A DNA stretch of 64,000 bases from Gillisia limnaea DSM 15749 (GTDB lineage: Bacteria > Bacteroidota > Bacteroidia > Flavobacteriales > Flavobacteriaceae), in contig NZ_JH594606.1 of assembly GCF_000243235.1 (NCBI RefSeq), positions 1 through 64,000 on the forward strand, in the 5' to 3' direction. Below, in pieces: positions 1-64,000 of the stretch. The notes beneath the pieces were generated by a model. That model saw only the letters and a program-made list of their open reading frames with translations, was not told the origin of the DNA and ran no database searches. Both the position numbers and the translations under genes were made by a program. How positions within the stretch are numbered: position 1 is the stretch's first letter; every line of letters begins with the position of its first letter.

Positions 1-213
1 ATAATAATTTCACTTTCTCTAATTAATTCTAACTGCACTCTTTGCCTCTTGCTGTCTCCAATGAATCTACCGACAAACTCAGTAGCACTTCTTGGCTTTT
101 TAGTTTAGAGCATTCTTAAAGGTATCTAAAAAATACTCATATTTCTTTTTGCTTGAGTAGGTCAAATGGTGTAGAACGTCTGCGTATAAGCGCCGTTTTT
201 TTTCAAATGGCGC
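1..213 (-). pseudogene. Broken coding region at the window edge
   Basis: On the minus strand an open frame runs from just after a stop at 214-216 to a TAA at 100-102. It contains the peptide RRLYADVLHHLTYSSKKKYE and ends DTFKNALN. A second open frame, shifted by one base, starts just after a stop at 105-107 and runs to position 1. It reads KKPRSATEFVGRF, then GDSKRQRVQLELIRE. Both stretches look protein-like, and reading through a one-base shift near 102 would join them. No ATG is visible in the first frame. The gene therefore looks frameshifted, or else it is two overlapping pieces of a cassette-like ORF truncated by the window. No family is recognised. The first frame also crosses one arm of the inverted repeat at 182-221, so part of it may be translation of repeat DNA rather than a gene. 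Confidence 0.3.
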
Positions 214-294
214 TTATGCGCCGTTGCGTGCAGTAATTTAGCATTATTTGGTTAATAATGCGAATCAAAAATTACGAAGTCAGACGGGTGCTAC
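171..294. repeat. Three-way-junction inverted repeat (attC-like folded site?)
   Basis: Three stems nest here. The outer stem pairs 171-174 with 291-294 and 177-182 with 281-286. Arm 1 pairs 182-194 with 209-221: 13 bp, one of them a T-G wobble (185/218) if the plus strand folds, with a 14-nt T-rich loop. Arm 2 pairs 233-239 with 269-275 and 241-248 with 254-261. The arms are joined by CGTTGCGTGCA (222-232). The layout resembles a single-stranded folded recombination site such as an integron attC, but the canonical attC core GTTRRRY is not present. A structured RNA is the alternative. The wobble pair favours the plus strand. Confidence 0.6.
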
Positions 295-305
295 AATAAT
301 TTCTT

Positions 306-619
306 TTAAAATGGATTTTATTTTTACTTATGTGTCTTTATCCTCTCGCGCTGGATAAAGCATCGTTGGTAAAAAATTCGGGCTACGAGTCCAACTCCTG
401 GAATTAAACTGCAAAATTACCGGAAATCCTCCATAGAAAATATGGTTTCTTTCCGCTACCTTTCCTCAGACTTTGGTACGTGTCAACGTTCTGATAGTAA
501 AACTCTCAACGATTTCAATCGCACAAGTCTGAAAAAGGGAGCCTTCCTTTGTCCGCTCCCTTGATTTAATTCCAGGAGTTGTCCACATTTTAGTAACCTT
601 TCCGCAAAATCCATTTTAA
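306..619. repeat. 314-bp nested palindrome / candidate structured RNA
   Basis: Concentric exact inverted repeats define this element. The outer pair is 306-319 with 606-619 (14 bp). The middle pair is 392-408 with 565-581 (17 bp, CAACTCCTGGAATTAAA). The inner pair is 466-473 with 525-532 (8 bp), extended by 459-463 with 534-538. Local hairpins sit between them: 336-343/353-360 (8 bp), 421-426/450-455 enclosing 431-435/441-445, and 537-542/555-560. No convincing ORF crosses it. The multibranched order fits a large structured RNA or an elaborate recombination or transposition end. A MITE with 14-bp terminal inverted repeats is another possibility. I do not recognise it as RNase P, tmRNA, 6S RNA or a group II intron. 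The strand of any transcript is undetermined. Confidence 0.6.
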
Positions 620-635
620 TTTCCAGAAGCCCGTT

Positions 636-650
636 TTATTGCATGCAACG
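636..650 (-). repeat. Inverted copy of the repeat core motif
   Basis: On the minus strand this reads CGTTGCATGCAATAA. It matches 13 of 15 positions of CGTTGCGTGCAGTAA at 222-236 on the plus strand; both differences are G/A transitions. It lies between the recombinase stop and the 314-bp palindrome, so the two cores flank that palindrome in opposite orientation. It may be a recombination half-site. That role is inferred only from position and similarity. Confidence 0.4.
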
Positions 651-676
651 TGCTATATCGAGAGCAATTTACTCTT

Positions 677-1855
677 TTATCCCAAATTGTTGCGGGATAA
701 ACGCATGTTTTCACCCTCTTTATCGTTTTTCGCAAGTTCTCCAAGGGTAACATCCAAAGGACTCCTTATTTTTAAAAGATCTTTTTGCGCCACATGGGTA
801 TAAATCATCGTGGTCTCCGGCCTGGAATGCCCTAAGATTTCCTGTATATAGCGTATGTCGGTTCCGTTCTCCAGCATATGGGTGGCAAAAGAATGTCGCA
901 GGCAGTGGGGGGAAACCTTCTTCAGTATCTTAGCACGCTGGCAAGAGACTTTCAAAAATGCCCTTACTGAAGATGAACTGTATGCCACTCCTTCCAATCC
1001 TTCAACAAAATAAATCGCTGGTTTATAGGTGTTCAAATAATTGAATAACAACGGAATAATGCTCTCTGCCATCACCACATTCCGGTCCTTCCTGCCTTTG
1101 CCCTGGTGCACATGAACCTGTCGCCGGTCCACATCAAGATCGGCTATTTTTAAATTCAACAGTTCCCCAATCCGTAATCCCGAAGAATATATCAGGGCAA
1201 GCACTGCACGATGTTTTAAATTGCGGGTAGCTCTCAAAAGGTCAATAATTTCTTCTTTGGAAAGTACAGTGGGAGTATAGCTGCTTTTTTTGGGCGAACT
1301 TATAACCTTAGGATCAATATTAGATTGTGTGTACAATCTGGCAAAATGTTTCAGCCCGCTAATACATTGGCGATGCGTGCTTACTGCATACCTCCTTTTA
1401 ACGATCACCTTCTCAATAAATAGCTCCACATCCCTGTTTGTTAACTCCGAAGGATCTTTTTTCTGAAACTCCAAAAATAGGAATACAAAATTATAATAGG
1501 TTCTTACCGTGCTTTCCGAAAATCGTTTTCCGCGCAAATAGGAAACAAACTCCCATAAAATTTGTCGGGTTTCTTTTGAAATCTCCGGTTTTACAAAACC
1601 TTCCTTTTGTGCTACTGGGTCTTTTATATCTTTTAATGCTGAATAATCTACGTACCAACCCTTATCATTAAAATGCTGAAAAAGCCGTTGTTTGTTTTCT
1701 GAAGTTAATTCCAGGTAAAAGACCCTGTGAGTCTGACTCCAGGAGATCCCTTTTAATTTTTTAAGATGCGATTTGATCGATTCATCAAAATCAAAACCTA
1801 TAGCAATCTGAAACCTATTACGGTGCCACAAAGGATTTAGAACAATTTTTTTCAT
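677..1855 (-). CDS. Tyrosine recombinase / integrase (XerD/IntI-like)
   Basis: Site-specific recombinase of the phage-integrase family, 392 aa. Order of parts: an extra N-terminal domain of about 75 residues containing the motif WSQTHRVFYLEL, typical of Bacteroidetes integrases; a SAM-like core-binding domain (about 93-180); and the catalytic domain (about 197-370). The full catalytic set is visible: R228 (SSGLRIGE), K253 (QGKGRKDR), H317 and R320 (SPHCLRHSF), H343 (LGHSRP) and nucleophile Y352 (IYTHV). The tail after the tyrosine, KIRSPLD, recalls the ending of XerD/IntI-type enzymes. The ATG at 1855 gives a normal family length. The gene stands alone and its 3' end points at the structured repeats at 171-619, which suggests those are its substrate or a linked element. 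I see no excisionase or phage genes in the window. Confidence 0.9.
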   Translation of the reverse strand: MKKIVLNPLWHRNRFQIAIGFDFDESIKSHLKKLKGISWSQTHRVFYLELTSENKQRLFQHFNDKGWYVDYSALKDIKDPVAQKEGFVKPEISKETRQILWEFVSYLRGKRFSESTVRTYYNFVFLFLEFQKKDPSELTNRDVELFIEKVIVKRRYAVSTHRQCISGLKHFARLYTQSNIDPKVISSPKKSSYTPTVLSKEEIIDLLRATRNLKHRAVLALIYSSGLRIGELLNLKIADLDVDRRQVHVHQGKGRKDRNVVMAESIIPLLFNYLNTYKPAIYFVEGLEGVAYSSSSVRAFLKVSCQRAKILKKVSPHCLRHSFATHMLENGTDIRYIQEILGHSRPETTMIYTHVAQKDLLKIRSPLDVTLGELAKNDKEGENMRLSRNNLG

Positions 1856-2063
1856 AATAGAAGCATTAATACTCTAATATACAGAATGTTATTACTTCTT
1901 TCAGAAAAAAATTTAGCTATCTTTTAAAGTGATTTCCTTTCAAATCCAACCCCGAAATAGACTGCGTATCATGCAATCCAAAACTTCTTTGTTTTGACTG
2001 ATAAATGGTTTTGGCAAGAGTTATAGTCTATGTATATGACACATAAACCTGCACATAAAAAAA

Positions 2064-2099
2064 CCGGGCATTATTCCGAAATTTCGAAATACTGCCCGG
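2064..2099 (-). terminator. Rho-independent terminator after nrdJ
   Basis: The 7-bp stem CCGGGCA (2064-2070) / TGCCCGG (2093-2099) is followed, on the minus strand, by a T-run that corresponds to the A-run at 2057-2063. It is placed about 80 bp past the nrdJ stop. Confidence 0.7.
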
Positions 2100-2179
2100 A
2101 TCTTAAAATTTTAAACTGTTGCTATTTATTTCTACACAGAAACAAGGCCTTTTCTTTACTCTTTGCTCTTGGTTCTTTT

Positions 2180-4729
2180 TTATCCACATTTAGAAGAACC
2201 ACAATCCTTACAGGTTAAACAACCTTCCTGGTAAATTAAATTTGTAGAGTTACAATTGGTACATTTTTGTCCTTTTGCTTCTGTACCGTCGGCCACAAAA
2301 CGCTTTAAAGCTCTGGCAACACCGTTTTTCCAGGTGTTGATGGATTCATTATCCAATTGCAAACTGTTTATAAGATCTACCGCTTTTTCAATTGGCATTC
2401 CGTGGCGTAAAGTACTGGAAATCAGTTTTGCGTAATTCCAGAATTCCGGGTCAAATTTATGAGACAAGCCCTCGATCGTGGTTTTATATCCACGCTGATT
2501 TTTGTACTGAAAATCATACCTGGAATTCCCGTCTTCATCCTTATTTTTAATAATAAGCCCCTCATTTACCCAACGCGGAATCAAAATTCCATCTTCATCA
2601 TCGGAAAAACCAGTAAAAATCTCATAAGGACGTTCGTCTATACGCCCTATAAAAGCTATCCATTTTTCCTTGTTGTTTTGAAAACGAACTACATCTGCCT
2701 CCAAAGTTTGTGGACGTTTGGTAGGGAAGTTCGAGAGGCTGTCTTTTTCGTCCTTTTTTTCCTCATTGGAGATTAAAACTCCGGATCGCGAACCATCACG
2801 GTACACGGTAACCCCTTTGCATCCTTCTTCCCAGGCCTGCAGGTATAAGTTTCCTACCAATTCCTCGGTAGCATCATTTGGCAGGTTAATGGTCACACTT
2901 ATGGAATGATCTACCCATTTTTGAACAGCTCCCTGCATTTTAACTTTGCTAAGCCAGTCAATATCATTGGAAGTTGCTTTGTAGTACGGGGATTTTTTCA
3001 CCAATTTGTCAAGATCCTTCTGCGTGTAGTTCTTGTCTATTTCATATCCATTCGCTTCCATCCATTGCTTGAACCTGTGATGGAAAACCACGTATTCTTC
3101 CCAGGAATCCCCGGTTTCATCTACAAAATCTACCCTGGCTTCCTTATCGTTTGGGTTTACCTTTCTTCTCCTTTTGTAAACCGGCATAAATACAGGCTCA
3201 ATTCCAGAGGTGGTTTGCGTCATTAAACTCGTAGTCCCGGTAGGGGCGATGGTTAAAAGTGCAATATTTCTTCTTCCGTATTCCGTCATTTCGAAGTAGA
3301 GTTTTTCATCTTCCTCCTTGATTCGCTGAATAAACGGATTGTTCTTTTCTTTTTCTGAATCATAGAACTCAAAAGCACCGCGTTCTTTAGCCATTTCAAC
3401 AGAACTTCGGTACGCCTCGATAGCAAGGGTTTTATGTATTTTTACTGAAAATTCTATCCCTTTCTCGCTTCCGTACTTTATTCCAAGTCCGGCAAGCATA
3501 TCGCCTTCAGCAGTAATTCCAACCCCGGTACGTCGCCCTTCCCGTGCTTTTTTACGAATCTCCAGCCAAAGATTTCGTTCTACTCTTTTAATCTCATCAT
3601 TTTCAGGATCGGCAGCTATCTTGGCTAAAATTGCATCAATTTTCTCAAGTTCCAGGTCGATGATATCATCCATGATTCGTTGTGCAATAGCAACATGTTT
3701 TTTAAACAGGTCAAAATTGAAACCTGCCTCAGCTGTAAACGGATTTTCAACATAAGAAAACAAATTGATGGCCAGCAACCTGCAGGAATCGTATGGGCAT
3801 AACGGAATTTCCCCACAAGGATTGGTAGAAACCGTTTTATAGCCAAGATCTGCATAACAATCTGGCACCGACTCCCGGGTGATGGTATCCCAAAAAAGGA
3901 TTCCAGGCTCTGCAGATTTCCATGCGTTGTTTACAATCTTATTCCAAATTGCTCCGGCTTCTATCTCATGGGTATATTTTGGGTTATCGCTGTGAATCGG
4001 GAATTTCTGAATATATTTGGAATTGGATTTAACCGCTTTCATGAAGTCATCATCAATCCTTACCGAAACATTGGCTCCGGTAACTTTTCCCTGCTCCATT
4101 TTTGCATCTATAAAATCTTCTGCATCCGGGTGATTTATAGAAACTGAAAGCATTAAAGCGCCTCTTCGTCCATCCTGCGCTACTTCACGGGTAGAATTGG
4201 AGTAGCGTTCCATAAAAGGCACCAGCCCGGTAGAAGTAAGGGCCGAGTTTTTTACCGGGGAACCTTTTGGCCGAATGTGCGAAAGGTCATGTCCCACTCC
4301 GCCACGTCGCTTCATAAGCTGCACCTGCTCCTGGTCTATCTTCATGATGCTTCCATAGGAATCACTGTCACCCTCATTCCCAATTACAAAACAATTGGAT
4401 AAAGACCCGGTTTGGTATTTATTGCCAATTCCCGCCATTGGACTTCCCTGCGGTACGATGTATTTAAAATTCTCGATAAGTCCCAAAACTTCGCTCTCTG
4501 CCATTGGATTGGCATAATTCGCTTCAATTCTTGCTATTTCCTTTGCCAATCTCACGTGCATAGCCTGTGGATCCTTTTCGTAAATGTTGCCGTAAGAATC
4601 TTTTAAAGCGTATTTATTGATCCAAACCCTGGCCGCAAGCTCATCGCCTTTAAAATATGCTACAGAAGCTTTAAATGCTTGATCCTGTGTGTACGTTTTT
4701 GCCGGGGTTTGGGTAGTTTCGATTTTCAT
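2180..4729 (-). CDS. nrdJ: Adenosylcobalamin-dependent ribonucleotide reductase (class II)
   Basis: Reduces ribonucleotides to deoxyribonucleotides for DNA synthesis, using a B12-derived radical, in the cytoplasm. The protein is 849 aa. SNCF (C113) and NPCGEIPL (303-310, C305) carry the expected active-site cysteines. APTGTTS, typical of the barrel, lies near residue 490. The middle part contains the class II hallmark RRGGVGHDLS. A C-terminal TSCPD-like region is followed by a cysteine-rich end with CxxC pairs and a terminal CGSSKCG, which would serve zinc binding and redox shuttling. The N-terminal ATP-cone of class I enzymes is absent. It is monocistronic between two noncoding stretches. 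I looked for a cobalamin riboswitch in the 5' region and saw no clear B12 box. Start at ATG 4729 fits the family length. Confidence 0.93.
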   Translation of the reverse strand: MKIETTQTPAKTYTQDQAFKASVAYFKGDELAARVWINKYALKDSYGNIYEKDPQAMHVRLAKEIARIEANYANPMAESEVLGLIENFKYIVPQGSPMAGIGNKYQTGSLSNCFVIGNEGDSDSYGSIMKIDQEQVQLMKRRGGVGHDLSHIRPKGSPVKNSALTSTGLVPFMERYSNSTREVAQDGRRGALMLSVSINHPDAEDFIDAKMEQGKVTGANVSVRIDDDFMKAVKSNSKYIQKFPIHSDNPKYTHEIEAGAIWNKIVNNAWKSAEPGILFWDTITRESVPDCYADLGYKTVSTNPCGEIPLCPYDSCRLLAINLFSYVENPFTAEAGFNFDLFKKHVAIAQRIMDDIIDLELEKIDAILAKIAADPENDEIKRVERNLWLEIRKKAREGRRTGVGITAEGDMLAGLGIKYGSEKGIEFSVKIHKTLAIEAYRSSVEMAKERGAFEFYDSEKEKNNPFIQRIKEEDEKLYFEMTEYGRRNIALLTIAPTGTTSLMTQTTSGIEPVFMPVYKRRRKVNPNDKEARVDFVDETGDSWEEYVVFHHRFKQWMEANGYEIDKNYTQKDLDKLVKKSPYYKATSNDIDWLSKVKMQGAVQKWVDHSISVTINLPNDATEELVGNLYLQAWEEGCKGVTVYRDGSRSGVLISNEEKKDEKDSLSNFPTKRPQTLEADVVRFQNNKEKWIAFIGRIDERPYEIFTGFSDDEDGILIPRWVNEGLIIKNKDEDGNSRYDFQYKNQRGYKTTIEGLSHKFDPEFWNYAKLISSTLRHGMPIEKAVDLINSLQLDNESINTWKNGVARALKRFVADGTEAKGQKCTNCNSTNLIYQEGCLTCKDCGSSKCG

Positions 4730-5068
4730 TTTGATTGTAAAATTTGATTAGAAGTCGCTTATTTCAGCGGGATAAATGTATGAAAAAATATGCATCAACT
4801 GTTATTTTCATTATTAAAAAGTTTACAGATAAATTTAATCAAATACCTGATAATCAATAAATTAACGTTTTATAAACAATTGATTGTTTACAAATAATTT
4901 AATTTTCTGAAAATCAAGGGGGTGGAGATTAGCCTGTATTTTAATACTGAATTAATTTTTAATCAAGGTGAAAAAGGGCCTGAAATTTTAATGTAACCGC
5001 GTTAATTAATTAAACCTTTGCGGTTTTATTGAATTACAAGTTTATACAAAACACGTCAATGGTAGACT
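4730..5068. other. AT-rich intergenic region upstream of nrdJ
   Basis: Very AT-rich spacer that should hold the nrdJ promoter. I find no exact TAnnTTTG box and no recognisable riboswitch. A weak hairpin, AACCGC (4995-5000) / GCGGTT (5020-5025), followed by T residues on the plus strand is the only structure noted. No ORF is supported. Confidence 0.4.
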
Positions 5069-5234
5069 GTCACACTGAGCCCGTCGAAGTGAGCCTGTCA
5101 ACCTAAGCCTGTCACACTGAGCTTGCCGAAGTGCCGAAGTGTCGAAGTGTCCAAGTGTCCAAGTGCCGAAGTGAGCCTGTCACACTGAGCCTGTCGAAGT
5201 GTCGAAGTGTCGAAGCGCCGAAGCGCCGAAGTGA
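5069..5234 (+). repeat. Short-repeat cluster, left of the GIY-YIG gene
   Basis: Full units with the core CACTGAGCYTGTCGAAGTG, mostly preceded by GTCA, start at 5069, 5111 and 5179. Between and after them are runs of the shortened unit GTCGAAGT / GCCGAAGT. The cluster ends about 27 bp before the GIY-YIG start codon. Degenerate tails inside the cluster suggest repeated slippage or partial duplication. This is a dispersed flavobacterial-style repeat, not a CRISPR: the spacers are absent or irregular. Confidence 0.85.
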
Positions 5235-5261
5235 TGAGTAAATTAATCCCTATTTTTAAAT

Positions 5262-5573
5262 ATGAAATTATTTTATGTTTACATCGTAGAATGCTCCGAT
5301 AAATCTTTTTACATAGGATTTACCTCAAATCTTGATAAAAGATTGAACGAACATAATTCCGGACTGCATAGAGATTCCTATACTTATAAAAGGAGACCAG
5401 TTGTTTTAAAATGGTTTCAACAGTTTACAGATCCTTCTCAGGCAATCAAGGTTGAAAAACAATTGAAAGGATGGAGCAGAAGAAAAAAGATAGCCTTAAT
5501 TGAAGAAAATTGGGAAAAACTGGTAGAGTATTCAAAAAATTACAGGCAAAACGGGTCTTCGGATACATCCTGA
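5262..5573 (+). CDS. Small GIY-YIG nuclease-family protein
   Basis: Single-domain protein of 103 aa. The GIY-YIG fold is clear: YVYIVEC (residues 5-11) and FYIGFT (16-21), then the arginine helix LDKRLNEHN (about 25-33) and a glutamate-bearing helix in KVEKQLKGW near 65-73. These residues match the metal-dependent nuclease centre of the UPF0213/YhbQ group. No DNA-binding domain is attached. The gene lies inside a repeat cluster, with copies ending about 27 bp before the ATG and starting about 10 bp after the stop, and one inverted copy just downstream. This suggests that the nuclease and the repeats travel together. Substrate and function in the cell are unknown. Confidence 0.85.
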   Translation: MKLFYVYIVECSDKSFYIGFTSNLDKRLNEHNSGLHRDSYTYKRRPVVLKWFQQFTDPSQAIKVEKQLKGWSRRKKIALIEENWEKLVEYSKNYRQNGSSDTS

Positions 5574-5582
5574 GTTTAGCGA

Positions 5583-5769
5583 GGTCTTCGACAGGCTCAG
5601 ACTGACGTGATTGTGGTTTGTCACACTGAGCTTGTCGAAGTGAGCTTGTCGAAGTGAGCCTGTTACACTGAGCTTGTCGACCTACACGTGTCACACTGAG
5701 CTTGCCGAAGTGTCGAAGTGCCGAAGTGTCGAAGTGTCGAAGTGCTGTCACACTGAGCTTGTCGAAGTG
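5583..5769 (+). repeat. Short-repeat cluster, right of the GIY-YIG gene
   Basis: It begins with an inverted copy (5583-5605, GTCTTCGACAGGCTCAG on the plus strand). Direct copies follow at 5620, 5662 (with GTTACACTG), 5690 and 5747, with truncated GTCGAAGTG units in between. The last copy (5747-5769) overlaps the 3' end of ackA and supplies its stop codon. Together with the left cluster it brackets the GIY-YIG gene. Confidence 0.85.
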
Positions 5770-6953
5770 GAAGTGAGTGAAAAAACCTGTTTTGCTATTT
5801 CCAACTCTTCATTGGTTGGGATTACCAAAACATTCACTTTAGAAGCGTTCGTGCTTATCTTCCGGATCTCTTTAGACCGAATGGCATTCTCGTTTTCATC
5901 GAGTTCAATCCCCAGGAATTCCATATCCCTGCAAACCAACGCTCTTATAGTATTGCTGTTTTCGCCAATCCCGGCAGTAAAAATAATGGCATCCAGGCCG
6001 TTCATAGCAGCAGAATATGCTCCAATGTATTTTTTTATACGGTAGGCATTCATTTCAAGGGCAAGTTTGCAGTTGCGATTGCCTTTTTCAGCTTCCGCCT
6101 CAATATCGCGAAGATCGCTGTAGCCTGTAAGTCCCAACATTCCGCTTTTATGATGCAGGAGATCACTCACTTCCTGAGCGGTATACCCCAGTTGATTGAT
6201 CATATAAAAGATCACCGATTGGTCGATGTCTCCGCTGCGGGTTCCCATGATAAGCCCGTTAACAGGTGCAAATCCCAAAGAATGATCGATGCTTTTACCA
6301 TCCTCAATGGCGGTAATGCTGCATCCGTTCCCAAGGTGTATGCTTATAATCTTAGACTTTTTGTCAACTATATGTTCCATAGCTTTTTCTGAAACATATT
6401 TATGGCTCGTTCCATGAAACCCATATACCTGGATGTTATGTTCTTCATAAAATGAATTCGGGATTGCATAACGGTTTGCACGTGGGGGAATACTCCGGTG
6501 AAACGCAGTGTCAAAAACAGCGATTTGCCTTGAGTTGGGAAAAATCGATTCGGCTACTTCAATTCCGGTTAAATTAGGAGGATTGTGAAGTGGTGCCAGG
6601 GAAAACAACGTTTTTATAGTGGTTTTTACCTTTTCATCAATAAGGATGGTTTCTGAAAATTTATCGCCCCCATGAACCACACGGTGTCCAATCGCGGGAA
6701 TTTCTGATGCATTTTTAATCACTCCGTTTTTAGAGTCCATCAATAGCATGGTAACCGATTTTAATGCTTCAGAATGATTTGAAACTTGCCGCTCTTCTGA
6801 AGTTGAAAACTTTTCAGAAGAATAACTCAGTTTCCCCGATTCCTGCCCAATTCGCTCTACAAGCCCAAAAGCTAATACGTGCTCCTCCGGCATTTGGATA
6901 AGTTGAAATTTTAAGGAAGAACTTCCTGAATTGATCACTAAGATATTTTTCAT
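5748..6953 (-). CDS. ackA: Acetate kinase with repeat-derived C-terminus
   Basis: Interconverts acetyl phosphate + ADP and acetate + ATP; partner of Pta in overflow acetate metabolism. The 401-aa protein has the ASKHA-fold signatures: INSGSSSLKF (7-16, N8 and K15), R91 in GHRVVHGGD, D148 in AVFDTAFH, H180 in GFHGTSH, and the second phosphate-binding region around GTRSGDID. The gene lies 61 bp downstream of pta in the same orientation, so it is probably one operon. Oddity: after the normal ending VIPTNEELEIAKQVF the protein continues with a Ser/Thr-rich tail, TSTSTSSV, encoded by a short repeat (5747-5769), which also provides the TGA stop. The catalytic body is intact, so activity is expected. 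Confidence 0.95.
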   Translation of the reverse strand: MKNILVINSGSSSLKFQLIQMPEEHVLAFGLVERIGQESGKLSYSSEKFSTSEERQVSNHSEALKSVTMLLMDSKNGVIKNASEIPAIGHRVVHGGDKFSETILIDEKVKTTIKTLFSLAPLHNPPNLTGIEVAESIFPNSRQIAVFDTAFHRSIPPRANRYAIPNSFYEEHNIQVYGFHGTSHKYVSEKAMEHIVDKKSKIISIHLGNGCSITAIEDGKSIDHSLGFAPVNGLIMGTRSGDIDQSVIFYMINQLGYTAQEVSDLLHHKSGMLGLTGYSDLRDIEAEAEKGNRNCKLALEMNAYRIKKYIGAYSAAMNGLDAIIFTAGIGENSNTIRALVCRDMEFLGIELDENENAIRSKEIRKISTNASKVNVLVIPTNEELEIAKQVFSLTSTSTSSV

Positions 6954-7014
6954 CTGTTTATTTTATTGTTTTTATAATCCAGGCGGCTTCAGTAGATTAA
7001 ACCTGCCGTTGAGC

Positions 7015-9108
7015 TTAAATTCCCTGTGCCTGGATCGCGGTTAAAATCACGGTGTTAAAGACATCATCAACGGTACAACCTCTGCTTAAATCGTTCACCG
7101 GTTTGTTTAATCCCTGTAGCATAGGCCCAATAGCAACTGCGCCTGTTTCCCGTTGCACTGCTTTATAGGTGTTGTTTCCGGTATTTAGATCGGGAAATAT
7201 CAATACACTGGCTTGTCCTGCCACTTCCGAATCTGGAAGTTTGCTTTTCCCAATGCCCGGATCTACCGCTGCATCATATTGAATAGGTCCTTCTATCTTT
7301 AGATCCGGACGTAATCGTTTTACAATTTCGGTGGCGGCACGCACTTTATCCACATCTTCCCCTTTTCCCGAACTTCCGGAAGAGTAGGAGAGCATCGCTA
7401 TCTTAGGTTCAATACCAAAGGCACTGCTGCTTTCTGCCGAGGAAATAGTGATCTCGGCCAACTCCTCTGCAGTAGGGTTGGGGTTGATAGCACAATCGCC
7501 AAATACCGAAACCCTATCTTCCAGGCACATAAAGAAAACGGAGGAAACCAGGGAAACTCCGGGTTTGGTCTTTATAAACTGAAGTGCCGGTATTATTGTG
7601 TGTTGTGTGGTATGTGCAGCTCCAGAAACCATTCCGTCTGCCAAACCTTTATAGATCATCATGGTTCCAAAATAAGAAACATCATTCATCCTGTCCTTTG
7701 CTATGTCCAGGTTGATGTTTTTATGTTTTCGCAATTCATAATAGGTGTTGGCGAAATCCTTAAAATATTCATTTTTTGCCGGGTTGATGATCTTTACTTT
7801 ATCAAAATTCATAGTGATCCCCAGGTTTCCAACTTTTGTTTTAATTGTTTCTTTATCGCCCAGTAGGGTAATATCCACAAGGTCCATTGCTATGAGTCTG
7901 GAAGCTGCTATTAGGATCCGGTCGTCCGTTCCTTCAGGTAAAACGATGTGCTTTTTGGCCATTCTGGCTCGTTGTACGAGGCTGTATTGAAACATTCGCG
8001 GGGTAATCCCACTTGGTTCAAAATTTATAAGCCGTTCCAGCAAAGGATCAAAGGATACATATTTTTCAAAAATGCTGATGGAAGTTTCTATTTTCTGAAT
8101 ACTGTCTGCATAAATATTGGATTTTATCATTCCTATTTTATTGGCCACATTAAAAGTGCCTTGCTCCACAGAAATAATGGGTACCACCTGGGATAATCCT
8201 TCAATAAGTTTTAATATAGTGTCTTCGGGAATCAATCCTCCCGTGAGAATAATTCCGGATATTTTAGGGTAATTTGTGGAAATATTAGCCTGTAACGCAC
8301 CTAAAATAATATCGGCTCTATCTCCGGGAGTTATTACAAGACTTTCATCTTTAAGGTGATTCAGGTAATTTCTAAGCTGCATCGCTCCAACTCCAAAATT
8401 CCCGGTTTGATTGTCAAGAAATTCTTCTCCAAACAGAACCTTTCCGTCCAATTCTTTTAAAATTTCCTTGAGTGTAGGATTTCCAAGTGTGTCTATTAAT
8501 GGAATCGCAAAATTTCCAACTTCTGCCGGTAAAAATTCGTTCATCGCAGAAGTTGCGATCTCGAGATTTTGAAGCTCTATTTTATTGCTCACCATCGCCA
8601 AAACCCGAACATCTTTATTTACAAATGCGTGATAGGCCATTTGAAGATTTCCCTTTAGCATCTCCCGCGTTTTGTTTTTTCCGCTGGCAACAATAATTAC
8701 CGGAATTCCCAAATTCTTGGCGATTAGCACATTTACATCAAATTCAAATACGCTGCCTTCTCCAGAAAAATCACTCCCTTCAACTAAAACAATGTCAAAC
8801 CGGTCTTCCAGGTGCTTGTATTTTCGAATGATGGTGTCTATAATCTCTCCGGATTTTCCATCATTTCGTTTTTGAATGATCTCCCTGCGAGTGAATGCAT
8901 AGGCATCTTCATAATTTAATTTGAGATCGAAATAGCTTAAAATCGTGTCGATGTGATTATCCTTTTCCCCGGCTTCAAGATCATCTATAATTGGCCGGAA
9001 ATAGCCAACCTTTACAGTTTTTCCCAGCAGGGTACGCATTAAACCTAAAGAGATAAGCGATTTTCCGCTATTTGATTCCAGGGTTGCAATATATATACCT
9101 TTGTTCAT
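7015..9108 (-). CDS. pta: Phosphate acetyltransferase
   Basis: Converts acetyl-CoA and phosphate to acetyl phosphate and CoA. The 697-aa long form has three parts: an N-terminal BioD-like P-loop domain with SNSGKSL at about 12-18, a central DRTGG-type domain (about 215-330), and the C-terminal PTA_PTB catalytic domain (about 370-695) with SYSSGSSGKG and DAAVDPGIGKSK. The length is that of the long Pta group found in many proteobacteria and Bacteroidetes. A -7 box (TATTTTTG on the minus strand, 9131-9138) lies 22 bp before the ATG at 9108, which supports this start. The first gene of a pta-ackA operon. Confidence 0.95.
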   Translation of the reverse strand: MNKGIYIATLESNSGKSLISLGLMRTLLGKTVKVGYFRPIIDDLEAGEKDNHIDTILSYFDLKLNYEDAYAFTRREIIQKRNDGKSGEIIDTIIRKYKHLEDRFDIVLVEGSDFSGEGSVFEFDVNVLIAKNLGIPVIIVASGKNKTREMLKGNLQMAYHAFVNKDVRVLAMVSNKIELQNLEIATSAMNEFLPAEVGNFAIPLIDTLGNPTLKEILKELDGKVLFGEEFLDNQTGNFGVGAMQLRNYLNHLKDESLVITPGDRADIILGALQANISTNYPKISGIILTGGLIPEDTILKLIEGLSQVVPIISVEQGTFNVANKIGMIKSNIYADSIQKIETSISIFEKYVSFDPLLERLINFEPSGITPRMFQYSLVQRARMAKKHIVLPEGTDDRILIAASRLIAMDLVDITLLGDKETIKTKVGNLGITMNFDKVKIINPAKNEYFKDFANTYYELRKHKNINLDIAKDRMNDVSYFGTMMIYKGLADGMVSGAAHTTQHTIIPALQFIKTKPGVSLVSSVFFMCLEDRVSVFGDCAINPNPTAEELAEITISSAESSSAFGIEPKIAMLSYSSGSSGKGEDVDKVRAATEIVKRLRPDLKIEGPIQYDAAVDPGIGKSKLPDSEVAGQASVLIFPDLNTGNNTYKAVQRETGAVAIGPMLQGLNKPVNDLSRGCTVDDVFNTVILTAIQAQGI

Positions 9109-9130
9109 GATGTTGTTTTTTCTACGACTG

Positions 9131-9138
9131 CAAAAATA
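9131..9138 (-). promoter_or_regulatory. Bacteroidetes -7 promoter box for pta-ackA
   Basis: TATTTTTG on the minus strand matches TAnnTTTG and lies just upstream of the pta start codon. I did not identify a matching -33 element. Confidence 0.45.
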
Positions 9139-9256
9139 GGACTATTTGGAATTTAAGGCCTTTAATAACTTATAAATTCCTGTGAAAATAGGGGTAAAAA
9201 TGATTCTCGTCAGTTTTGAACAGAGATGAAAATTAGGATTCAAAATGCATATAAAA

Positions 9257-9290
9257 AATAGCGGGATACATTTCTGTAACCCGCTATTTC
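9257..9290 (-). terminator. Terminator after the TonB-dependent receptor
   Basis: A strong stem with arms AATAGCGGG and CCCGCTATT, followed by a T-run on the minus strand (A-run at 9251-9257 on the plus). It lies just past the receptor stop at 9310. Confidence 0.75.
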
Positions 9291-9309
9291 GAATTATGTG
9301 GAAAGTTTT

Positions 9310-11979
9310 TTAAAAATTAAGATTCAATTTCGCATAGTAATAAGCACCGCTAATTCCCATTTGAACAGAATCCCAGTATCCTCCGCCTTCGCTCCAGTCA
9401 TCTTGTTGATCCGGATAAACGTTAAACAGGTTATTGCTTCCTACATTCAATTTTATAGCATCACTTAGTTTGAAACCTAAATTTAAGTCGGTTACAAATT
9501 TTGAACCGTACGTATCTGTTGCTGTAGCTACCTGGTTTTCAAAACTACCGTAATCGGCTACATCTTCAAACATTTGGAAATCCACAAGTTCTACTTCGCT
9601 AAATCTTGTTAATCCCAGGGCGACATCGAACCAATTTATATCATATTTCAAATTAAGGGTCAATTTGCTGTCCGGTGCGGAAGCCAGCAGAAAACCCTGA
9701 TCCCTTACACCGAAAAATGTTTCCTTATCAAGATTTCCATTTTTAACATCAGTTATTGTCATATTGTTGAAATTCCCTATAAAACTGGAAGACAAAGAGC
9801 CATCACCAATTGAGGCTCTATGAGATATAACGATATCTAAACCGAGAGTTTCTGTATCTGCTCCGTTGGCAAAAAATTGTGCGGCCTCAACATTGGGAAT
9901 CTGAGGAGCGTCAAAATTTCCTGTAAGCACAATCCTGTCTTTTACATTAATATAATACCCGTCTACGGTGGCTGTAAGTTGTCCGAAAGTAGAGGTGAAT
10001 CCAAGGGAACCGTTTAATGCGGTTTCTTCCTTCAATGCGCCAATACCAAATGAAGCAGTCACAGGGCTATTGTTTGGAGACAACTGGGTCTCCAATGCCT
10101 CACCGCCCACAAAATTTGTAAATCGCAGGTTGTAGTATATTTGTGCCAGTGAAGGTGCTCTAAAACCTGTACTTACAGATCCTCTAATATTCACGTTATC
10201 TGTGGCCTTATATCTGGCCGCCAATTTTCCATTAATAGTACTTCCAAAATCGCTGAAATCTTCAAATCTTGCGGCCGCCGCCACTAAAAATTTATCGGTA
10301 AATTCCATCTCTGTATCTACATAAAGTGAGATATTGGAACGGTTCCTGTCTACAACGTTGGCTGGGCCGTAACCTGGAAATCCTTGAGAACCACCCGGTC
10401 TTAAAGCGGTCGTTACAGGATCTGTAGGTTGAATCTGGGTGCCGGGATCTACAATGATTCTGCCGTCCACATCAAATGTTCCGTAAGATCCTTCTTCTCC
10501 TTCAAAAATCACAAAATTTTCAGTTCTGTATTCAGCCCCCATCGCCAAATTGAATCCTGCCAATATATCATCATAATATTTTGAAAAATCAAGATTTATA
10601 GTGTTTTGACTTAAGCTGTGTCCACCGGCATCAAAATCGGTTGGGGATAATTCCTCCAGGGATGCATTTAGGGTTCCTTTGATAAAGTAATGAAAATTGT
10701 TTTTTCCGAAGGTATTGCTAATGTCTACCAACCAACCACTATCGGTTTTTGTCCTAAACCCTGTAACAGCAGAAACATCTGTGATAATTGATGTGATACG
10801 AGGGGTAAAGCCATCGGGATAAATACTCACAACATTTCTCGCGGTAGGATTGTTTCGTGTAAATGCAAAAGCATCCGTATCCCTGTAGTTACGGCCGCCA
10901 AAAGCATAAAATTGAGATTTTTCTGAAACGGGAACCATAATATTTCCGAAGAAATTGAATCCGTCTATCGCTGCTTCTCCAAAACCACGTCTAAAATCGA
11001 ATCCTGGTCTTAATGTTTTATTTTTACTGATATACTCTGTGGTAAAGTTTGCAAAACCTTCTTCCCCAATTGCAACACCGTAATTTGCGGTTACTTTTAC
11101 GGAACCTCCATCAAAATTCTTATCATCACCTATTTGGTTTCCATCTCTTTCGGTATCTAGTCTGTTTCCATCGGTATTTGGAGTTCCTTCCGGAAAATCG
11201 CCATCGGCATTCGTATTATAAAAACCGTAATTCACATTGGCGGTAAATTTTTCCACCTCATCATTCAAAACAAGATTGATAACTCCGGCAATCGCATCAG
11301 ATCCATATTGGGCTGAAGCACCATCCCTCAAAATTTCGATTCTTTTAATAGCACCGGCAGGAATAGCATTTAAATCGGTTCCTGTATTACCTCGTCCCCG
11401 GGTGCCAAAAAGATTAACCAATGAGGATTGATGTCTTCTTTTCCCATTGATCAAAACCAGGGTTTGATCTGGTCCCAACCCTCTTAAGGAAGCAGGATCA
11501 ATATGATCTGCCCCATCAGAACCCGATTGTTTGTTCGCGTTAAAAGAGGGAGCTGCATATTGTAGCAATTCATTTATTTCAATGCGCCCGGTTTGCGTGG
11601 CTACCTGCTGAACATCGATAACATCTATCGCAACGGGTGTATCTGTAGCAGTTCTTTTTGGACTTCTGGAGCCTACAATTTGTACTTCACTCAATGCTAA
11701 ACCATCGGCAAGACTCACATTTAGAGTAGTTTCTCCGTTTACGCTTTTTTCAAGGGTTTCATATCCAATAAAACTAAAAACCAAAATGGCATTCTCACTT
11801 ACATTTATGGAATATTTCCCATCAAAATCAGTAATAGTACCGTTATTGGTGCCCTTTTCCAGAATATTCACTCCAGGTAAAGTCACTCCTGAATTGTCGG
11901 TTACCGTACCACTAACTTCCTGCGCAAAAAGGATTGTGGAGCTGAACAGTAAAATTAATACCATTAAAATTCTTTTCAT
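9310..11979 (-). CDS. TonB-dependent outer-membrane receptor
   Basis: Outer-membrane importer of 889 aa that would use TonB-ExbBD energy. It has a signal peptide ending about residue 20 (ILFAQ). A CarboxypepD_reg-like domain spans about 22-95 (VSGTVTDNSGVTLPGVNI). The plug domain spans about 105-240 (SLRGLGPDQTLVLINGKRR, then IEILRDGASAQYGSDAIAGVI). A long beta-barrel follows, ending in the aromatic residue F (YYAKLNLNF). No SusD-like lipoprotein, TonB box partner or degradation enzyme lies beside it, so the substrate cannot be inferred. It is monocistronic with its own terminator. Barrel sequence around 560-720 resembles general TonB receptors rather than SusC. Confidence 0.92.
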   Translation of the reverse strand: MKRILMVLILLFSSTILFAQEVSGTVTDNSGVTLPGVNILEKGTNNGTITDFDGKYSINVSENAILVFSFIGYETLEKSVNGETTLNVSLADGLALSEVQIVGSRSPKRTATDTPVAIDVIDVQQVATQTGRIEINELLQYAAPSFNANKQSGSDGADHIDPASLRGLGPDQTLVLINGKRRHQSSLVNLFGTRGRGNTGTDLNAIPAGAIKRIEILRDGASAQYGSDAIAGVINLVLNDEVEKFTANVNYGFYNTNADGDFPEGTPNTDGNRLDTERDGNQIGDDKNFDGGSVKVTANYGVAIGEEGFANFTTEYISKNKTLRPGFDFRRGFGEAAIDGFNFFGNIMVPVSEKSQFYAFGGRNYRDTDAFAFTRNNPTARNVVSIYPDGFTPRITSIITDVSAVTGFRTKTDSGWLVDISNTFGKNNFHYFIKGTLNASLEELSPTDFDAGGHSLSQNTINLDFSKYYDDILAGFNLAMGAEYRTENFVIFEGEEGSYGTFDVDGRIIVDPGTQIQPTDPVTTALRPGGSQGFPGYGPANVVDRNRSNISLYVDTEMEFTDKFLVAAAARFEDFSDFGSTINGKLAARYKATDNVNIRGSVSTGFRAPSLAQIYYNLRFTNFVGGEALETQLSPNNSPVTASFGIGALKEETALNGSLGFTSTFGQLTATVDGYYINVKDRIVLTGNFDAPQIPNVEAAQFFANGADTETLGLDIVISHRASIGDGSLSSSFIGNFNNMTITDVKNGNLDKETFFGVRDQGFLLASAPDSKLTLNLKYDINWFDVALGLTRFSEVELVDFQMFEDVADYGSFENQVATATDTYGSKFVTDLNLGFKLSDAIKLNVGSNNLFNVYPDQQDDWSEGGGYWDSVQMGISGAYYYAKLNLNF

Positions 11980-12389
11980 AAATAAATTGTTTTTAGGTGA
12001 AATTAAAATTTTCTCAAGGTAGTTAATTGTTTCATAAAATGCAGGAATAAATTATAAATGTGCTAAAATATCACCATCAATGACAGAAAAAAAGTTAATA
12101 TCCGGGTTATAATATCATAGAAAAAGGGTATAAGCTGCAAAAACTAGTTTAGACTTTCTTCTTTTATAGTAATCTGTATTTAAATCGAATAGGTTTAAAA
12201 GAGAAAAATAAAGATTTGAGCAACTCCCGGAATACCATCTTCAGAATAAAAAATCAGAAATGGTAATTTTTTAGCCAATTCATGGGTGTTATCTCTAAAT
12301 CATTACTTACTTCAATCTTCCAATTTTCAAGATTAATAGCTATATTTGCAGCCGCTTAGAAATGGGCATTAAAAATTTAAATTTTAAAT
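11980..12389. other. Divergent promoter region, receptor/ychF
   Basis: 410 bp of AT-rich spacer between divergent genes. The only clear signal is the TATATTTG box at 12341-12348 serving ychF. No ORF, repeat or RNA structure is supported. Confidence 0.4.
12341..12348 (+). promoter_or_regulatory. -7 promoter box for ychF
   Basis: TATATTTG matches the Bacteroidetes TAnnTTTG -7 consensus, 42 bp before the ychF start codon. Confidence 0.5.
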
Positions 12390-13487
12390 ATGAAAGCCGG
12401 AATTGTTGGATTACCAAACGTAGGAAAATCTACCTTATTTAATTGTTTATCAAATGCCAAAGCGCAAAGTGCAAATTTCCCGTTTTGTACCATAGAACCC
12501 AATGTTGGCGTGGTGAATGTACCGGACAGCCGTCTTGAAAAACTGGAATCTCTGGTGAACCCGGAGCGGGTGCAGCCCGCTGTGGTAGAGATTGTGGATA
12601 TTGCAGGTTTAGTAAAAGGAGCCAGCAAAGGCGAAGGTCTTGGAAATCAATTCCTTGGAAATATTCGCGAAACCGATGCTATCTTGCATGTATTGCGTTG
12701 TTTTGAAGATGATAATATCGTGCATGTAGATGGTTCTGTAGATCCGGTAAGAGATAAGGAAACCATCGATATGGAGCTTCAGCTTAAAGATCTGGAAACA
12801 GTAGATAAGAAACTGGAAAAGGTAAAACGTGCTGCCAAAATTGGGAATAAGGAAGCTCAAAAAGAAGAAGCTGCTTTGCTAAAGGTAAAAAAAGGACTCG
12901 AAGCTGGAAAATCTGTACGAGCCTTAACTGAGCTTACTGCTGAAGAGCGGGATGAATTTATAGCAAACCTGCAATTGATCACAGATAAACCGGTAATGTA
13001 TATATGTAATGTAGACGAAAAATCTGCAACCAGCGGAAATGGCTACGTAGATAAGGTAAAGGAAGCCGTAAAAGATGAAAACGCTGAAGTTATATTCCTT
13101 GCCGTGGGAACGGAAGCCGATATTACCGAACTTGATGACTACGAGGAGCGCAAGATGTTTTTACTAGACATAGGTTTGGATGAACCTGGATCGGCTAAAC
13201 TAATTCGTTCTGCCTACCGCCTGCTAAATCTTCAAACCTACTTTACTGCGGGTGTTAAGGAAGTGAGAGCCTGGACAATCCCAACAGGATCCAGTGCGCC
13301 ACAAGCCGCCGGAGTAATCCATACCGATTTTGAAAAAGGTTTTATACGTGCAGAAGTGATCGCCTACGATGATTTTGCAAGTTTTGGAAGCGAAGCAAAA
13401 GTGAAAGAAGCCGGGAAAATGAGAGTAGAAGGGAAGGAATACATAGTAAAAGATGGAGATGTGATGCATTTTAGGTTCAACGTGTAG
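12390..13487 (+). CDS. ychF: Obg-family ATPase/GTPase YchF
   Basis: Ribosome-associated P-loop NTPase of the OLA1/YchF group, linked in other bacteria to stress response. The 365 aa are full length. G1 is GLPNVGKST (7-15) and G3 is DIAG (70-73). The G4 position carries NVDE (207-210) instead of NKxD, the change that gives this family ATP preference. A coiled-coil insert lies about 130-175. The C-terminal TGS-like domain (about 280-365) ends in GDVMHFRFNV. Single gene with its own promoter box. Confidence 0.95.
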   Translation: MKAGIVGLPNVGKSTLFNCLSNAKAQSANFPFCTIEPNVGVVNVPDSRLEKLESLVNPERVQPAVVEIVDIAGLVKGASKGEGLGNQFLGNIRETDAILHVLRCFEDDNIVHVDGSVDPVRDKETIDMELQLKDLETVDKKLEKVKRAAKIGNKEAQKEEAALLKVKKGLEAGKSVRALTELTAEERDEFIANLQLITDKPVMYICNVDEKSATSGNGYVDKVKEAVKDENAEVIFLAVGTEADITELDDYEERKMFLLDIGLDEPGSAKLIRSAYRLLNLQTYFTAGVKEVRAWTIPTGSSAPQAAGVIHTDFEKGFIRAEVIAYDDFASFGSEAKVKEAGKMRVEGKEYIVKDGDVMHFRFNV

Positions 13488-13819
13488 ATTTGAGATATTA
13501 GTATTGAGATTTGAGAGAAAAAAGTTAGTATTGAGATGTGAGTATTGAGTATTGAGAAAAAAGAAAATATAGAAAAGAAAATAGAGCCAGGAGACAAGAT
13601 TGGGAAAAGGTAAAAAGAATAGCTGCGTTATCTTCAAGAAAAATATTAGTTCCGTTTTTAAAAAAATCTCAATACTCAATACTCATTTCTGAATTCTCAC
13701 ATCTCACATCTAACCTCTCAAATCTAACCCTTAACATCTTTGTTAATTACTTTGTGAGTAGGCTGTTTTAACTTTTTCCCGTAAACCTTATATTAGCGAC
13801 AAACGTTTACAATCCACTT
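13488..13819. repeat. Inverted-repeat-rich spacer
   Basis: Low-complexity spacer dominated by variants of TTGAGATNTGAGA. An exact 18-nt inverted pair, GAGTATTGAGTATTGAGA at 13540-13557 and its complement at 13667-13684, encloses 109 bp. Further degenerate units extend outward to about 13488 and 13730. It could fold into a long hairpin at the ychF 3' end. The parE promoter should lie in 13740-13819. No ORF on either strand looks real. Confidence 0.6.
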
Positions 13820-15682
13820 ATGACCGAGGAAACCAAATATACCGAAGACAATATACGATCCCTTGATTGGAAGGAGCATATACGTATGCGTCCCGGGATG
13901 TATATTGGAAAACTTGGGGATGGTTCCACCGCCGATGACGGGATCTATATACTTTTAAAAGAAGTACTGGATAACAGTATTGATGAATTTGTAATGGGAT
14001 CTGGTAAAACCATTGAGGTTTCTGTACAAAATCAAAAAGTGATTGTTCGTGATTATGGCCGTGGAATTCCGCTTGGGAAAGTAGTGGACGTGGTTTCAAA
14101 AATGAATACCGGGGGAAAATATGATACCCGGGCATTTAAAAAATCGGTAGGATTAAATGGGGTTGGAACCAAAGCGGTTAATGCGCTTTCTTCCAGTTTT
14201 AGGGTGGAATCCACCAGGGATGGGAAATCTAAATCGGTAGATTTTGAACAGGGAAATCTTGTAAATGAAGAGATCCTGGATGAAACTTCCCGCCGTCGTG
14301 GTACAAAAGTTACCTTCATCCCGGATGAAGCTATCTTTAAAAACTTCAAATACCGGAATGAGTACATTGAGAAAATGCTCAAAAATTATGTCTACCTCAA
14401 TCCGGGATTGACAATAATGTTTAACGGAGAAAAATTTTATTCTGAAAATGGCTTAAAAGATCTCCTGGGGGATAGCATCACAAAAGATGACCAGTTATAT
14501 CCTATCATACATTTAAGGGGAAATGATATAGAGGTTGCATTAACGCACAGTAAATCTCAATATTCTGAAGAATATCACTCGTTCGTAAACGGACAAAACA
14601 CTTCCCAGGGAGGTACGCATCTCCTTGCTTTTAGAGAAGCATTGGTGAAAACTATCAGGGAATATTACGGAAAAAATTATGAAGCAGCAGATATTCGAAA
14701 ATCTGTTGTTGCAGCCATCAGCATAAAAGTGATGGAACCCATTTTTGAAAGTCAAACCAAAACAAAACTCGGGTCTACCGATATGGGCGGAGATTTGCCA
14801 ACGGTACGAACCTATATCAATGATTTTTTAAAAACCCAGCTGGATAATTTCCTTCATAAAAATCAGGAAACCGCTGAAAAGCTGCACCGTAAAATATTGC
14901 AGGCAGAACGGGAACGAAAAGAACTTTCGGGAATTAGAAAACTCGCTAAAGACAGGGCGAAAAAATCCAGTTTACACAATAAAAAACTTCGGGATTGCCG
15001 TATTCATCTTGGGGATAGCAAAAAGGAGCGCTACCTGGAATCCACACTTTTTATTACAGAAGGGGATTCGGCCAGTGGTTCTATTACAAAATCCAGGGAT
15101 GTGAATACCCAGGCGGTTTTCAGTTTAAAGGGGAAACCTTTGAACAGTTACGGACTTTCAAAAAAGATCGTGTACGAGAATGAAGAATTCAACTTGCTTC
15201 AGGCAGCCCTCAACATAGAGGAATCCATTGCCGATCTTCGGTATAACAATATCGTGATCGCTACAGATGCCGATGTGGATGGAATGCATATCCGGTTGTT
15301 ATTGATCACTTTCTTTTTGCAATTCTTTCCGGAGTTGATCAAAGAAAATCATTTGTATATTCTCCAAACCCCTTTATTCAGGGTTCGGAATAAAAAAGAA
15401 ACCATTTATTGCTATAGCGAAACTGAAAGAAAGCAGGCAGTTACTAAACTTACGGGAAAAGCAGAAATCACCCGATTTAAAGGATTGGGGGAAATTTCTC
15501 CCGATGAATTTAAACATTTTATTGGGGAAGATATTCGGCTGGATCCTGTGATGCTGGATAAAGAAATGTCTATTGAAGAATTGCTGAGCTTTTATATGGG
15601 AAAAAATACTCCCGACAGACAGGAATTTATTATTGATAACCTGAAAGTTGAATTGGACTTGATCGAAGAGAGCAGCTTATGA
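13820..15682 (+). CDS. parE: DNA topoisomerase IV subunit B
   Basis: ATPase subunit of the type IIA topoisomerase that decatenates daughter chromosomes. The 620 aa have a GHKL ATPase domain (about 25-230; [10 protein letters not shown] with the catalytic Glu and Asn, DYGRGIP, and the lid [13 protein letters not shown]), a transducer domain, and a TOPRIM region with TEGDSASG near 413 and DADVDG near 480. It lacks the long insert of proteobacterial GyrB. It is called ParE rather than GyrB because it is operonic with a parC-type subunit, while gyrA lies elsewhere. It overlaps the next gene by 4 bp (ATGA). Confidence 0.92.
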
Positions 15683-16167
15683 GGTTTAAAAATACCACTG
15701 AAACCAGAATTGTCCCTTCCATTTATATGATCCTGGTAGCCGCATTTGTCACCAATATCTTCGTAAATATTGAACTAATGAATACCGATCCTGAAAACCC
15801 GGTAAAACTGAGCAACTTTTTTCCAAACTTGATTTTACTGGCTCTTGGGATTTATTTCCACCGTATTGGTCAGCTGTTTGAATTTGATAGCGATGGGGAG
15901 ACGCTTAATTTCAAAAATAACGGACTGTTTTTTTCAAAATTTATGGAATACCGCGTGAAACGTGCCGAATTCCCTAAAACAAAACTCATAGACTTTAAAG
16001 TGAGTGATTATGGATTTTACTCCACACTTAAAATTTATATCACCAGTCGCAGAAAAAAAGGACCAAGGTCTTACCGTTTTAATATTACCTTCCTTGCAGG
16101 AAAGAAAAAGAAAGGAATGATAGCGTCCTTAAACAAGGTGTTGGAAAAGAATAAATCAATTTCTTAA
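15679..16167 (+). CDS. Small membrane protein between parE and parC
   Basis: Unrecognised protein of 162 aa. Two hydrophobic segments are visible at about 15-33 and 47-65 ([19 protein letters not shown] and [13 protein letters not shown]). They are followed by a mainly beta, basic C-terminal part (about 75-155) with [10 protein letters not shown]. This suggests a two-pass membrane anchor with a cytoplasmic domain. The start overlaps the parE stop by 4 bp, and the parC ATG follows its TAA directly, so translational coupling is likely. A link to topoisomerase function rests on position only. Confidence 0.8.
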
Positions 16168-18819
16168 ATGGATATAGAAAATCAGGAGAATACCCCGGAA
16201 GAAATTCAGGAGCAACCAAAAGAACAACTTATTCGTGTTACAGGAATGTACAAGGATTGGTTTCTTGATTATGCTTCTTATGTGATCCTGGAAAGGGCAG
16301 TGCCGGCTGTAGAAGATGGGTTTAAACCTGTACAACGCCGTATCATGCACTCCATGAAGGATCTTGATGATGGTCGTTATAACAAAGTTGCAAATATAGT
16401 TGGGCACACCATGCAGTATCATCCTCACGGAGATGCGAGTATTGGTGATGCCATGGTTCAAATTGGTCAAAAAGACCTTTTAATAGATGCTCAGGGAAAC
16501 TGGGGAAATGTGCTTACCGGAGATAGAGCCGCTGCACCACGATATATTGAAGCCAGGCTGTCAAAATTTGCTTTGGAAGTATTATTCAATCAAAAACTTA
16601 CAGATTGGCAACTTTCCTATGATGGGAGAAAAAAAGAACCGGTAAACCTGCCGGTAAGATTTCCATTATTGCTGGCCCAGGGAGCCGAAGGGATTGCCGT
16701 GGGACTTAGCACCCGTATTCTTCCGCATAATTTCAACGAACTTATAGATGCGTCTATAAAACATTTGAAAGGAAAAAAATTCGTGATCTATCCCGATTTT
16801 CCAACTTCCGGAGAGGCGGATATCACCGATTATAATGATGGAAAAAGGGGAGGGAAAGTTCGTATAAGGGCTAAGATCTCGCAATATGACAAAACCACCC
16901 TGGCTATAACCGAAATCCCTTATGGAACAACTACCACCACCCTGATTGAATCTATACTTAAGGCCAATGATAAGGGGAAGATCAAGATCAAGAAAATAGA
17001 GGATAATACCGCAGAAAATGTTGAAATCTTAATCTATCTCCCACCAAACATTTCTCCCGATAAAACCATAGATGCTTTATATGCATTTACCAGTTGTGAG
17101 AATTCCATCTCCCCGCTGGGTTGTGTTATTATTAATAACAAGCCTATTTTTCTTGGTGTAACAGAAATGTTGATGCGTTCTACAGATCATACCCTTGGTT
17201 TACTAAAGGCAGATTTGGAGATAAAACTGGATGAATTTGAAGAACAATGGCATTTCGCTTCCCTGGAACGAATATTCATTGAAAAACGAATTTACCGCGA
17301 TATTGAAGATGAAGAAACCTGGCAGGGAGTGATCCATGCGATTGATGAAGGATTAAAACCGCATGTAAAACATTTAAAACGCGCTATTACTGAAGAAGAT
17401 ATCGTACGATTAACCGAGATTCGAATAAAAAGGATTTCAAAATTTGATATAGATAAAGCCCAGCAAAAAATTGATGCTCTTGAAGATGAAATCGCAAAAG
17501 TAAAGCACCACCTGGAGCATTTAACCGAGTATGCCATCGCATACTTCACCAGATTGAAAAAGGAATATGGCGAAGGAAAAGGGCGTAAAACAGATCTGCG
17601 CCTTTTTGATGATATAGAAGCCACCAAGGTAGCGATGCGAAATACAAAACTTTACGTAAACCGAAAAGAAGGTTTTATAGGTACCTCTCTAAAAAAGGAC
17701 GAATTCGTTACAGATTGTTCGGATATTGATGATATAATTTGCTTTACCGGAGATGGAAAAATGATGGTGACCAAAGTAGATGCAAAAACTTTCGTAGGTA
17801 AGGATATTATTCACGTTGCAGTTTTTAAGAAAAAGGATAAAAGAACCATTTACAACCTTATTTACCGGGATGGCAAAAATGGAGCTTCTTATACGAAACG
17901 TCATGCGGTTACCTCTATAACCCGTGACAGGGAGTATGATATGACACAAGGGAAAAAGGAATCCAGGATCCATTACTTTTCTGCAAACCCAAACGGGGAA
18001 GCAGAAGTGGTTACCGTATACCTGCGTCAGGTGGGCAGCATAAAAAAGTTGAAATTTGAACTGGATTTTGCCGATATGCTCATCAAAGGTCGCAATGTAA
18101 AAGGGAACATAGTTACCAAATATGCAATTAAAAAGATCGAATTAAAAGAGGAAGGGGTCTCTACCCTGAAACCACGAAGAATCTGGTTTGATGAAAGCGT
18201 AAAACGCCTTAATGTAGATGAGCGCGGAGAATTGCTTGGAGAGTTTCGTGGAGAAGACAGACTTTTAATAATTACTCAGGATGCTGTGGTAAAAACCATT
18301 AAACCTGAATTAACTACACGATTTGACGAGGAAATAATTATCCTCGAGAAATGGATTCCAAAAAAGCCAATCTCGGCAATCTATTGGGAAGCAGAAAAAG
18401 AACGCTATTATGTTAAACGTTTTCTTATAGAGAATCCGGATAAGGAAGAGAATTTCATTGGCGATCACGAAAAATCCTTTCTGGAACTTGTTTCTACAGA
18501 TTATATCCCCAGGGTAGAACTTGTTTTTAACAAATTGAAAGGGAAAGAGCAGCGGACTAATGAAGAGGTTAATGTTGAAGAATTCATTTCGGTTAAAGGC
18601 ATTAAGGCTCTTGGAAATCAATTAACTGCAGAAAAATTAAAACAATTAAACCTGCTGGATCCTATCCCGTTTACACCTGAAGAGATTGCGACAGAAGACA
18701 TCGAGGTTAATGATGAGGAAACCTTAGAGGATGAAAGCGGAACAGTGGATCATATAGGTGAAATTAAAGGTAGGAAACCTAAAAATGATGATAGCCAAAT
18801 TAACTTATTTGATGAATGA
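16168..18819 (+). CDS. parC: DNA topoisomerase IV subunit A
   Basis: DNA-breakage subunit partnering with ParE, 883 aa. The N-terminal winged-helix and catalytic region has YHPHGDASIGDAMV (about 91-104) and the active-site tyrosine in PRYIEARLSKF (near 130). A coiled-coil region follows at about 430-470. The C-terminal domain is divergent and charged, ending in an acidic tail. The conserved GyrA-box of gyrase (QRRGGKG) is not seen, which fits a decatenase rather than a gyrase. The start is set by the preceding TAA, and the stop overlaps mscL by 4 bp. Third gene of a parE-orf-parC-mscL operon. Confidence 0.92.
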   Translation: MDIENQENTPEEIQEQPKEQLIRVTGMYKDWFLDYASYVILERAVPAVEDGFKPVQRRIMHSMKDLDDGRYNKVANIVGHTMQYHPHGDASIGDAMVQIGQKDLLIDAQGNWGNVLTGDRAAAPRYIEARLSKFALEVLFNQKLTDWQLSYDGRKKEPVNLPVRFPLLLAQGAEGIAVGLSTRILPHNFNELIDASIKHLKGKKFVIYPDFPTSGEADITDYNDGKRGGKVRIRAKISQYDKTTLAITEIPYGTTTTTLIESILKANDKGKIKIKKIEDNTAENVEILIYLPPNISPDKTIDALYAFTSCENSISPLGCVIINNKPIFLGVTEMLMRSTDHTLGLLKADLEIKLDEFEEQWHFASLERIFIEKRIYRDIEDEETWQGVIHAIDEGLKPHVKHLKRAITEEDIVRLTEIRIKRISKFDIDKAQQKIDALEDEIAKVKHHLEHLTEYAIAYFTRLKKEYGEGKGRKTDLRLFDDIEATKVAMRNTKLYVNRKEGFIGTSLKKDEFVTDCSDIDDIICFTGDGKMMVTKVDAKTFVGKDIIHVAVFKKKDKRTIYNLIYRDGKNGASYTKRHAVTSITRDREYDMTQGKKESRIHYFSANPNGEAEVVTVYLRQVGSIKKLKFELDFADMLIKGRNVKGNIVTKYAIKKIELKEEGVSTLKPRRIWFDESVKRLNVDERGELLGEFRGEDRLLIITQDAVVKTIKPELTTRFDEEIIILEKWIPKKPISAIYWEAEKERYYVKRFLIENPDKEENFIGDHEKSFLELVSTDYIPRVELVFNKLKGKEQRTNEEVNVEEFISVKGIKALGNQLTAEKLKQLNLLDPIPFTPEEIATEDIEVNDEETLEDESGTVDHIGEIKGRKPKNDDSQINLFDE

Positions 18820-19274
18820 TGGGTATTCTAAAGGAATTTAAGGAATTTGCCATTAAAGGCAATATGATTGATATGGCGGTAGGTATTATTATTGGTACCG
18901 CCTTTAATAAAGTCATAGATGTTCTCGTGAAACAGGTGGTTTTGCCTCCATTATCACTTTTAACGGAAGGAGTCAATTTTGCCGACAGGAAGATCATTCT
19001 TAGAGAAGGACTTGTGTCTGCAAGCGATAGTATGGCTGAAATTCAGGAAATTTCTATAGGCTATGGAGCTTTTGTGGAAGCGATGCTCGATTTTCTTATA
19101 GTCGGGTTTACGATATTTATGGTCGTCAAATTTATGAACCGGTTTAGAAGGAAATCCCAGGATCCTAAAAACAAAACCGTTGAAACCCCTAAGGATATTC
19201 AGTTGCTTTCAGATCTCACCGAACTTATTCAGGAGCAAAATGAATTGCTTCGAAAAGGAAGCGCTAACCCTTAG
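18816..19274 (+). CDS. mscL: Large-conductance mechanosensitive channel
   Basis: Inner-membrane channel that opens under hypo-osmotic stress. The 152 aa have the N-terminal amphipathic segment and TM1 (EFKEFAIKGNMIDMAVGIIIGTAFNKVI, described here as residues about 7-34), a periplasmic loop (about 45-80), TM2 (about 87-110, FVEAMLDFLIVGFTIFMVV) and a charged C-terminal bundle. The start offers ATGATG; either Met works. Translationally coupled to parC by an ATGA overlap. Its stop overlaps the convergent lipoprotein gene by 4 bp. Confidence 0.95.
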   Translation: MMGILKEFKEFAIKGNMIDMAVGIIIGTAFNKVIDVLVKQVVLPPLSLLTEGVNFADRKIILREGLVSASDSMAEIQEISIGYGAFVEAMLDFLIVGFTIFMVVKFMNRFRRKSQDPKNKTVETPKDIQLLSDLTELIQEQNELLRKGSANP

Positions 19275-19645
19275 TCAATTTTAGTGACAGAGCCTTTTTG
19301 CTTTTTAGTTTGCCCCACCAATCCGTATTCAAAGGTATAAGAGTTCCTGTCTGTAGTAAGGATTTTTATATGCAATGGTTTTTCCTCTGCCATATTCTTC
19401 GGATTCAAATTCTTTACGATATACTCGCAGTCGTTGATCCATCGCACCGAGGAGGTATCTGTTTTCCCCTGAAATCGATCAATTTCTATAGAATCATTCC
19501 GCACAAAAGTAGAAGTTACAAGCTCTCCGTTTAAATAAGACTCAAATTGGAAGCTTCCGGTTTTAAACTGAACACAATCTCTTTGAGGGGAATAACAGGC
19601 TGTAAATAGAAGCAGGATGGGAATTAAAAGCACTATTTTTTTCAT
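19271..19645 (-). CDS. Small lipoprotein, unknown function
   Basis: Start placed at 19645, where MKKIVLLIPILLLFTAC gives a standard lipoprotein signal with the lipobox ending at Cys; the longer frame back to 19711 adds an unlikely basic leader. Mature part about 107 aa, predicted mostly beta, with no motif I recognise. Families like this beside parC in flavobacteria are often mislabelled topoisomerase; nothing in the sequence supports that. Probably exported and lipid-anchored. The 3' end overlaps that of mscL. Confidence 0.8.
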   Translation of the reverse strand: MKKIVLLIPILLLFTACYSPQRDCVQFKTGSFQFESYLNGELVTSTFVRNDSIEIDRFQGKTDTSSVRWINDCEYIVKNLNPKNMAEEKPLHIKILTTDRNSYTFEYGLVGQTKKQKGSVTKID

Positions 19646-19778
19646 TGTAGAATTCTTGTCGCGTTTTATGAACTTCCTTTGTCTAAAAGAAGTAATTCGT
19701 GTGCAATTCAAATAAATGATACGGAATCATTTTCTCACGTATCTCACACTGCAAATAACGGTATTTTAAGGTTGAAAT

Positions 19779-20198
19779 TCAATTTTCAAAGGCCTCAAAA
19801 GTCCCATCCTGGTAAAAAATCACGATTTTCCTGATCTTTCTTTCTGCTGAAGATTTTTCCAGGTTTTCAGAAACTAACGCTTTGGCAGGAAGATCCCTCG
19901 AAACTGGCTGCGCCGGAGAATCTGAAGATGCCTGTTTCATTTGTTTTTCAGGATATGGGGTGCTCCCGGTTGTATTTGGGAAAGAGCCTTTCCCGTTTAA
20001 CAACCAATACAGTTCCACTTCCGGATAGGTTTGAACCACTTTTAACACAAAATCCAGGCTTGGTTTATTTCTTCCGGAGAGAATATGGGAGATGGAAGAG
20101 CGCCCAACATCAATCGCATCTGAAAAAGCAGCAGCAGAGAGGTCGTGGTATTCTAGAATTTTTTGCAGTCTTTTGGAGAAATCATCGCTGTTTACCAT
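19779..20198 (-). CDS. XRE-family transcriptional regulator
   Basis: DNA-binding repressor-like protein of 139 aa. An N-terminal lambda-repressor-type HTH lies at about 8-68, with recognition helix region GRSSISHILSGRNKPSLDF. A Ser/Pro/Gln-rich linker and a short beta-like C-terminus (RKIRKIVIFYQDGTFEAFEN) follow. No peptidase or sensor domain is present. It is divergent from the M14 peptidase gene, and the shared spacer holds five TTTAC-n4-GTAAA-type dyads, one over its own -7 box; autoregulation is therefore likely. Confidence 0.88.
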   Translation of the reverse strand: MVNSDDFSKRLQKILEYHDLSAAAFSDAIDVGRSSISHILSGRNKPSLDFVLKVVQTYPEVELYWLLNGKGSFPNTTGSTPYPEKQMKQASSDSPAQPVSRDLPAKALVSENLEKSSAERKIRKIVIFYQDGTFEAFEN

Positions 20199-20225
20199 TG
20201 TGAATTTACTTTAATTAAAAGTGCG

Positions 20226-20274
20226 TTTACAAATGTAACCAATAGAATTAAACTAAGCAAATTACATTTGTAAA
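20226..20274. promoter_or_regulatory. Operator dyads near the XRE gene
   Basis: Two dyads, TTTACAAATGTAA (20226-20238) and TTACATTTGTAAA (20262-20274). The first contains CAAATGTA (20230-20237), which is a TACATTTG -7 box on the minus strand, 32 bp before the XRE start. Binding there would block transcription of the regulator's own gene. Confidence 0.6.
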
Positions 20275-20403
20275 TTGCTGTAATAGACCCAAATAAAAGC
20301 TTTAATCAAAATACTTTAAAAGCTTAAAATACAATATTTTATATACTATTTAATAGCTTCATGGAAATTTTCCGACAAAGTCTAAGTTGAATTGGGGTTT
20401 TGT

Positions 20404-20477
20404 GTTTACTGATGTAAACAATTCCATCACTTAATCAGGTTTACAAATGTGAATATTTGATTATTTACTTTTGTAAA
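20404..20477. promoter_or_regulatory. Operator dyads and -7 box before the M14 peptidase gene
   Basis: Three more dyads: GTTTACTGATGTAAAC (20404-20419), TTTACAAATGTGA (20440-20452, degenerate) and TTTACTTTTGTAAA (20464-20477). The last contains the plus-strand -7 box TACTTTTG (20466-20473). The start codon is at 20479, so transcription would start at or just before the ATG, giving an almost leaderless mRNA. Confidence 0.6.
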
Positions 20478-20478
20478 C

Positions 20479-21657
20479 ATGGAAAATAAAAATTCGGCTT
20501 ATAAAACGATGCTTCAGTTATATCCTTTGGTAAAAGTTGGGGAGGTTAAAGGGAGATATCTTACCTATTCTCATATCGATAAAATTCTAGAAAATCTTGG
20601 CGGCAAATTTCAGCTTAAAAAGATTGGAGAATCTACCTTGGGGGTGCCTGTTGATAAACTCACTTTAGGAAGTGGAAAGATTAGGATCCTGGCCTGGTCA
20701 CAAATGCACGGAAATGAATCTACCACAACCAAAGCTGTTATAGATGTACTAAATGCATTTTATACTCACGAAGACAATCCTGTTTTAATGCAAATCCTGG
20801 CGAATTGTACTATTTGCATCATCCCAATGTTAAATCCGGATGGAGCCACTGCATATACCCGCGTAAACGCGCGTAATGTAGATTTAAATAGAGATGCAAA
20901 GGACCTCAAAGAAAAAGAAAGCAGGTTATTGCGATTGGTTTTCGATAATTTTGAGCCAGATTTTTGTTTTAATCTGCACGATCAACGTACTATATTTAGT
21001 GCGGGAAATACACCTAATCCCGCCAGCATATCATTTCTTACACCTGCAATGGACCCTGAAAGGAGCGTAACTCCATCCCGAATAAAATCCATGCAGGTAA
21101 TTGCTGCAATAGCAGAGGAGCTTAATACAAATTTGAATGGCCAAATTGGTCGATATGATGATTCCTTCAATATAAACTGTACCGGCGATAGTTTTCAAAG
21201 CCGGGGAGTGCCCACGATTCTCTTTGAGGCGGGACATTTTCCAATGGATTATGAGCGCGAAAAAATCCGGGAATATATGGCGGCAGCTATTTTAACCGGA
21301 TTATATGCTATTGCATCTGGATCCTATAAAAAAATGGATTTTCTGCGGTATTTTGACATTCCGGAAAATGAGAAACTGTTTTATGATGTTATTTTAAGGG
21401 ATGTTTTATTTAAATCGGAATTAGTGGATGTTGCTATTCAGTTTAAAGAAGTGCTGTCTAACAATGCCATTGAATTTTTACCGGTTATTGAGAAAATATG
21501 TCCAAAGCTGGCTTTTCATGGCCACCGCGAAATACAATGCTATAATTCCGCTATACGATTGGGGGATAATCAGGAACTTTCCGAAAACGTTATAGTTAAT
21601 AAAATCTATGTAAATAATGAAGTTTTCACGATTAATTATGAAAATAGTTATAAATAA
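20479..21657 (+). CDS. M14-family zinc carboxypeptidase
   Basis: Metallopeptidase-fold protein of 392 aa. The zinc site is visible: MHGNES (HxxE, about 76-79) and the third ligand in NLHDQ (about 165). The catalytic Glu lies in ILFEAGHFP (about 252-258), and the substrate-side motif NPDGATAYTRVNARNVDLNRDA near 118-140 is typical. No signal peptide, so it is probably cytoplasmic. The C-terminal 100 residues carry no motif I know. The start is the first ATG, placed immediately after the operator and -7 box. Shares its control region with the divergent XRE gene. Confidence 0.88.
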   Translation: MENKNSAYKTMLQLYPLVKVGEVKGRYLTYSHIDKILENLGGKFQLKKIGESTLGVPVDKLTLGSGKIRILAWSQMHGNESTTTKAVIDVLNAFYTHEDNPVLMQILANCTICIIPMLNPDGATAYTRVNARNVDLNRDAKDLKEKESRLLRLVFDNFEPDFCFNLHDQRTIFSAGNTPNPASISFLTPAMDPERSVTPSRIKSMQVIAAIAEELNTNLNGQIGRYDDSFNINCTGDSFQSRGVPTILFEAGHFPMDYEREKIREYMAAAILTGLYAIASGSYKKMDFLRYFDIPENEKLFYDVILRDVLFKSELVDVAIQFKEVLSNNAIEFLPVIEKICPKLAFHGHREIQCYNSAIRLGDNQELSENVIVNKIYVNNEVFTINYENSYK

Positions 21658-21682
21658 TTGTCAATTATTTAATTAGATGTAT

Positions 21683-21708
21683 TAATTTTGTCTTTTTAAT
21701 TAAAGACA
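21683..21708 (+). promoter_or_regulatory. -7 box and dyad upstream of the Lrp-type gene
   Basis: TAATTTTG (21683-21690) matches TAnnTTTG. It is directly followed by a 7-bp dyad, TGTCTTT (21689-21695) / AAAGACA (21702-21708), ending 8 bp before the ATG at 21717. The dyad is placed where an autoregulatory Lrp protein would act. Confidence 0.5.
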
Positions 21709-21716
21709 TTAAGATT

Positions 21717-22196
21717 ATGGCAAAGTATAAACTAGATGAAACAGATCATCAAATTCTTGATATGCTCATCGAGAATACCCGGACTCCATTTACCGATATC
21801 GCTAAAAAATTAAATATTTCTGCCGGAACGGTGCATGTTAGGGTGAAAAAGATGGAAGAGGCTCAAATAATTTTAGGCTCAACCTTAACCCTTAATTATG
21901 AAAAGTTGGGATATGCTTTTATTGCATACGTAGGAATTTTTCTTAAAAATACTTCTCAGACAAAATTTGTATTAGAACGCATAAATGATATTCCTTATGT
22001 TACTGTAGCACACGTCACTACTGGCAAATTTAATGTTTTCTGTAAAATACGTGCCCGTGACACTCAACATGCAAAGGAAATAATTTTTCAATTGGATGAT
22101 ATTGAAGGCGTTTACAGGACAGAGACTATGATCTCTCTTGAGGAAAGCATGAACGATAAAAAGCGATTGATGCATTCTATCTTTAAAAACCTCTAG
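21717..22196 (+). CDS. Lrp/AsnC-family transcriptional regulator
   Basis: Feast/famine regulator of 159 aa. An N-terminal winged HTH spans about 5-55 (DETDHQILDMLIENTRTPFTDIAKKLNISAGTVHVR, cited by region), followed by the RAM ligand/oligomer domain (about 68-150) with THVTTGKFNVFCKIR-like strands. The effector, usually an amino acid, is unknown. Has its own promoter and terminator, and a dyad between -7 box and ATG suggests self-control. Confidence 0.92.
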   Translation: MAKYKLDETDHQILDMLIENTRTPFTDIAKKLNISAGTVHVRVKKMEEAQIILGSTLTLNYEKLGYAFIAYVGIFLKNTSQTKFVLERINDIPYVTVAHVTTGKFNVFCKIRARDTQHAKEIIFQLDDIEGVYRTETMISLEESMNDKKRLMHSIFKNL

Positions 22197-22220
22197 GTTT
22201 TTATTAAATTTATACTAAAA

Positions 22221-22257
22221 CCCCTTTAAAACAGCGTGTTTAAAGGGGTTTTTTTTA
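22221..22257 (+). terminator. Terminator after the Lrp-type gene
   Basis: A perfect 10-bp stem, CCCCTTTAAA / TTTAAAGGGG (22221-22230, 22239-22248), followed by a T-run. Confidence 0.85.
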
Positions 22258-22351
22258 TCTTGTCAAAAGACCCAATTAGTCAAATAAATCAATTTTTTAG
22301 ATGAAATATCCATTATAAAATTTTCTAACACAGAATGTTTATTTGGATGTT

Positions 22352-22373
22352 ACTCCTGATAGCTACCGGGGGT
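22352..22373. repeat. Short palindromic repeat, degenerate copy
   Basis: ACTCCTGATAGCTACCGG followed by GGGT. It resembles the better palindrome at 31647-31668. Both lie in intergenic DNA. Confidence 0.4.
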
Positions 22374-22401
22374 ACGCTAAAACAATAAATAAAAAAAACA
22401 G

Positions 22402-22920
22402 ATGAAAATCAACGAGTTGAAAAAAAGCGACTATCCGGAATATTATCAGCAATATACAAGTCTTCTCCCGGACCTTGAGTTAATGGAATTGTTGCAATCG
22501 CAAAAAGAAACCATGGTGAGTTTATTTAATTCTACAGAAGATTTGGATCTTCATTTTACTTATGCAGAGGGTAAATGGACCATTGCAGAGGTGCTTCAAC
22601 ACATGCTGGATACAGAAAGGATTTTTCAATATCGTGCACTTTGTATTTCCAGAAAAGATCTGGCATCCTTGCCGGGATTTGACCAAGATAAGTATGTTTC
22701 TGTTTCAAAAGGCAACGAAAGGAGTTTGTCCGGGTTTATTGATGAATATAAAGCGGTTAGGGATTCAACAATTTTCATGTTTAAAAGTTTTTCTGAAGAA
22801 ATGATGAAATCCGTTGGTCTCTCAAATGGCCAGGATTTAAGTACTGCTGCTGCGGGATTTATTATTGCAGGTCACGAGAAACATCATTTAAAATTATTCA
22901 ATTTGAAGTATAAATTATGA
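22402..22920 (+). CDS. DinB-family protein
   Basis: Four-helix-bundle metal-binding protein of the DinB/YfiT-like superfamily, 172 aa. Candidate metal ligands: H in WTIAEVLQHMLDTER (about 67) and the HEKHH cluster near the C-terminus (GHEKHHLKLFN). Such proteins include thiol-dependent transferases, but the substrate here is unknown. Overlaps the following BrkB-like gene by 4 bp (ATGA), so the two are co-translated. Confidence 0.85.
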   Translation: MKINELKKSDYPEYYQQYTSLLPDLELMELLQSQKETMVSLFNSTEDLDLHFTYAEGKWTIAEVLQHMLDTERIFQYRALCISRKDLASLPGFDQDKYVSVSKGNERSLSGFIDEYKAVRDSTIFMFKSFSEEMMKSVGLSNGQDLSTAAAGFIIAGHEKHHLKLFNLKYKL

Positions 22921-23912
22921 ATCGTTTAAAAACATTTTTTAAGCTTCTTAAAAGAACCTATAGCAGTTGGATAAGCAATGATCCCTGGGCGGAAAGTGCG
23001 ATTATAGCTTATTATACTATTTTTTCCCTGCCATCTCTTTTGATTATTGTTGTTTCCATTGCCGGATATTTTTTTGGAAGAGACGCGGTTCAGGGTAGAA
23101 TTAATAACCAGATAAGTGGCTTTATAGGCAATGATGCAGCTTTAGCTATAGAAAAGATGATTAGCAGTGCTGCCGTCACCGAAAACTCAATCTGGGCAAT
23201 TGTTTTTGGGGTTTCCATTCTTTTATTTGGTGCTACCGGAGTGTTTTTCAGGTTAAAAATCGCAATGAATAACATTTGGAATGTCGTTTCCAGAAAGGAA
23301 AATTTCACGAGGATGATCATGGACCGGCTCATATCCTTCGGGATGATCCTGGTGATAGGATTTCTATTATTGCTTTCTTTGTTGGTGTCTGCCCTGGTTA
23401 AAATAATGGGAGATTATATAGAAGAAATTGCTCCTGTTATTACTGCGGTAGGGCTTGAGATCATTAATTATGCACTCTCTTTTATCTTTATTACCTTTCT
23501 GTTTGGAGCTATTTTTAAGTTATTGCCCGATATTATAATAAAATGGAAAATAACGCTTTACGGAGCTGCTTTAACAACCGTTTTGTTCCTGATAGGCGAA
23601 TTTTTGATCGGTTTTTATTTTGGGCAAAGTAATCCGGGATCGGTATATGGAGGGGCTTCTTCCATAATCCTCATTTTGCTTTGGGTGAATTACACCTGCT
23701 TGATCCTGTTTTTTGGTGCCGAATTTACCGTGCAGTACGCTCTTCATAAAAATGAAACTATAAGGCCTAACCGGTATAGTCAGCCGGCTATTTACAGGGA
23801 ACTCGAAAAGCTTAACAATAAAAGGGTGAAACTTCCTGGTGATCAAAAGATTTTAAATAAATTAAGAGAGAGTCTTGGTGATATTAAAGATCAACCAGAT
23901 TCTAAGGTTTAG
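22917..23912 (+). CDS. YihY/BrkB-family membrane protein
   Basis: Inner-membrane protein of 331 aa with six hydrophobic segments at about 28-50, 92-110, 138-162, 178-202, 212-236 and 246-270. The family hallmark YTIFSLPSLLI (about 31-41) and the end motif WVNYTCLILFFGAEFT are visible. It is often mis-annotated as ribonuclease BN; no nuclease motif is present. Function is uncertain, possibly transport. Coupled to the DinB-like gene. Confidence 0.9.
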   Translation: MNRLKTFFKLLKRTYSSWISNDPWAESAIIAYYTIFSLPSLLIIVVSIAGYFFGRDAVQGRINNQISGFIGNDAALAIEKMISSAAVTENSIWAIVFGVSILLFGATGVFFRLKIAMNNIWNVVSRKENFTRMIMDRLISFGMILVIGFLLLLSLLVSALVKIMGDYIEEIAPVITAVGLEIINYALSFIFITFLFGAIFKLLPDIIIKWKITLYGAALTTVLFLIGEFLIGFYFGQSNPGSVYGGASSIILILLWVNYTCLILFFGAEFTVQYALHKNETIRPNRYSQPAIYRELEKLNNKRVKLPGDQKILNKLRESLGDIKDQPDSKV

Positions 23913-24020
23913 CAAAGCTTTAACGATCTCTTCCAAAACTTTACAACCTTCTTAATAGCATTTTTTTCCGTTTTCCATTACTTTTAAATAAGTAAAATAT
24001 TTAATTAAAGAAGAATTATT

Positions 24021-24569
24021 ATGACGAAGAGAATTGCCATTTTGGCTACAGATGGATTTGAAGAAATAGAATTGACCTCTCCTAAAGAGGCTATGGAGAA
24101 GGAGGGATTTCAGGTGGATATAATTAGTACGAAACCTGGAAAAATTAAAGCCTGGGATAAAACAGACTGGTCCAAAGAGTATGAAGTGAATTACACATTA
24201 GATCAGGTAAAACCAAGCGATTATAATGCGTTAATGCTACCCGGAGGAGTATTAAATCCAGATAAATTGAGACGCAGTGAAAAAGCGCTTGAATTTGTAC
24301 GTGAATTTTTTAAACAACACAAACCTGTGGCTGCAATTTGTCATGCGCCCTGGATCTTGATAGATGCCGAGGTTGTTAAAGGCAGAAAAATGACTTCCTT
24401 TTCTTCCCTTAGGAAAGATCTTGAAAATGCAGGCGCAAATTGGGTAGACCAGGAAGTAGTGGTGGATGAAGGGTTCATTACCAGCCGAAATCCGGATGAT
24501 CTACCAGCTTTTAATGCAAAATTAATAGAGGAAATAAAAGAAGGTAAGCACGAAGATCAACACGCTTAA
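24021..24569 (+). CDS. DJ-1/PfpI-family protein
   Basis: Class I glutamine amidotransferase-like fold, 182 aa, closest in appearance to YraA/PfpI-type stress proteins. The nucleophile elbow AICHAPW carries the Cys and an adjacent His; an acidic partner residue lies in the N-terminal TDGFEEIE. It may act as a deglycase, protease or chaperone-like stress protein; the sequence alone cannot decide. Monocistronic with its own terminator. Confidence 0.88.
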   Translation: MTKRIAILATDGFEEIELTSPKEAMEKEGFQVDIISTKPGKIKAWDKTDWSKEYEVNYTLDQVKPSDYNALMLPGGVLNPDKLRRSEKALEFVREFFKQHKPVAAICHAPWILIDAEVVKGRKMTSFSSLRKDLENAGANWVDQEVVVDEGFITSRNPDDLPAFNAKLIEEIKEGKHEDQHA

Positions 24570-24590
24570 GTCTTTTAAAACGACAAAAAA

Positions 24591-24626
24591 AAACCGTTTG
24601 AAAATATATTCAGACGGTTTTTTTTG
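24591..24626 (+). terminator. Terminator after the DJ-1/PfpI gene
   Basis: Arms AAACCGTTTGA (24591-24601) and TCAGACGGTTT (24610-24620) with one wobble, followed by a T-run. The A-run at 24584-24591 would also allow function in the reverse direction. Confidence 0.8.
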
Positions 24627-24840
24627 TTTTTTCCCTACGATTAATTCTAATAGTACCGGTATAGAATAGTGCTGAAAATGCTTTTTAGAGAAGCTCCGGA
24701 GAATATAGAAATTTTTGGTTAATCCCATCAATGGATTTAATTCCCAGATGCCCACCCGTAGCGTTCTGTCCCGGTTTTATCAAGATTTTGAATCTATCTC
24801 TAATGTTCACGAACCACGAGCCTTCTCCGATGTAATTGAT

Positions 24841-25146
24841 TTAGTCTTCGTTTTCTTCTTCATCTTCTTCGGTAGCTTTTTCCGGCATTTCTACTATAGG
24901 TTCGTTAAAATCGGCATCATCGTAATCCTCCTCATCATAATTGGCCATAGTGTTTTCCAGCCTGGTACTTACCTTAACAAGGTAAATAGAGTCTGAAGTT
25001 CGTACTTCAACGGCTTCAACAGTTTCATTTTTTGCATTTTTAAAGGAGATGATTTGATCATCATCATAACCATCAGGATATTTCTCCACCAGGAGACTTA
25101 AAATCTCCGGGGTTAATTTTTTGTAATCTACAATGACTCTTTTCAT
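24841..25146 (-). CDS. Small acidic hypothetical protein
   Basis: Start placed at ATG 25146 (MKRVIVDYKKLTPEIL); the TTG at 25167 would add seven residues. The protein is 101 aa. An alpha/beta N-terminal part (1-60) contains LVEKYPDGYDDDQIISFKNAK. The C-terminal 40 residues are very acidic (Glu/Asp run ending EEDEEENED). No known family; similar small proteins seem common in flavobacteria. An acidic tail may suggest a basic protein or nucleic-acid-mimic partner, which is only a guess. Confidence 0.75.
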   Translation of the reverse strand: MKRVIVDYKKLTPEILSLLVEKYPDGYDDDQIISFKNAKNETVEAVEVRTSDSIYLVKVSTRLENTMANYDEEDYDDADFNEPIVEMPEKATEEDEEENED

Positions 25147-25399
25147 AGCTAATATTTGATGGTGCAATTATAACAAAATTCACAATATTTACAATCTGAG
25201 AAATAATTAAAAAAGTACTATTTCAATTCAATATTTTCAGAGTTGAATATAAATAAATAACATGTTCAAAATCAAACAAAAAGAGAATTATTTTAAAAAA
25301 TAATTGAAGGAAAAATATTCAGAATTTTAAAAACAACCATCGGTTTTTCTGAAATTGAGGTTTAAGAAACTTCTTGAAGCCTAAGAGATCAATTTCTGG

Positions 25400-26467
25400 T
25401 TAAGCATTCTTATAATATTCCAAAGCCTCCAAAATAATACTATTAGGGACTTCACAGTCAATTACAGGGTCACCAATTTCTTTTAAAAGGACAAAATTTA
25501 CCCGGCCATGGGTGTTCTTCTTATCAAATTTTAAAAGTTCAATAATCTTTTCAAAGTCTTTTCCGGTGATTTTTACCTTTTGAAATAATTCCAGGATCTT
25601 TTTTGTAATTTCCATCAAATTAGATTCAGGGAAGTTTGATATTTTAGTGGAAATATAAAGTGCCATGATCATTCCAATAGCAACGGCCTCCCCATGCAAC
25701 AGTTTTTCCTTTTTGGGATGTGATAAATAATAGGATTCGATGGCATGCCCCAGAGTATGTCCAAAATTCAGGGTTTTTCTTATATTTTGTTCTGTTGGAT
25801 CCTTTTCAACAATCCGGGTTTTTATTTCAATAGATTCAGCTATTAATTTTTCCAGATCTTCCAGCGTAAGCTTTTGCAAATCAGTGGCTTTCTCCCAGTA
25901 TTTTTTATCGGCAATAAGTCCGTGCTTTAAAATCTCTGCTAGTCCGCTGCGAATCTCAATTGCCGGTAAACTCGAAAGATATTCGGTATCGATAAGAACC
26001 ATTTCCGGTTGAGTAATTATTCCGATCTGATTTTTAAGATTTCCGAGGTCTACCCCGGTTTTTCCGCCTACAGAGGCATCTACCATGGATAAAAGGCTTG
26101 TAGGAACGTTGATGAATGCAATCCCACGTTTAAAACTGCCAGCTACAAATCCTCCAAGATCTGTAACCACACCACCTCCAAGATTGATCATCAGGGCTTT
26201 CCTGTCGGCCCCAAGTTCAGACAATGCATTCCATATACCGGTACAGGTTTCAATGTTTTTGTTTTCCTCCCCTGCATCCATTTCTATCACCTCGATGGTT
26301 TTTGAAGTTTCAAGCTTTTGTAAAAATGATGAAAGACAATGATTATGTGTGTTGGTGTCTACTAAAACATACACCGCAGAATGGTTTGAACGATCCAAAA
26401 AATCGTTTAATTGAAGGTAGGCATTTTCAGAGTAAAAGACCGGGGCCTGATTGGAGGTAGAGGTCAT
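25400..26467 (-). CDS. aroB: 3-dehydroquinate synthase
   Basis: Second step of the shikimate pathway, NAD- and metal-dependent. The 355 aa have the NAD-binding signatures GGGVVTDLGGFVAGSFKRG (about 97-115) and PTSLLSMVDASVGGKTG (about 121-137). Metal ligands are E (in ILKHGLIAD region, about 180-190), the His in FGHTLGHAIES and H in LLHGEAVAIGM. All are present, so it should be active. Single gene; no other shikimate gene is in the window. Divergent from the proline dehydrogenase gene. Confidence 0.95.
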   Translation of the reverse strand: MTSTSNQAPVFYSENAYLQLNDFLDRSNHSAVYVLVDTNTHNHCLSSFLQKLETSKTIEVIEMDAGEENKNIETCTGIWNALSELGADRKALMINLGGGVVTDLGGFVAGSFKRGIAFINVPTSLLSMVDASVGGKTGVDLGNLKNQIGIITQPEMVLIDTEYLSSLPAIEIRSGLAEILKHGLIADKKYWEKATDLQKLTLEDLEKLIAESIEIKTRIVEKDPTEQNIRKTLNFGHTLGHAIESYYLSHPKKEKLLHGEAVAIGMIMALYISTKISNFPESNLMEITKKILELFQKVKITGKDFEKIIELLKFDKKNTHGRVNFVLLKEIGDPVIDCEVPNSIILEALEYYKNA

Positions 26468-26544
26468 ATTTTATAATGTTTTATCCTTTATTTAAATATG
26501 TCGAAAATAAGGAGAATTTTAATAAATATTCATCACTCAATAAT

Positions 26545-26552
26545 TATATTTG
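26545..26552 (+). promoter_or_regulatory. -7 promoter box for the proline dehydrogenase gene
   Basis: TATATTTG, 18 bp before the ATG at 26571. It rules out the upstream TTG (26550) as the start, because that TTG lies inside the -7 box. Confidence 0.6.
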
Positions 26553-26570
26553 TCTATTAATTCAATTGCA

Positions 26571-27800
26571 ATGATTACTGAAAAAATTTTCAACGATACC
26601 GAGACAGCTTTTAAGTTAAAGTCTGATGAGGAACTCAATAGGGCGTTATTTCTTTTTGGAATGATAAACCGTCCCGCTTTGGTGAAAATAGGAACTACAC
26701 TCACCAAATGGTCTTTAAAACTGCATCTTCCGGTGGAAGGACTTATTAAAGCCACTATTTTTAATCAATTCAGCGGAGGGGAGACCATGGAGAATTGCCT
26801 GCCCACCATTAGAAAAATGTACACGAAAAAACTGCATAGTATCCTGGATTATTCAGTAGAAGGTAAGGAGCAGGAGGAGGAATTTGATGCTGCTATGAAA
26901 AAGAAGATCAGCATTATTAAATTCGCTGCTGAGAACAAAGAACTGGCTTTTGCCGTATTTAAACCTACCGGAATTGGAAGGTTTGAGATTTGGGAGAAAG
27001 TAACATCGAAAGTTACCCTTTCTAAAGAAGAAGAGGAGGAATGGAAGCGTGTCCAACAGCGGGTGGAAAATATTTGTGAGGCTGCGCACCAAAATGATAT
27101 CAGCGTTTTGGCTGATGGCGAAGAAACCTGGATGCAGGATGCTGCAGACGAGTTAATGGAACGCATGATGAGAAAATATAATAGGGAGAAAGCAATTGTG
27201 TTCAATACCCTTCAATGTTATAGATGGGACCGGCAGCAATATCTTGAAGATCTTCACCAAAAAGCCCAAAAGGAAGGTTTTAAAATTGGTGCTAAGATCG
27301 TTCGGGGTGCCTATATGGAAAAGGAAAATGAAAGGGCGAAAAAAATGGGGTATGATACTCCAATATGCGAAAGTAAAGAAGCTACAGACGTTAGTTTTAA
27401 CGGTGTGATGTCTTACTGCCTGGATAATATTGATGATATCTCTACCTTTATAGGAACCCATAATGAAGTGAGTAATTATCTTGCTATGCAAATTATGGAA
27501 AACAAGGATATTTCAAAAAATGACAGGCGGGTTTGGTTCAGTCAATTATTTGGAATGAGTGATCATATTAGTTATAACCTTGCAAGAAAGGGTTACAATG
27601 CAGCCAAGCTTATGCCATTTGGTCCTGTGAGGGAAGTTGTGCCTTATTTAATAAGAAGAGCTCAGGAAAACACTTCGGTGCGCGGGCAAACCGGAAGAGA
27701 ATTGTCGCTGCTAATAGAAGAGCGCAGACGTCGTAAGGGAGAAATAACTAAAGCCACCAGAGAAAAAAGAACTACCAGGTCTACGGAAAAGGTAGAATAA
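26571..27800 (+). CDS. Proline dehydrogenase (single-domain)
   Basis: Oxidises proline to pyrroline-5-carboxylate with FAD in the first step of proline catabolism. Start set at ATG 26571 by the promoter box, giving 409 aa. The beta/alpha-barrel motifs are present: VLADGEETWMQ, FNTLQCYRWDR, GAKIVRGAYMEKE and, near the C-terminus, YLIRRAQENTSVRGQ with the substrate-binding arginine pair. Lacks the P5C dehydrogenase half found in proteobacterial PutA; that enzyme must be elsewhere. The C-terminal 30 residues are very basic. Confidence 0.92.
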   Translation: MITEKIFNDTETAFKLKSDEELNRALFLFGMINRPALVKIGTTLTKWSLKLHLPVEGLIKATIFNQFSGGETMENCLPTIRKMYTKKLHSILDYSVEGKEQEEEFDAAMKKKISIIKFAAENKELAFAVFKPTGIGRFEIWEKVTSKVTLSKEEEEEWKRVQQRVENICEAAHQNDISVLADGEETWMQDAADELMERMMRKYNREKAIVFNTLQCYRWDRQQYLEDLHQKAQKEGFKIGAKIVRGAYMEKENERAKKMGYDTPICESKEATDVSFNGVMSYCLDNIDDISTFIGTHNEVSNYLAMQIMENKDISKNDRRVWFSQLFGMSDHISYNLARKGYNAAKLMPFGPVREVVPYLIRRAQENTSVRGQTGRELSLLIEERRRRKGEITKATREKRTTRSTEKVE

Positions 27801-27804
27801 ATTG

Positions 27805-28359
27805 ATGAGAGCATTTTCACATTTTCTTTTTTCTACAATATCCGGTTGGAAACTGGAGGGAAAAATAGACTCTTCTATAAAAAAATGTATTATCATAGTT
27901 GCACCTCATACCAGCTGGTATGATTTTTATATCGCGATTCTGGTGCGCAAGATCATTGGTTTGCAAATTGATTTTGTTGCTAAAAAAGAATTGTTTCAAC
28001 CTCCTTTTGGCTGGTATTTTAAATGGGTGGGAGGAACTTCACTAGATCGTACTCCAAATCAGAACAAAGTGGAGGCTATTGCCGGAATTTTTAAATCCAA
28101 AGATGTTTTTAGACTGGCGCTCTCTCCTGAGGGAACCAGGAAAAAGGTAAAAACTTGGAAGACCGGTTTTTATTATATAGCAAAAGAAGCAGAAGTTCCA
28201 ATTATTATGGTCTCTTTTGACTACGGAAAAAAGATCGTTAGGTTTTCAGATCCCTTTTATACCTCCAGTGATAAAGAGAAAGACTTCTCTAAAATCTATA
28301 AATTCTACCAGGGTGTTCAAGGAAAAAACCCTGCAAAATTCGAACTCCCTTTAGTTTGA
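27805..28359 (+). CDS. 1-acylglycerol-3-phosphate acyltransferase-like protein
   Basis: Phospholipid-synthesis acyltransferase of the PlsC type, about 184 aa, starting at ATG 27805 (the preceding TTG is ignored). The block I motif is APHTSWYDFY (catalytic H and D spaced HxxxxD), block II carries FVAKKELFQPPFG, and block III is SPEGTRKK. Short compared with PlsC, as in many Bacteroidetes paralogues. Only 4 bp after the proline dehydrogenase stop, so likely co-transcribed, without an obvious metabolic link. Confidence 0.88.
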   Translation: MRAFSHFLFSTISGWKLEGKIDSSIKKCIIIVAPHTSWYDFYIAILVRKIIGLQIDFVAKKELFQPPFGWYFKWVGGTSLDRTPNQNKVEAIAGIFKSKDVFRLALSPEGTRKKVKTWKTGFYYIAKEAEVPIIMVSFDYGKKIVRFSDPFYTSSDKEKDFSKIYKFYQGVQGKNPAKFELPLV

Positions 28360-28492
28360 AATTATCCTGTTAAGCTTCATTTAGATTTTGAAACAGGAAT
28401 TCTTAAAAATTGATTACCCCATTAAAGTAAAACTTCCAGTGATTACCGTAATTATTTCTATATCTGATTATTATAAGTTTTTATGAATTGAT

Positions 28493-29218
28493 TTATTCTT
28501 CGTGTACAACTTCTTCCATAGTGTGATAAACGTTTTGCACATCATCATCTTCTTCCAGCCGTTCCAGTAGTTTTTCTACATCTGCAGCTTCTTCTTCAGA
28601 AAGTTTTTTTGTAACCTGAGGAATTCTTTCAAATCCGGAGGAAAGAATTTCAATGTTTCGATGTTCCAGTTCCTTCTGAATAGATCCAAAACTTTCAAAA
28701 GGAGCATAGATAAGAATATCATCTTCATCCTGAAATACCTCTTCTGCACCAAAATCGATCAACTCCAGTTCCAGTTCTTCAGGATCCAAACCTTCTGCGG
28801 GTATCCTGAAATTACAGGTATGGTCAAACATAAATTCTACAGATCCTGAAGTACCCAGATTCCCGTCTGCTTTGCTAAAGTGCATCCTAACATTGGCCAC
28901 GGTCCTGTTATTATTATCGGTTGCAGTTTCTACCAGCACGGCGATTCCATGTGGAGCATAGCCTTCAAAAAGCACGATCTTATAATCCCCCTGGCTTTTA
29001 TCGCTGGCGCGCTTTATTGCACGTTCCACATTTTCCTTTGGCATGTTGATACTTTTGGCATTCTGGATCACTGCCCGTAACCTGGAATTGGCATCGGGAT
29101 CCGGTCCGCCTTCCTTTACCGCCATCACAATATCCTTTCCAATCCTGGTAAATGCTTTGGCCATTGCAGACCAGCGTTTCATTTTTCGTGCTTTTCTAAA
29201 TTCGAATGCTCTTCCCAT
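28493..29218 (-). CDS. YebC/PmpR-family protein
   Basis: Start placed at ATG 29218 (MGRAFEFRKARKMKRW), the family's standard N-terminus; the frame back to 29260 adds 14 hydrophobic residues unlike the family. The protein is 241 aa with three domains. The conserved core runs GPDPDANSRLRAVIQNAKS and GYAPHGIAVLVE, cited by region at about 40-105. Homologues act as DNA-binding regulators or in translation of proline-rich stretches; which applies here is not known. Confidence 0.93.
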   Translation of the reverse strand: MGRAFEFRKARKMKRWSAMAKAFTRIGKDIVMAVKEGGPDPDANSRLRAVIQNAKSINMPKENVERAIKRASDKSQGDYKIVLFEGYAPHGIAVLVETATDNNNRTVANVRMHFSKADGNLGTSGSVEFMFDHTCNFRIPAEGLDPEELELELIDFGAEEVFQDEDDILIYAPFESFGSIQKELEHRNIEILSSGFERIPQVTKKLSEEEAADVEKLLERLEEDDDVQNVYHTMEEVVHEE

Positions 29219-29251
29219 AAAAAATTTAAATCTGGTGTAAAAATAAAAAAA

Positions 29252-29283
29252 ACGTTCCATTTTTTAACTAAAAAATGGAACGT
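29252..29283 (-). terminator. Terminator after the PCD gene
   Basis: A 13-bp stem, ACGTTCCATTTTT (29252-29264) / AAAAATGGAACGT (29271-29283), with a T-run on the minus strand. Lies between the PCD and YebC genes. Confidence 0.75.
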
Positions 29284-29304
29284 AGGTTTGTTTTAATTTT
29301 AGTA

Positions 29305-29592
29305 TTAGTCGGCGTTTACAATTCCTTCTATGGCATTTGCCATTTTAAAATCTTTTTCGGTAACTCCACCGGCATCATGGGTAGATAATTTTATTTCCAA
29401 CTGGTTATAAACGTTAGACCAATCCGGATGATGTTGTTGCGCTTCAGCTTCAAAAGCAATACGCGTCATCAGGGTAAAAGCTTCTTTAAAGTTCTCAAAT
29501 TCAAAAGAAGTATGGATCGTATTTTCAGAATATTCCCATCCTTCGAAATTTTCCAGTCTATCGTTGATCTCCTGTTCGGTTAGTTTTTTCAT
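29305..29592 (-). CDS. Pterin-4a-carbinolamine dehydratase
   Basis: Recycles the hydroxylated pterin cofactor of aromatic amino-acid hydroxylases; 95 aa, full length. The active-site triad is visible: H54, H55 in HHPDW (54-58) and H72 in STHDAGGVTEKDF. The partner hydroxylase (for example phenylalanine hydroxylase) is not in this window. Single gene with its own terminator. Confidence 0.93.
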   Translation of the reverse strand: MKKLTEQEINDRLENFEGWEYSENTIHTSFEFENFKEAFTLMTRIAFEAEAQQHHPDWSNVYNQLEIKLSTHDAGGVTEKDFKMANAIEGIVNAD

Positions 29593-29717
29593 TTTGTATT
29601 ATTTTTAATTAGTAAAGGCTTTTTGAATCTTAGATTCCAAATTTTTTAAAGTTAAGAATAATACCAATAAAAAGCGAAGTTCTTCTTTGGTTAATTATGT
29701 ATTACGTGTTGGGGTTT

Positions 29718-30533
29718 TTAGATGATAATGGAAGATTGTATCACTTGATGTATAGAAACCTGGAGATTTTTTGGCAACAGATTATCTTTGGGTAAGACTG
29801 CTAAAAACCGGTCATAATTGGAGTCGTAAACCTGTTTGAGAAGCGGATTCTTATAACCCAGTACCTCGGCTATATCGGTTATCAAATCGTGTTGGTGCGT
29901 AAGATCATTGCTTCCCAAATGAAAAACCCCTTGTTTCTTCCTGTTTATGAGGTAATGCACCTGTTGGGTTAATTTAGAAATTTCGGTAGCATTTATTACC
30001 ACGTTGGGAAAAACCTCAAGCGGTACTCCAAATTCTATTTTGTTTTTAATCTCCAGAACACGTGGAGAGTTTGCTCCAAAAACCATTGGCAATCGCAAAA
30101 TAGTGTATTTGTTATTGGGAAGTCTTAAAAGGGCATTTTCAATTTTTATCTTAAACCTTCCGTAGATACTCAAAGACAGGGTTTTGTCATATTCATAAGA
30201 AGGGTAATTGGTAAACCCGTCAAAAACATTGGCCGATGAGATAAAGATTAGCTTGCAATCATTCTTCAGAATGTGATTAATAATAGAAAAATGGGTGCTA
30301 ACCTGAGCATTAAAATTCCCGCGTAACGCCGAAATAATTATGGTAGGCTTTAGGTTTTCCAGTAAAATTTCAATGTTTTCCAATTCCATATCATACTCAA
30401 AAAACTTTTGATTTTTGCTGAATGACTTAGCGTTGGAATAATAGGTTCCGTAGGTATCAAAATAGGAGCAAAGTTCTTTATATAAGGCATTGCCTATAAA
30501 GCCACTTGCTCCTAAGATCAAAATTTTTTTCAA
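29718..30533 (-). CDS. NAD-dependent epimerase/RmlD-like reductase
   Basis: Rossmann-fold SDR of 271 aa. The N-terminal GASGFIGNALY (8-18) binds NAD(P). The short-chain active site appears as ISSANVFDG followed by YGRFKIKIE (YxxxK). It resembles dTDP-4-dehydrorhamnose reductases and related sugar-nucleotide enzymes, but is short and the substrate is unclear. Starts 5 bp after gcvT in the same direction, so probably co-transcribed with it. Confidence 0.85.
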   Translation of the reverse strand: MKKILILGASGFIGNALYKELCSYFDTYGTYYSNAKSFSKNQKFFEYDMELENIEILLENLKPTIIISALRGNFNAQVSTHFSIINHILKNDCKLIFISSANVFDGFTNYPSYEYDKTLSLSIYGRFKIKIENALLRLPNNKYTILRLPMVFGANSPRVLEIKNKIEFGVPLEVFPNVVINATEISKLTQQVHYLINRKKQGVFHLGSNDLTHQHDLITDIAEVLGYKNPLLKQVYDSNYDRFLAVLPKDNLLPKNLQVSIHQVIQSSIII

Positions 30534-30538
30534 TAGAT

Positions 30539-31621
30539 TTATCCTTTATAAAAGGGCAACTTCACCTGTTTGGCAGCGATCGCTTTCTTCCGGATTTGAA
30601 TAAATATTTTTTCTCCGGTTTTTGCAATTTCCAATGGAACATAGCCCATTCCTATACCTTTATCTAAAGATGGTGACATGGTGCCCGAGGTTACCACGCC
30701 AATAATCTTGCCATTTTCATCTACAATATCGTAGTCGTGACGTGGGATTCCTCTTTCTTCCATTTCAAAAGCAATCAATTTTCGGGTAGGACCTTCTTCC
30801 TTTTCTTTTTTGAGATTTTCAGAATTGACAAAATCCTTGGTGAATTTTGTTATCCATCCTAAACCTGCTTCAATAGGAGACGTGGAATCATCGATATCAT
30901 TTCCATAAAGACAAAATCCCATTTCTAAACGCAAGGTGTCACGGGCAGCCAGACCTATTGGTTTAATACCAAAATCGGCTCCGGCTTCCATTACTTTTTC
31001 CCAGATTTGAACGGCATCTTCATTTTTGAAATAAATCTCAAAACCACCGCTTCCGGTATATCCGGTTGCCGATATTATCACATTCTTAACTCCAGCAAAC
31101 TCTTCCACTTCAAAAGTGTAAAACTTCATGTTGGCCAGATCTACCTGGGTTAATGATTGCATGGCTTCAGCTGCTTTTGGTCCCTGAATTGCCAGCAATG
31201 AATACTCATCAGATAGATCCCGCATAGTAGCATCCATGGAATTATGCTGGGCAATCCAGTTCCAATCTTTTTCAATATTGGAAGCATTTACAACCAGTAA
31301 ATATTTTTCTTCATCAATCCTGTAAACTATTAAATCGTCTACAATCCCGCCATTTTCATTGGGCATACAGGTATATTGAGCTTTGCCGTCTATAAGCTTT
31401 GAGGCATCATTGCTGCATACTTTTTGAATAAGCTCAAGCGCATTTGCTCCTGTAATAAGAAATTCTCCCATATGGGAAACATCAAAAACACCCAGGGCTT
31501 TACGAACCGTTTCATGTTCTATAGTTACTCCTTCGTATGAAACAGGCATCATGTAACCTGCAAAAGGAACCATCTTCGCGTTTAAAGATGTATGTATGGC
31601 ATTAAGAGCGACTTCTTTCAT
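30539..31621 (-). CDS. gcvT: Aminomethyltransferase (glycine cleavage T protein)
   Basis: Transfers the methylene group from aminomethyl-lipoyl GcvH to tetrahydrofolate in glycine cleavage. The 360 aa are full length. Motifs: FDVSHMGEF (about 47-55), [19 protein letters not shown] and the [17 protein letters not shown] stretch with the catalytic Asp region upstream. The other components (GcvH, GcvP) are not in this window. A possible TAAATTTG -7 box lies on the minus strand at 31740-31747. A short palindrome sits in the leader at 31647-31668. Confidence 0.95.
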
Positions 31622-31646
31622 GTGTTTATTTTATTATTTTTAGTGG

Positions 31647-31668
31647 ACTCCCGATAGCTATCCGGAGT
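31647..31668. repeat. Short palindromic repeat in the gcvT leader
   Basis: A 22-bp near-perfect palindrome: ACTCC / GGAGT arms around GATAGCTATC. If transcribed it would form a hairpin in the gcvT 5' leader. A degenerate copy lies at 22352-22373. Confidence 0.5.
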
Positions 31669-31830
31669 AAAATCTATAGAATTATTCCCCTGAGTGAGAA
31701 AATTTTTCTAATGGATGTTCTATATGTTTAAAATTTGGGCAAATTTATTTAATTAAGGCTGAATATAGACCGATTTAAACAGTTTTTATTAAGAATTTGT
31801 TATGTAAGAGCATTTGGGGGTAGGAAGTTT

Positions 31831-31838
31831 TATATTTG
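31831..31838 (+). promoter_or_regulatory. -7 promoter box for nnr
   Basis: TATATTTG, 24 bp before the ATG at 31863. It argues against the TTG at 31836, which overlaps it, as a start codon. Confidence 0.55.
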
Positions 31839-31862
31839 TATTGCCTATTTAAAAACATATTT

Positions 31863-33389
31863 ATGAAGATTTTTGATGTTTCACAACTCGCAGAAGCAGA
31901 TAAAGTAACCATTGAAAAGGAAGGGATAACTTCTGAAATGCTCATGGAACGAGCTGCTAATCTCGTTTTTAATGAAATTCATTCCAGGTTGCAGGGTGCT
32001 AAAATTCCAATAAAGATATTTTGCGGTATTGGGAATAATGGGGGAGATGGACTTGTGATAGGCAGGTTGTTGATAGAATATGGATATAAAGTTACCGTAT
32101 ATGTGGTTAATTACAGCAATAAACGCTCTGAAGATTTTTTAGCTAATTACGAAAAAATTAAAAAGGTGGCTCCATCGTGGCCAATCCTGTTGACAAAAAA
32201 GGACGATCTTCCGGATTTAAAGGAAACTGATTTTATTATCGATGCAATTTTTGGAATTGGACTGAACAGATCTTTGGATGAATGGGTAGGAACATTGGTG
32301 AAACACATAAATTCTATAGGAGCATTTGTGCTTTCAGTGGATATGCCTTCTGGTCTTTTTTCAGATAAGATTCCTTCGGAAAATGACGCAGTAATTGAGG
32401 CAAATTTTACGATCTCTTTTCAAGCTCCAAAACTAATTTTTTTCCTGCCACAAACTGCCGGATTTGTTGGGGATTTACAGATATTAGATATTGGTTTGGA
32501 CAGGGAATTCCTGCATAAAGCGCCGGCCAAAGCACGGCTTATCGATAAAAATGAAGCAATAAGGTTATATATACCTAGGAAAAAAAATTCCCATAAAGGA
32601 GATTATGGACATTCATTAATAGTTGGTGGAAGCTATGGAAAGATTGGCAGTATCGTTTTAACTGGTACTGCAGCATTGCGAACCGGAGCTGGACTGGTTA
32701 CATTTTTTTCTCCAAAATGCGGCTACCAGATACTTCAAAGCGTTTTGCCGGAAGCCATGGTGATTACAGATCTTAATGAAAATGAACTTAGCACTATTAA
32801 ATTTGATATAGAACCGGATGTTATCTGTTTTGGAATGGGAGCAGGAACATCATCAGTTCCTTTAAATGCCTTTAGTCTATTGCTGAAACAAACTTCGAAT
32901 CCTATGGTAATTGACGCCGATGGTTTGAACATGCTTTCTAAAGAAAAGGAATTACTGAAGTTTCTACCCGAAAATTCTGTTTTGACTCCACACCCAAAAG
33001 AACTGGAACGACTTATAGGAAAATGGAAAGATGATTTTGAAAAATTGGAAAAAGCAAAGAAATTCACCAAAAAACATAAGGTGATCCTGGTTATTAAAGG
33101 GGCTTATACCTTTACTATTTCAGGAGATGATTTGTATATTAATAATACAGGAAATCCCGGAATGGCTACTGCAGGATCCGGAGATGTGCTTTCCGGAGTG
33201 ATTACCGGGCTTATTTCCCAAAAATACGATCCTTTGAATGCAGCAGTATTCGGAGTATATTTACACGGAAGGGCAGGGGATATTATGGCAGAGGAAAAGA
33301 GTTATCAGGGAATGATCTCCGGCGACATTGCGGCAAATATTGGCCTTGCATTTTTAGATTTATTTAAAAATGATTCGCAAATGGAATAA
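31863..33389 (+). CDS. nnr: Bifunctional NAD(P)H-hydrate epimerase/dehydratase
   Basis: Repairs damaged, hydrated NAD(P)H. Start at ATG 31863 (MKIFDVSQLAEAD), 508 aa. The N-terminal YjeF-N epimerase half (about 1-215) has CGIGNNGGDGLVIGR and the Asp in FIIDAIFGIGL. The C-terminal dehydratase half (about 225-505) is a ribokinase-like fold with VIDADGLNML, VLTPHPKELERL and GNPGMATAGSGDVLSG, the ADP/ATP site. Both halves are complete. Single gene. Confidence 0.95.
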   Translation: MKIFDVSQLAEADKVTIEKEGITSEMLMERAANLVFNEIHSRLQGAKIPIKIFCGIGNNGGDGLVIGRLLIEYGYKVTVYVVNYSNKRSEDFLANYEKIKKVAPSWPILLTKKDDLPDLKETDFIIDAIFGIGLNRSLDEWVGTLVKHINSIGAFVLSVDMPSGLFSDKIPSENDAVIEANFTISFQAPKLIFFLPQTAGFVGDLQILDIGLDREFLHKAPAKARLIDKNEAIRLYIPRKKNSHKGDYGHSLIVGGSYGKIGSIVLTGTAALRTGAGLVTFFSPKCGYQILQSVLPEAMVITDLNENELSTIKFDIEPDVICFGMGAGTSSVPLNAFSLLLKQTSNPMVIDADGLNMLSKEKELLKFLPENSVLTPHPKELERLIGKWKDDFEKLEKAKKFTKKHKVILVIKGAYTFTISGDDLYINNTGNPGMATAGSGDVLSGVITGLISQKYDPLNAAVFGVYLHGRAGDIMAEEKSYQGMISGDIAANIGLAFLDLFKNDSQME

Positions 33390-33516
33390 ATTGAAAAATA
33401 TTAAATTAATTTAGCAATTGTGTAACGGTAGACACGTCAGTATTCCCATTTTTTTGAAAAGAACATCGGGAAATTTCTGCTGATTTAAAACCTAAACCAA
33501 AATCAATCGAATATTT

Positions 33517-35028
33517 ATGGATTCCAATCACTATATAAGCTCTGCGGTACTTGACCTACATGTACTTCAGGATATTATCGCCCATAAAAGGAAACTGGAG
33601 TTGAGCGAAGAATCCAGATTGAACATTGAAAAATCGAGAAAGTACCTGGACGATAAGATTAAACAAAGTGATGTGCCCATTTATGGAATAAATACAGGAT
33701 TTGGATCCCTTTGCAATGTAAAAATATCCTCAGAACATCTTACACGCCTGCAGGAAAACCTGGTTATGTCCCACGCATGTGGTACCGGGAGCCTGGTTTC
33801 CAAGCCAATCATACGATTGATGCTTTTATTGAAAATCCAATCTTTGAGTTATGGACATTCAGGAATTGCATTGGGAACAGTTGAGCGGTTGATAGATTTT
33901 TACAATAACGATGTGCTTCCTGTAATTTATGAACAAGGTTCTCTTGGAGCTTCAGGCGATTTGGCTCCTTTAGCACATCTGGCTTTGCCGCTCATAGGAA
34001 AGGGAGAGGTGTATTTTGAAGGGGAAAAGGTCCAGGCCGCAAAGGTTTTAGATAAATTTGGCTGGATCCCCATAGAATTGCAATCCAAAGAAGGTTTAGC
34101 ATTATTGAATGGTACCCAGTTTATGAGTGCGCATGGGGTATTTGCCTTAACGGAATCTTATAAATTATGTTATCTGGCCGATGTAATTTCCGCGATTTCC
34201 ATTGATGCATTTGATTGCAATATGTCTCCGTTTGACGAACTGGTTCATATGGTGCGTCCTCATAGAGGCCAAATTAAAACTGCAGAGAGATTAAGGGAGA
34301 TTTTGACCGGTAGCGAACTGGCAGCGCAGGAAAAGGCAAGTGTACAGGATCCATATTCTTTTCGATGTATTCCACAGGTTCATGGAGCTTCAAAGGATAC
34401 CTTGTCCTTTGTTAGAAAGACTTTCAAAACCGAAATTAATTCGGTTACAGATAATCCCAATATTTTTATTGAAGCGGATAAAATCATTTCCGGGGGGAAT
34501 TTTCACGGACAACCTTTGGCTTTAGGCTTTGATTATCTTGCGATCGCTATGGCTGAAATGGGTAATATTTCAGAAAGAAGGACGTATCAATTGGTTTCGG
34601 GTTCAAGAGGACTTCCTGCGTTTCTGGTTGAAAACCCGGGCTTAAACAGCGGCTTCATGATCCCGCAATATACGGCTGCAAGTATCGTGAGCCAGAATAA
34701 GCAATATGCTACTCCCTCAAGTATTGATTCAATTGTCTCCTCAAATGGACAGGAGGATCACGTGAGTATGGGTGCAAACGGAGCAACAAAAGTCCTCAAA
34801 GTGATTGAGAATGTATCTACCATACTTGCGATTGAATTATTTAATGCTTCCCAGGCGTTGCACTTCAGGGAACCTGCAAAAACATCTCCTTATCTGCTGG
34901 GGATCCTGGAAAATTTTAGATCCAAAGTGCCGGTTTTAAAAGAGGACCAGGTAATGGCAGATCATATTGGGAATGCCAAAGAATTTCTTGCCAACTTCCC
35001 TTTTGAAAATGAATTAATGTTTGACTGA
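33517..35028 (+). CDS. hutH: Histidine ammonia-lyase
   Basis: Releases ammonia from histidine to give urocanate. The 503 aa include the self-forming MIO electrophile triad Ala-Ser-Gly (145-147) in GSLGASGDLAP, Y56 in YGINTGFG, and the Ser-His pair in MSHACGTG, which fits histidine rather than tyrosine or phenylalanine as the substrate. The rest of the hut pathway (hutU, hutI, hutG) is not adjacent. An aromatic amino-acid lyase role cannot be fully excluded. Confidence 0.9.
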   Translation: MDSNHYISSAVLDLHVLQDIIAHKRKLELSEESRLNIEKSRKYLDDKIKQSDVPIYGINTGFGSLCNVKISSEHLTRLQENLVMSHACGTGSLVSKPIIRLMLLLKIQSLSYGHSGIALGTVERLIDFYNNDVLPVIYEQGSLGASGDLAPLAHLALPLIGKGEVYFEGEKVQAAKVLDKFGWIPIELQSKEGLALLNGTQFMSAHGVFALTESYKLCYLADVISAISIDAFDCNMSPFDELVHMVRPHRGQIKTAERLREILTGSELAAQEKASVQDPYSFRCIPQVHGASKDTLSFVRKTFKTEINSVTDNPNIFIEADKIISGGNFHGQPLALGFDYLAIAMAEMGNISERRTYQLVSGSRGLPAFLVENPGLNSGFMIPQYTAASIVSQNKQYATPSSIDSIVSSNGQEDHVSMGANGATKVLKVIENVSTILAIELFNASQALHFREPAKTSPYLLGILENFRSKVPVLKEDQVMADHIGNAKEFLANFPFENELMFD

Positions 35029-35029
35029 T

Positions 35030-35401
35030 CTAAATTTTGATTCTAATCCAATTGATAGCCGATTCCAGGGTATCAAAGACTTCGAAAGAATCTTCCTCTT
35101 TATAGAATTGCTTTTCCAGAAGGGTGTTTTTTTGGCAAACGGTATTCCTGCTAACCACTGCTATCGCCTTTAAATTCATAGTACTGGAAGAGTCAAGGTA
35201 AATCATCGGGTTTACAGCATAGGAATGAACCCTGTTAGAAATATAGCCATAGGGCATTCCTTTAAAAATTTTATTGCCTAAATTTAATAGTTTTCGGTTA
35301 TCCTCAACATCAAATAAAATTCCTTCGTCAAGTTCAGCGATTAGAATATTATCAATAATTGTGATTTTTCCAAAGTCAAGTTTTATTGCAGATTCAATCA
35401 T
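35030..35401 (-). CDS. Hypothetical protein, possible STAS-like fold
   Basis: Unassigned protein of 123 aa, alternating strands and helices with no signal peptide. Segments such as ILFDVEDNRKLLNLG and MNLKAIAVVSR look like the beta-alpha pattern of SpoIIAA/STAS-like proteins often seen in flavobacteria, but I cannot place it firmly. Convergent with hutH with only 1 bp between stop codons. No neighbour informs its function. Confidence 0.7.
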   Translation of the reverse strand: MIESAIKLDFGKITIIDNILIAELDEGILFDVEDNRKLLNLGNKIFKGMPYGYISNRVHSYAVNPMIYLDSSSTMNLKAIAVVSRNTVCQKNTLLEKQFYKEEDSFEVFDTLESAINWIRIKI

Positions 35402-35543
35402 ATTTTGATAGGGAAAAAATGATTCTTAAATGTAAGAAATTTAATAATAAAACAGCAGAAAATCCTACAAAATCTAGGTTGGTTTTAAGTTCCTAACATT
35501 TAAGAGATATAGGTGTGCATTTTTTATTCTAGATGACAAGAAA

Positions 35544-35579
35544 AATGCTTTGAAGTAAATTTAATCACCTCAAAGCATT
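35544..35579 (-). terminator. Terminator after clpC
   Basis: A 10-bp stem, AATGCTTTGA (35544-35553) / TCAAAGCATT (35570-35579), with an A-run before it on the plus strand, hence a T-run in the clpC direction. Confidence 0.65.
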
Positions 35580-35599
35580 AAGTATAGTATTGATCTTTT

Positions 35600-38149
35600 T
35601 TAAGATTCAGTTTCTTTTGCAGCCTTTTCTATTTTCACAGTCAGGGCACCCTTTTCTTCATCCAGATCCATAAAGATCTTATCACCTTCTGAAAGATTAG
35701 AGGTAACGATTTCTTCGGCTAAGGTATCTTCAATATATTTCTGGATCGCCCGATTTAAAGGTCTTGCTCCATAATCCCTATCAAATCCTTTTTCTGCTAT
35801 AAAGTTCTTTGCTTTATCGGTTAAAGTCAAATTGTAACCAATCAGGTTGATACGGTCATATAATTTCTCAAGTTCAATATCAATGATTTTACTGATATCA
35901 TCTTTTTCAAGAGAATTAAAAATAACCACATCATCTATTCGATTCAAAAATTCAGGAGCAAAAGCTTTTTTAAGCGCATTTTCAATAACACTTCTGGTAT
36001 TATCATCAATTTGCGACCTTTGAGCTGCTGTTCCAAAACCTACCCCTTGCCCAAAATCTTTGAGCTTTCGGGAACCGATGTTGGAGGTCATAATAATAAT
36101 GGTATTCCTGAAATCGATCTTTCGACCTAAACTATCTGTAAGGAATCCGTCATCAAGAACCTGTAATAACATATTAAAAACATCGGGATGCGCTTTTTCC
36201 ACCTCATCCAAAAGAATTACCGCATATGGTTTACGGCGCACTTTTTCGGTTAGCTGTCCACCTTCTTCATAGCCAATATATCCCGGAGGTGCGCCTATCA
36301 ATCTTGAAACGGCAAATTTCTCCATATACTCACTCATATCTATTCGAATGAGGGTGTCTTCATTATCAAACAATTCCTTTGCGAGGATTTTTGCAAGTTG
36401 TGTTTTACCTACTCCTGTTTGTCCAAGGAATATAAAGGAACCAATTGGTTTATTTGGATCTTTTAATCCTGCGCGATTTCGCTGAATTGCTTTTACAACC
36501 TTATTCACTGCATCATCCTGCCCAATTATTTTACCTTTAATTCGCACAGGTAATTCAGCAAGTTTTTTAATCTCGGTTTGCGCGATCCTGTTTACAGGCA
36601 CACCGGTCATCATAGAAACCACATCGGCAACATTGTCTTCTGTAACAACTTCCTTATGTTTTTTGGATTCTTCTTCCCATTTTTCCTGAGCTATCGCAAG
36701 ATTTTTTTCGAGATTTTTTTCATCATCCCTTAGTTTTGCGGCTTCTTCATATTTCTGTTTCTTAACAACAGCGTTTTTGCTTTCACGTACTTCTTCAAGT
36801 TTCTTCTCCAATTCAAGGATTTGCTTAGGAACATCAATATTGGTGATATGTACCCGCGCACCCGATTCATCAAGAGCATCTATTGCCTTGTCTGGAAGAA
36901 ACCTGTCCGTCATATACCTATTGGTTAATTTAACACAGGCTTCAATGGCTTCCGGTGTATAGGTAACGTTATGGTGATCTTCATATTTATCCTTGATATT
37001 GTTCAATATCTCCAATGTTTCTTCTACAGTAGTAGGTTCAACAATCACTTTTTGGAATCTACGCTCCAGAGCACCATCTTTTTCAATATACTGTCTGTAC
37101 TCATCCAGAGTAGTGGCTCCAATACATTGTATTTCTCCACGAGCCAAAGCGGGCTTGAACATATTGCTGGCATCCAAACTTCCGGTGGCACCACCGGCAC
37201 CTACAATCGTATGGATTTCATCGATGAATAAAATAATATCATCATTTTTTTCCAGTTCGTTCATCACGGCTTTCATGCGTTCCTCAAATTGACCACGGTA
37301 CTTGGTACCTGCAACCAGGCTTGCCAAATCAAGTGTTACCACGCGTTTGTCAAATAATATTCTGGATACTTTTCGTTTTACAATACGCAAAGCTAAACCT
37401 TCTGCAATAGCAGATTTCCCCACTCCCGGTTCCCCGATGAGTAGTGGGTTATTTTTCTTACGCCTGCTTAATATCTGGCTTACCCGTTCAATCTCTTTTT
37501 CTCTACCTACAACAGGATCCAGTTTATCCAATTCAGCCATAGCGGTTAAATCCCTTCCAAAATTATCTAATACCGGAGTTTTAGACTTTTTATTGGGTTT
37601 TCCTGTGCTACTGCTAAAAGGGTTATCCTTAGAAGCATCATCTGAAGAACTGTCTTCATCAGAAAATGATTCAGCTTTAGGTCCTTCCATATAATCATCT
37701 TCATTCGTTATCATATATTTAAACTGGTCTTTAACCCCATCATAATCTATCTTAAGTTTATTAAGAAGTTTTGTGGTAGGATCGTTTTCATTCCGAAGAA
37801 TACATAATAACAAATGGGCAGTATTTATAGAAGAACTTTGAAAAAGTTTAGCTTCTAAAAAAGTTGTTTTTAACGCTCTTTCTGCCTGCCTTGTTAAATG
37901 TAGGTTCTTTTTTTCGTTTGAAGTTATTGTTTCGGTTGAAGTGGCCGGGCTTAATATTTCTACTTTTCGTCTTAAATGGCTTAAATCAATATCCATCGCG
38001 TTCAATATATTTATAGCTTTACCATCTCCATCACGCAGAAGGCCAAGCATTAAATGCTCCGTTCCAATGAAGTCATGACCCAGCCTTAGAGCTTCCTCTT
38101 TACTGAAGGCAATGACATCTTTTACTTTGGGTGAAAAATTATCATCCAT
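35600..38149 (-). CDS. clpC: ATP-dependent Clp protease ATP-binding subunit ClpC
   Basis: Hsp100 unfoldase that feeds proteins to ClpP. The 849 aa include two Clp_N repeats (about 1-145), an acidic linker, AAA1 with GEPGVGKS and IDEIHT, a UVR-like middle segment ([12 protein letters not shown]), and AAA2 with GQTGVGKT. C-terminal D2-small domain ends near 845. ClpP and McsAB-type partners are not in the window. Monocistronic with its own terminator; divergent from gyrA across a 256-bp AT-rich spacer. Confidence 0.95.
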
Positions 38150-38405
38150 CTTTTTTCCTTTCTCTTTAATTTATTTTCTCAAAAACGTTCAAAAATTATA
38201 CCCCGTTTATGAGTCGTTAGCTAATAGACAAAATTACTTTTAATAAACAAAATTTAAAATAAGCAACTTATCAACGAAGTGCGCTTAAATATTTGTTAAT
38301 AAAAATAATCAAAATATAAGCACTTAGGCCTTATAACATTGGGAAAATGCTTAAATTGGCACGTTAGATTTTTGAACTAAAATAAACTGAAATAAAATAA
38401 TAAAT

Positions 38406-40937
38406 ATGGCTGAAGGAGAAAGATTAATTCCTATCAACATTGAAGATGAAATGAAATCGGCTTACATCGATTATTCGATGTCGGTCATTGTGTCACGTGC
38501 GCTGCCTGATGTACGTGATGGTCTAAAACCCGTTCACAGAAGGGTGTTATTTGGGATGCATGAACTAGGTATACGATCCAATACCGCTCATAAAAAATCT
38601 GCCAGGATTGTTGGGGAGGTTTTAGGTAAGTATCACCCGCACGGTGATACTTCAGTTTATGATACTATGGTACGTATGGCGCAGGAATGGAGTTTGCGGT
38701 ATATGTTGGTAGATGGCCAGGGAAATTTTGGTTCTGTTGATGGTGATAGTCCGGCTGCAATGAGATATACCGAAGCAAGAATGCGCAAGATCGCAGAGGA
38801 TATGCTTGGAGATATCGACAAAGAGACAGTAGATTTCCGACTGAATTTTGATGATACCTTAGAGGAACCAACGGTCTTACCAACAAGAGTTCCCAATCTT
38901 TTGATCAATGGGGCCAGTGGGATCGCTGTGGGAATGGCTACAAATATGCCACCTCATAACCTTACAGAAGTTATAGATGGAACTATAGCTTATATTGAAA
39001 ATAACGATATTGAAATCGATGAACTTATCACTCATATCAAAGCTCCGGATTTTCCAACAGGGGGAACCATCTACGGGTATGACGGGGTGCGGGAAGCTTT
39101 TAAAACAGGACGTGGTAGAATTGTTGTTCGTGCTAAATCTTCCCTAGAGGAAGTTCAAGGTAAGGAATGCATCATTGTTACCGAAATCCCTTACCAGGTG
39201 AACAAGGCAGATATGATCAAGAAAACTGCCGATCTTGTAAATGAGAAGAAAATAGAAGGTATTTCCTCCATCCGGGATGAATCAGACAGGAATGGAATGC
39301 GAATCGTTTATATCCTTAAAAGGGATGCGATTCCAAATATCGTTCTTAATACCTTATATAAACATACCGCTTTACAACAGAGTTTTAGTGTAAACAATAT
39401 TGCATTGGTAAAAGGTCGTCCTGAGATGCTGAATCTAAAGGATATGATCTTTCATTTTGTGGAACATCGACACGAAGTAGTTGTAAGAAGAACAAAATAT
39501 GAACTTCGGAAAGCCGAAGAAAGAGCTCATATTTTAGAAGGATTGATCATTGCTTCTGATAATATTGATGAAGTAATCGCATTGATACGCTCTTCCAGTA
39601 ATGCAGAAGAAGCTCGGGGTAAATTGATCGAGCGTTTTAAATTATCCGAAATTCAGGCAAAAGCTATCGTAGAAATGCGATTGAGACAACTTACAGGTCT
39701 TGAACAGGATAAACTTCGATCCGAGTATGATGAGATCATGAAAACAATTGAAGACCTAAAAGACATCCTTGAACGTAAGGATAGAAGAATGCAAGTAATC
39801 AAGGATGAATTGCTGGAAATAAAGGCAAAATATGGTGATGAAAGAAGATCTGTTATTGAATATGCCGGTGGAGATCTAAGTATCGAAGATATGATTCCGG
39901 ATGAGCAGGTAGTTATTACTATTTCTCATGCAGGATATATCAAAAGAACTTCGCTTACCGAATATAAAACCCAAAACAGGGGAGGAGTAGGACAAAAAGG
40001 TTCTACCACAAGAAATGAAGACTTCCTGGAGTACTTGTTTTCAGGGACTAATCACCAATATATGATATTTTTCACCCAAAATGGAAAATGTTACTGGATG
40101 CGGGTTTATGAAATTCCTGAAGGGAGTAAGACCTCAAAAGGACGGGCTATTCAAAATTTGATCAACATTGAGCCAAACGATAAGGTAAAGGCTTTTATAT
40201 GTACTCAGGATCTTAAAAATGAGGAATATATCAATAGCCATTATGTAATTATGGCTACAAAAAAGGGTCAGGTAAAGAAAACTTCTTTAGAGCAATATTC
40301 ACGACCTCGGGTAAACGGAATTAATGCCATAACAATTCGGGAGGATGATGAGCTTATTGAAGCAAAACTTACCAATGGTGAAAGTCAGGTAATGTTGGCT
40401 TTAAAAAGCGGAAAAGCTATTAGATTTGAGGAAGGTAAAACCAGGCCAATGGGGCGTAATGCTTCCGGGGTGAGAGGTATAACTCTTGCAGATGATAAGG
40501 ACGAAGTAGTAGGCATGATCGCGGTAAATGATATGGAGGCCAATGTTTTGGTGGTTTCCGAAAATGGGTATGGTAAACGTTCTAAATTAGAGGATTACAG
40601 GATTACAAACCGTGGAGGAAAAGGGGTGAAAACCATTTCTGTAACCGAAAAAACCGGAGAACTGGTCACTATTAAAAATGTAACCGATAAAGATGATCTC
40701 ATGATCATCAATAAATCCGGACTTGCCATAAGAATGAGTATTGAAAATTTAAGAGTAATGGGAAGAGCTACGCAAGGAGTGAAACTAATTAACCTTAAAG
40801 GGAATGATGCCATAGCTGCCGTTGCAAAAGTGATGAAAGATGAAGATGAAATTGAAGAATTGGATGAAGCGAATTCTACTGATACCAGTGACGACATTTC
40901 AGATGGCACAACAATTGTAGACGATAGTGAAGAGTAA
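38406..40937 (+). CDS. gyrA: DNA gyrase subunit A
   Basis: Breakage-reunion subunit of gyrase, introducing negative supercoils with GyrB. The 843 aa include the N-terminal catalytic domain with [13 protein letters not shown] (quinolone-pocket region; Thr at the position of E. coli Ser83) and the catalytic tyrosine in [11 protein letters not shown] coiled coil lies at about 430-480. The C-terminal pinwheel includes a GyrA-box-like NRGGVGQKG near 535, as expected of a gyrase. The acidic tail ends DDSEE. No gyrB lies in the window. Followed after 23 bp by a TPR gene. Confidence 0.95.
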
Positions 40938-40960
40938 ATAATAATCAAAACCAAAATCAA

Positions 40961-42208
40961 ATGAAAACCAATATTCTAAGTTTAGCATTATCTTTTTTAT
41001 CGGTAGTTGCTATAGCACAAAAGAAAGAAATCAGGGATGCCGGAAAAGCAGTTGAAAAAGGAAGTTTTGCGGAAGCTAAAACTCTTTTAAATCAGGCAGA
41101 ACCTTTGTTGTCTGAAGCAAACGATAGTTATAAAGAAGACTATTACCTTTTTAAAGGTAAGGCCTATGTTGGAACCGGTGAAAATACATCCATTGAAGAC
41201 CTTATGATCGCCGCAGAAGCTTTCAAAAAGGCTCGTGAAATGGGAAATGAGTCCGCAGCGGAGGGATTAGCCACTGTAACCAACAGTTTGGTTCAAGGTG
41301 CAATCAATGATCAAAATAATCAGGCATTTAGCAAAGCTGCAGATAAACTTTATACAGGATATCAGTTAAATAACCAAGACACACTATACCTTTATTACGC
41401 TGCTTCTAACGAAGTAAGTGCCGGTAATTATGAAAAAGCCTTAAAATATTATGAGGAATTAAAAGACCTTGGATTTACGGGAATCGAAACTCAGTATGTC
41501 GCTATAAATAAGGAAACCGGAGAAGAAGAGGCTATGAACAAAACCCAAAGGGACCTTATGGTTAAAACAGGTGAGTACATTAAACCCGAAGATCGTATTA
41601 CAGAACCAAAGACTGGAGAAATCGCCAAGAATATCGCTTTGATCTATATCCAGCAAGGTGAAGATGATAAGGCTATCGCGGCAATTGATGCTGCAAAAGC
41701 TGCTAATCCCGGTGATATTAGCCTCTTGCAATCTGAAGCTGATATGTATTACAGAATGGGTGATAAGGCAAAATATAAAGAATTAATGGAAGGAATTATT
41801 GAAAGTGATCCTAACAATCCAACCTTGTATTATAACCTGGGAGTTACTTCTTTTGAAATAGGAGATATCGACACTGCCATATCTTACTATAAGAAAGCAC
41901 TTGAACTTGATCCGGAATTGGCAGACGCCCGCTTAAATATAGCTGCTGCCATTCTTTCAAGAGAAGGTTCAATCGTTGAAGAAATGAATTCTTTGGGAAT
42001 GAGTAAGGCCGATACTCAAAAATATGATGAATTATCAGAAAAACGTAGTCAAATATATATAGATGCTTTGCCATATTTAGAAAAGGTAATTGAAAATGAT
42101 TCATCAAATATTGAGGCTATGCGTACCGCTATGAATATTTATTATCAAATTGGGGAAGATGCAAAAGCAGACGCCCTTCAGGAAAAAATAAATCAGGCCC
42201 AGAATTAA
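40961..42208 (+). CDS. Exported TPR-repeat protein
   Basis: 415-aa protein with a signal peptide (MKTNILSLALSFLSVVAIAQ; cleavage after about residue 20). At least four tetratricopeptide repeats follow, clearest in PTLYYNLGVTSFEIGDID and TAISYYKKALELDPELADAR (about 288-330). Probably a periplasmic scaffold. The gene lies 23 bp after gyrA and has its own terminator, so it is probably co-transcribed, although I see no functional link. Confidence 0.88.
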   Translation: MKTNILSLALSFLSVVAIAQKKEIRDAGKAVEKGSFAEAKTLLNQAEPLLSEANDSYKEDYYLFKGKAYVGTGENTSIEDLMIAAEAFKKAREMGNESAAEGLATVTNSLVQGAINDQNNQAFSKAADKLYTGYQLNNQDTLYLYYAASNEVSAGNYEKALKYYEELKDLGFTGIETQYVAINKETGEEEAMNKTQRDLMVKTGEYIKPEDRITEPKTGEIAKNIALIYIQQGEDDKAIAAIDAAKAANPGDISLLQSEADMYYRMGDKAKYKELMEGIIESDPNNPTLYYNLGVTSFEIGDIDTAISYYKKALELDPELADARLNIAAAILSREGSIVEEMNSLGMSKADTQKYDELSEKRSQIYIDALPYLEKVIENDSSNIEAMRTAMNIYYQIGEDAKADALQEKINQAQN

Positions 42209-42232
42209 TAATTTTCTCTGTTCAGGAATTAA

Positions 42233-42265
42233 AAAGAGGTTGCCATTTTGGCAACCTCTTTTTAT
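42233..42265 (+). terminator. Terminator after the TPR gene
   Basis: A 12-bp stem, AAAGAGGTTGCC (42233-42244) / GGCAACCTCTTT (42250-42261), followed by T residues; the A-run on the left makes it potentially bidirectional. Confidence 0.85.
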
Positions 42266-42299
42266 TATATCTTGACTGATTATTCTAAAATATCTACGA

Positions 42300-43052
42300 T
42301 CAGATGATCTTTTTGATAACCCTTAATTGATGGGTATGTCTCCTGGAATCAAGATTGAAAATTCCTGAATGGTCGATGCGGTCTATTCTTACTTTACCAT
42401 CTACATGAATAATATAGTTATCTGTCATCATGATCCCAACGTGCGTAATCTTACCCTCCGGATTATCAAAAAAGGCAAGATCACCGGGCTCACTTTCTTC
42501 TATAAAACTTAAAGCTTCCCCTTGCGAGGCTTGTTGTTTTGAATCTCGTAGCAGGGAATATCCATTCAACTTATAAACCATTTGAGTCAAACCACTGCAG
42601 TCTATTCCAAAAGGTGTTTTTCCCCCCCATAAAAAGGGAGCATTAAGATACATTGATGCCGTTTCTACTAAATTCGATTTCTCCCTGGAACCACTTAAAG
42701 TTTGTCCGTCATAGGTTTGCTTTAATACCGGAGCTGCATTTAATATAGATCCTATTGGGATAAGAGTAAACCGGTTTTGATCATCTATAAGATGTTCTAT
42801 CAAATCTGCAGAATACTTTGGAGTTGTCTTATTCAGTTCCAGATAGAGGTCTTCTTCGATCTTTAGGAACTGCCTGTTATCTATCCAGCCCTCATAAGAA
42901 TCGAAAGCAATACGGATACGGCTCCATTTCCCGCGTTCTTCAAGAATTTTAAAATGTTCCCCAAATAATAACTGGTTTACCATTTCAGAAGCATTAGCCG
43001 GTTCCATACGAACAGGCACAATGCTAAGGTTACATATTCCGTATTGCATCAA
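42300..43052 (-). CDS. NlpC/P60-family cell-wall peptidase
   Basis: 250-aa C40 peptidase cutting peptidoglycan stem peptides. SH3-like N-terminal segments (about 1-110) are followed by the catalytic domain. Cys lies in GIDCSGLTQ (about 149), with a His in ITHVGIM and a second polar/His in YIIHVDGK. Without a visible signal peptide it may be cytoplasmic, acting in wall recycling; family members such as dipeptidyl-peptidase VI behave so. Starts 20 bp after the thiolase gene, same direction. Confidence 0.9.
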   Translation of the reverse strand: MMQYGICNLSIVPVRMEPANASEMVNQLLFGEHFKILEERGKWSRIRIAFDSYEGWIDNRQFLKIEEDLYLELNKTTPKYSADLIEHLIDDQNRFTLIPIGSILNAAPVLKQTYDGQTLSGSREKSNLVETASMYLNAPFLWGGKTPFGIDCSGLTQMVYKLNGYSLLRDSKQQASQGEALSFIEESEPGDLAFFDNPEGKITHVGIMMTDNYIIHVDGKVRIDRIDHSGIFNLDSRRHTHQLRVIKKII

Positions 43053-43072
43053 TTAAACATTGGAAATTGGAC

Positions 43073-44248
43073 TTAATCTCTTTCAATTATTATGGCCGAA
43101 GCACCACCACCGCCATTACAAATAGCTGCTGCACCGGTTTTGGCATTATTCTGTTCCAAAACGTTCAAAAGAGTAATAATTATACGTGCTCCTGAACATC
43201 CAAGAGGGTGGCCCAGAGAAACGGCACCTCCATTAACATTGGTGTTCTTATCTGTTAAGCCCAATAGTTTCATATTGGCTAAACCTACAACGGCAAAGGC
43301 TTCATTAAATTCAAAATAATCTACATCACCTTGTGTTATTCCAGCTTTTGCTAGAGCTTTAGGCAAGGCCTTGGCAGGAGAAGTGGTGAACCATTTTGGT
43401 TCCTGAGCAGCATCTGCAAAGCCTTTAATGCTTGCTAATACTTTTAATCCCAATTCATTTGCCTTTTCCCGACTCATCAATACAATGGCAGCAGCCCCAT
43501 CATTAATCGTTGAAGCATTTGCGGCGGTTACAGTTCCATCTTTGGAAAATGCAGGTCGTAAAGAGGCAATTTTATCTATTCGTACGTTTTTGAACTCTTC
43601 GTCTTCCTTTACAATAACAGGATCTCCTTTCCTTTGAGGTACTTCTACCGGCACAACTTCATTATCAAATTTACCTTCTTTCCATGCCTTGGCAGAGCGG
43701 TTATAGGATTGGATCGCAAAAGCATCCTGATCTTCTCTTGAAAAATGGTGTTCACTGGCACATAGGTCGGCGCAGGTTCCCATGGCATTATGATCATAGG
43801 CATCTACAAGTCCATCTTTTTGCATTCCGTCGATCATGGAGGCAGGACCAAATTTTTGTCCGGTTCTAAGGTATAAATAATGAGGAATAAGGCTCATGTT
43901 TTCCATTCCTCCGGCCACTATAATATCGGCGTCTCCAAGCATTATCGACTGGGCACCTTGCATCACAGCTTTCATTCCACTTGCACAAACTTTGTTCACT
44001 GTTGTACAAGGTACCGTATCCGGAATTCCTGCACCAAGAGCAGCTTGTCTTGCTGGAGCCTGACCAACACCTGCTTGTACTACATTTCCCATCAAAACTT
44101 CATTTACAAGTTCCGGGTTTAAATTTATTTTATTTAAAGCTCCCTGGATGGCTATAGATCCTAACCTTGTGGCTGGAACTGTAGATAATCCTCCAAGAAA
44201 ACTTCCTATTGGTGTCCTTGCGGCACTCACTATTACAACTTCTTTCAT
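43073..44248 (-). CDS. Acetyl-CoA C-acyltransferase (thiolase)
   Basis: Thiolase of 391 aa: condenses or cleaves acyl-CoA units, for example acetoacetyl-CoA formation or the last step of beta-oxidation. Catalytic Cys in VNKVCASGMKA (about 88), His in NEAFAV region and GHPLGCSGARI (about 347), and the second Cys in AICNGGGGAS (about 377). The length and motifs fit an acetyl-CoA acetyltransferase (AtoB/PhaA type). No other beta-oxidation gene is in the window. Probably transcribed with the NlpC gene. Confidence 0.93.
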   Translation of the reverse strand: MKEVVIVSAARTPIGSFLGGLSTVPATRLGSIAIQGALNKINLNPELVNEVLMGNVVQAGVGQAPARQAALGAGIPDTVPCTTVNKVCASGMKAVMQGAQSIMLGDADIIVAGGMENMSLIPHYLYLRTGQKFGPASMIDGMQKDGLVDAYDHNAMGTCADLCASEHHFSREDQDAFAIQSYNRSAKAWKEGKFDNEVVPVEVPQRKGDPVIVKEDEEFKNVRIDKIASLRPAFSKDGTVTAANASTINDGAAAIVLMSREKANELGLKVLASIKGFADAAQEPKWFTTSPAKALPKALAKAGITQGDVDYFEFNEAFAVVGLANMKLLGLTDKNTNVNGGAVSLGHPLGCSGARIIITLLNVLEQNNAKTGAAAICNGGGGASAIIIERD

Positions 44249-44362
44249 AACGATAGTATTAAAATTTCTCTTGTTGCGAATTTAGTGATTTTATAAAGAA
44301 GAAACCAAGGCTTCTCACCTCAGATGATTTTTTAGTACATTTGAAAAATAGTAATAGATATA

Positions 44363-46408
44363 ATGACCAATTTCATCAATAATTTATATAAAAACCAGGC
44401 CTTATTTTACAAGGTTTTTCTTTTTATTCTTACCGCTGTGGTTATTGTATATCTGCTTCCCAAGGGTGGAAAATTTAAATATGAGATCACAAAAGGAAAG
44501 CCATGGCAATATGAAAACTTATATGCACCATTTGATTTTGCTATTCTAAAGACCGATGATGAAATTGTAAAGGAAAAGGATCAAATCATTTCCAATAATA
44601 TCCCTTATTATTCCTTTAATGAAGAAGTTGTAACACAGATAAAATCCGAAATTGAACCTCAAATTAAGGAGGTTTTTACAGATAGCATACTCAACAGAAG
44701 AAGAGCCGAAATCACCACTTTTGTTGACAAAGCATTGGAAGACCTTTATCAATACGGGATCCTTGAAGAAAAAAAACGCACGAATCCCGAGCAACTTGTA
44801 TATTTAAGAAAAGGTACCGAGGCCTTTGAAATTAATTATGATCGGCTTTTTTCACAAGAGGAGATACAGGCTTTTTTAACTTCGGCTATTTCCCGTTCTA
44901 ATTTGGCTTCAATTCAACCGGAATTGCTGGAATTATTTTATACCATTATAGAGCCTAATGTTATTTTTGATGCGGCACTTACACAAAAAGAGCTGGATAG
45001 CAAACTTAACAATATCTCCTATACCCGTGGTAGTATAGAAAGAGGAACAATCATTATTTCCAGAGGGGAAGTAGTGGAAGGAGAAAAACTCGATATTTTA
45101 AATTCCCTTAAGCAGGAATTTGAGGCACAAATATGGAGTGATTCCAGTTATAACTGGATCCTGTTTGGATATAGTTTGTTGGTTTGCATGGCCTTATTGA
45201 TGCTGTTATTGTTTATTAGAAAATACCGAAGGGATATCTATGAAAATAATGTCAAGGTTTCCTTCATCTTTTTTAATATTTTATTGATGGTTTTTCTTAC
45301 TTCTTTGGTGGTAAACTTTGAATCCAGATATGTTTATATAGTTCCTTTATGTATCCTTCCGTTAACGCTTAAGGCCTTTTTCGATTCAAGGTTAGGTTTG
45401 TTTTCACACGTTATTACCGTCCTTATTTTAGGCTTTATAGTCCCCAATAGTTATGAATATATGTTTCTTCAAATAATTGCCGGGATCGTTACTATTTTAA
45501 CCGTATCAGAACTATATAAACGCGCTAATTTATTTATTTCAGTAGGGCAGATAACCTTTATTTATATCCTGGTATATTTTGCCTTCACCATTATTCAGGA
45601 AGGGAATATCCAGAATCTGGATTACGAGATATTTCTCACATTTATTTTGGGGGGATTGGCTACCTTATTTGTACAGCCCCTTATTTATATTTATGAAAAG
45701 TTGTTTGGATTGGTTTCAGATATGTCATTGCTGGAATTGTCAGATACCAACACTAAATTATTAAAGGAACTTTCAGACAAGGCTCCCGGGACCTTTCACC
45801 ATTCTCTTAATGTTGCCAACCTAGCTGAAGCTGCAGCAAATGAAATTGGAGCAAATGCTATGTTGGTTAGGGTAGGAGCACTTTATCATGATATTGGGAA
45901 AATGGAAAATCCTACTTATTTTTCTGAAAATCAATCGAGTTCCGTGAATTCCCATGATGAACTTTCCCCAAGGGAAAGTGCCGAAATAATAATTGGGCAC
46001 GTGATTCGTGGAATTGAAATTGCCAAGAAAAATAATATACCCGATAGAGTAATTGATTTTATAAGAACACACCACGGGACTACGACGGTATATTTCTTTT
46101 ATATGAAGGAAAAAGAAATGAATGAGGCCGTTGCCACGGACGATTTCAGGTATCCAGGCCCCATTCCTTTTAGCAGGGAAACCGCGATCCTAATGATGTG
46201 TGACAGCGTAGAGGCTGCAAGCAAAAGCCTGAAAGAACCTACCACCGCCAAGATCGATTCCTTTATAGAAAAAATCATCAGCAAACAAATGGAAGAAGCA
46301 CAGTTCCTTAATGCTGATATCACCTTTAAGGAAATCCAACTCATTAAAAAAGTCCTCAAGCAAAAGCTTAAGAACATCTTTCACCTAAGGGTGGAATATC
46401 CTGAATAA
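44363..46408 (+). CDS. 7TM-HD phosphodiesterase (PgpH/YqfF-like)
   Basis: Membrane protein of 681 aa. An N-terminal TM (about 17-33) leads into a 7TMR-HDED extracytoplasmic domain (about 50-250). Seven more hydrophobic segments span about 258-450. A cytoplasmic HD domain starts at TFHHSLNVANLAEAAA (about 477) with LYHDIGKM as the metal-binding HD. Homologues in Firmicutes degrade the second messenger c-di-AMP; that role is likely here but not shown. Monocistronic; divergent from the thiolase. Confidence 0.9.
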   Translation: MTNFINNLYKNQALFYKVFLFILTAVVIVYLLPKGGKFKYEITKGKPWQYENLYAPFDFAILKTDDEIVKEKDQIISNNIPYYSFNEEVVTQIKSEIEPQIKEVFTDSILNRRRAEITTFVDKALEDLYQYGILEEKKRTNPEQLVYLRKGTEAFEINYDRLFSQEEIQAFLTSAISRSNLASIQPELLELFYTIIEPNVIFDAALTQKELDSKLNNISYTRGSIERGTIIISRGEVVEGEKLDILNSLKQEFEAQIWSDSSYNWILFGYSLLVCMALLMLLLFIRKYRRDIYENNVKVSFIFFNILLMVFLTSLVVNFESRYVYIVPLCILPLTLKAFFDSRLGLFSHVITVLILGFIVPNSYEYMFLQIIAGIVTILTVSELYKRANLFISVGQITFIYILVYFAFTIIQEGNIQNLDYEIFLTFILGGLATLFVQPLIYIYEKLFGLVSDMSLLELSDTNTKLLKELSDKAPGTFHHSLNVANLAEAAANEIGANAMLVRVGALYHDIGKMENPTYFSENQSSSVNSHDELSPRESAEIIIGHVIRGIEIAKKNNIPDRVIDFIRTHHGTTTVYFFYMKEKEMNEAVATDDFRYPGPIPFSRETAILMMCDSVEAASKSLKEPTTAKIDSFIEKIISKQMEEAQFLNADITFKEIQLIKKVLKQKLKNIFHLRVEYPE

Positions 46409-46430
46409 TTAATTTAATTAGATCTTCCTC

Positions 46431-49001
46431 TTAATTTTTCAGATTGAATTCAAGGTTATCTACTATATCACCATATTGATCAACCAGGATCTCAAAAGAA
46501 GTGTTTTTAGATGTTACTGAATAGCCCAGATTGGAAAGCTGCTCCTGGTCGATTTCTGCGGTATATGTTCCCGGTTTTAATCCCAGGTACGTGAAATATC
46601 CGTCACCTTCACTTAGAATACGCGCAGCAATATTCCCGTTAGTATCTAAAATATTCACAATAATCCTTCCCTGACCTCTTATTCCGGAACTATCTTCCAA
46701 ATAAACCATTCCCGCAACTTCTCCCAAAACTTCCACTGGAACATGGATTTCCTGAAACTGATTAGGGATGGTATGTATTTTGATTTTGGGGTTACTAATT
46801 CTCCAGGCGATATTGTCAAGACTTACAGGGTCTATTTCCAGCAGCATATCTACATAAGGTTGGAGTTCAGTAATTCTAAGAATGGTTTTATCTTCATTAT
46901 AGGTTAGCTTTCCAAAAGTATTCTTTAGTTTCATTCCGGGAACAGAGGGCTCCATTGGATCCTTAACTCCATTGTTGTTATAATCCAGGAACGGAATAAT
47001 AGTTAGTGCAGCTCTGGACATCGCTGTCCGATTGTTGGTCATTACATAACCAGTATTGCTATCCAGCATTAAACTTCCCCTGGCAGATTGAACAAAAGAG
47101 GTGTTTCTATTCCCTATCCTGGATGTTACAGAGGTTTGTGCGAAATTGAACATATACCGGAGACCAACCTCAAAGATATGCGCATTTCTTAAAATATTAT
47201 TTTCATAAGCAATGTTCAGAAATCCTCTTTCAAAAACAGGTCGTTCCAGTTCAAAAATTAAATTATTGAATTGATTCCGACTAAAATCATATTGTACCTG
47301 TGGTGAAAAAAGGAACTTATTGGGCAATCTGTAGGTTTGTGAAAGGGAGCTGTATATTGTAGGTTTTTTAACCCGGTCATTATAAATCCCATAGGTGGTA
47401 AAGTTGGTGCTAATTCCCATAATTGCTCCGGAAAGTAATAATTGGGCCGTGGTAAATTCAGTATTTGGCATAATGATCTGGTTAATACTGAAACGGCTGA
47501 ACATGGAGAAATCCTTTCCCCTAATTGGAGTTGATACGCTTATTTTTCGTTCTTCGAGGTAATTGAAATTTATGGCTGTTTGGTTCTCATCATATTTTAT
47601 ATAATTCAGGTCCACCTGAAAATTTCTGGGAGTGCGGTAACTTAAAATTCCTTCTCCCTTTACGCCATAAGTATATTCACCCGAAAATAAAAAATTGGAA
47701 GCAAAGCGAACCGAGGTATTAACAAAAGGCATCACCTCACCGCTGCTCACATCTGTAAGATATTCGGCACCACCACCAATGCTTATAGAATTGCTTAGTC
47801 CGTAATTGAAATTAAGTCGTGAAAATCTATTCATTTCATCGTTTTCAACAATTCCGGCACTTAAGGTATATTCAAGTTCGTTCTTCGGGACAAAATTATA
47901 GGGAATGTTGATATTTCGTTCTTCAATTCGCTCTTCTCCATAAGGACCATAAAACCTAAGACTTACAGCCGTGTTTCCATACATAAGGGGCACATCGAAG
48001 GTGTAAAAGCCAGACGCATCTGCCTGGACAAAATCTACAAGAATATTATTGACGTAAAGTTCTACTGTCCATCTGGGTTCGGTAAAATCATTGAGGGTAT
48101 AACTCCCAAAAGAACGACGGTTTTGAAAAGGGCTGTTACTAATTTGCACACCACTAACCGGAGCAAATAAGGAAGAGGTTGCACGGGTAAAAATTCGTCC
48201 TGCCGTAACCTGTTTGAACAATTTACTTTCGTTATTCACATATCGCCATTGATAAAACTGATTTCTGGAATCGAAAGGAACCCGTGTGGAGTAATTCAGC
48301 ATTAAGTTGGTTTCCCCACCAAGAAACATTGTTCCAAGCCCTAAAGATAAGCGGTTGTCATTCTCAAAATCACTTTGTTGGGTGGTGACCACGCCCCAGT
48401 CTAAAGCGCCACCATTAAATAGAGGATACCGCCTGTTAATGCTGGTATCTGGTTCTACAATTCCTCTTACGCGATTTAGATTTTCCCTTACTTTTCTAAG
48501 TCGCATTTCCTTGATCACCGGCAAGTCTTTTTCGGTTTTCATAGTTACCGAAAGACTTCTAAAGGAAAAATTGGTATTTAGGCCGAAGATCTCACCGAAA
48601 AGATTCGATTTCAAATAGAGATTAAGCGGTGTTTGTATGTAATCTTCGTTGGTAAGCGTATATTCTTCATTTTTATAAAGAATCCTGTTGTCTGAAGGAG
48701 TTATCCGATACGTGGAATCCGGGTTTATAATAAAACCTTCTACGCCATTTGTGGTTTTTTCATTTTTGATCTTTAAATAATCAAAAAGCTCTTTTACGGG
48801 AATATAAGCATCCTGACCTTTAATAGCGATAGGAATCTCAATAGTGCCCAAATCTGGCACATTCATTTCTACACTCAACTCGTCGTATTCTGGTAAATTT
48901 TCCTGCGCGTAAGTTGAAAAACCGAAAAGGATTATACATAATAATCCCAGATAAAATTTTTTAGAAACCTCAGTTGAAAAAGAGCAAAATTTAATGTGCA
49001 T
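46431..49001 (-). CDS. Outer-membrane usher-like protein
   Basis: 856 aa, signal peptide ending about residue 32 (FGFSTYAQ). An N-terminal domain (about 40-170) contains PVKELFDYLKI. A long beta-strand-rich barrel region (about 190-670) follows. A middle stretch, FVQADASGFYTFDVPL (about 325-340), matches the plug/hinge signature of fimbrial ushers. Two small beta-sandwich domains form the C-terminus (about 680-850; LDYNNNGVKDPMEPSVPG and GDGYFTYLGLKPGTYTAEI). This is how TcfC/PapC-type ushers are built, with low expected identity. It would export and assemble the DUF4402 subunits. Last gene of the surface-fibre operon, 17 bp after a DUF4402 gene. Confidence 0.75.
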   Translation of the reverse strand: MHIKFCSFSTEVSKKFYLGLLCIILFGFSTYAQENLPEYDELSVEMNVPDLGTIEIPIAIKGQDAYIPVKELFDYLKIKNEKTTNGVEGFIINPDSTYRITPSDNRILYKNEEYTLTNEDYIQTPLNLYLKSNLFGEIFGLNTNFSFRSLSVTMKTEKDLPVIKEMRLRKVRENLNRVRGIVEPDTSINRRYPLFNGGALDWGVVTTQQSDFENDNRLSLGLGTMFLGGETNLMLNYSTRVPFDSRNQFYQWRYVNNESKLFKQVTAGRIFTRATSSLFAPVSGVQISNSPFQNRRSFGSYTLNDFTEPRWTVELYVNNILVDFVQADASGFYTFDVPLMYGNTAVSLRFYGPYGEERIEERNINIPYNFVPKNELEYTLSAGIVENDEMNRFSRLNFNYGLSNSISIGGGAEYLTDVSSGEVMPFVNTSVRFASNFLFSGEYTYGVKGEGILSYRTPRNFQVDLNYIKYDENQTAINFNYLEERKISVSTPIRGKDFSMFSRFSINQIIMPNTEFTTAQLLLSGAIMGISTNFTTYGIYNDRVKKPTIYSSLSQTYRLPNKFLFSPQVQYDFSRNQFNNLIFELERPVFERGFLNIAYENNILRNAHIFEVGLRYMFNFAQTSVTSRIGNRNTSFVQSARGSLMLDSNTGYVMTNNRTAMSRAALTIIPFLDYNNNGVKDPMEPSVPGMKLKNTFGKLTYNEDKTILRITELQPYVDMLLEIDPVSLDNIAWRISNPKIKIHTIPNQFQEIHVPVEVLGEVAGMVYLEDSSGIRGQGRIIVNILDTNGNIAARILSEGDGYFTYLGLKPGTYTAEIDQEQLSNLGYSVTSKNTSFEILVDQYGDIVDNLEFNLKN

Positions 49002-49018
49002 TAATGGGGGAGTGCTTG

Positions 49019-49534
49019 CTATTGATGAATAAAATTGAGGGTAAATGTTCCGAAATAAGTTCCCGGCAAATTTCCTGAATTATCTGAAGGAATTCGCAAA
49101 GTGCCACCAACAAAAATCTCATTAGGCATTTGCGCATTTGGCGTCTGGGTTACAAAAGTTCGCTGTCCTGTACTAAAACTATTTAAAGTGAGGTAAATAG
49201 CTCCTCCGTTTCCATTGGTTAAAACGGTTTCCCCAAAATCCTGAATTTGAATTATGGTTCCCGGATTTGCATAAACATCAAAAAGGGCAGCGGAAACGGG
49301 TTGTCCGGCACTTAGTTCAACAATATCTCCAGTGCTGGTGCGCAGGCCATCCCAGCTCACACTCACATTACCACCGGAAGTACCTGCGGTAAAAGAACCA
49401 AAATTAAGGTTTCTGGAAGTCCTTACTTCAACTTCTATTGGGATAGGAGGATTTTCCTGAGCACTAATTTGTACCACTGAAAAGATAAATAGCAATAGCC
49501 AAAAAGATGTTTTATAAAAACCAAAACTATGCAT
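49019..49534 (-). CDS. DUF4402 pilin-like protein
   Basis: 171 aa with a signal peptide (about 1-25, ending VQISAQ). The mature part is an all-beta domain with LNFGSFTAGTSGGNVSVS and GTLRIPSDNSGNLPGTYFGTF, the recurring DUF4402 pattern. It lacks the terminal Y-N/E seen in the other three copies and ends TLNFIHQ, so it may be a specialised (tip or base) subunit. Sits between the T9SS protein (9 bp) and the usher (17 bp). Confidence 0.8.
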   Translation of the reverse strand: MHSFGFYKTSFWLLLFIFSVVQISAQENPPIPIEVEVRTSRNLNFGSFTAGTSGGNVSVSWDGLRTSTGDIVELSAGQPVSAALFDVYANPGTIIQIQDFGETVLTNGNGGAIYLTLNSFSTGQRTFVTQTPNAQMPNEIFVGGTLRIPSDNSGNLPGTYFGTFTLNFIHQ

Positions 49535-49543
49535 AATGTTTTA

Positions 49544-52297
49544 TTATTTTTTGATTACAACTTTTTTGGCGTGTTGAGCTTTACCAACTTGTAGATTTAT
49601 AATATAAACCCCGCTGCTGGTTATTCCGTCGAATATAACTTCATCTTTACCGACACCTGATTTAATTTGAAGTATTTGCCCGGTTATTGTGCTCGCACGT
49701 AAAATTCCTTCTTGGTTTTCTTCCAAATTCAATTTCACAATTACGTCTCCGTTTCGAACTTCTACGTGAAAAGGCTCATTAAAAGCAATTGCTGGATTCG
49801 TTATTTTTTCCTCAGAAAACATCAATTCAAAACGTGCATTGTGAATTCCCTCTTCAATATTGAAAGTATATTCAGGTTTCCTGCTCAGGTTTTGTCCAAT
49901 ACTTTTAGAGTGATCTATTAAGTAGATATTGAAATTTGGACTCAAATTTTCCATTGAAGCCAGGTGTATCTTCATTGTACCACTTTTATCGGCTTTAATA
50001 CCTAAAGGGATTTTTTTGTAGCTTCTGCTTTCAGGAAAAGGGATAGCGTTAATAGCCAATTCCTTTTTATCTTCTGTGATATTATAAAAACTGGGTATGG
50101 CGGGATCGGTATTCATCAATTTATGCGCATCCATTTCTTTTTCAAAATTTTGAGTGGCATAAGGTGAAAAATAGATAACGAGGGCATCATTTTTGGTTTC
50201 AGTCTTAAAGCCGGCCTCAAGTCTAATCAGCGGTTTTAAATCGCGCTCGCTGGCTCTAAAAAACTCCTGATTAAAATCGGCTATTCTTATCTGGTTATTC
50301 ATTCCCAGGGTTCCGGTGACATCATTTTCTGTTTCTGAATCGCTTACTTTTACAAAAAAGCCCTGCATAGAAGGAACAATATTTGGAGATGAATTTGTGG
50401 CGTTATTTCCGGTAGAAACATCGTTTACATAAGAAGTATAACTCCCGGTGTATTGATCGGTATCACTGGCGTTAAAAAAATAAATAGCATCATCTATATT
50501 AGTTCTGGTCCAGCCATTCACGGCATTCCAATCAATAGGTGAAGGGTAAGGGTTTCCAATTAGGTGGAAACCTTTTGTGTAAGTTCTGTGGTGGTTGAGA
50601 AGGCTTTTTGCAGCTATTGGCCCATTGTTGACTTCCCCAAATAATTCTATCGTGACAGGAGTTGATGTTGTACCAAAATTAAGGGCGTAGCCTTCGGCAA
50701 TATTTAGATTCCCTGTATGAACTTCCCAACCGGTAGCATCTCGAAGAGTATCATTTATAGTAATATTTCTGTTTTCATTATATCGATAAAAATGTGGAAA
50801 ACCAGTAGTTGGATCAGCAAAATCCATATATGGAGCAAAATCGTCAACTACAGAATTTTGAAATGGAGAACTAAAGTATTTATACCCAAAAGCTTTATCG
50901 AGATAGCGTTGGATATTTACCCGGCCAGTCACTTCTCCATTTCCGCTGCCATCTATAAGCGCAGTTTGCTCTTCATTTGAAATTAAGCTAAGCTCATTGC
51001 CTGTATCAAAGTTACCCGCTTCAACTTTAAGTGTTCCCGTAACTTCAATAATCGCTTCTGAAGTTACTCCTGAAGTATTATAGATTCTTAAATTCTGAAT
51101 TCGATTATTTTTAAAGGCGGAAGTAGGAATTGTTTGAGCATTGACGCCTTCAAAAGAAACACTTCCTGTTTCAGCATCTAAAAACCCGGAATTACTCAAA
51201 ATACCTGCAATGCGTAACCAATTCTCATTAACTTTAACCGAAGCACCGTTTTCAATGCTAAGATTTTTAGTAAGAGCATTGGTTCCTGCATTTATTACCG
51301 GAAAATTATTAGAAGTCAAATTCTCTGGAATCACTACGTTGGTTTCTATGGTAGGCAAGGAATTGCAACTCCAGTTGGCGGTGTTGTTCCAGTTGGTATC
51401 TGTTGTACCGGTCCAGGTATTTACATTAGTGATAGACAGGCTTACATTACGGGAAATAGAGATTTTACAAGTTGATTGAGAGGGATCTAAAGGTTTTACA
51501 ATTACCCGGTAATTATAGTCCTCCATTTCAGCTGATACCTCGGAAATACTATATTCTATATTAGTTTCCCCTGGAATATTGGTCCAGATTGCACTATTTG
51601 AAACTTTTTGCTGCCATCTGAAAGTTACTTCATCTTCAGAAACATTTAAGGAACCTGAAACACTGAAAGTGGCAGACCCACCCAGGCATGCATTTTGATT
51701 GTCAATAGCACTTAGATCATAACAATTAATGAGATCTACCAAATCATCAGGGAATTTATCCCGATTATTTTCAAAGTCCTCTTCGGTACCATAGTCACAA
51801 TCTTCCTGCTGAATAGTATTAGTGTTACCCTCGTACCCACCATCGCATGTAGTAAAATCATCACCCCAATTCTCTACTTTACCATAGATATAAATATTTC
51901 CATTTTCTACATCTAAATCGCCTTGGTTATCAGAGCCTCCCTTTATGAAATTCCCATGAATTATTAAAAAACTTGAAATTGCTATTTCAACCTGATTGGA
52001 AGCCTCGAAATTACCAAAAATGATAACCCTCGCATTTGGCCCCATTTTGAATTGAGATTTGTTGCCAGCCATAATAAGATCCCCGTCAACGATTAAAGTA
52101 CCGTTGACAGTTAAAATTGAATTGTTCGTGCCTAGCTCTACGTAGTCATAACGCTCAAGACTGTCAGCAGGAACAGTATGATTTCCATTTACAATTAGAT
52201 CGCCCTGAGCTGAAGTAAAAAGTGAAAAAAATAAAAAAACAACCAATGCTAAGCCTGGTCTAAAGAAAAAAGAAAGTTCCGGGTAATTTTTTTTCAT
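49544..52297 (-). CDS. Large secreted protein with T9SS sorting tail
   Basis: 917 aa, signal peptide ending TSAQ (about residue 30). N-terminal repetitive beta segments (LTVNGTLIVDGDLIM, ARVIIFGNFEASNQ) suggest a beta-helix. An Ig/PKD-like stretch lies at about 200-290, and further beta domains follow. A C-terminal type A T9SS sorting domain (about 840-917) ends GVYIINLQVGKAQHAKKVVIKK. It should be exported by the type IX system and attached to the surface. Encoded inside the chaperone-usher operon, 12 bp after the chaperone. Probably an adhesin or fibre-associated protein; the ligand is unknown. Confidence 0.8.
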   Translation of the reverse strand: MKKNYPELSFFFRPGLALVVFLFFSLFTSAQGDLIVNGNHTVPADSLERYDYVELGTNNSILTVNGTLIVDGDLIMAGNKSQFKMGPNARVIIFGNFEASNQVEIAISSFLIIHGNFIKGGSDNQGDLDVENGNIYIYGKVENWGDDFTTCDGGYEGNTNTIQQEDCDYGTEEDFENNRDKFPDDLVDLINCYDLSAIDNQNACLGGSATFSVSGSLNVSEDEVTFRWQQKVSNSAIWTNIPGETNIEYSISEVSAEMEDYNYRVIVKPLDPSQSTCKISISRNVSLSITNVNTWTGTTDTNWNNTANWSCNSLPTIETNVVIPENLTSNNFPVINAGTNALTKNLSIENGASVKVNENWLRIAGILSNSGFLDAETGSVSFEGVNAQTIPTSAFKNNRIQNLRIYNTSGVTSEAIIEVTGTLKVEAGNFDTGNELSLISNEEQTALIDGSGNGEVTGRVNIQRYLDKAFGYKYFSSPFQNSVVDDFAPYMDFADPTTGFPHFYRYNENRNITINDTLRDATGWEVHTGNLNIAEGYALNFGTTSTPVTIELFGEVNNGPIAAKSLLNHHRTYTKGFHLIGNPYPSPIDWNAVNGWTRTNIDDAIYFFNASDTDQYTGSYTSYVNDVSTGNNATNSSPNIVPSMQGFFVKVSDSETENDVTGTLGMNNQIRIADFNQEFFRASERDLKPLIRLEAGFKTETKNDALVIYFSPYATQNFEKEMDAHKLMNTDPAIPSFYNITEDKKELAINAIPFPESRSYKKIPLGIKADKSGTMKIHLASMENLSPNFNIYLIDHSKSIGQNLSRKPEYTFNIEEGIHNARFELMFSEEKITNPAIAFNEPFHVEVRNGDVIVKLNLEENQEGILRASTITGQILQIKSGVGKDEVIFDGITSSGVYIINLQVGKAQHAKKVVIKK

Positions 52298-52309
52298 AGG
52301 CTAGAATCC

Positions 52310-53128
52310 TTACAGATCTATTTCTGTAGTAGCTAAAGTATCTCCCTTATCTTCTGCATAACTTACTTTTAAAGTCCCGGAGTTCAAATCTACCTCTCTG
52401 GCATTTCTTAGTTCAAAACTGAAAATTCTTTTGGAATTAGGTGTATAAACTGAAACACCTTTTACCATCCCTACTTCGGTTTCGGTGCCGTTAGGGGCGA
52501 TATGCGTAGCAGTCAAATTTCCATAGACAGACATATTTCCGGAGCGATTGATTACCAAAGATAGTTTTGGCATTTCTCCTTCGGTATCCAGAGAAACATC
52601 GGTTAAGTTAATAGCTGTTGTAGACTGCCCTTCGCGGATAATCACAGGAATACTAATCCCGAAAACAGTTTTGATATTGATGGAAATTCCTTCGCTATCT
52701 TCGGTTTCTTCAGCACCAAGTGCTGTTTGTTCTTCCACTGCCCTAAAATAAACGTGGGAGCGGTATTCTCCCGGTTCCAGGTTTCCAGATCGGGCTAACT
52801 GAACACGAACGGTTTGCGCTTCATTGGGGGCTAGTACGACTCTTCTTGGAAAATATCTTAGAAAATCGGTAGCAAATCGCTGACCTTCTTCCGGCTCTTC
52901 CACCTGTTCGAAGTTTCCGCTCTCTGTCATTTTATAATTTATAAAAGAGATTGCGTACACTGCAGTATCGCTGCCGGTATTGGCAAGGTTGATCTCCTGG
53001 GAACGTTCATTCCCCTCAAACACCAATCGCTTTGGCATGATCATTAGATCACCCTGTGCGTAGGCTGCAATTCCGGAAAAAATAAAGATGAAAAATAAGA
53101 GAAGGGGACTAAGTAGTTTTTTTATCAT
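52310..53128 (-). CDS. PapD-like periplasmic chaperone
   Basis: 272 aa with a signal peptide ending AYAQ (about residue 25). Two Ig-like domains follow. The donor-strand region RRVVLAPNEAQTVRVQLARS (about 95-114) and the following GEYRSHVYFRAVE match the G1 strand and Arg/Tyr signature of fimbrial chaperones, closest in style to alpha/alternative-type chaperones. It would hold DUF4402 subunits in the periplasm until the usher takes them. First of four tightly spaced genes leading to the usher. Confidence 0.82.
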   Translation of the reverse strand: MIKKLLSPLLLFFIFIFSGIAAYAQGDLMIMPKRLVFEGNERSQEINLANTGSDTAVYAISFINYKMTESGNFEQVEEPEEGQRFATDFLRYFPRRVVLAPNEAQTVRVQLARSGNLEPGEYRSHVYFRAVEEQTALGAEETEDSEGISINIKTVFGISIPVIIREGQSTTAINLTDVSLDTEGEMPKLSLVINRSGNMSVYGNLTATHIAPNGTETEVGMVKGVSVYTPNSKRIFSFELRNAREVDLNSGTLKVSYAEDKGDTLATTEIDL

Positions 53129-53209
53129 ATCCGTGGGGCTGGATTTTTATGTTATCTCGTTGGTTTCAAAGTTAACGATTAAGAATTAACTTGTTAAAGA
53201 AAACTTAAT

Positions 53210-53704
53210 TTAATTATAGGACACCGTAACATTGAACCCGGAAGAATTGGTATAGAAACCCGATAATTGATTGGCTTCCAGATTTAGTGTTCCGCCAATC
53301 CTTATAATATCCATTACAGCGCCTTCCTGCGGTGCTACGGTAAATTGATCTATTCGAAGCACCTGGTTTGGGTTTTCCTGGTTGTATAAAAGAAAACTTT
53401 CCGGTAATGTAATCGAATAGTTGTTATTTCCATGAGTTACAACGGCTTCAGCAGGTGTTACGTTTCCGGGTACAGAATTGGAAATTTGCACTCCGAAAGC
53501 CACCCTTGAACCATCCGGGGAAAGGATCACTTGTCCTGGGTTATAGGCGGTGATAATATTTCCAAAATCAAGATCTACCGTTTTATCTATTTGAATGGGA
53601 TCTATTACCGTTGCCCTGCTATTTACCGAGGCAGAAGCCGATGCCTGGGCCATTGCAACCAGGGAGCTCAAACTCAGCAAAAGGAAAATTAAACAATTTC
53701 GCAT
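53210..53704 (-). CDS. DUF4402 pilin-like protein
   Basis: 164 aa with a signal peptide (MRNCLIFLLLSLSSLVAMAQ). The mature N-terminus alternates small and hydrophobic residues (ASASVNSRATVIDPIQI), as a donor strand would. The DUF4402 core contains LDFGNIITAYNPGQVILSPDG. The C-terminus GFYTNSSGFNVTVSYN has the penultimate Tyr common in chaperone-usher pilins. Directly upstream of the chaperone gene (81 bp), same direction; probably the first gene of that operon. Confidence 0.82.
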   Translation of the reverse strand: MRNCLIFLLLSLSSLVAMAQASASASVNSRATVIDPIQIDKTVDLDFGNIITAYNPGQVILSPDGSRVAFGVQISNSVPGNVTPAEAVVTHGNNNYSITLPESFLLYNQENPNQVLRIDQFTVAPQEGAVMDIIRIGGTLNLEANQLSGFYTNSSGFNVTVSYN

Positions 53705-53743
53705 TGGTTTTTTTTAAGAAAGCAATTTAGACTCATTTAAACT

Positions 53744-53774
53744 AAAAAACGCCGCCACAGGGGCGGCGTTTTTT
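53744..53774. terminator. Strong bidirectional terminator between DUF4402 genes
   Basis: A perfect 13-bp stem, AAAAAACGCCGCC (53744-53756) / GGCGGCGTTTTTT (53762-53774). It terminates the 53798-54301 gene and separates it from the chaperone-usher operon. Confidence 0.9.
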
Positions 53775-53797
53775 ATATTTTTAGTAGGTAATTTTAA

Positions 53798-54301
53798 TTA
53801 TTCGTAAGCTACAGTTACAGTAACCTCTCCTTCATAGGTACCGGCAGTTTGTTCTGAAGAAACTGTAAGAAGACCTCCAACTTTTAAGGTTTGTGCATCG
53901 CCAGAACCTGTTGCTGTACCATCTGTTTCTCCTTCTAAATCCTGAGTAAAACTAACTGGCATTTCAGTTCCCTCTTCCTCGCCAGTTAATACTATAGATG
54001 GAATAGAAATACTATATGAATATTGATCTGCTGCGGTTACTTCAAAAGAAGCAGCTGTAATAGCATCAACAGTAATAACTTCCATATTAGTGTTAGAAAA
54101 AGTTCTGGTTCCTTCAGTATTAACTCTTACTTTACCACCTTCAGCAGCTACTATACTTCCAAAATTTAAAGCGGTTCCATTATTAATTTTTATTGGAGTT
54201 ACAATTTCAGCAGAAACATCTGCTGTACCTTTGGCAGTTCCATCTTGCGCCAAAGCAGTTCCTGAAATAAGAGCAAATAAGATAAAAGTAATTTTTTTCA
54301 T
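53798..54301 (-). CDS. DUF4402 pilin-like protein, likely major subunit
   Basis: 167 aa with a signal peptide ending GTALAQ. The mature chain begins DGTAKGTADVSAEIVTPIKI and carries LNFGSIVAAEGGKVRVNTEG; it ends TVTVAYE with the penultimate Tyr. It is acidic and Thr/Gly-rich, like a polymerising surface subunit. The gene has its own strong terminator and a 203-bp upstream spacer, so it is probably a separately and strongly expressed unit, which is why I call it the likely major subunit. Confidence 0.82.
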   Translation of the reverse strand: MKKITFILFALISGTALAQDGTAKGTADVSAEIVTPIKINNGTALNFGSIVAAEGGKVRVNTEGTRTFSNTNMEVITVDAITAASFEVTAADQYSYSISIPSIVLTGEEEGTEMPVSFTQDLEGETDGTATGSGDAQTLKVGGLLTVSSEQTAGTYEGEVTVTVAYE

Positions 54302-54504
54302 TTTAAATAGGATTTTAAGTTTTGGGGTTTGTTTTTAATAACAAGGCAAATATGCATGTAATAAGACATGTCCTCAAAATTTATTCGATAAACTCTCTAA
54401 ATATTCGTTAAAGTGCGTAAAATGGGTGAAAACACCCATAGGAAATCCCATTACAGATAAAAATTCTAGACAAATTAAAGGGGTTTTTAAAGATTTTGGA
54501 AGTA

Positions 54505-55008
54505 CTAGTTATAATTAACGGTAACATTTAGTGGGGCAGGTGTGGAATAAAAACCCGGAGTTTGATTTGCATTTACATTAAGAGTTGCGCCAACGCGAAT
54601 TATTTGAGATTCATCAGCAATCAGGTTCCCATTGCTTATACTACTAGTGAAATTATTAATCACCATATTTTCAATTCCATTACTTAGCGTATAGATATCC
54701 TCTGGCAGGGAAATATCGTAGGTATAACCGGATTGTCCGGTAACTATAAAAGTAGCCGCCGAAAGATTTTCTTCCCCGGCCAAAACAACTCCTCCGGAAC
54801 TCGTACGGATATTATCAGGTGTAAGAATTATCTGACCTCCGGTTTTCGCGTCGATATTTGCAAAATTCATATCGGAAGTGGTGGTTATAGTTATGGGTTG
54901 TATGATTGTAGCCGACGCGGTAAAGTTGGCAGTAGCGGATGTTTGAGCCAGAATGCCGTAAGTAGCGTTTAGCATACATATTCCGAAAATCATAATTAAA
55001 TTTCTCAT
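54505..55008 (-). CDS. DUF4402 pilin-like protein
   Basis: 167 aa with a signal peptide (about 1-22, ending ILAQ). The DUF4402 core shows MNFANIDAKTGGQIILTPDN and GATLNVNANQTPGFYSTPAPLNVTVNYN (described by region). It keeps the penultimate Tyr. Third copy in the row. Its upstream neighbour is the divergent gluconate operon, so transcription starts in the 55009-55319 spacer. Confidence 0.8.
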   Translation of the reverse strand: MRNLIMIFGICMLNATYGILAQTSATANFTASATIIQPITITTTSDMNFANIDAKTGGQIILTPDNIRTSSGGVVLAGEENLSAATFIVTGQSGYTYDISLPEDIYTLSNGIENMVINNFTSSISNGNLIADESQIIRVGATLNVNANQTPGFYSTPAPLNVTVNYN

Positions 55009-55319
55009 TCTTTGTCTATAACCATCAATAATATCAAATCTAATTAAACTTATCCTAATATTCGTCTAAAAGCATTTTTAATCGATGAAATACACTAAAA
55101 TTTATGAGCAATTTGGTAAAAAAAAATGAATTCATATTATTTAAGTGTAGTAATGATTTTAATATCAAATACTTATCATCCTCTAAAATAAAAGATTCCT
55201 ATATTTTTCCTATCTGGATCTATAATTTGTAAGAAAAATTATAGAATTGGTTTTTGTCTTAAAACAATTCAATTTTCAGAATAATCTTATATTGGCATCA
55301 GGGAAAAATTGACAAGAAG
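55009..55319. other. Divergent promoter region, DUF4402 / gluconate operon
   Basis: 311 bp of AT-rich DNA between divergent genes. I found no exact TAnnTTTG box; TATATTTT (55198-55207 area) and TTATATTGG (near 55287) are the closest. No RNA structure or ORF is supported. Confidence 0.35.
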
Positions 55320-57227
55320 ATGATTTTTATAATAGCAGGCGTATCCGGAGCAGGGAAAACAACTATAGGAAAACTACTTTCCGAAAAACTTGAACTTCCC
55401 TTTTATGACGCCGATGATTTCCATCCGCCTGAAAATGTAGCTAAAATGGCTAGTGGAATTCCATTAAAGGATGAAGACCGGGAATCCTGGCTCCAGACTT
55501 TATCCAACAACATAACTAATTGGAACTCTGCAAATGGGGCAGTACTGGCCTGTTCTGCACTTAAGGAAAAATACAGAGAAAAATTACAAGGGAATCCTAA
55601 GCAGGCTATAACCTGGATCTTGTTAAATTCAGAGTATGAAGTTATTCTTAACAGGCTTTCTTCCAGAAAAGGTCATTATTTTAAACCTTCTTTGCTGCAG
55701 TCTCAGTTTGAAGCTTTAGAAATCCCCAGCTACGGACTTTATATCGACATAAATAAATCTGAAGATCAAATCATCGAAGAGATTATGAACAAGTTAGAAC
55801 ATCCAAAATCTAAAATCGGGCTTTTAGGTCTTGGCGTTATGGGAAAAAGCCTTACCCTTAACCTCGCCTCAAAGGAATTTAAGGTTTCTGTTTATAACAG
55901 GCATGTAGATCGACTTGAAGTCGATATCGCTAAAAATTTTGCTGAGGCCAATAAAAAAGACTATAATTTCCCCTGGTTTGATGAATTGAAGGATTTTGTG
56001 GATTCCCTTGAAAAACCAAGGAATATTTTGTTGATGGTGAATGCCGGGAAAACTGTAGATGTGGTGATTAAAGATCTACTGCCCTTGCTGGATATCGGGG
56101 ATCTAATTATAGATGGTGGTAATTCCCATTATAAGGATACCAGAAGAAGGGAGCAGGATCTTAAGGAAAAAGGACTTTTGTTCATGGGAATGGGAGTATC
56201 CGGAGGGGAAGAAGGCGCTTTAAAAGGTCCTTCCATTATGCCGGGAGGATCCCACGAATCTTATAAAAGGGTTGGAGGAATTTTTGAAAAGATTGCGGCC
56301 AAAGATCCCGGGGGGAAACCTTGTTGCATTCACGTAGGACCAGATGGTGCCGGACATTTTGTGAAAATGCTTCATAATGGTATTGAATATGGCGAAATGC
56401 AGCTTATTGCTGAGATTTATCATTATCTGCGGTTTTCGATAGGGATTGGACCAAAGGAAATAGCATCGCTATTTAAAAGATGGAATCTGGAAATGAAAAG
56501 CTATTTACTGGAAATTTCTGCAGATATATTGGAAACAAAAGAAGGAGACGAGTTTTTAATCGATAAAATACTGGATGCTGCAAAACAGAAAGGTACCGGA
56601 GGCTGGTCTACCAACGCCGCCCTGGAACTGGGTGTTCCTTTTGATACGATTACCGCTGCGGTCCTGGCGCGAAATATTTCAGCTAAAAAGGAGGAAAGAC
56701 AAAAGGCTATGGATCTTTATAATATGTCTTCTACCAAAGAAGATAGAATTGATAACTTTAATTCTTCAGAATTATTCTCGGCATATAAAACAGTCAGTAT
56801 CATAAATCATGCGATTGGATTTGATCTTTTATCAGAAGCTTCCAGGGAATATGATTGGGATCTCAATTTATCTGAAATAGCAAGAATATGGACGAATGGT
56901 TGTATTATCCGTTCGGCTTTTATGGAAGATTTAATTTGGATTTTCAAGGAACAACCTGGGGAAAATATTTTGATCCACCCTAAAATTGTCACATATATAA
57001 AGAGTACAAAGAATACTCTTACCAAAATAACCAGCGAAGCCTTGGTTTCAGGAATTCCGGTTCCGGTCTTATCTGCCGGGGCAAATTGCCTGCTTGGCTA
57101 TATTTCCGGGCAAACTTCGGCAAATATGATTCAGGCGCAACGGGATTATTTTGGGGCACATACCTATGAAAGAACCGATAAACCCCGCGGAGAATTTTTT
57201 CATACTCAATGGAAATCTGCTAATTAA
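55320..57227 (+). CDS. Gluconokinase - 6-phosphogluconate dehydrogenase fusion
   Basis: 635 aa containing two whole enzymes. Residues 1-160 are a GntK-type gluconokinase: P-loop GVSGAGKT (7-14), DADDFHPPENVAKM (30-43) and LACSALKEKYR (76-86). Residues 165-635 are a full decarboxylating 6-phosphogluconate dehydrogenase: NADP-binding GLLGLGVMGKSL (167-178), GVSGGEEGALKGPS, and the catalytic KMLHNGIEYGEMQ. The protein would turn gluconate into 6-phosphogluconate and then ribulose-5-phosphate. It overlaps the permease gene by one base (TAATG), so the two are translationally coupled. Confidence 0.93.
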   Translation: MIFIIAGVSGAGKTTIGKLLSEKLELPFYDADDFHPPENVAKMASGIPLKDEDRESWLQTLSNNITNWNSANGAVLACSALKEKYREKLQGNPKQAITWILLNSEYEVILNRLSSRKGHYFKPSLLQSQFEALEIPSYGLYIDINKSEDQIIEEIMNKLEHPKSKIGLLGLGVMGKSLTLNLASKEFKVSVYNRHVDRLEVDIAKNFAEANKKDYNFPWFDELKDFVDSLEKPRNILLMVNAGKTVDVVIKDLLPLLDIGDLIIDGGNSHYKDTRRREQDLKEKGLLFMGMGVSGGEEGALKGPSIMPGGSHESYKRVGGIFEKIAAKDPGGKPCCIHVGPDGAGHFVKMLHNGIEYGEMQLIAEIYHYLRFSIGIGPKEIASLFKRWNLEMKSYLLEISADILETKEGDEFLIDKILDAAKQKGTGGWSTNAALELGVPFDTITAAVLARNISAKKEERQKAMDLYNMSSTKEDRIDNFNSSELFSAYKTVSIINHAIGFDLLSEASREYDWDLNLSEIARIWTNGCIIRSAFMEDLIWIFKEQPGENILIHPKIVTYIKSTKNTLTKITSEALVSGIPVPVLSAGANCLLGYISGQTSANMIQAQRDYFGAHTYERTDKPRGEFFHTQWKSAN

Positions 57228-58573
57228 TGGATATACAACTACTATCGGCCGTCTTATTTGGCATTGTATTATTGCTTTTTCTTATTCTAAGGTTGAAAAT
57301 CCAGGCATTTCTTGCATTGTTAATTGTTTGTATTGCGGTGGGAATGATGGCTGGTATGCCAGCTAAAGAGATCCTTGACACTATGAAGGATGGAATGGGA
57401 AGCACCCTGGGCTTTGTGGCAACCGTTGTGGGGCTTGGAGCTTTATTTGGAGGAATCCTTGAACAATCCGGCGGAGCTCAACGGCTGGCTTCATTTATGC
57501 TAAAAAAAACCGGCGAAAAAAATGCTCCATGGGCAATGATGATCACGGGTTTTGTTGTGGCCATTCCTGTTTTTTTTGATGTTGCTTTTATAATCCTGGT
57601 GCCAATTACCTATGCGCTTAGCAAACGAATAGGAAAATCCCTCTTATTATATGCAATTCCTTTACTTGCAGGTTTAGCGATTACCCATGCTTTTATTCCA
57701 CCAACCCCGGGGCCTATTGCCGTTGCCGATATACTGGGAGCCGATCTTGGGTGGGTTATCGTATATGGATTTTTTGCAGGACTTCCGGCTGCCATTATCG
57801 CCGGACCTGTTTTTGCCAAATTTCTGGCTAAAAAGATCCATGTTGAACCAAAAGTTTTTGAAGAAAATAAAAGTTATGATGAAAAAACGGCACCGTCAGC
57901 AGCGCTTATAATCTCTATTATTTTGATCCCAATATTTTTAATTGTGGTTAATACCCTGATAACAAGTCCGTTATTTTCAAAGTATGAAATCCCTTCAGGA
58001 GTGTTATATACCATTGAATTGGTGGGGCATCCATTTACGGCGCTTATAATAGCAAATCTTATTGCCTGGTATTTTTTGGGGGTGAGAAGGGGGATGCAAA
58101 AGGAATATTTATTAAAAGTAGCCACCAAATCCTTTCAGGCTGCAGGAATTATTATTTTACTTACCGGTGCAGGAGGAGCCTTTAAGCAAATACTAATCAA
58201 TACAGGGGCAGGTGAAATGATCGCGGAAGGATTGAATAACAGCTTTTTTAATCCTCTGGTATTCGGATTTATAGTAGCAGCATTGGTGCGGATTTTACAG
58301 GGTTCTTCTACCGTGGCAATGATTACTGCTGCGGGAATTACAGCTCCTGTGCTTGCTCAGGGAATGTATTCTGTACAGCAGGTTTCACTTATTGTAATCG
58401 CTATAGCATCTGGAGCAACGATTTTATCTCATGTAAACGACAGTGGGTTTTGGCTGGTAGGCCAATATTTGGGCCTCACCGAAAAACAAACCTTCAAGTC
58501 CTGGACCATGATGACCACTATTATAGCCGTTGTAGGATTGTTAATGTCCTTGCTAATGTGGTTCATATTATAA
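57227..58573 (+). CDS. Gluconate:H+ symporter (GntP family)
   Basis: 448-aa polytopic membrane protein with about 12 hydrophobic segments. Family motifs: PVFFDVAFIILVPITYAL (about 107-124), FIPPTPGPIAVADILGADLG (about 147-166) and, near the end, ILSHVNDSGFWLVGQYL. It imports gluconate for the fused kinase-dehydrogenase encoded just upstream, so substrate assignment is supported by context. Confidence 0.92.
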   Translation: MDIQLLSAVLFGIVLLLFLILRLKIQAFLALLIVCIAVGMMAGMPAKEILDTMKDGMGSTLGFVATVVGLGALFGGILEQSGGAQRLASFMLKKTGEKNAPWAMMITGFVVAIPVFFDVAFIILVPITYALSKRIGKSLLLYAIPLLAGLAITHAFIPPTPGPIAVADILGADLGWVIVYGFFAGLPAAIIAGPVFAKFLAKKIHVEPKVFEENKSYDEKTAPSAALIISIILIPIFLIVVNTLITSPLFSKYEIPSGVLYTIELVGHPFTALIIANLIAWYFLGVRRGMQKEYLLKVATKSFQAAGIIILLTGAGGAFKQILINTGAGEMIAEGLNNSFFNPLVFGFIVAALVRILQGSSTVAMITAAGITAPVLAQGMYSVQQVSLIVIAIASGATILSHVNDSGFWLVGQYLGLTEKQTFKSWTMMTTIIAVVGLLMSLLMWFIL

Positions 58574-58707
58574 TCCAAAAACTACCTAAAATTTTATATC
58601 TTTCAATTTGAAGAATAAAACTATTTAGAATGACCATTAGTATAATCAATGAAAACATTGATTTATTGGAACTTCAAGTCATTTTTAAAAACTAAAACCA
58701 GCTATTT

Positions 58708-59133
58708 ATGAAAAACACGTACTCTACAAATTTAAATCTTCGGAATGTTGATCTTGGATTATTGATTTTCCGCTTAGGAATTTCTGGCCTGATGCTTACT
58801 CATGGAATCCCTAAACTTGTCAAATTTTTTGGAAGTGAGGAAATAGTTTTTGCAGATCCTTTGGGTTTTGGAGCAGTCACAACTTTTACTTTAGCAGTTT
58901 TTGCTGAATTTGTTTGTTCTGTTTTAGTGATCCTGGGGCTTGGAACAAGACTGGCTGTTATTCCACTTATTGCTACTATGGCTGTTGCAGCTTTAATAGT
59001 TCATGTGCCAGATGGGTTTGGGAGTCAGGAACTACCATTGCTTTTTTTAACCGGATGGGTCTTATTGTTTTTCACCGGGGCTGGAAAATACTCGTTGGAT
59101 TGGTATTTATTATCCTTGAAAAAGGACAAATAA
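58708..59133 (+). CDS. DoxX-family membrane protein
   Basis: 141 aa with four hydrophobic segments (about 16-35, 57-78, 84-104, 112-132). The DoxX pattern is clear: RLGISGLMLTHGIPKLVKFFG at the start, and LTGWVLLFFTGAGKYSLD near the end. Function in this organism is unknown; relatives associate with oxidoreductases or stress responses. Single gene; a 20-bp terminator follows. Confidence 0.88.
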   Translation: MKNTYSTNLNLRNVDLGLLIFRLGISGLMLTHGIPKLVKFFGSEEIVFADPLGFGAVTTFTLAVFAEFVCSVLVILGLGTRLAVIPLIATMAVAALIVHVPDGFGSQELPLLFLTGWVLLFFTGAGKYSLDWYLLSLKKDK

Positions 59134-59151
59134 ACGTAAACTTAATTGCAT

Positions 59152-59195
59152 AAAAAAGAGGCCTTCTAAAAACAATTTTAGAAGGCCTCTTTTTT
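59152..59195. terminator. Bidirectional terminator, DoxX / disordered protein
   Basis: A perfect 20-bp inverted repeat (59152-59171 with 59176-59195), arms containing GAGGCCTTCTAAAA, with A-run on the left and T-run on the right, between convergent genes. Confidence 0.9.
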
Positions 59196-59213
59196 GTTAT
59201 TGTTGGATTATTT

Positions 59214-59573
59214 TTAATTTTTTTTGGGAACTTCCCTGTCAGGATCCGGATGATCTCTATTTTTATCTGCATCACTGCGAACTCCGCGCTCATTGAACTG
59301 ATAATTCGCTTCATCGGGAATATCGGCACCATCGTGAGTAGTATCTGCTTCATTACGTCCCGGAATGTCAAGGTCTTTTCCTGCAAAATCTACGGGCCTT
59401 TTTCTTTCTGATAGAGGTTTGTCTTGTCCCTGGTCCATGCTCAAGCCTTTGTCTTGTAGCGCCTGCATATCATCCTTGTTTATATTTGGATCATAGGGCA
59501 TTTCATTTTTTTCAATTTTATCGTCTTCTCGCTTAGGCTTATTGGCCTTTGGCTTATTTTTCTTTTCACTCAT
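59214..59573 (-). CDS. Small hydrophilic, disordered protein
   Basis: 119 aa, almost without hydrophobic residues and rich in Lys, Asp, Asn and Pro. It begins MSEKKNKPKANKPKREDDK and later contains KDLDIPGRNEADTTHDGADI. Predicted intrinsically disordered; no domain known to me. Similar small proteins occur in flavobacteria. It could act as a stress/desiccation protectant, which is a guess from composition only. Confidence 0.7.
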   Translation of the reverse strand: MSEKKNKPKANKPKREDDKIEKNEMPYDPNINKDDMQALQDKGLSMDQGQDKPLSERKRPVDFAGKDLDIPGRNEADTTHDGADIPDEANYQFNERGVRSDADKNRDHPDPDREVPKKN

Positions 59574-59720
59574 AATATTTTACTTTATACTTAAAGTTAA
59601 AAAATAGAAAAGGTAAAAGTGTGAATGCAGGGTTAAAGTGTAGTTAAGATTAAGTTATAGCAGAAATAGTAAGATGAAAATCTTATAAAATCACAACCAG
59701 AGGTAAACATCAAAAAAAAA

Positions 59721-59744
59721 GGGTAAAACTTAAAAGCTTTACCC
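59721..59744 (-). terminator. Terminator after the OmpA-like gene
   Basis: GGGTAAA (59721-59727) / TTTACCC (59738-59744), with an A-run at 59712-59720, i.e. a T-run in the gene's direction. Confidence 0.7.
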
Positions 59745-59766
59745 TCCTATAAAAAATGTTTACTAT

Positions 59767-60651
59767 TTAATTTTCAACAGTTTCAGTTGATTCAACTTGT
59801 TGATTTTGTTTAACCTGTGCGGTTTGTTCGCTTTCAAGTAAGGCAAAGAATTTATCGAGATTTGGAATGATTACAATTCTTGTTCTTCTGTTCTTAGACA
59901 TATTGTCTTTTGAAGAGTTTTCTACCAAAGGTGAATAACTGCTTCTTCCGGCTGCGATCAATTTCTCTGGAGCAACGTTATATTTATTCTGAAGTAACCT
60001 AACTATAGAAGTTGCACGTCTAACACTTAAATCCCAGTTATCTTGTAAATGCGATCCTTCCACAATGGTTCTGTCATCCGTATGCCCTTCTATCATCACT
60101 TCCATACTTGGTTCAGAATTGATAACATCAGCCAAATTCTGCATTAAGTTAGATGCTTTATTGCTCACACGGTAACTTCCGCTGTTAAACAATAATTTAT
60201 CAGAAACATTTATCATTACTACTGTTTTATCAATAGTGATATTCACATCATCACTTTCAGAATCACCAGAAATCGATTGTTTCAAATTATAGGAAACAGC
60301 AAGGTTAATAGAATCTTCAAGGGTTTTTGCATTTCTAAGTGCTTCCTGATCTACCTTCTTAAGGGTTTCTCTCATTTTTGCCTTATTGTTATTTGACATA
60401 ACAGTAAGGTCATTCATTTCCATTTTACCGTCATTAGATTCCTGCAAGGAATTTATTTTGGCATTATAATCTGCAACCCTGGCTTCAATGGCATCCAGTT
60501 TACGCTGAGCTTCTTCCTTTTCCATTGCAGTTCTTTGCAAATTGGACTGGGTATTGGATAATTCTGTTTCAAGTTCAACATATTTTTTCTTGGAAACACA
60601 AGAGCTTAACATCGCTACCGATAATACGGCTACTAAAAGAGTTCTTTTCAT
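59767..60651 (-). CDS. OmpA-family lipoprotein
   Basis: 294 aa. A lipoprotein signal ends in SSC (about residues 16-18: MLSSCVSKKKY). A coiled coil spans about 25-80. A C-terminal OmpA/MotB peptidoglycan-binding domain spans about 150-270 with VEGHTDDRTIVEG, NWDLSVRRATSIVRLL and AAGRSSYSPLVENSS followed by NRRTRIVIIP. It should anchor the outer membrane to the wall. Single gene with its own terminator. Confidence 0.92.
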   Translation of the reverse strand: MKRTLLVAVLSVAMLSSCVSKKKYVELETELSNTQSNLQRTAMEKEEAQRKLDAIEARVADYNAKINSLQESNDGKMEMNDLTVMSNNNKAKMRETLKKVDQEALRNAKTLEDSINLAVSYNLKQSISGDSESDDVNITIDKTVVMINVSDKLLFNSGSYRVSNKASNLMQNLADVINSEPSMEVMIEGHTDDRTIVEGSHLQDNWDLSVRRATSIVRLLQNKYNVAPEKLIAAGRSSYSPLVENSSKDNMSKNRRTRIVIIPNLDKFFALLESEQTAQVKQNQQVESTETVEN

Positions 60652-61034
60652 AGTATAAATTTTAAAATTATGGCCCGGTTAATTATTGGTTGGGTTAATC
60701 AAGGCCTATTACGTGGTTGCCATAACAATGCCAGTGCACTTTATACTTACTTCAAGTTAAAGGATAACTGGGTTTATGTAAGGCGCTAATTCCGGGAATA
60801 TTCTACAAACCAACGGTATAGAAAGATTTATTTTAAAATATTGGCGCTATACCTTCTTTTGAAGATTCAGTAAAAAGTGTAGAAATTTTAATAGAAAGTG
60901 TATAAAATTACCCCACATTTATCGCATTTAACAAATAATTGATCATTTATACCGGAAAAGGATCACGAATATCGATTAATACCACTCAAATGGGAAGTGG
61001 AGGTATCAGGTAATTAATCCCAAACGGGGCATAA
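60652..61034. other. Intergenic DNA upstream of the coding remnant
   Basis: Spacer with the OmpA-like promoter and a 40-codon ATG frame (60671-60790) that I judge accidental. Around 60950-61020 short frames such as IYTGKGSRISINTTQMGSGG look faintly protein-like and may be the decayed 5' part of the remnant that follows. Confidence 0.35.
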
Positions 61035-61265
61035 AGGATACAATCTTGGGATATACCCAATAATTTTTCAGAAAGTGATGTTGATTATTTAGCTGAATTT
61101 GCCTTTCGTCAAAACTTGCTTTTTCGCCGTGATAATATCGGTGATAAAATCGATTTAGAGCTGAATCTTTTTAACAATGTGCCTATTCCAGAATCATCCT
61201 CCGAACCAGAAGACACAATCCCACCTGCCACTATTCCCGTAATTGAATTAAGTCCGGCAGGATAA
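61035..61265 (+). pseudogene. Coding remnant without a start codon
   Basis: A 76-codon open frame with no ATG, GTG or TTG near its 5' end, reading SWDIPNNFSESDVDYLAEFA and then LLFRRDNIGDKIDLELNLFN, ending in VIELSPAG and TAA at 61263-61265. Composition and codon use look like real coding DNA, not noise. It is preceded in frame by TAA at 61032-61034. Best read as the 3' remnant of a decayed gene, or a gene broken by a frameshift; no family recognised. Confidence 0.35.
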
Positions 61266-61357
61266 TTTAAAATTTTATTTATTACGGTTTTAATTAACTT
61301 AAAATTATATGTTTGAGCTTCATATTACAAGCATAATGCGATAAATTTGAAGCTAAG

Positions 61358-64000
61358 ATGCCAAAATTGAAAAAAGAAGAACCAAAAAAGAAAAATAAGT
61401 TACTAAAAATCCTCGCGAAAATTCTTGCAGGATTCGTTCTTTTTATGATTCTTTTAATCCTATTTATCCGAAGCCCCTGGGGACAAAGTATTATTGTTGA
61501 TAAGGTCACTAATTCCATCTCAAATAACACCAATACCAAAATTGAAATAGAAAAACTCTTCATCAGTTTTGCCGGAAATATCAATCTTGAGGGACTTTAT
61601 CTTGAGGATCAAAAAGGGGATACCCTTATCTATTCGAAATCCCTGGAAGCTGATGTGCCGCTTTGGCCAATAATAAAGGGAGATGGGATCTCCGTGAATT
61701 TTATAGATTGGGAAGGGCTTCGCGCCAATGTTATTCGAAAAGATTCAGCTGGTGGATTTAATTATCAATTTCTTTTAGATGCGTATGCTAATCCCAATGC
61801 TACTTCAACGCAGGATACTACAACCACAAATATCAATATTGGAAACCTCAATTTCAGAAATTTTCACCTCACTTTTAAAGATGATGTCAGCGGAATAGAT
61901 AGCAAATTAAAAATGGATCGGTTAGATCTTGAAATGGAAGAAACCGACCTGGAAAACATGAAATTCCACATTTCAAATGCTCAATTAGTCAATACTTCAG
62001 TTTATTACAATCAGACCAAACCCTTTCCAGAATCTGAAGTCAGCGATGCGCCCTTGCCATTTTTGATCGTTGACAGAATTCAACTCGAAAATGTTAATGT
62101 AAATTACGCTTCTACACCCGATGGAATCCTAAGCGTTCTTGATGTGGGTGAATTTTTAGCGGGATCTGCTGAAATAAATCTGGACAATAATCTCATTGCT
62201 ATTGACGAAATTCTGCTCAATAATTCTGAAGTATTAGTTGAAACTACCACAATAGAAAAAGACATTGAGCCAATAGAAGATTCAGCAGAAAATCAGGAAT
62301 TTGAATGGCCGAAATGGTCTGTAAATGTAAATACGATCTCACTGGAAAATAATAATTTCAGCTATTTTTCCGATGGGGCCAAAGTTGAGAAGGGGGTTTT
62401 AAACCCTGATGCGATTGTGCTTAAGGATCTTAATTTTAATGCGGAAGGTCTCTTTCTTGTGGAAGAAACTGCCGGGATACGTTTAAGTAAATTCAATTTT
62501 ATTGAAGCTTCAGGATATGTATTAAAAGAGTTCACACTGGATCTTGAACTTAACGAGAACTCGCTCGATCTTGAAGGTTTAAACGTTTATTTAAATGAAA
62601 ATAAGTTAGAGGGCTATTTGGCTTTGGAATATAATTCTGTTGATGAACTCATTAATAATCCCGAAAATGCACAGATAAAAGCAGAATTAAATGAGATTAA
62701 TTTCTGGTTAAGAGATTTGTTCCCTTTTCAGCCAGAATTAAAAAAGAACGAATATCTGCTTGAATTGAGCAACAAAGTGCTTACTGGAAATTTAAAAATA
62801 GATGGATCTCTTTCATCCCTGGAAATTCCTTCAGCAAATTTTAAATGGGGAAAAAATACATCTTTAACTGCAACTGGAACTGTTGAAAATCCTATGGATC
62901 CTGAAAAGCTCTTGTTTAATTTTCCTTCATTCAGATTTTCATCTACAAGATTGGATGTAGTAAGGTTTATTCAGGAAGAGGATCTGGGAATAAAGGTTCC
63001 TGCAAAATTAAGCGTACACGGATCTCTTGAAGGTAGTCCGGAAAATATTAAAACTGTTGCAAAACTGGAAACGTCTCAAGGTGCGATCGCATTTAACGGA
63101 AGCTTTTCCGGAGCCGAAACCATTAGCTATAGCGCAAAGGTGGATGTAATTGAGCTAAATCTTGGAGAACTTTTGCAAAATGAGAATTTGGGTACTTTGA
63201 ATATGGAGTTGAGTTCCCAAGGTTCCGGCGCAAATATAAATGTTTTAAATGCTACTTTAGAATCTACGATAAGCAGTTTAGGGTACAATGAATATAGCAT
63301 TAAAGACTGGAGGATCCAGGGGGAGATAGAAAATGGGGAAGGCAACATCACTTCAGCCTATAAAGATGAAAATCTCGATGCAGCGCTCCAGGCATTTGTT
63401 GAGCTCGATTCCATCGCTCCAAAAGTAACTGCAAACCTTGAAGTAACGGGAGCTGATCTTCAGGCTCTTGGTTTAACCTCAAGAAATATTAAAGGTGCCT
63501 TCCAATTAAATGCAACTTTTCAGGGCAATGCTGAAGATTATGAATTTTCATCCAATATCACCGATGGGGTTGTGGTTTATGATGATCAAACTTATTTACT
63601 GGGAGATTTAGACTTGTCTGCATACGTGCGTGCCGATACTACTTCGCTGAATATCAAAAATAAAATGATAGATCTGCAGCTTCAGTCCAATGCCAGCCCG
63701 GAAAATTTCACCAATGCCATTTACCGTCATTATGAAAGTTACCTCACAGATGAAATACGAACCGACACGGTGAAAAATCCAGTGGAATTAAAGTTACGGG
63801 GCCATATTAATCAGTCTCCAATTATTAATGACGTTTTTATTGCCAATCTAACCGAATTGGATACGGTGGATATCAATGTAGATTTCAGTGAAAAAGACAG
63901 GACGCTTGTTGCAGCCGTGGAACTCCCGTATATTAATTATAACGGAAATATAATAGACAGTTTGTCCTTCAACCTGAATTCAGATAAAGAAAATTTCAAA
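61358..64000 (+). CDS. TamB/AsmA-like envelope protein (5' part)
   Basis: Start ATG 61358; the frame stays open for 881 codons to the window end, so the protein is incomplete. It has an N-terminal membrane anchor (about residues 18-38, ILAKILAGFVLFMILLILFI) after a basic start, then a long beta-rich region with repeated amphipathic strands and the family-type beginning SPWGQSIIVDKVTNSIS. In proteobacteria TamB is a periplasmic bridge between membranes involved in outer-membrane protein or lipid delivery; a similar role is likely. No TamA-like partner is seen in the window. Confidence 0.85.
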   Translation, partial: MPKLKKEEPKKKNKLLKILAKILAGFVLFMILLILFIRSPWGQSIIVDKVTNSISNNTNTKIEIEKLFISFAGNINLEGLYLEDQKGDTLIYSKSLEADVPLWPIIKGDGISVNFIDWEGLRANVIRKDSAGGFNYQFLLDAYANPNATSTQDTTTTNINIGNLNFRNFHLTFKDDVSGIDSKLKMDRLDLEMEETDLENMKFHISNAQLVNTSVYYNQTKPFPESEVSDAPLPFLIVDRIQLENVNVNYASTPDGILSVLDVGEFLAGSAEINLDNNLIAIDEILLNNSEVLVETTTIEKDIEPIEDSAENQEFEWPKWSVNVNTISLENNNFSYFSDGAKVEKGVLNPDAIVLKDLNFNAEGLFLVEETAGIRLSKFNFIEASGYVLKEFTLDLELNENSLDLEGLNVYLNENKLEGYLALEYNSVDELINNPENAQIKAELNEINFWLRDLFPFQPELKKNEYLLELSNKVLTGNLKIDGSLSSLEIPSANFKWGKNTSLTATGTVENPMDPEKLLFNFPSFRFSSTRLDVVRFIQEEDLGIKVPAKLSVHGSLEGSPENIKTVAKLETSQGAIAFNGSFSGAETISYSAKVDVIELNLGELLQNENLGTLNMELSSQGSGANINVLNATLESTISSLGYNEYSIKDWRIQGEIENGEGNITSAYKDENLDAALQAFVELDSIAPKVTANLEVTGADLQALGLTSRNIKGAFQLNATFQGNAEDYEFSSNITDGVVVYDDQTYLLGDLDLSAYVRADTTSLNIKNKMIDLQLQSNASPENFTNAIYRHYESYLTDEIRTDTVKNPVELKLRGHINQSPIINDVFIANLTELDTVDINVDFSEKDRTLVAAVELPYINYNGNIIDSLSFNLNSDKENFK

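What the first reader, a model, noticed from the sequence alone, without database searches (positions are those of the whole stretch)
306..619. 314-bp nested palindrome next to a tyrosine recombinase: structured RNA or elaborate recombination element
Seen: exact concentric inverted repeats (14 bp at 306-319/606-619, 17 bp at 392-408/565-581, 8+5 bp at 459-473/525-538) with three further hairpins placed between them, and no ORF. The symmetry and branch order are far beyond chance and are not explained by a terminator. Known: recombinases of this class act on folded or palindromic sites, and some mobile elements carry a structured RNA. Inference: it is either the recombinase's substrate or platform, or a noncoding RNA that works with it. 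A small non-autonomous transposon is the plain alternative.
Basis: partly seen in the sequence, partly recalled or inferred. Interest (0 to 1): 0.8.

Follow-up and report, generated by a model that had tools for sequence, protein, structure and literature searches.

The report
Structured noncoding cassette in flavobacterial integron-like arrays
The folded, gene-free DNA next to the recombinase is a cassette of an integron-like gene-capture system in Flavobacteriaceae; it belongs to a conserved family that often sits in the first cassette slot and can be present in several near-identical copies per genome, and what its fold does is not yet known.

Summary
The palindrome is real. It is the inside of a 472-bp ORF-less cassette (window 177-648, minus strand) that starts right after an attI-like site behind the tyrosine recombinase gene (677-1855) and ends in its own attC-like hairpin. 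The genome holds five copies, 99-100% identical, with the same ends and different neighbours, in arrays of cassettes with ~130-bp attC-like sites. A covariance model of the core finds the family in 24 of 397 Flavobacteriaceae genomes (one judged false) and in one genome of another family. Stems change by compensatory pairs. In 22 of 67 copies whose upstream side I read, the cassette stands first; in 11 it directly follows a recombinase gene on the same strand. That recombinase lacks the insert that defines integron integrases, and no match spanning it was listed in 25 carrier genomes. Shown by sequence: cassette, fold family, linkage. Inferred: that this recombinase moves it, and that the fold serves the cassette's own spread. 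Whether the fold acts as DNA or RNA is open; the G.U evidence is mixed.

The parts
177..648 (-). ORF-less cassette (472 bp) that contains the reported palindrome; begins TTGCATGCAATAA at 648, ends ...CAGACG at 177
   Evidence: five copies of 99-100% identity in the genome with the same ends and different neighbours
453..537 (-). conserved core: stem A enclosing three hairpins (four-way junction)
   Evidence: covariance model R1 81.3 bits (the window row is in the model); covariation in 44 distinct rows
392..581 (-). stem B (392-408/565-581), encloses the core; paired with other letters in relatives
   Evidence: stronger than shuffled arms (10 or fewer of 200) in 14 of 22 cassettes tested
233..283 (-). 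3' hairpin with GACTTCGTAATTT...AAATTACTG, conserved in many but not all cassettes, abuts the attC-like end
   Evidence: alignment of 12 sequences and reading
177..231 (-). attC-like end of the cassette (GCACGCAAC GGCGCATAAGCGCC ... GGCGCTTATACGCAGACG^TT)
   Evidence: folded on the copy in L023, same letters there: one hairpin on the bottom strand, -20.9 kcal/mol with DNA parameters
649..705 (-). attI-like site ending CGATATAGCACG^TT; carries TAAATTG at about 665-671, where relatives have TATATTTG-like boxes
   Evidence: shared with L023:7009-7064 and L021:6001-6063 and similar to relatives' sites
677..1855 (-). tyrosine recombinase, 392 aa (Phage_int_SAM_4 + Phage_integrase), points into the array, no IntI-specific insert
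1..176 (-). start of the next cassette, cut by the contig end; 96% identical to a coding cassette at L024:2857-3041

Best explanation
The palindrome is the body of an ORF-less gene cassette of an integron-like system of Flavobacteriaceae. The tyrosine recombinase gene beside it, the attI-like site at its 3' end and the cassettes that follow form the platform. The cassette was captured by recombination of its attC-like end with attI, and so stands first in the array; other copies lie deeper in arrays, mostly after attC-like sites. Shown by sequence: common cassette ends, five near-identical copies in different settings, a conserved and covarying multi-stem core in at least 24 genera (22 of 237 after the false one, plus two more), frequent first position. 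Inferred: that this recombinase does the moving. A transcribed RNA is the main alternative for the fold.
For: Five full copies plus a partial one in the genome; the five share both ends, the letters after the end all differ, and the sequence before is attI-like in three, an attC-like repeat in one and other sequence in one. ~130-bp repeats between ORFs of one orientation that fold on the bottom strand with an outer box, unpaired spacer and inner box with an extra-helical base. A site of the form ATATA(A/G)C.nG^TT behind the recombinase gene in 16 of 20 relatives' loci, 17 with one looser variant, read by eye. Family in 24 of 397 family genomes (one judged false), 10 of 299 of the genus of G624, 4 of 246 of the order, 5 of 345 of the phylum; sets overlap. 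Covariation score 0.358 against 0.114 (sd 0.009) shuffled and at most 0.067 slid. 23 of 23 cassettes (three incomplete at the 3' end) fold better than all 20 shuffles. First position in 22 of 67 copies read. In the stretches compared, the noncoding cassette is the only duplicated cassette in G000, G267, G294 and G586 and nearly so in G257. Core pairs by model alignment: 571 Watson-Crick, 6 G.U, 12 A.C, against 841, 73 and 2 for SRP RNA of the same family. A coding cassette (LGT) is shared with Tenacibaculum at 78% protein identity, directly behind the noncoding cassette there.
Against: No recombination was observed. The recombinase lacks the insert held to be needed for integron recombination (PMC9668308 passages). 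The alignments used for covariation were fitted to the structure; an unfitted MAFFT/RNAalifold run recovered only six pairs of the core, and on those G.U is 7 and A.C 0, which speaks for RNA. Stem B has G.U 13 and A.C 5. Helix-based counts on SRP RNA showed no G.U excess either, so that method cannot tell. Other cassettes or sequences are duplicated too in G080, G118 and Tenacibaculum. First position also follows simply from recent insertion at attI.
Confidence: 0.8

Rival explanations
1. The cassette makes a structured noncoding RNA, transcribed from the attI promoter or from within, which acts in trans (regulator) or on the recombinase.
For: Large multi-stem fold conserved across many genera with compensatory changes; 11 of 13 attI-like sites listed carry a TATATT-like or TAAATT-like box 23 or 24 nt before the crossover, pointing into the cassette; G.U 7 against A.C 0 on the six pairs of an unfitted fold and 13 against 5 in stem B; an ORF-less cassette RNA is known, sRNA-Xcc1 (recounted in PMC6557892, introduction).
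Against: G.U as rare as A.C in the core by model alignment (6 and 12) where SRP RNA has 73 and 2; conserved letters lie in stems and loops vary (rows); no Rfam match; most recombinase-bearing relatives lack it.
Confidence: 0.4
2. It is a promoter cassette that drives the downstream cassettes.
For: ORF-less cassettes of Treponema, whose integrons also have the integrase in the direction of the cassettes, act as promoters (PMC6557892, abstract and introduction). A modest excess of promoter-like boxes on the array strand: 10 TAnnTTTG in 21 cassettes against 5.4 in shuffles (9 of 200 reach it), 3 with an upstream TTG against 0.64 (5 of 200); no excess on the other strand.
Against: The boxes lie in 8 of 21 cassettes at scattered places; attI already carries such a box; a promoter does not need a covarying 300-nt fold.
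Confidence: 0.1
3. A MITE or other transposon remnant that happens to lie by the recombinase.
For: Multicopy, no ORF, inverted repeats.
Against: The inverted repeats are inside, not at the ends of the repeated unit. By my choice of starts, 30 of 31 starts read G^TT and 27 of 29 ends are followed by TT (exceptions L084, L142, L151); neighbours are cassettes.
Confidence: 0.03
4. The arrays are not moved by this recombinase but by an unseen canonical integron integrase in trans.
For: The recombinase lacks the IntI insert.
Against: TIGR02249: 25 of 25 carriers match, 0 of 25 over the cut-off, and no listed match spans profile positions 183-235 (scores there are per piece); an attI-like site lies at the end of this recombinase gene in most relatives read.
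Confidence: 0.1

Closest known systems
ORF-less integron gene cassettes (Treponema promoter cassettes; sRNA-Xcc1 of Xanthomonas campestris)
   Same: no ORF, attC at the 3' end, found in first or inner array positions
   Different: here one fold family with covarying stems recurs across many genera, in up to 8 near-identical copies in a genome; fold far larger than sRNA-Xcc1 (size recalled)
Chromosomal (sedentary) integrons, reverse type (Treponema denticola and others; PMC6557892)
   Same: recombinase gene, attI-like site, array of cassettes with attC-like sites, recombinase in the direction of the cassettes
   Different: recombinase lacks the IntI-specific insert; host family Flavobacteriaceae, while the passage read in PMC9024848 names Salinibacter ruber for a complete integron in Bacteroidetes
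IS110 bridge RNA
   Same: structured noncoding sequence next to a recombinase
   Different: different recombinase class (recalled); here the element is optional for the recombinase and ends in its own recombination site (paper PMC11208160 seen in a search listing with the start of its abstract only)
Group IIC-attC introns
   Same: noncoding structured DNA tied to attC sites (recalled; named in passages of PMC8876359)
   Different: no ORF for a reverse transcriptase in the cassette, no group II match in Rfam at the gathering threshold

Membership tests
Integron (platform) | integrase with the IntI-specific additional domain | tested here: not met
   27 residues between the two aligned pieces where IntI4 (2A3V) has 70; 0 of 25 carrier genomes over the TIGR02249 cut-off and no listed match across the insert
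Integron (platform) | attI site next to the integrase gene | tested here: met
   crossover 28 nt past the stop in the window; similar site within about 200 nt of the end of the recombinase match in 16 of 20 relatives' loci, 17 with a looser variant (by eye)
Integron (platform) | array of cassettes in one orientation with attC sites (R and L boxes, hairpin) | tested here: met
   attC judged by fold and boundaries, not by an attC model
Integron (platform) | recombination of attI with attC by the integrase | not testable with these tools
   needs an assay
ORF-less gene cassette | no ORF and an attC at the 3' end | tested here: met
   window cassette: longest ORF 43 codons, 137 of 200 shuffles reach it, attC-like end. 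Among 21 cassettes, three have an ORF reached by 10 or fewer of 200 shuffles: L148 (2), L137 (6), L152 (10)
ORF-less gene cassette | exact cassette ends, free combination with different neighbours | tested here: met
MITE | terminal inverted repeats at the ends of the repeated unit and target duplications | tested here: not met
   ends differ in kind (TT start, attC-like end); inverted arms are internal
Known Rfam RNA family | match over the gathering score | tested here: not met
   0 matches in the window; weak matches below the gathering scores judged chance
Noncoding RNA | covarying structure with G.U tolerance on one strand | tested here: inconclusive
   covariation met; G.U against A.C 6 to 12, 13 to 5, 7 to 0; controls mixed
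Noncoding RNA | a transcript | not testable with these tools
   no RNA-seq

The most novel reading that the evidence does not exclude
A selfish integron cassette: a gene-free cassette whose conserved four-way DNA fold works on folded single strands to promote its own capture at attI or its copying, moved by a class of integron recombinases that does without the domain thought essential for integron recombination.
Probability: 0.22. Interest if true: 0.85.

Novelty: new variant of a known kind. Interest (0 to 1): 0.68.

Why it matters
If the platform works, integron-type gene capture is widespread in Flavobacteriaceae with a recombinase that lacks the defining IntI insert, and tools that look for that insert (recalled of IntegronFinder) would miss its integrase. 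One Tenacibaculum genome was reported free of integrons with IntegronFinder 2.0 (PMC10013915, passages); whether that genome holds such arrays was not tested here. The noncoding cassette gives a conserved, testable element with a function other than coding, and a natural experiment on what a cassette gains from a folded body and the first array position.

Tried and rejected
Rfam search of the window and permissive search of 1-2200: nothing credible. Viral contigs pattern scan: 0. A symmetric helix count for G.U against A.C was insensitive (SRP RNA 22 to 23) and is not used as evidence. A stem A count over 44 rows gave 388 Watson-Crick, 9 G.U, 9 A.C, but the same method on SRP's end helix gave 184, 2, 2 and 4 others, so it cannot tell RNA from DNA. 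MAFFT plus RNAalifold on the core recovered only six pairs, so the covariation rests on alignments fitted to model R1. G282 was judged spurious by eye from its surroundings. L153 (G369) was judged false by eye, as it shows no cassette ends and looks coding, and three antisense overlaps (L146 twice, L142) were dropped; A2 as counted still contained these four. Two weak extra matches in L202 were not examined and are in A3. L150, L155/L156 and L134 have unclear upstream sites and were not counted as first position; L158 and six copies in L137-L139 were not read, and one copy in L084 starts at a contig end. In one search the script did not label the two copies of G624 as noncoding cassettes, because its cassette was not among the queries. 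The promoter reading was tested; there is a modest excess of boxes but no conserved place. The MITE reading fails at the ends of the unit.

Full report
The repeat finder reports the 14-nt and 17-nt exact arms and the 80% inner pair at the stated places, and both strands fold far below shuffled energies. There is no ORF beyond chance. The window begins at a contig end (C2:1) of a 3.97-Mb genome in two contigs.

The repeated unit is larger than the palindrome. A search of the same genome gives five full copies at 99-100% and one 82-bp partial copy. Read on the minus strand, the unit is 472 bp, window 648 to 177. In all five copies it starts TTGCATGCAATAA after a G and is followed by TT; the letters after that differ in all five, and the sequence before is attI-like in three, an attC-like repeat in one and other sequence in one. 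Around the copies, ORFs of one orientation alternate with ~130-bp repeats that are 81-94% identical in BLAST pairs. In the L023 cassettes I compared by eye, the first letters of a cassette are the reverse complement, exact or nearly, of the letters just before the next repeat, as in integron cassettes (recalled). The five L023 repeats fold on the bottom strand, most clearly with an outer CAAC/GTTG box, an unpaired GGTCTT-like spacer and an inner box such as GGTTAAGGCAA/TTGCGCTTAACC with one extra-helical base; the noncoding cassette's own end is a shorter single hairpin. These are marks of attC sites (recalled), so I read the unit as an ORF-less cassette.

The platform. Between the recombinase stop (677) and the cassette (648) lies a stretch that recurs before the noncoding cassette at L023:7009-7064 and L021:6001-6063. 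Among 60 relatives, own genome included, 38 have a recombinase match at E<=1e-40. Downstream of 20 of these genes, a site of the form ATATA(A/G)C.nG^TT was read by eye in 16, and a looser one in a 17th. Of 13 such sites listed, 11 carry a TATATT- or TAAATT-like box 23 or 24 nt before the crossover, like a Bacteroidetes -7 element (recalled). The recombinase has Phage_int_SAM_4 and Phage_integrase domains, scores just under the cut-off of an archaeal XerA/integron-integrase model and matches TIGR02249 in two pieces, 208.9 bits against a cut-off of 265. Against IntI4 (2A3V) it has 27 residues between the aligned pieces where IntI4 has 70. In 25 carrier genomes TIGR02249 is never over its cut-off, and no listed match crosses the insert (scores there are per piece). 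[quoted passage not shown] So the platform looks like an integron by its anatomy, but its recombinase fails one defining feature; I do not file it as a standard integron.

The fold family. Family-wide DNA search gave few hits (5 of 299 genomes, one judged spurious). A motif scan (20 specified bases) of 84,980 species' genomes gave 10 stretches, all Flavobacteriaceae by record title (lineage recalled). A covariance model of the 85-position core found 24 of 397 family genomes, one judged false, 2 of 16 in the genus, 4 of 246 in the order, 5 of 345 in the phylum, one of these outside the family, and 10 of 299 in the genus of G624. The genome sets overlap. The out-of-family copy (G678) is 83.5% identical over 553 bp to that of G358, which points to transfer. 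On 44 distinct rows the four core stems show changes on both sides in 20 of 22 pairs, covariation score 0.358 against 0.114 shuffled and at most 0.067 slid. The rows were fitted to the model, which favours the structure, and an unfitted MAFFT/RNAalifold run found only six pairs. The enclosing stem B has other letters in relatives but is stronger than shuffled arms in 14 of 22 cassettes tested. All 23 cassettes folded, three of them incomplete at the 3' end, fold better than their 20 shuffles, z -2.0 to -11.7.

Position and copies. I count 75 sense copies in the loci at hand: 53 after dropping four, 5, 17. I read the upstream side of 67; of the other eight, seven were not read and one begins at a contig end. 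In 22 of 67 the cassette follows an attI-like site or the recombinase gene itself, judged by eye; several of these sites are divergent. A recombinase match lies directly upstream on the same strand in 11 (window, L085, L091, L094, L133, L137, L141, L151, L194, L206, L209); in L197 it is divergent. I did not work out the share of first positions expected by chance. Against tight coupling: none of the 20 loci fetched by recombinase similarity holds the core (13 of them reach far enough), and of 18 of these genomes searched whole only G302 has it, elsewhere. In the stretches compared within genomes, the noncoding cassette is the only duplicated cassette in G000, G267, G294 and G586, and nearly so in G257; G080 (eight copies), G118 and Tenacibaculum have other duplicated sequences as well.

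DNA or RNA. By model alignment, 29 distinct core rows give 571 Watson-Crick, 6 G.U, 12 A.C and 32 other cells, 19 of them G.A; SRP RNA from the same family, by MAFFT and RNAalifold, gives 841, 73, 2 and 8. Stems carry the conserved letters and loops vary (rows). This favours a fold kept at the DNA level, as for attC. Results against: the six pairs of the unfitted core fold have G.U 7 and A.C 0, stem B has 13 and 5, and helix-based counts on SRP showed no G.U excess, so those cannot tell. I hold DNA and RNA about equally likely.

What is known. ORF-less cassettes are known, some as promoters, one as a trans-acting sRNA (PMC6557892, abstract and introduction; PMC8876359, passages). Integrons with the integrase in cassette direction are known from Treponema and a few others (PMC6557892). 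[quoted passage not shown] Searches for integrons in Flavobacteriaceae and for noncoding or covarying RNA in integrons listed nothing that describes this; the library is open-access only, and I saw most of the listed papers as listings. A conserved fold family across genera, in a platform without the IntI insert, is therefore a new variant of a known kind as far as I could see.

Noticed in passing
window 5040-5235 and 5580-5775: Dense short repeats of the type CACTGAGC(C/T)TGTCGAAGTG around a small ORF (5262-5573), like a repeat family of its own.
   Followed up: no
L023:12453-14277 and L024:4000-5269: A transposase-like element (name by eye) inserted at the end of the attC-like repeat, after GACCG, in two arrays, 97-99% identical.
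   Followed up: no
L023:14808-17953: Two reverse-transcriptase-like ORFs beside the cassette array, perhaps group II intron proteins (name recalled, not searched).
   Followed up: no
L024:1931-2761 and L094:3029-3856: An LGT (prolipoprotein diacylglyceryl transferase) gene as a cassette in both the window's genome and Tenacibaculum, 78% identical in protein, 82% in DNA.
   Followed up: partly
L021:5526-6063, L023:7009-7539, L098:1684-2250: attI-like site plus noncoding cassette at places where no recombinase match lies directly upstream, with what looks like a short remnant of the gene's 3' end in some; platforms seem to be copied or to lose the gene.
   Followed up: partly
G000:C2:1165256-1166329: A second recombinase of the same kind (33% identical) elsewhere in the genome, with one TAG reported inside the match.
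   Followed up: no
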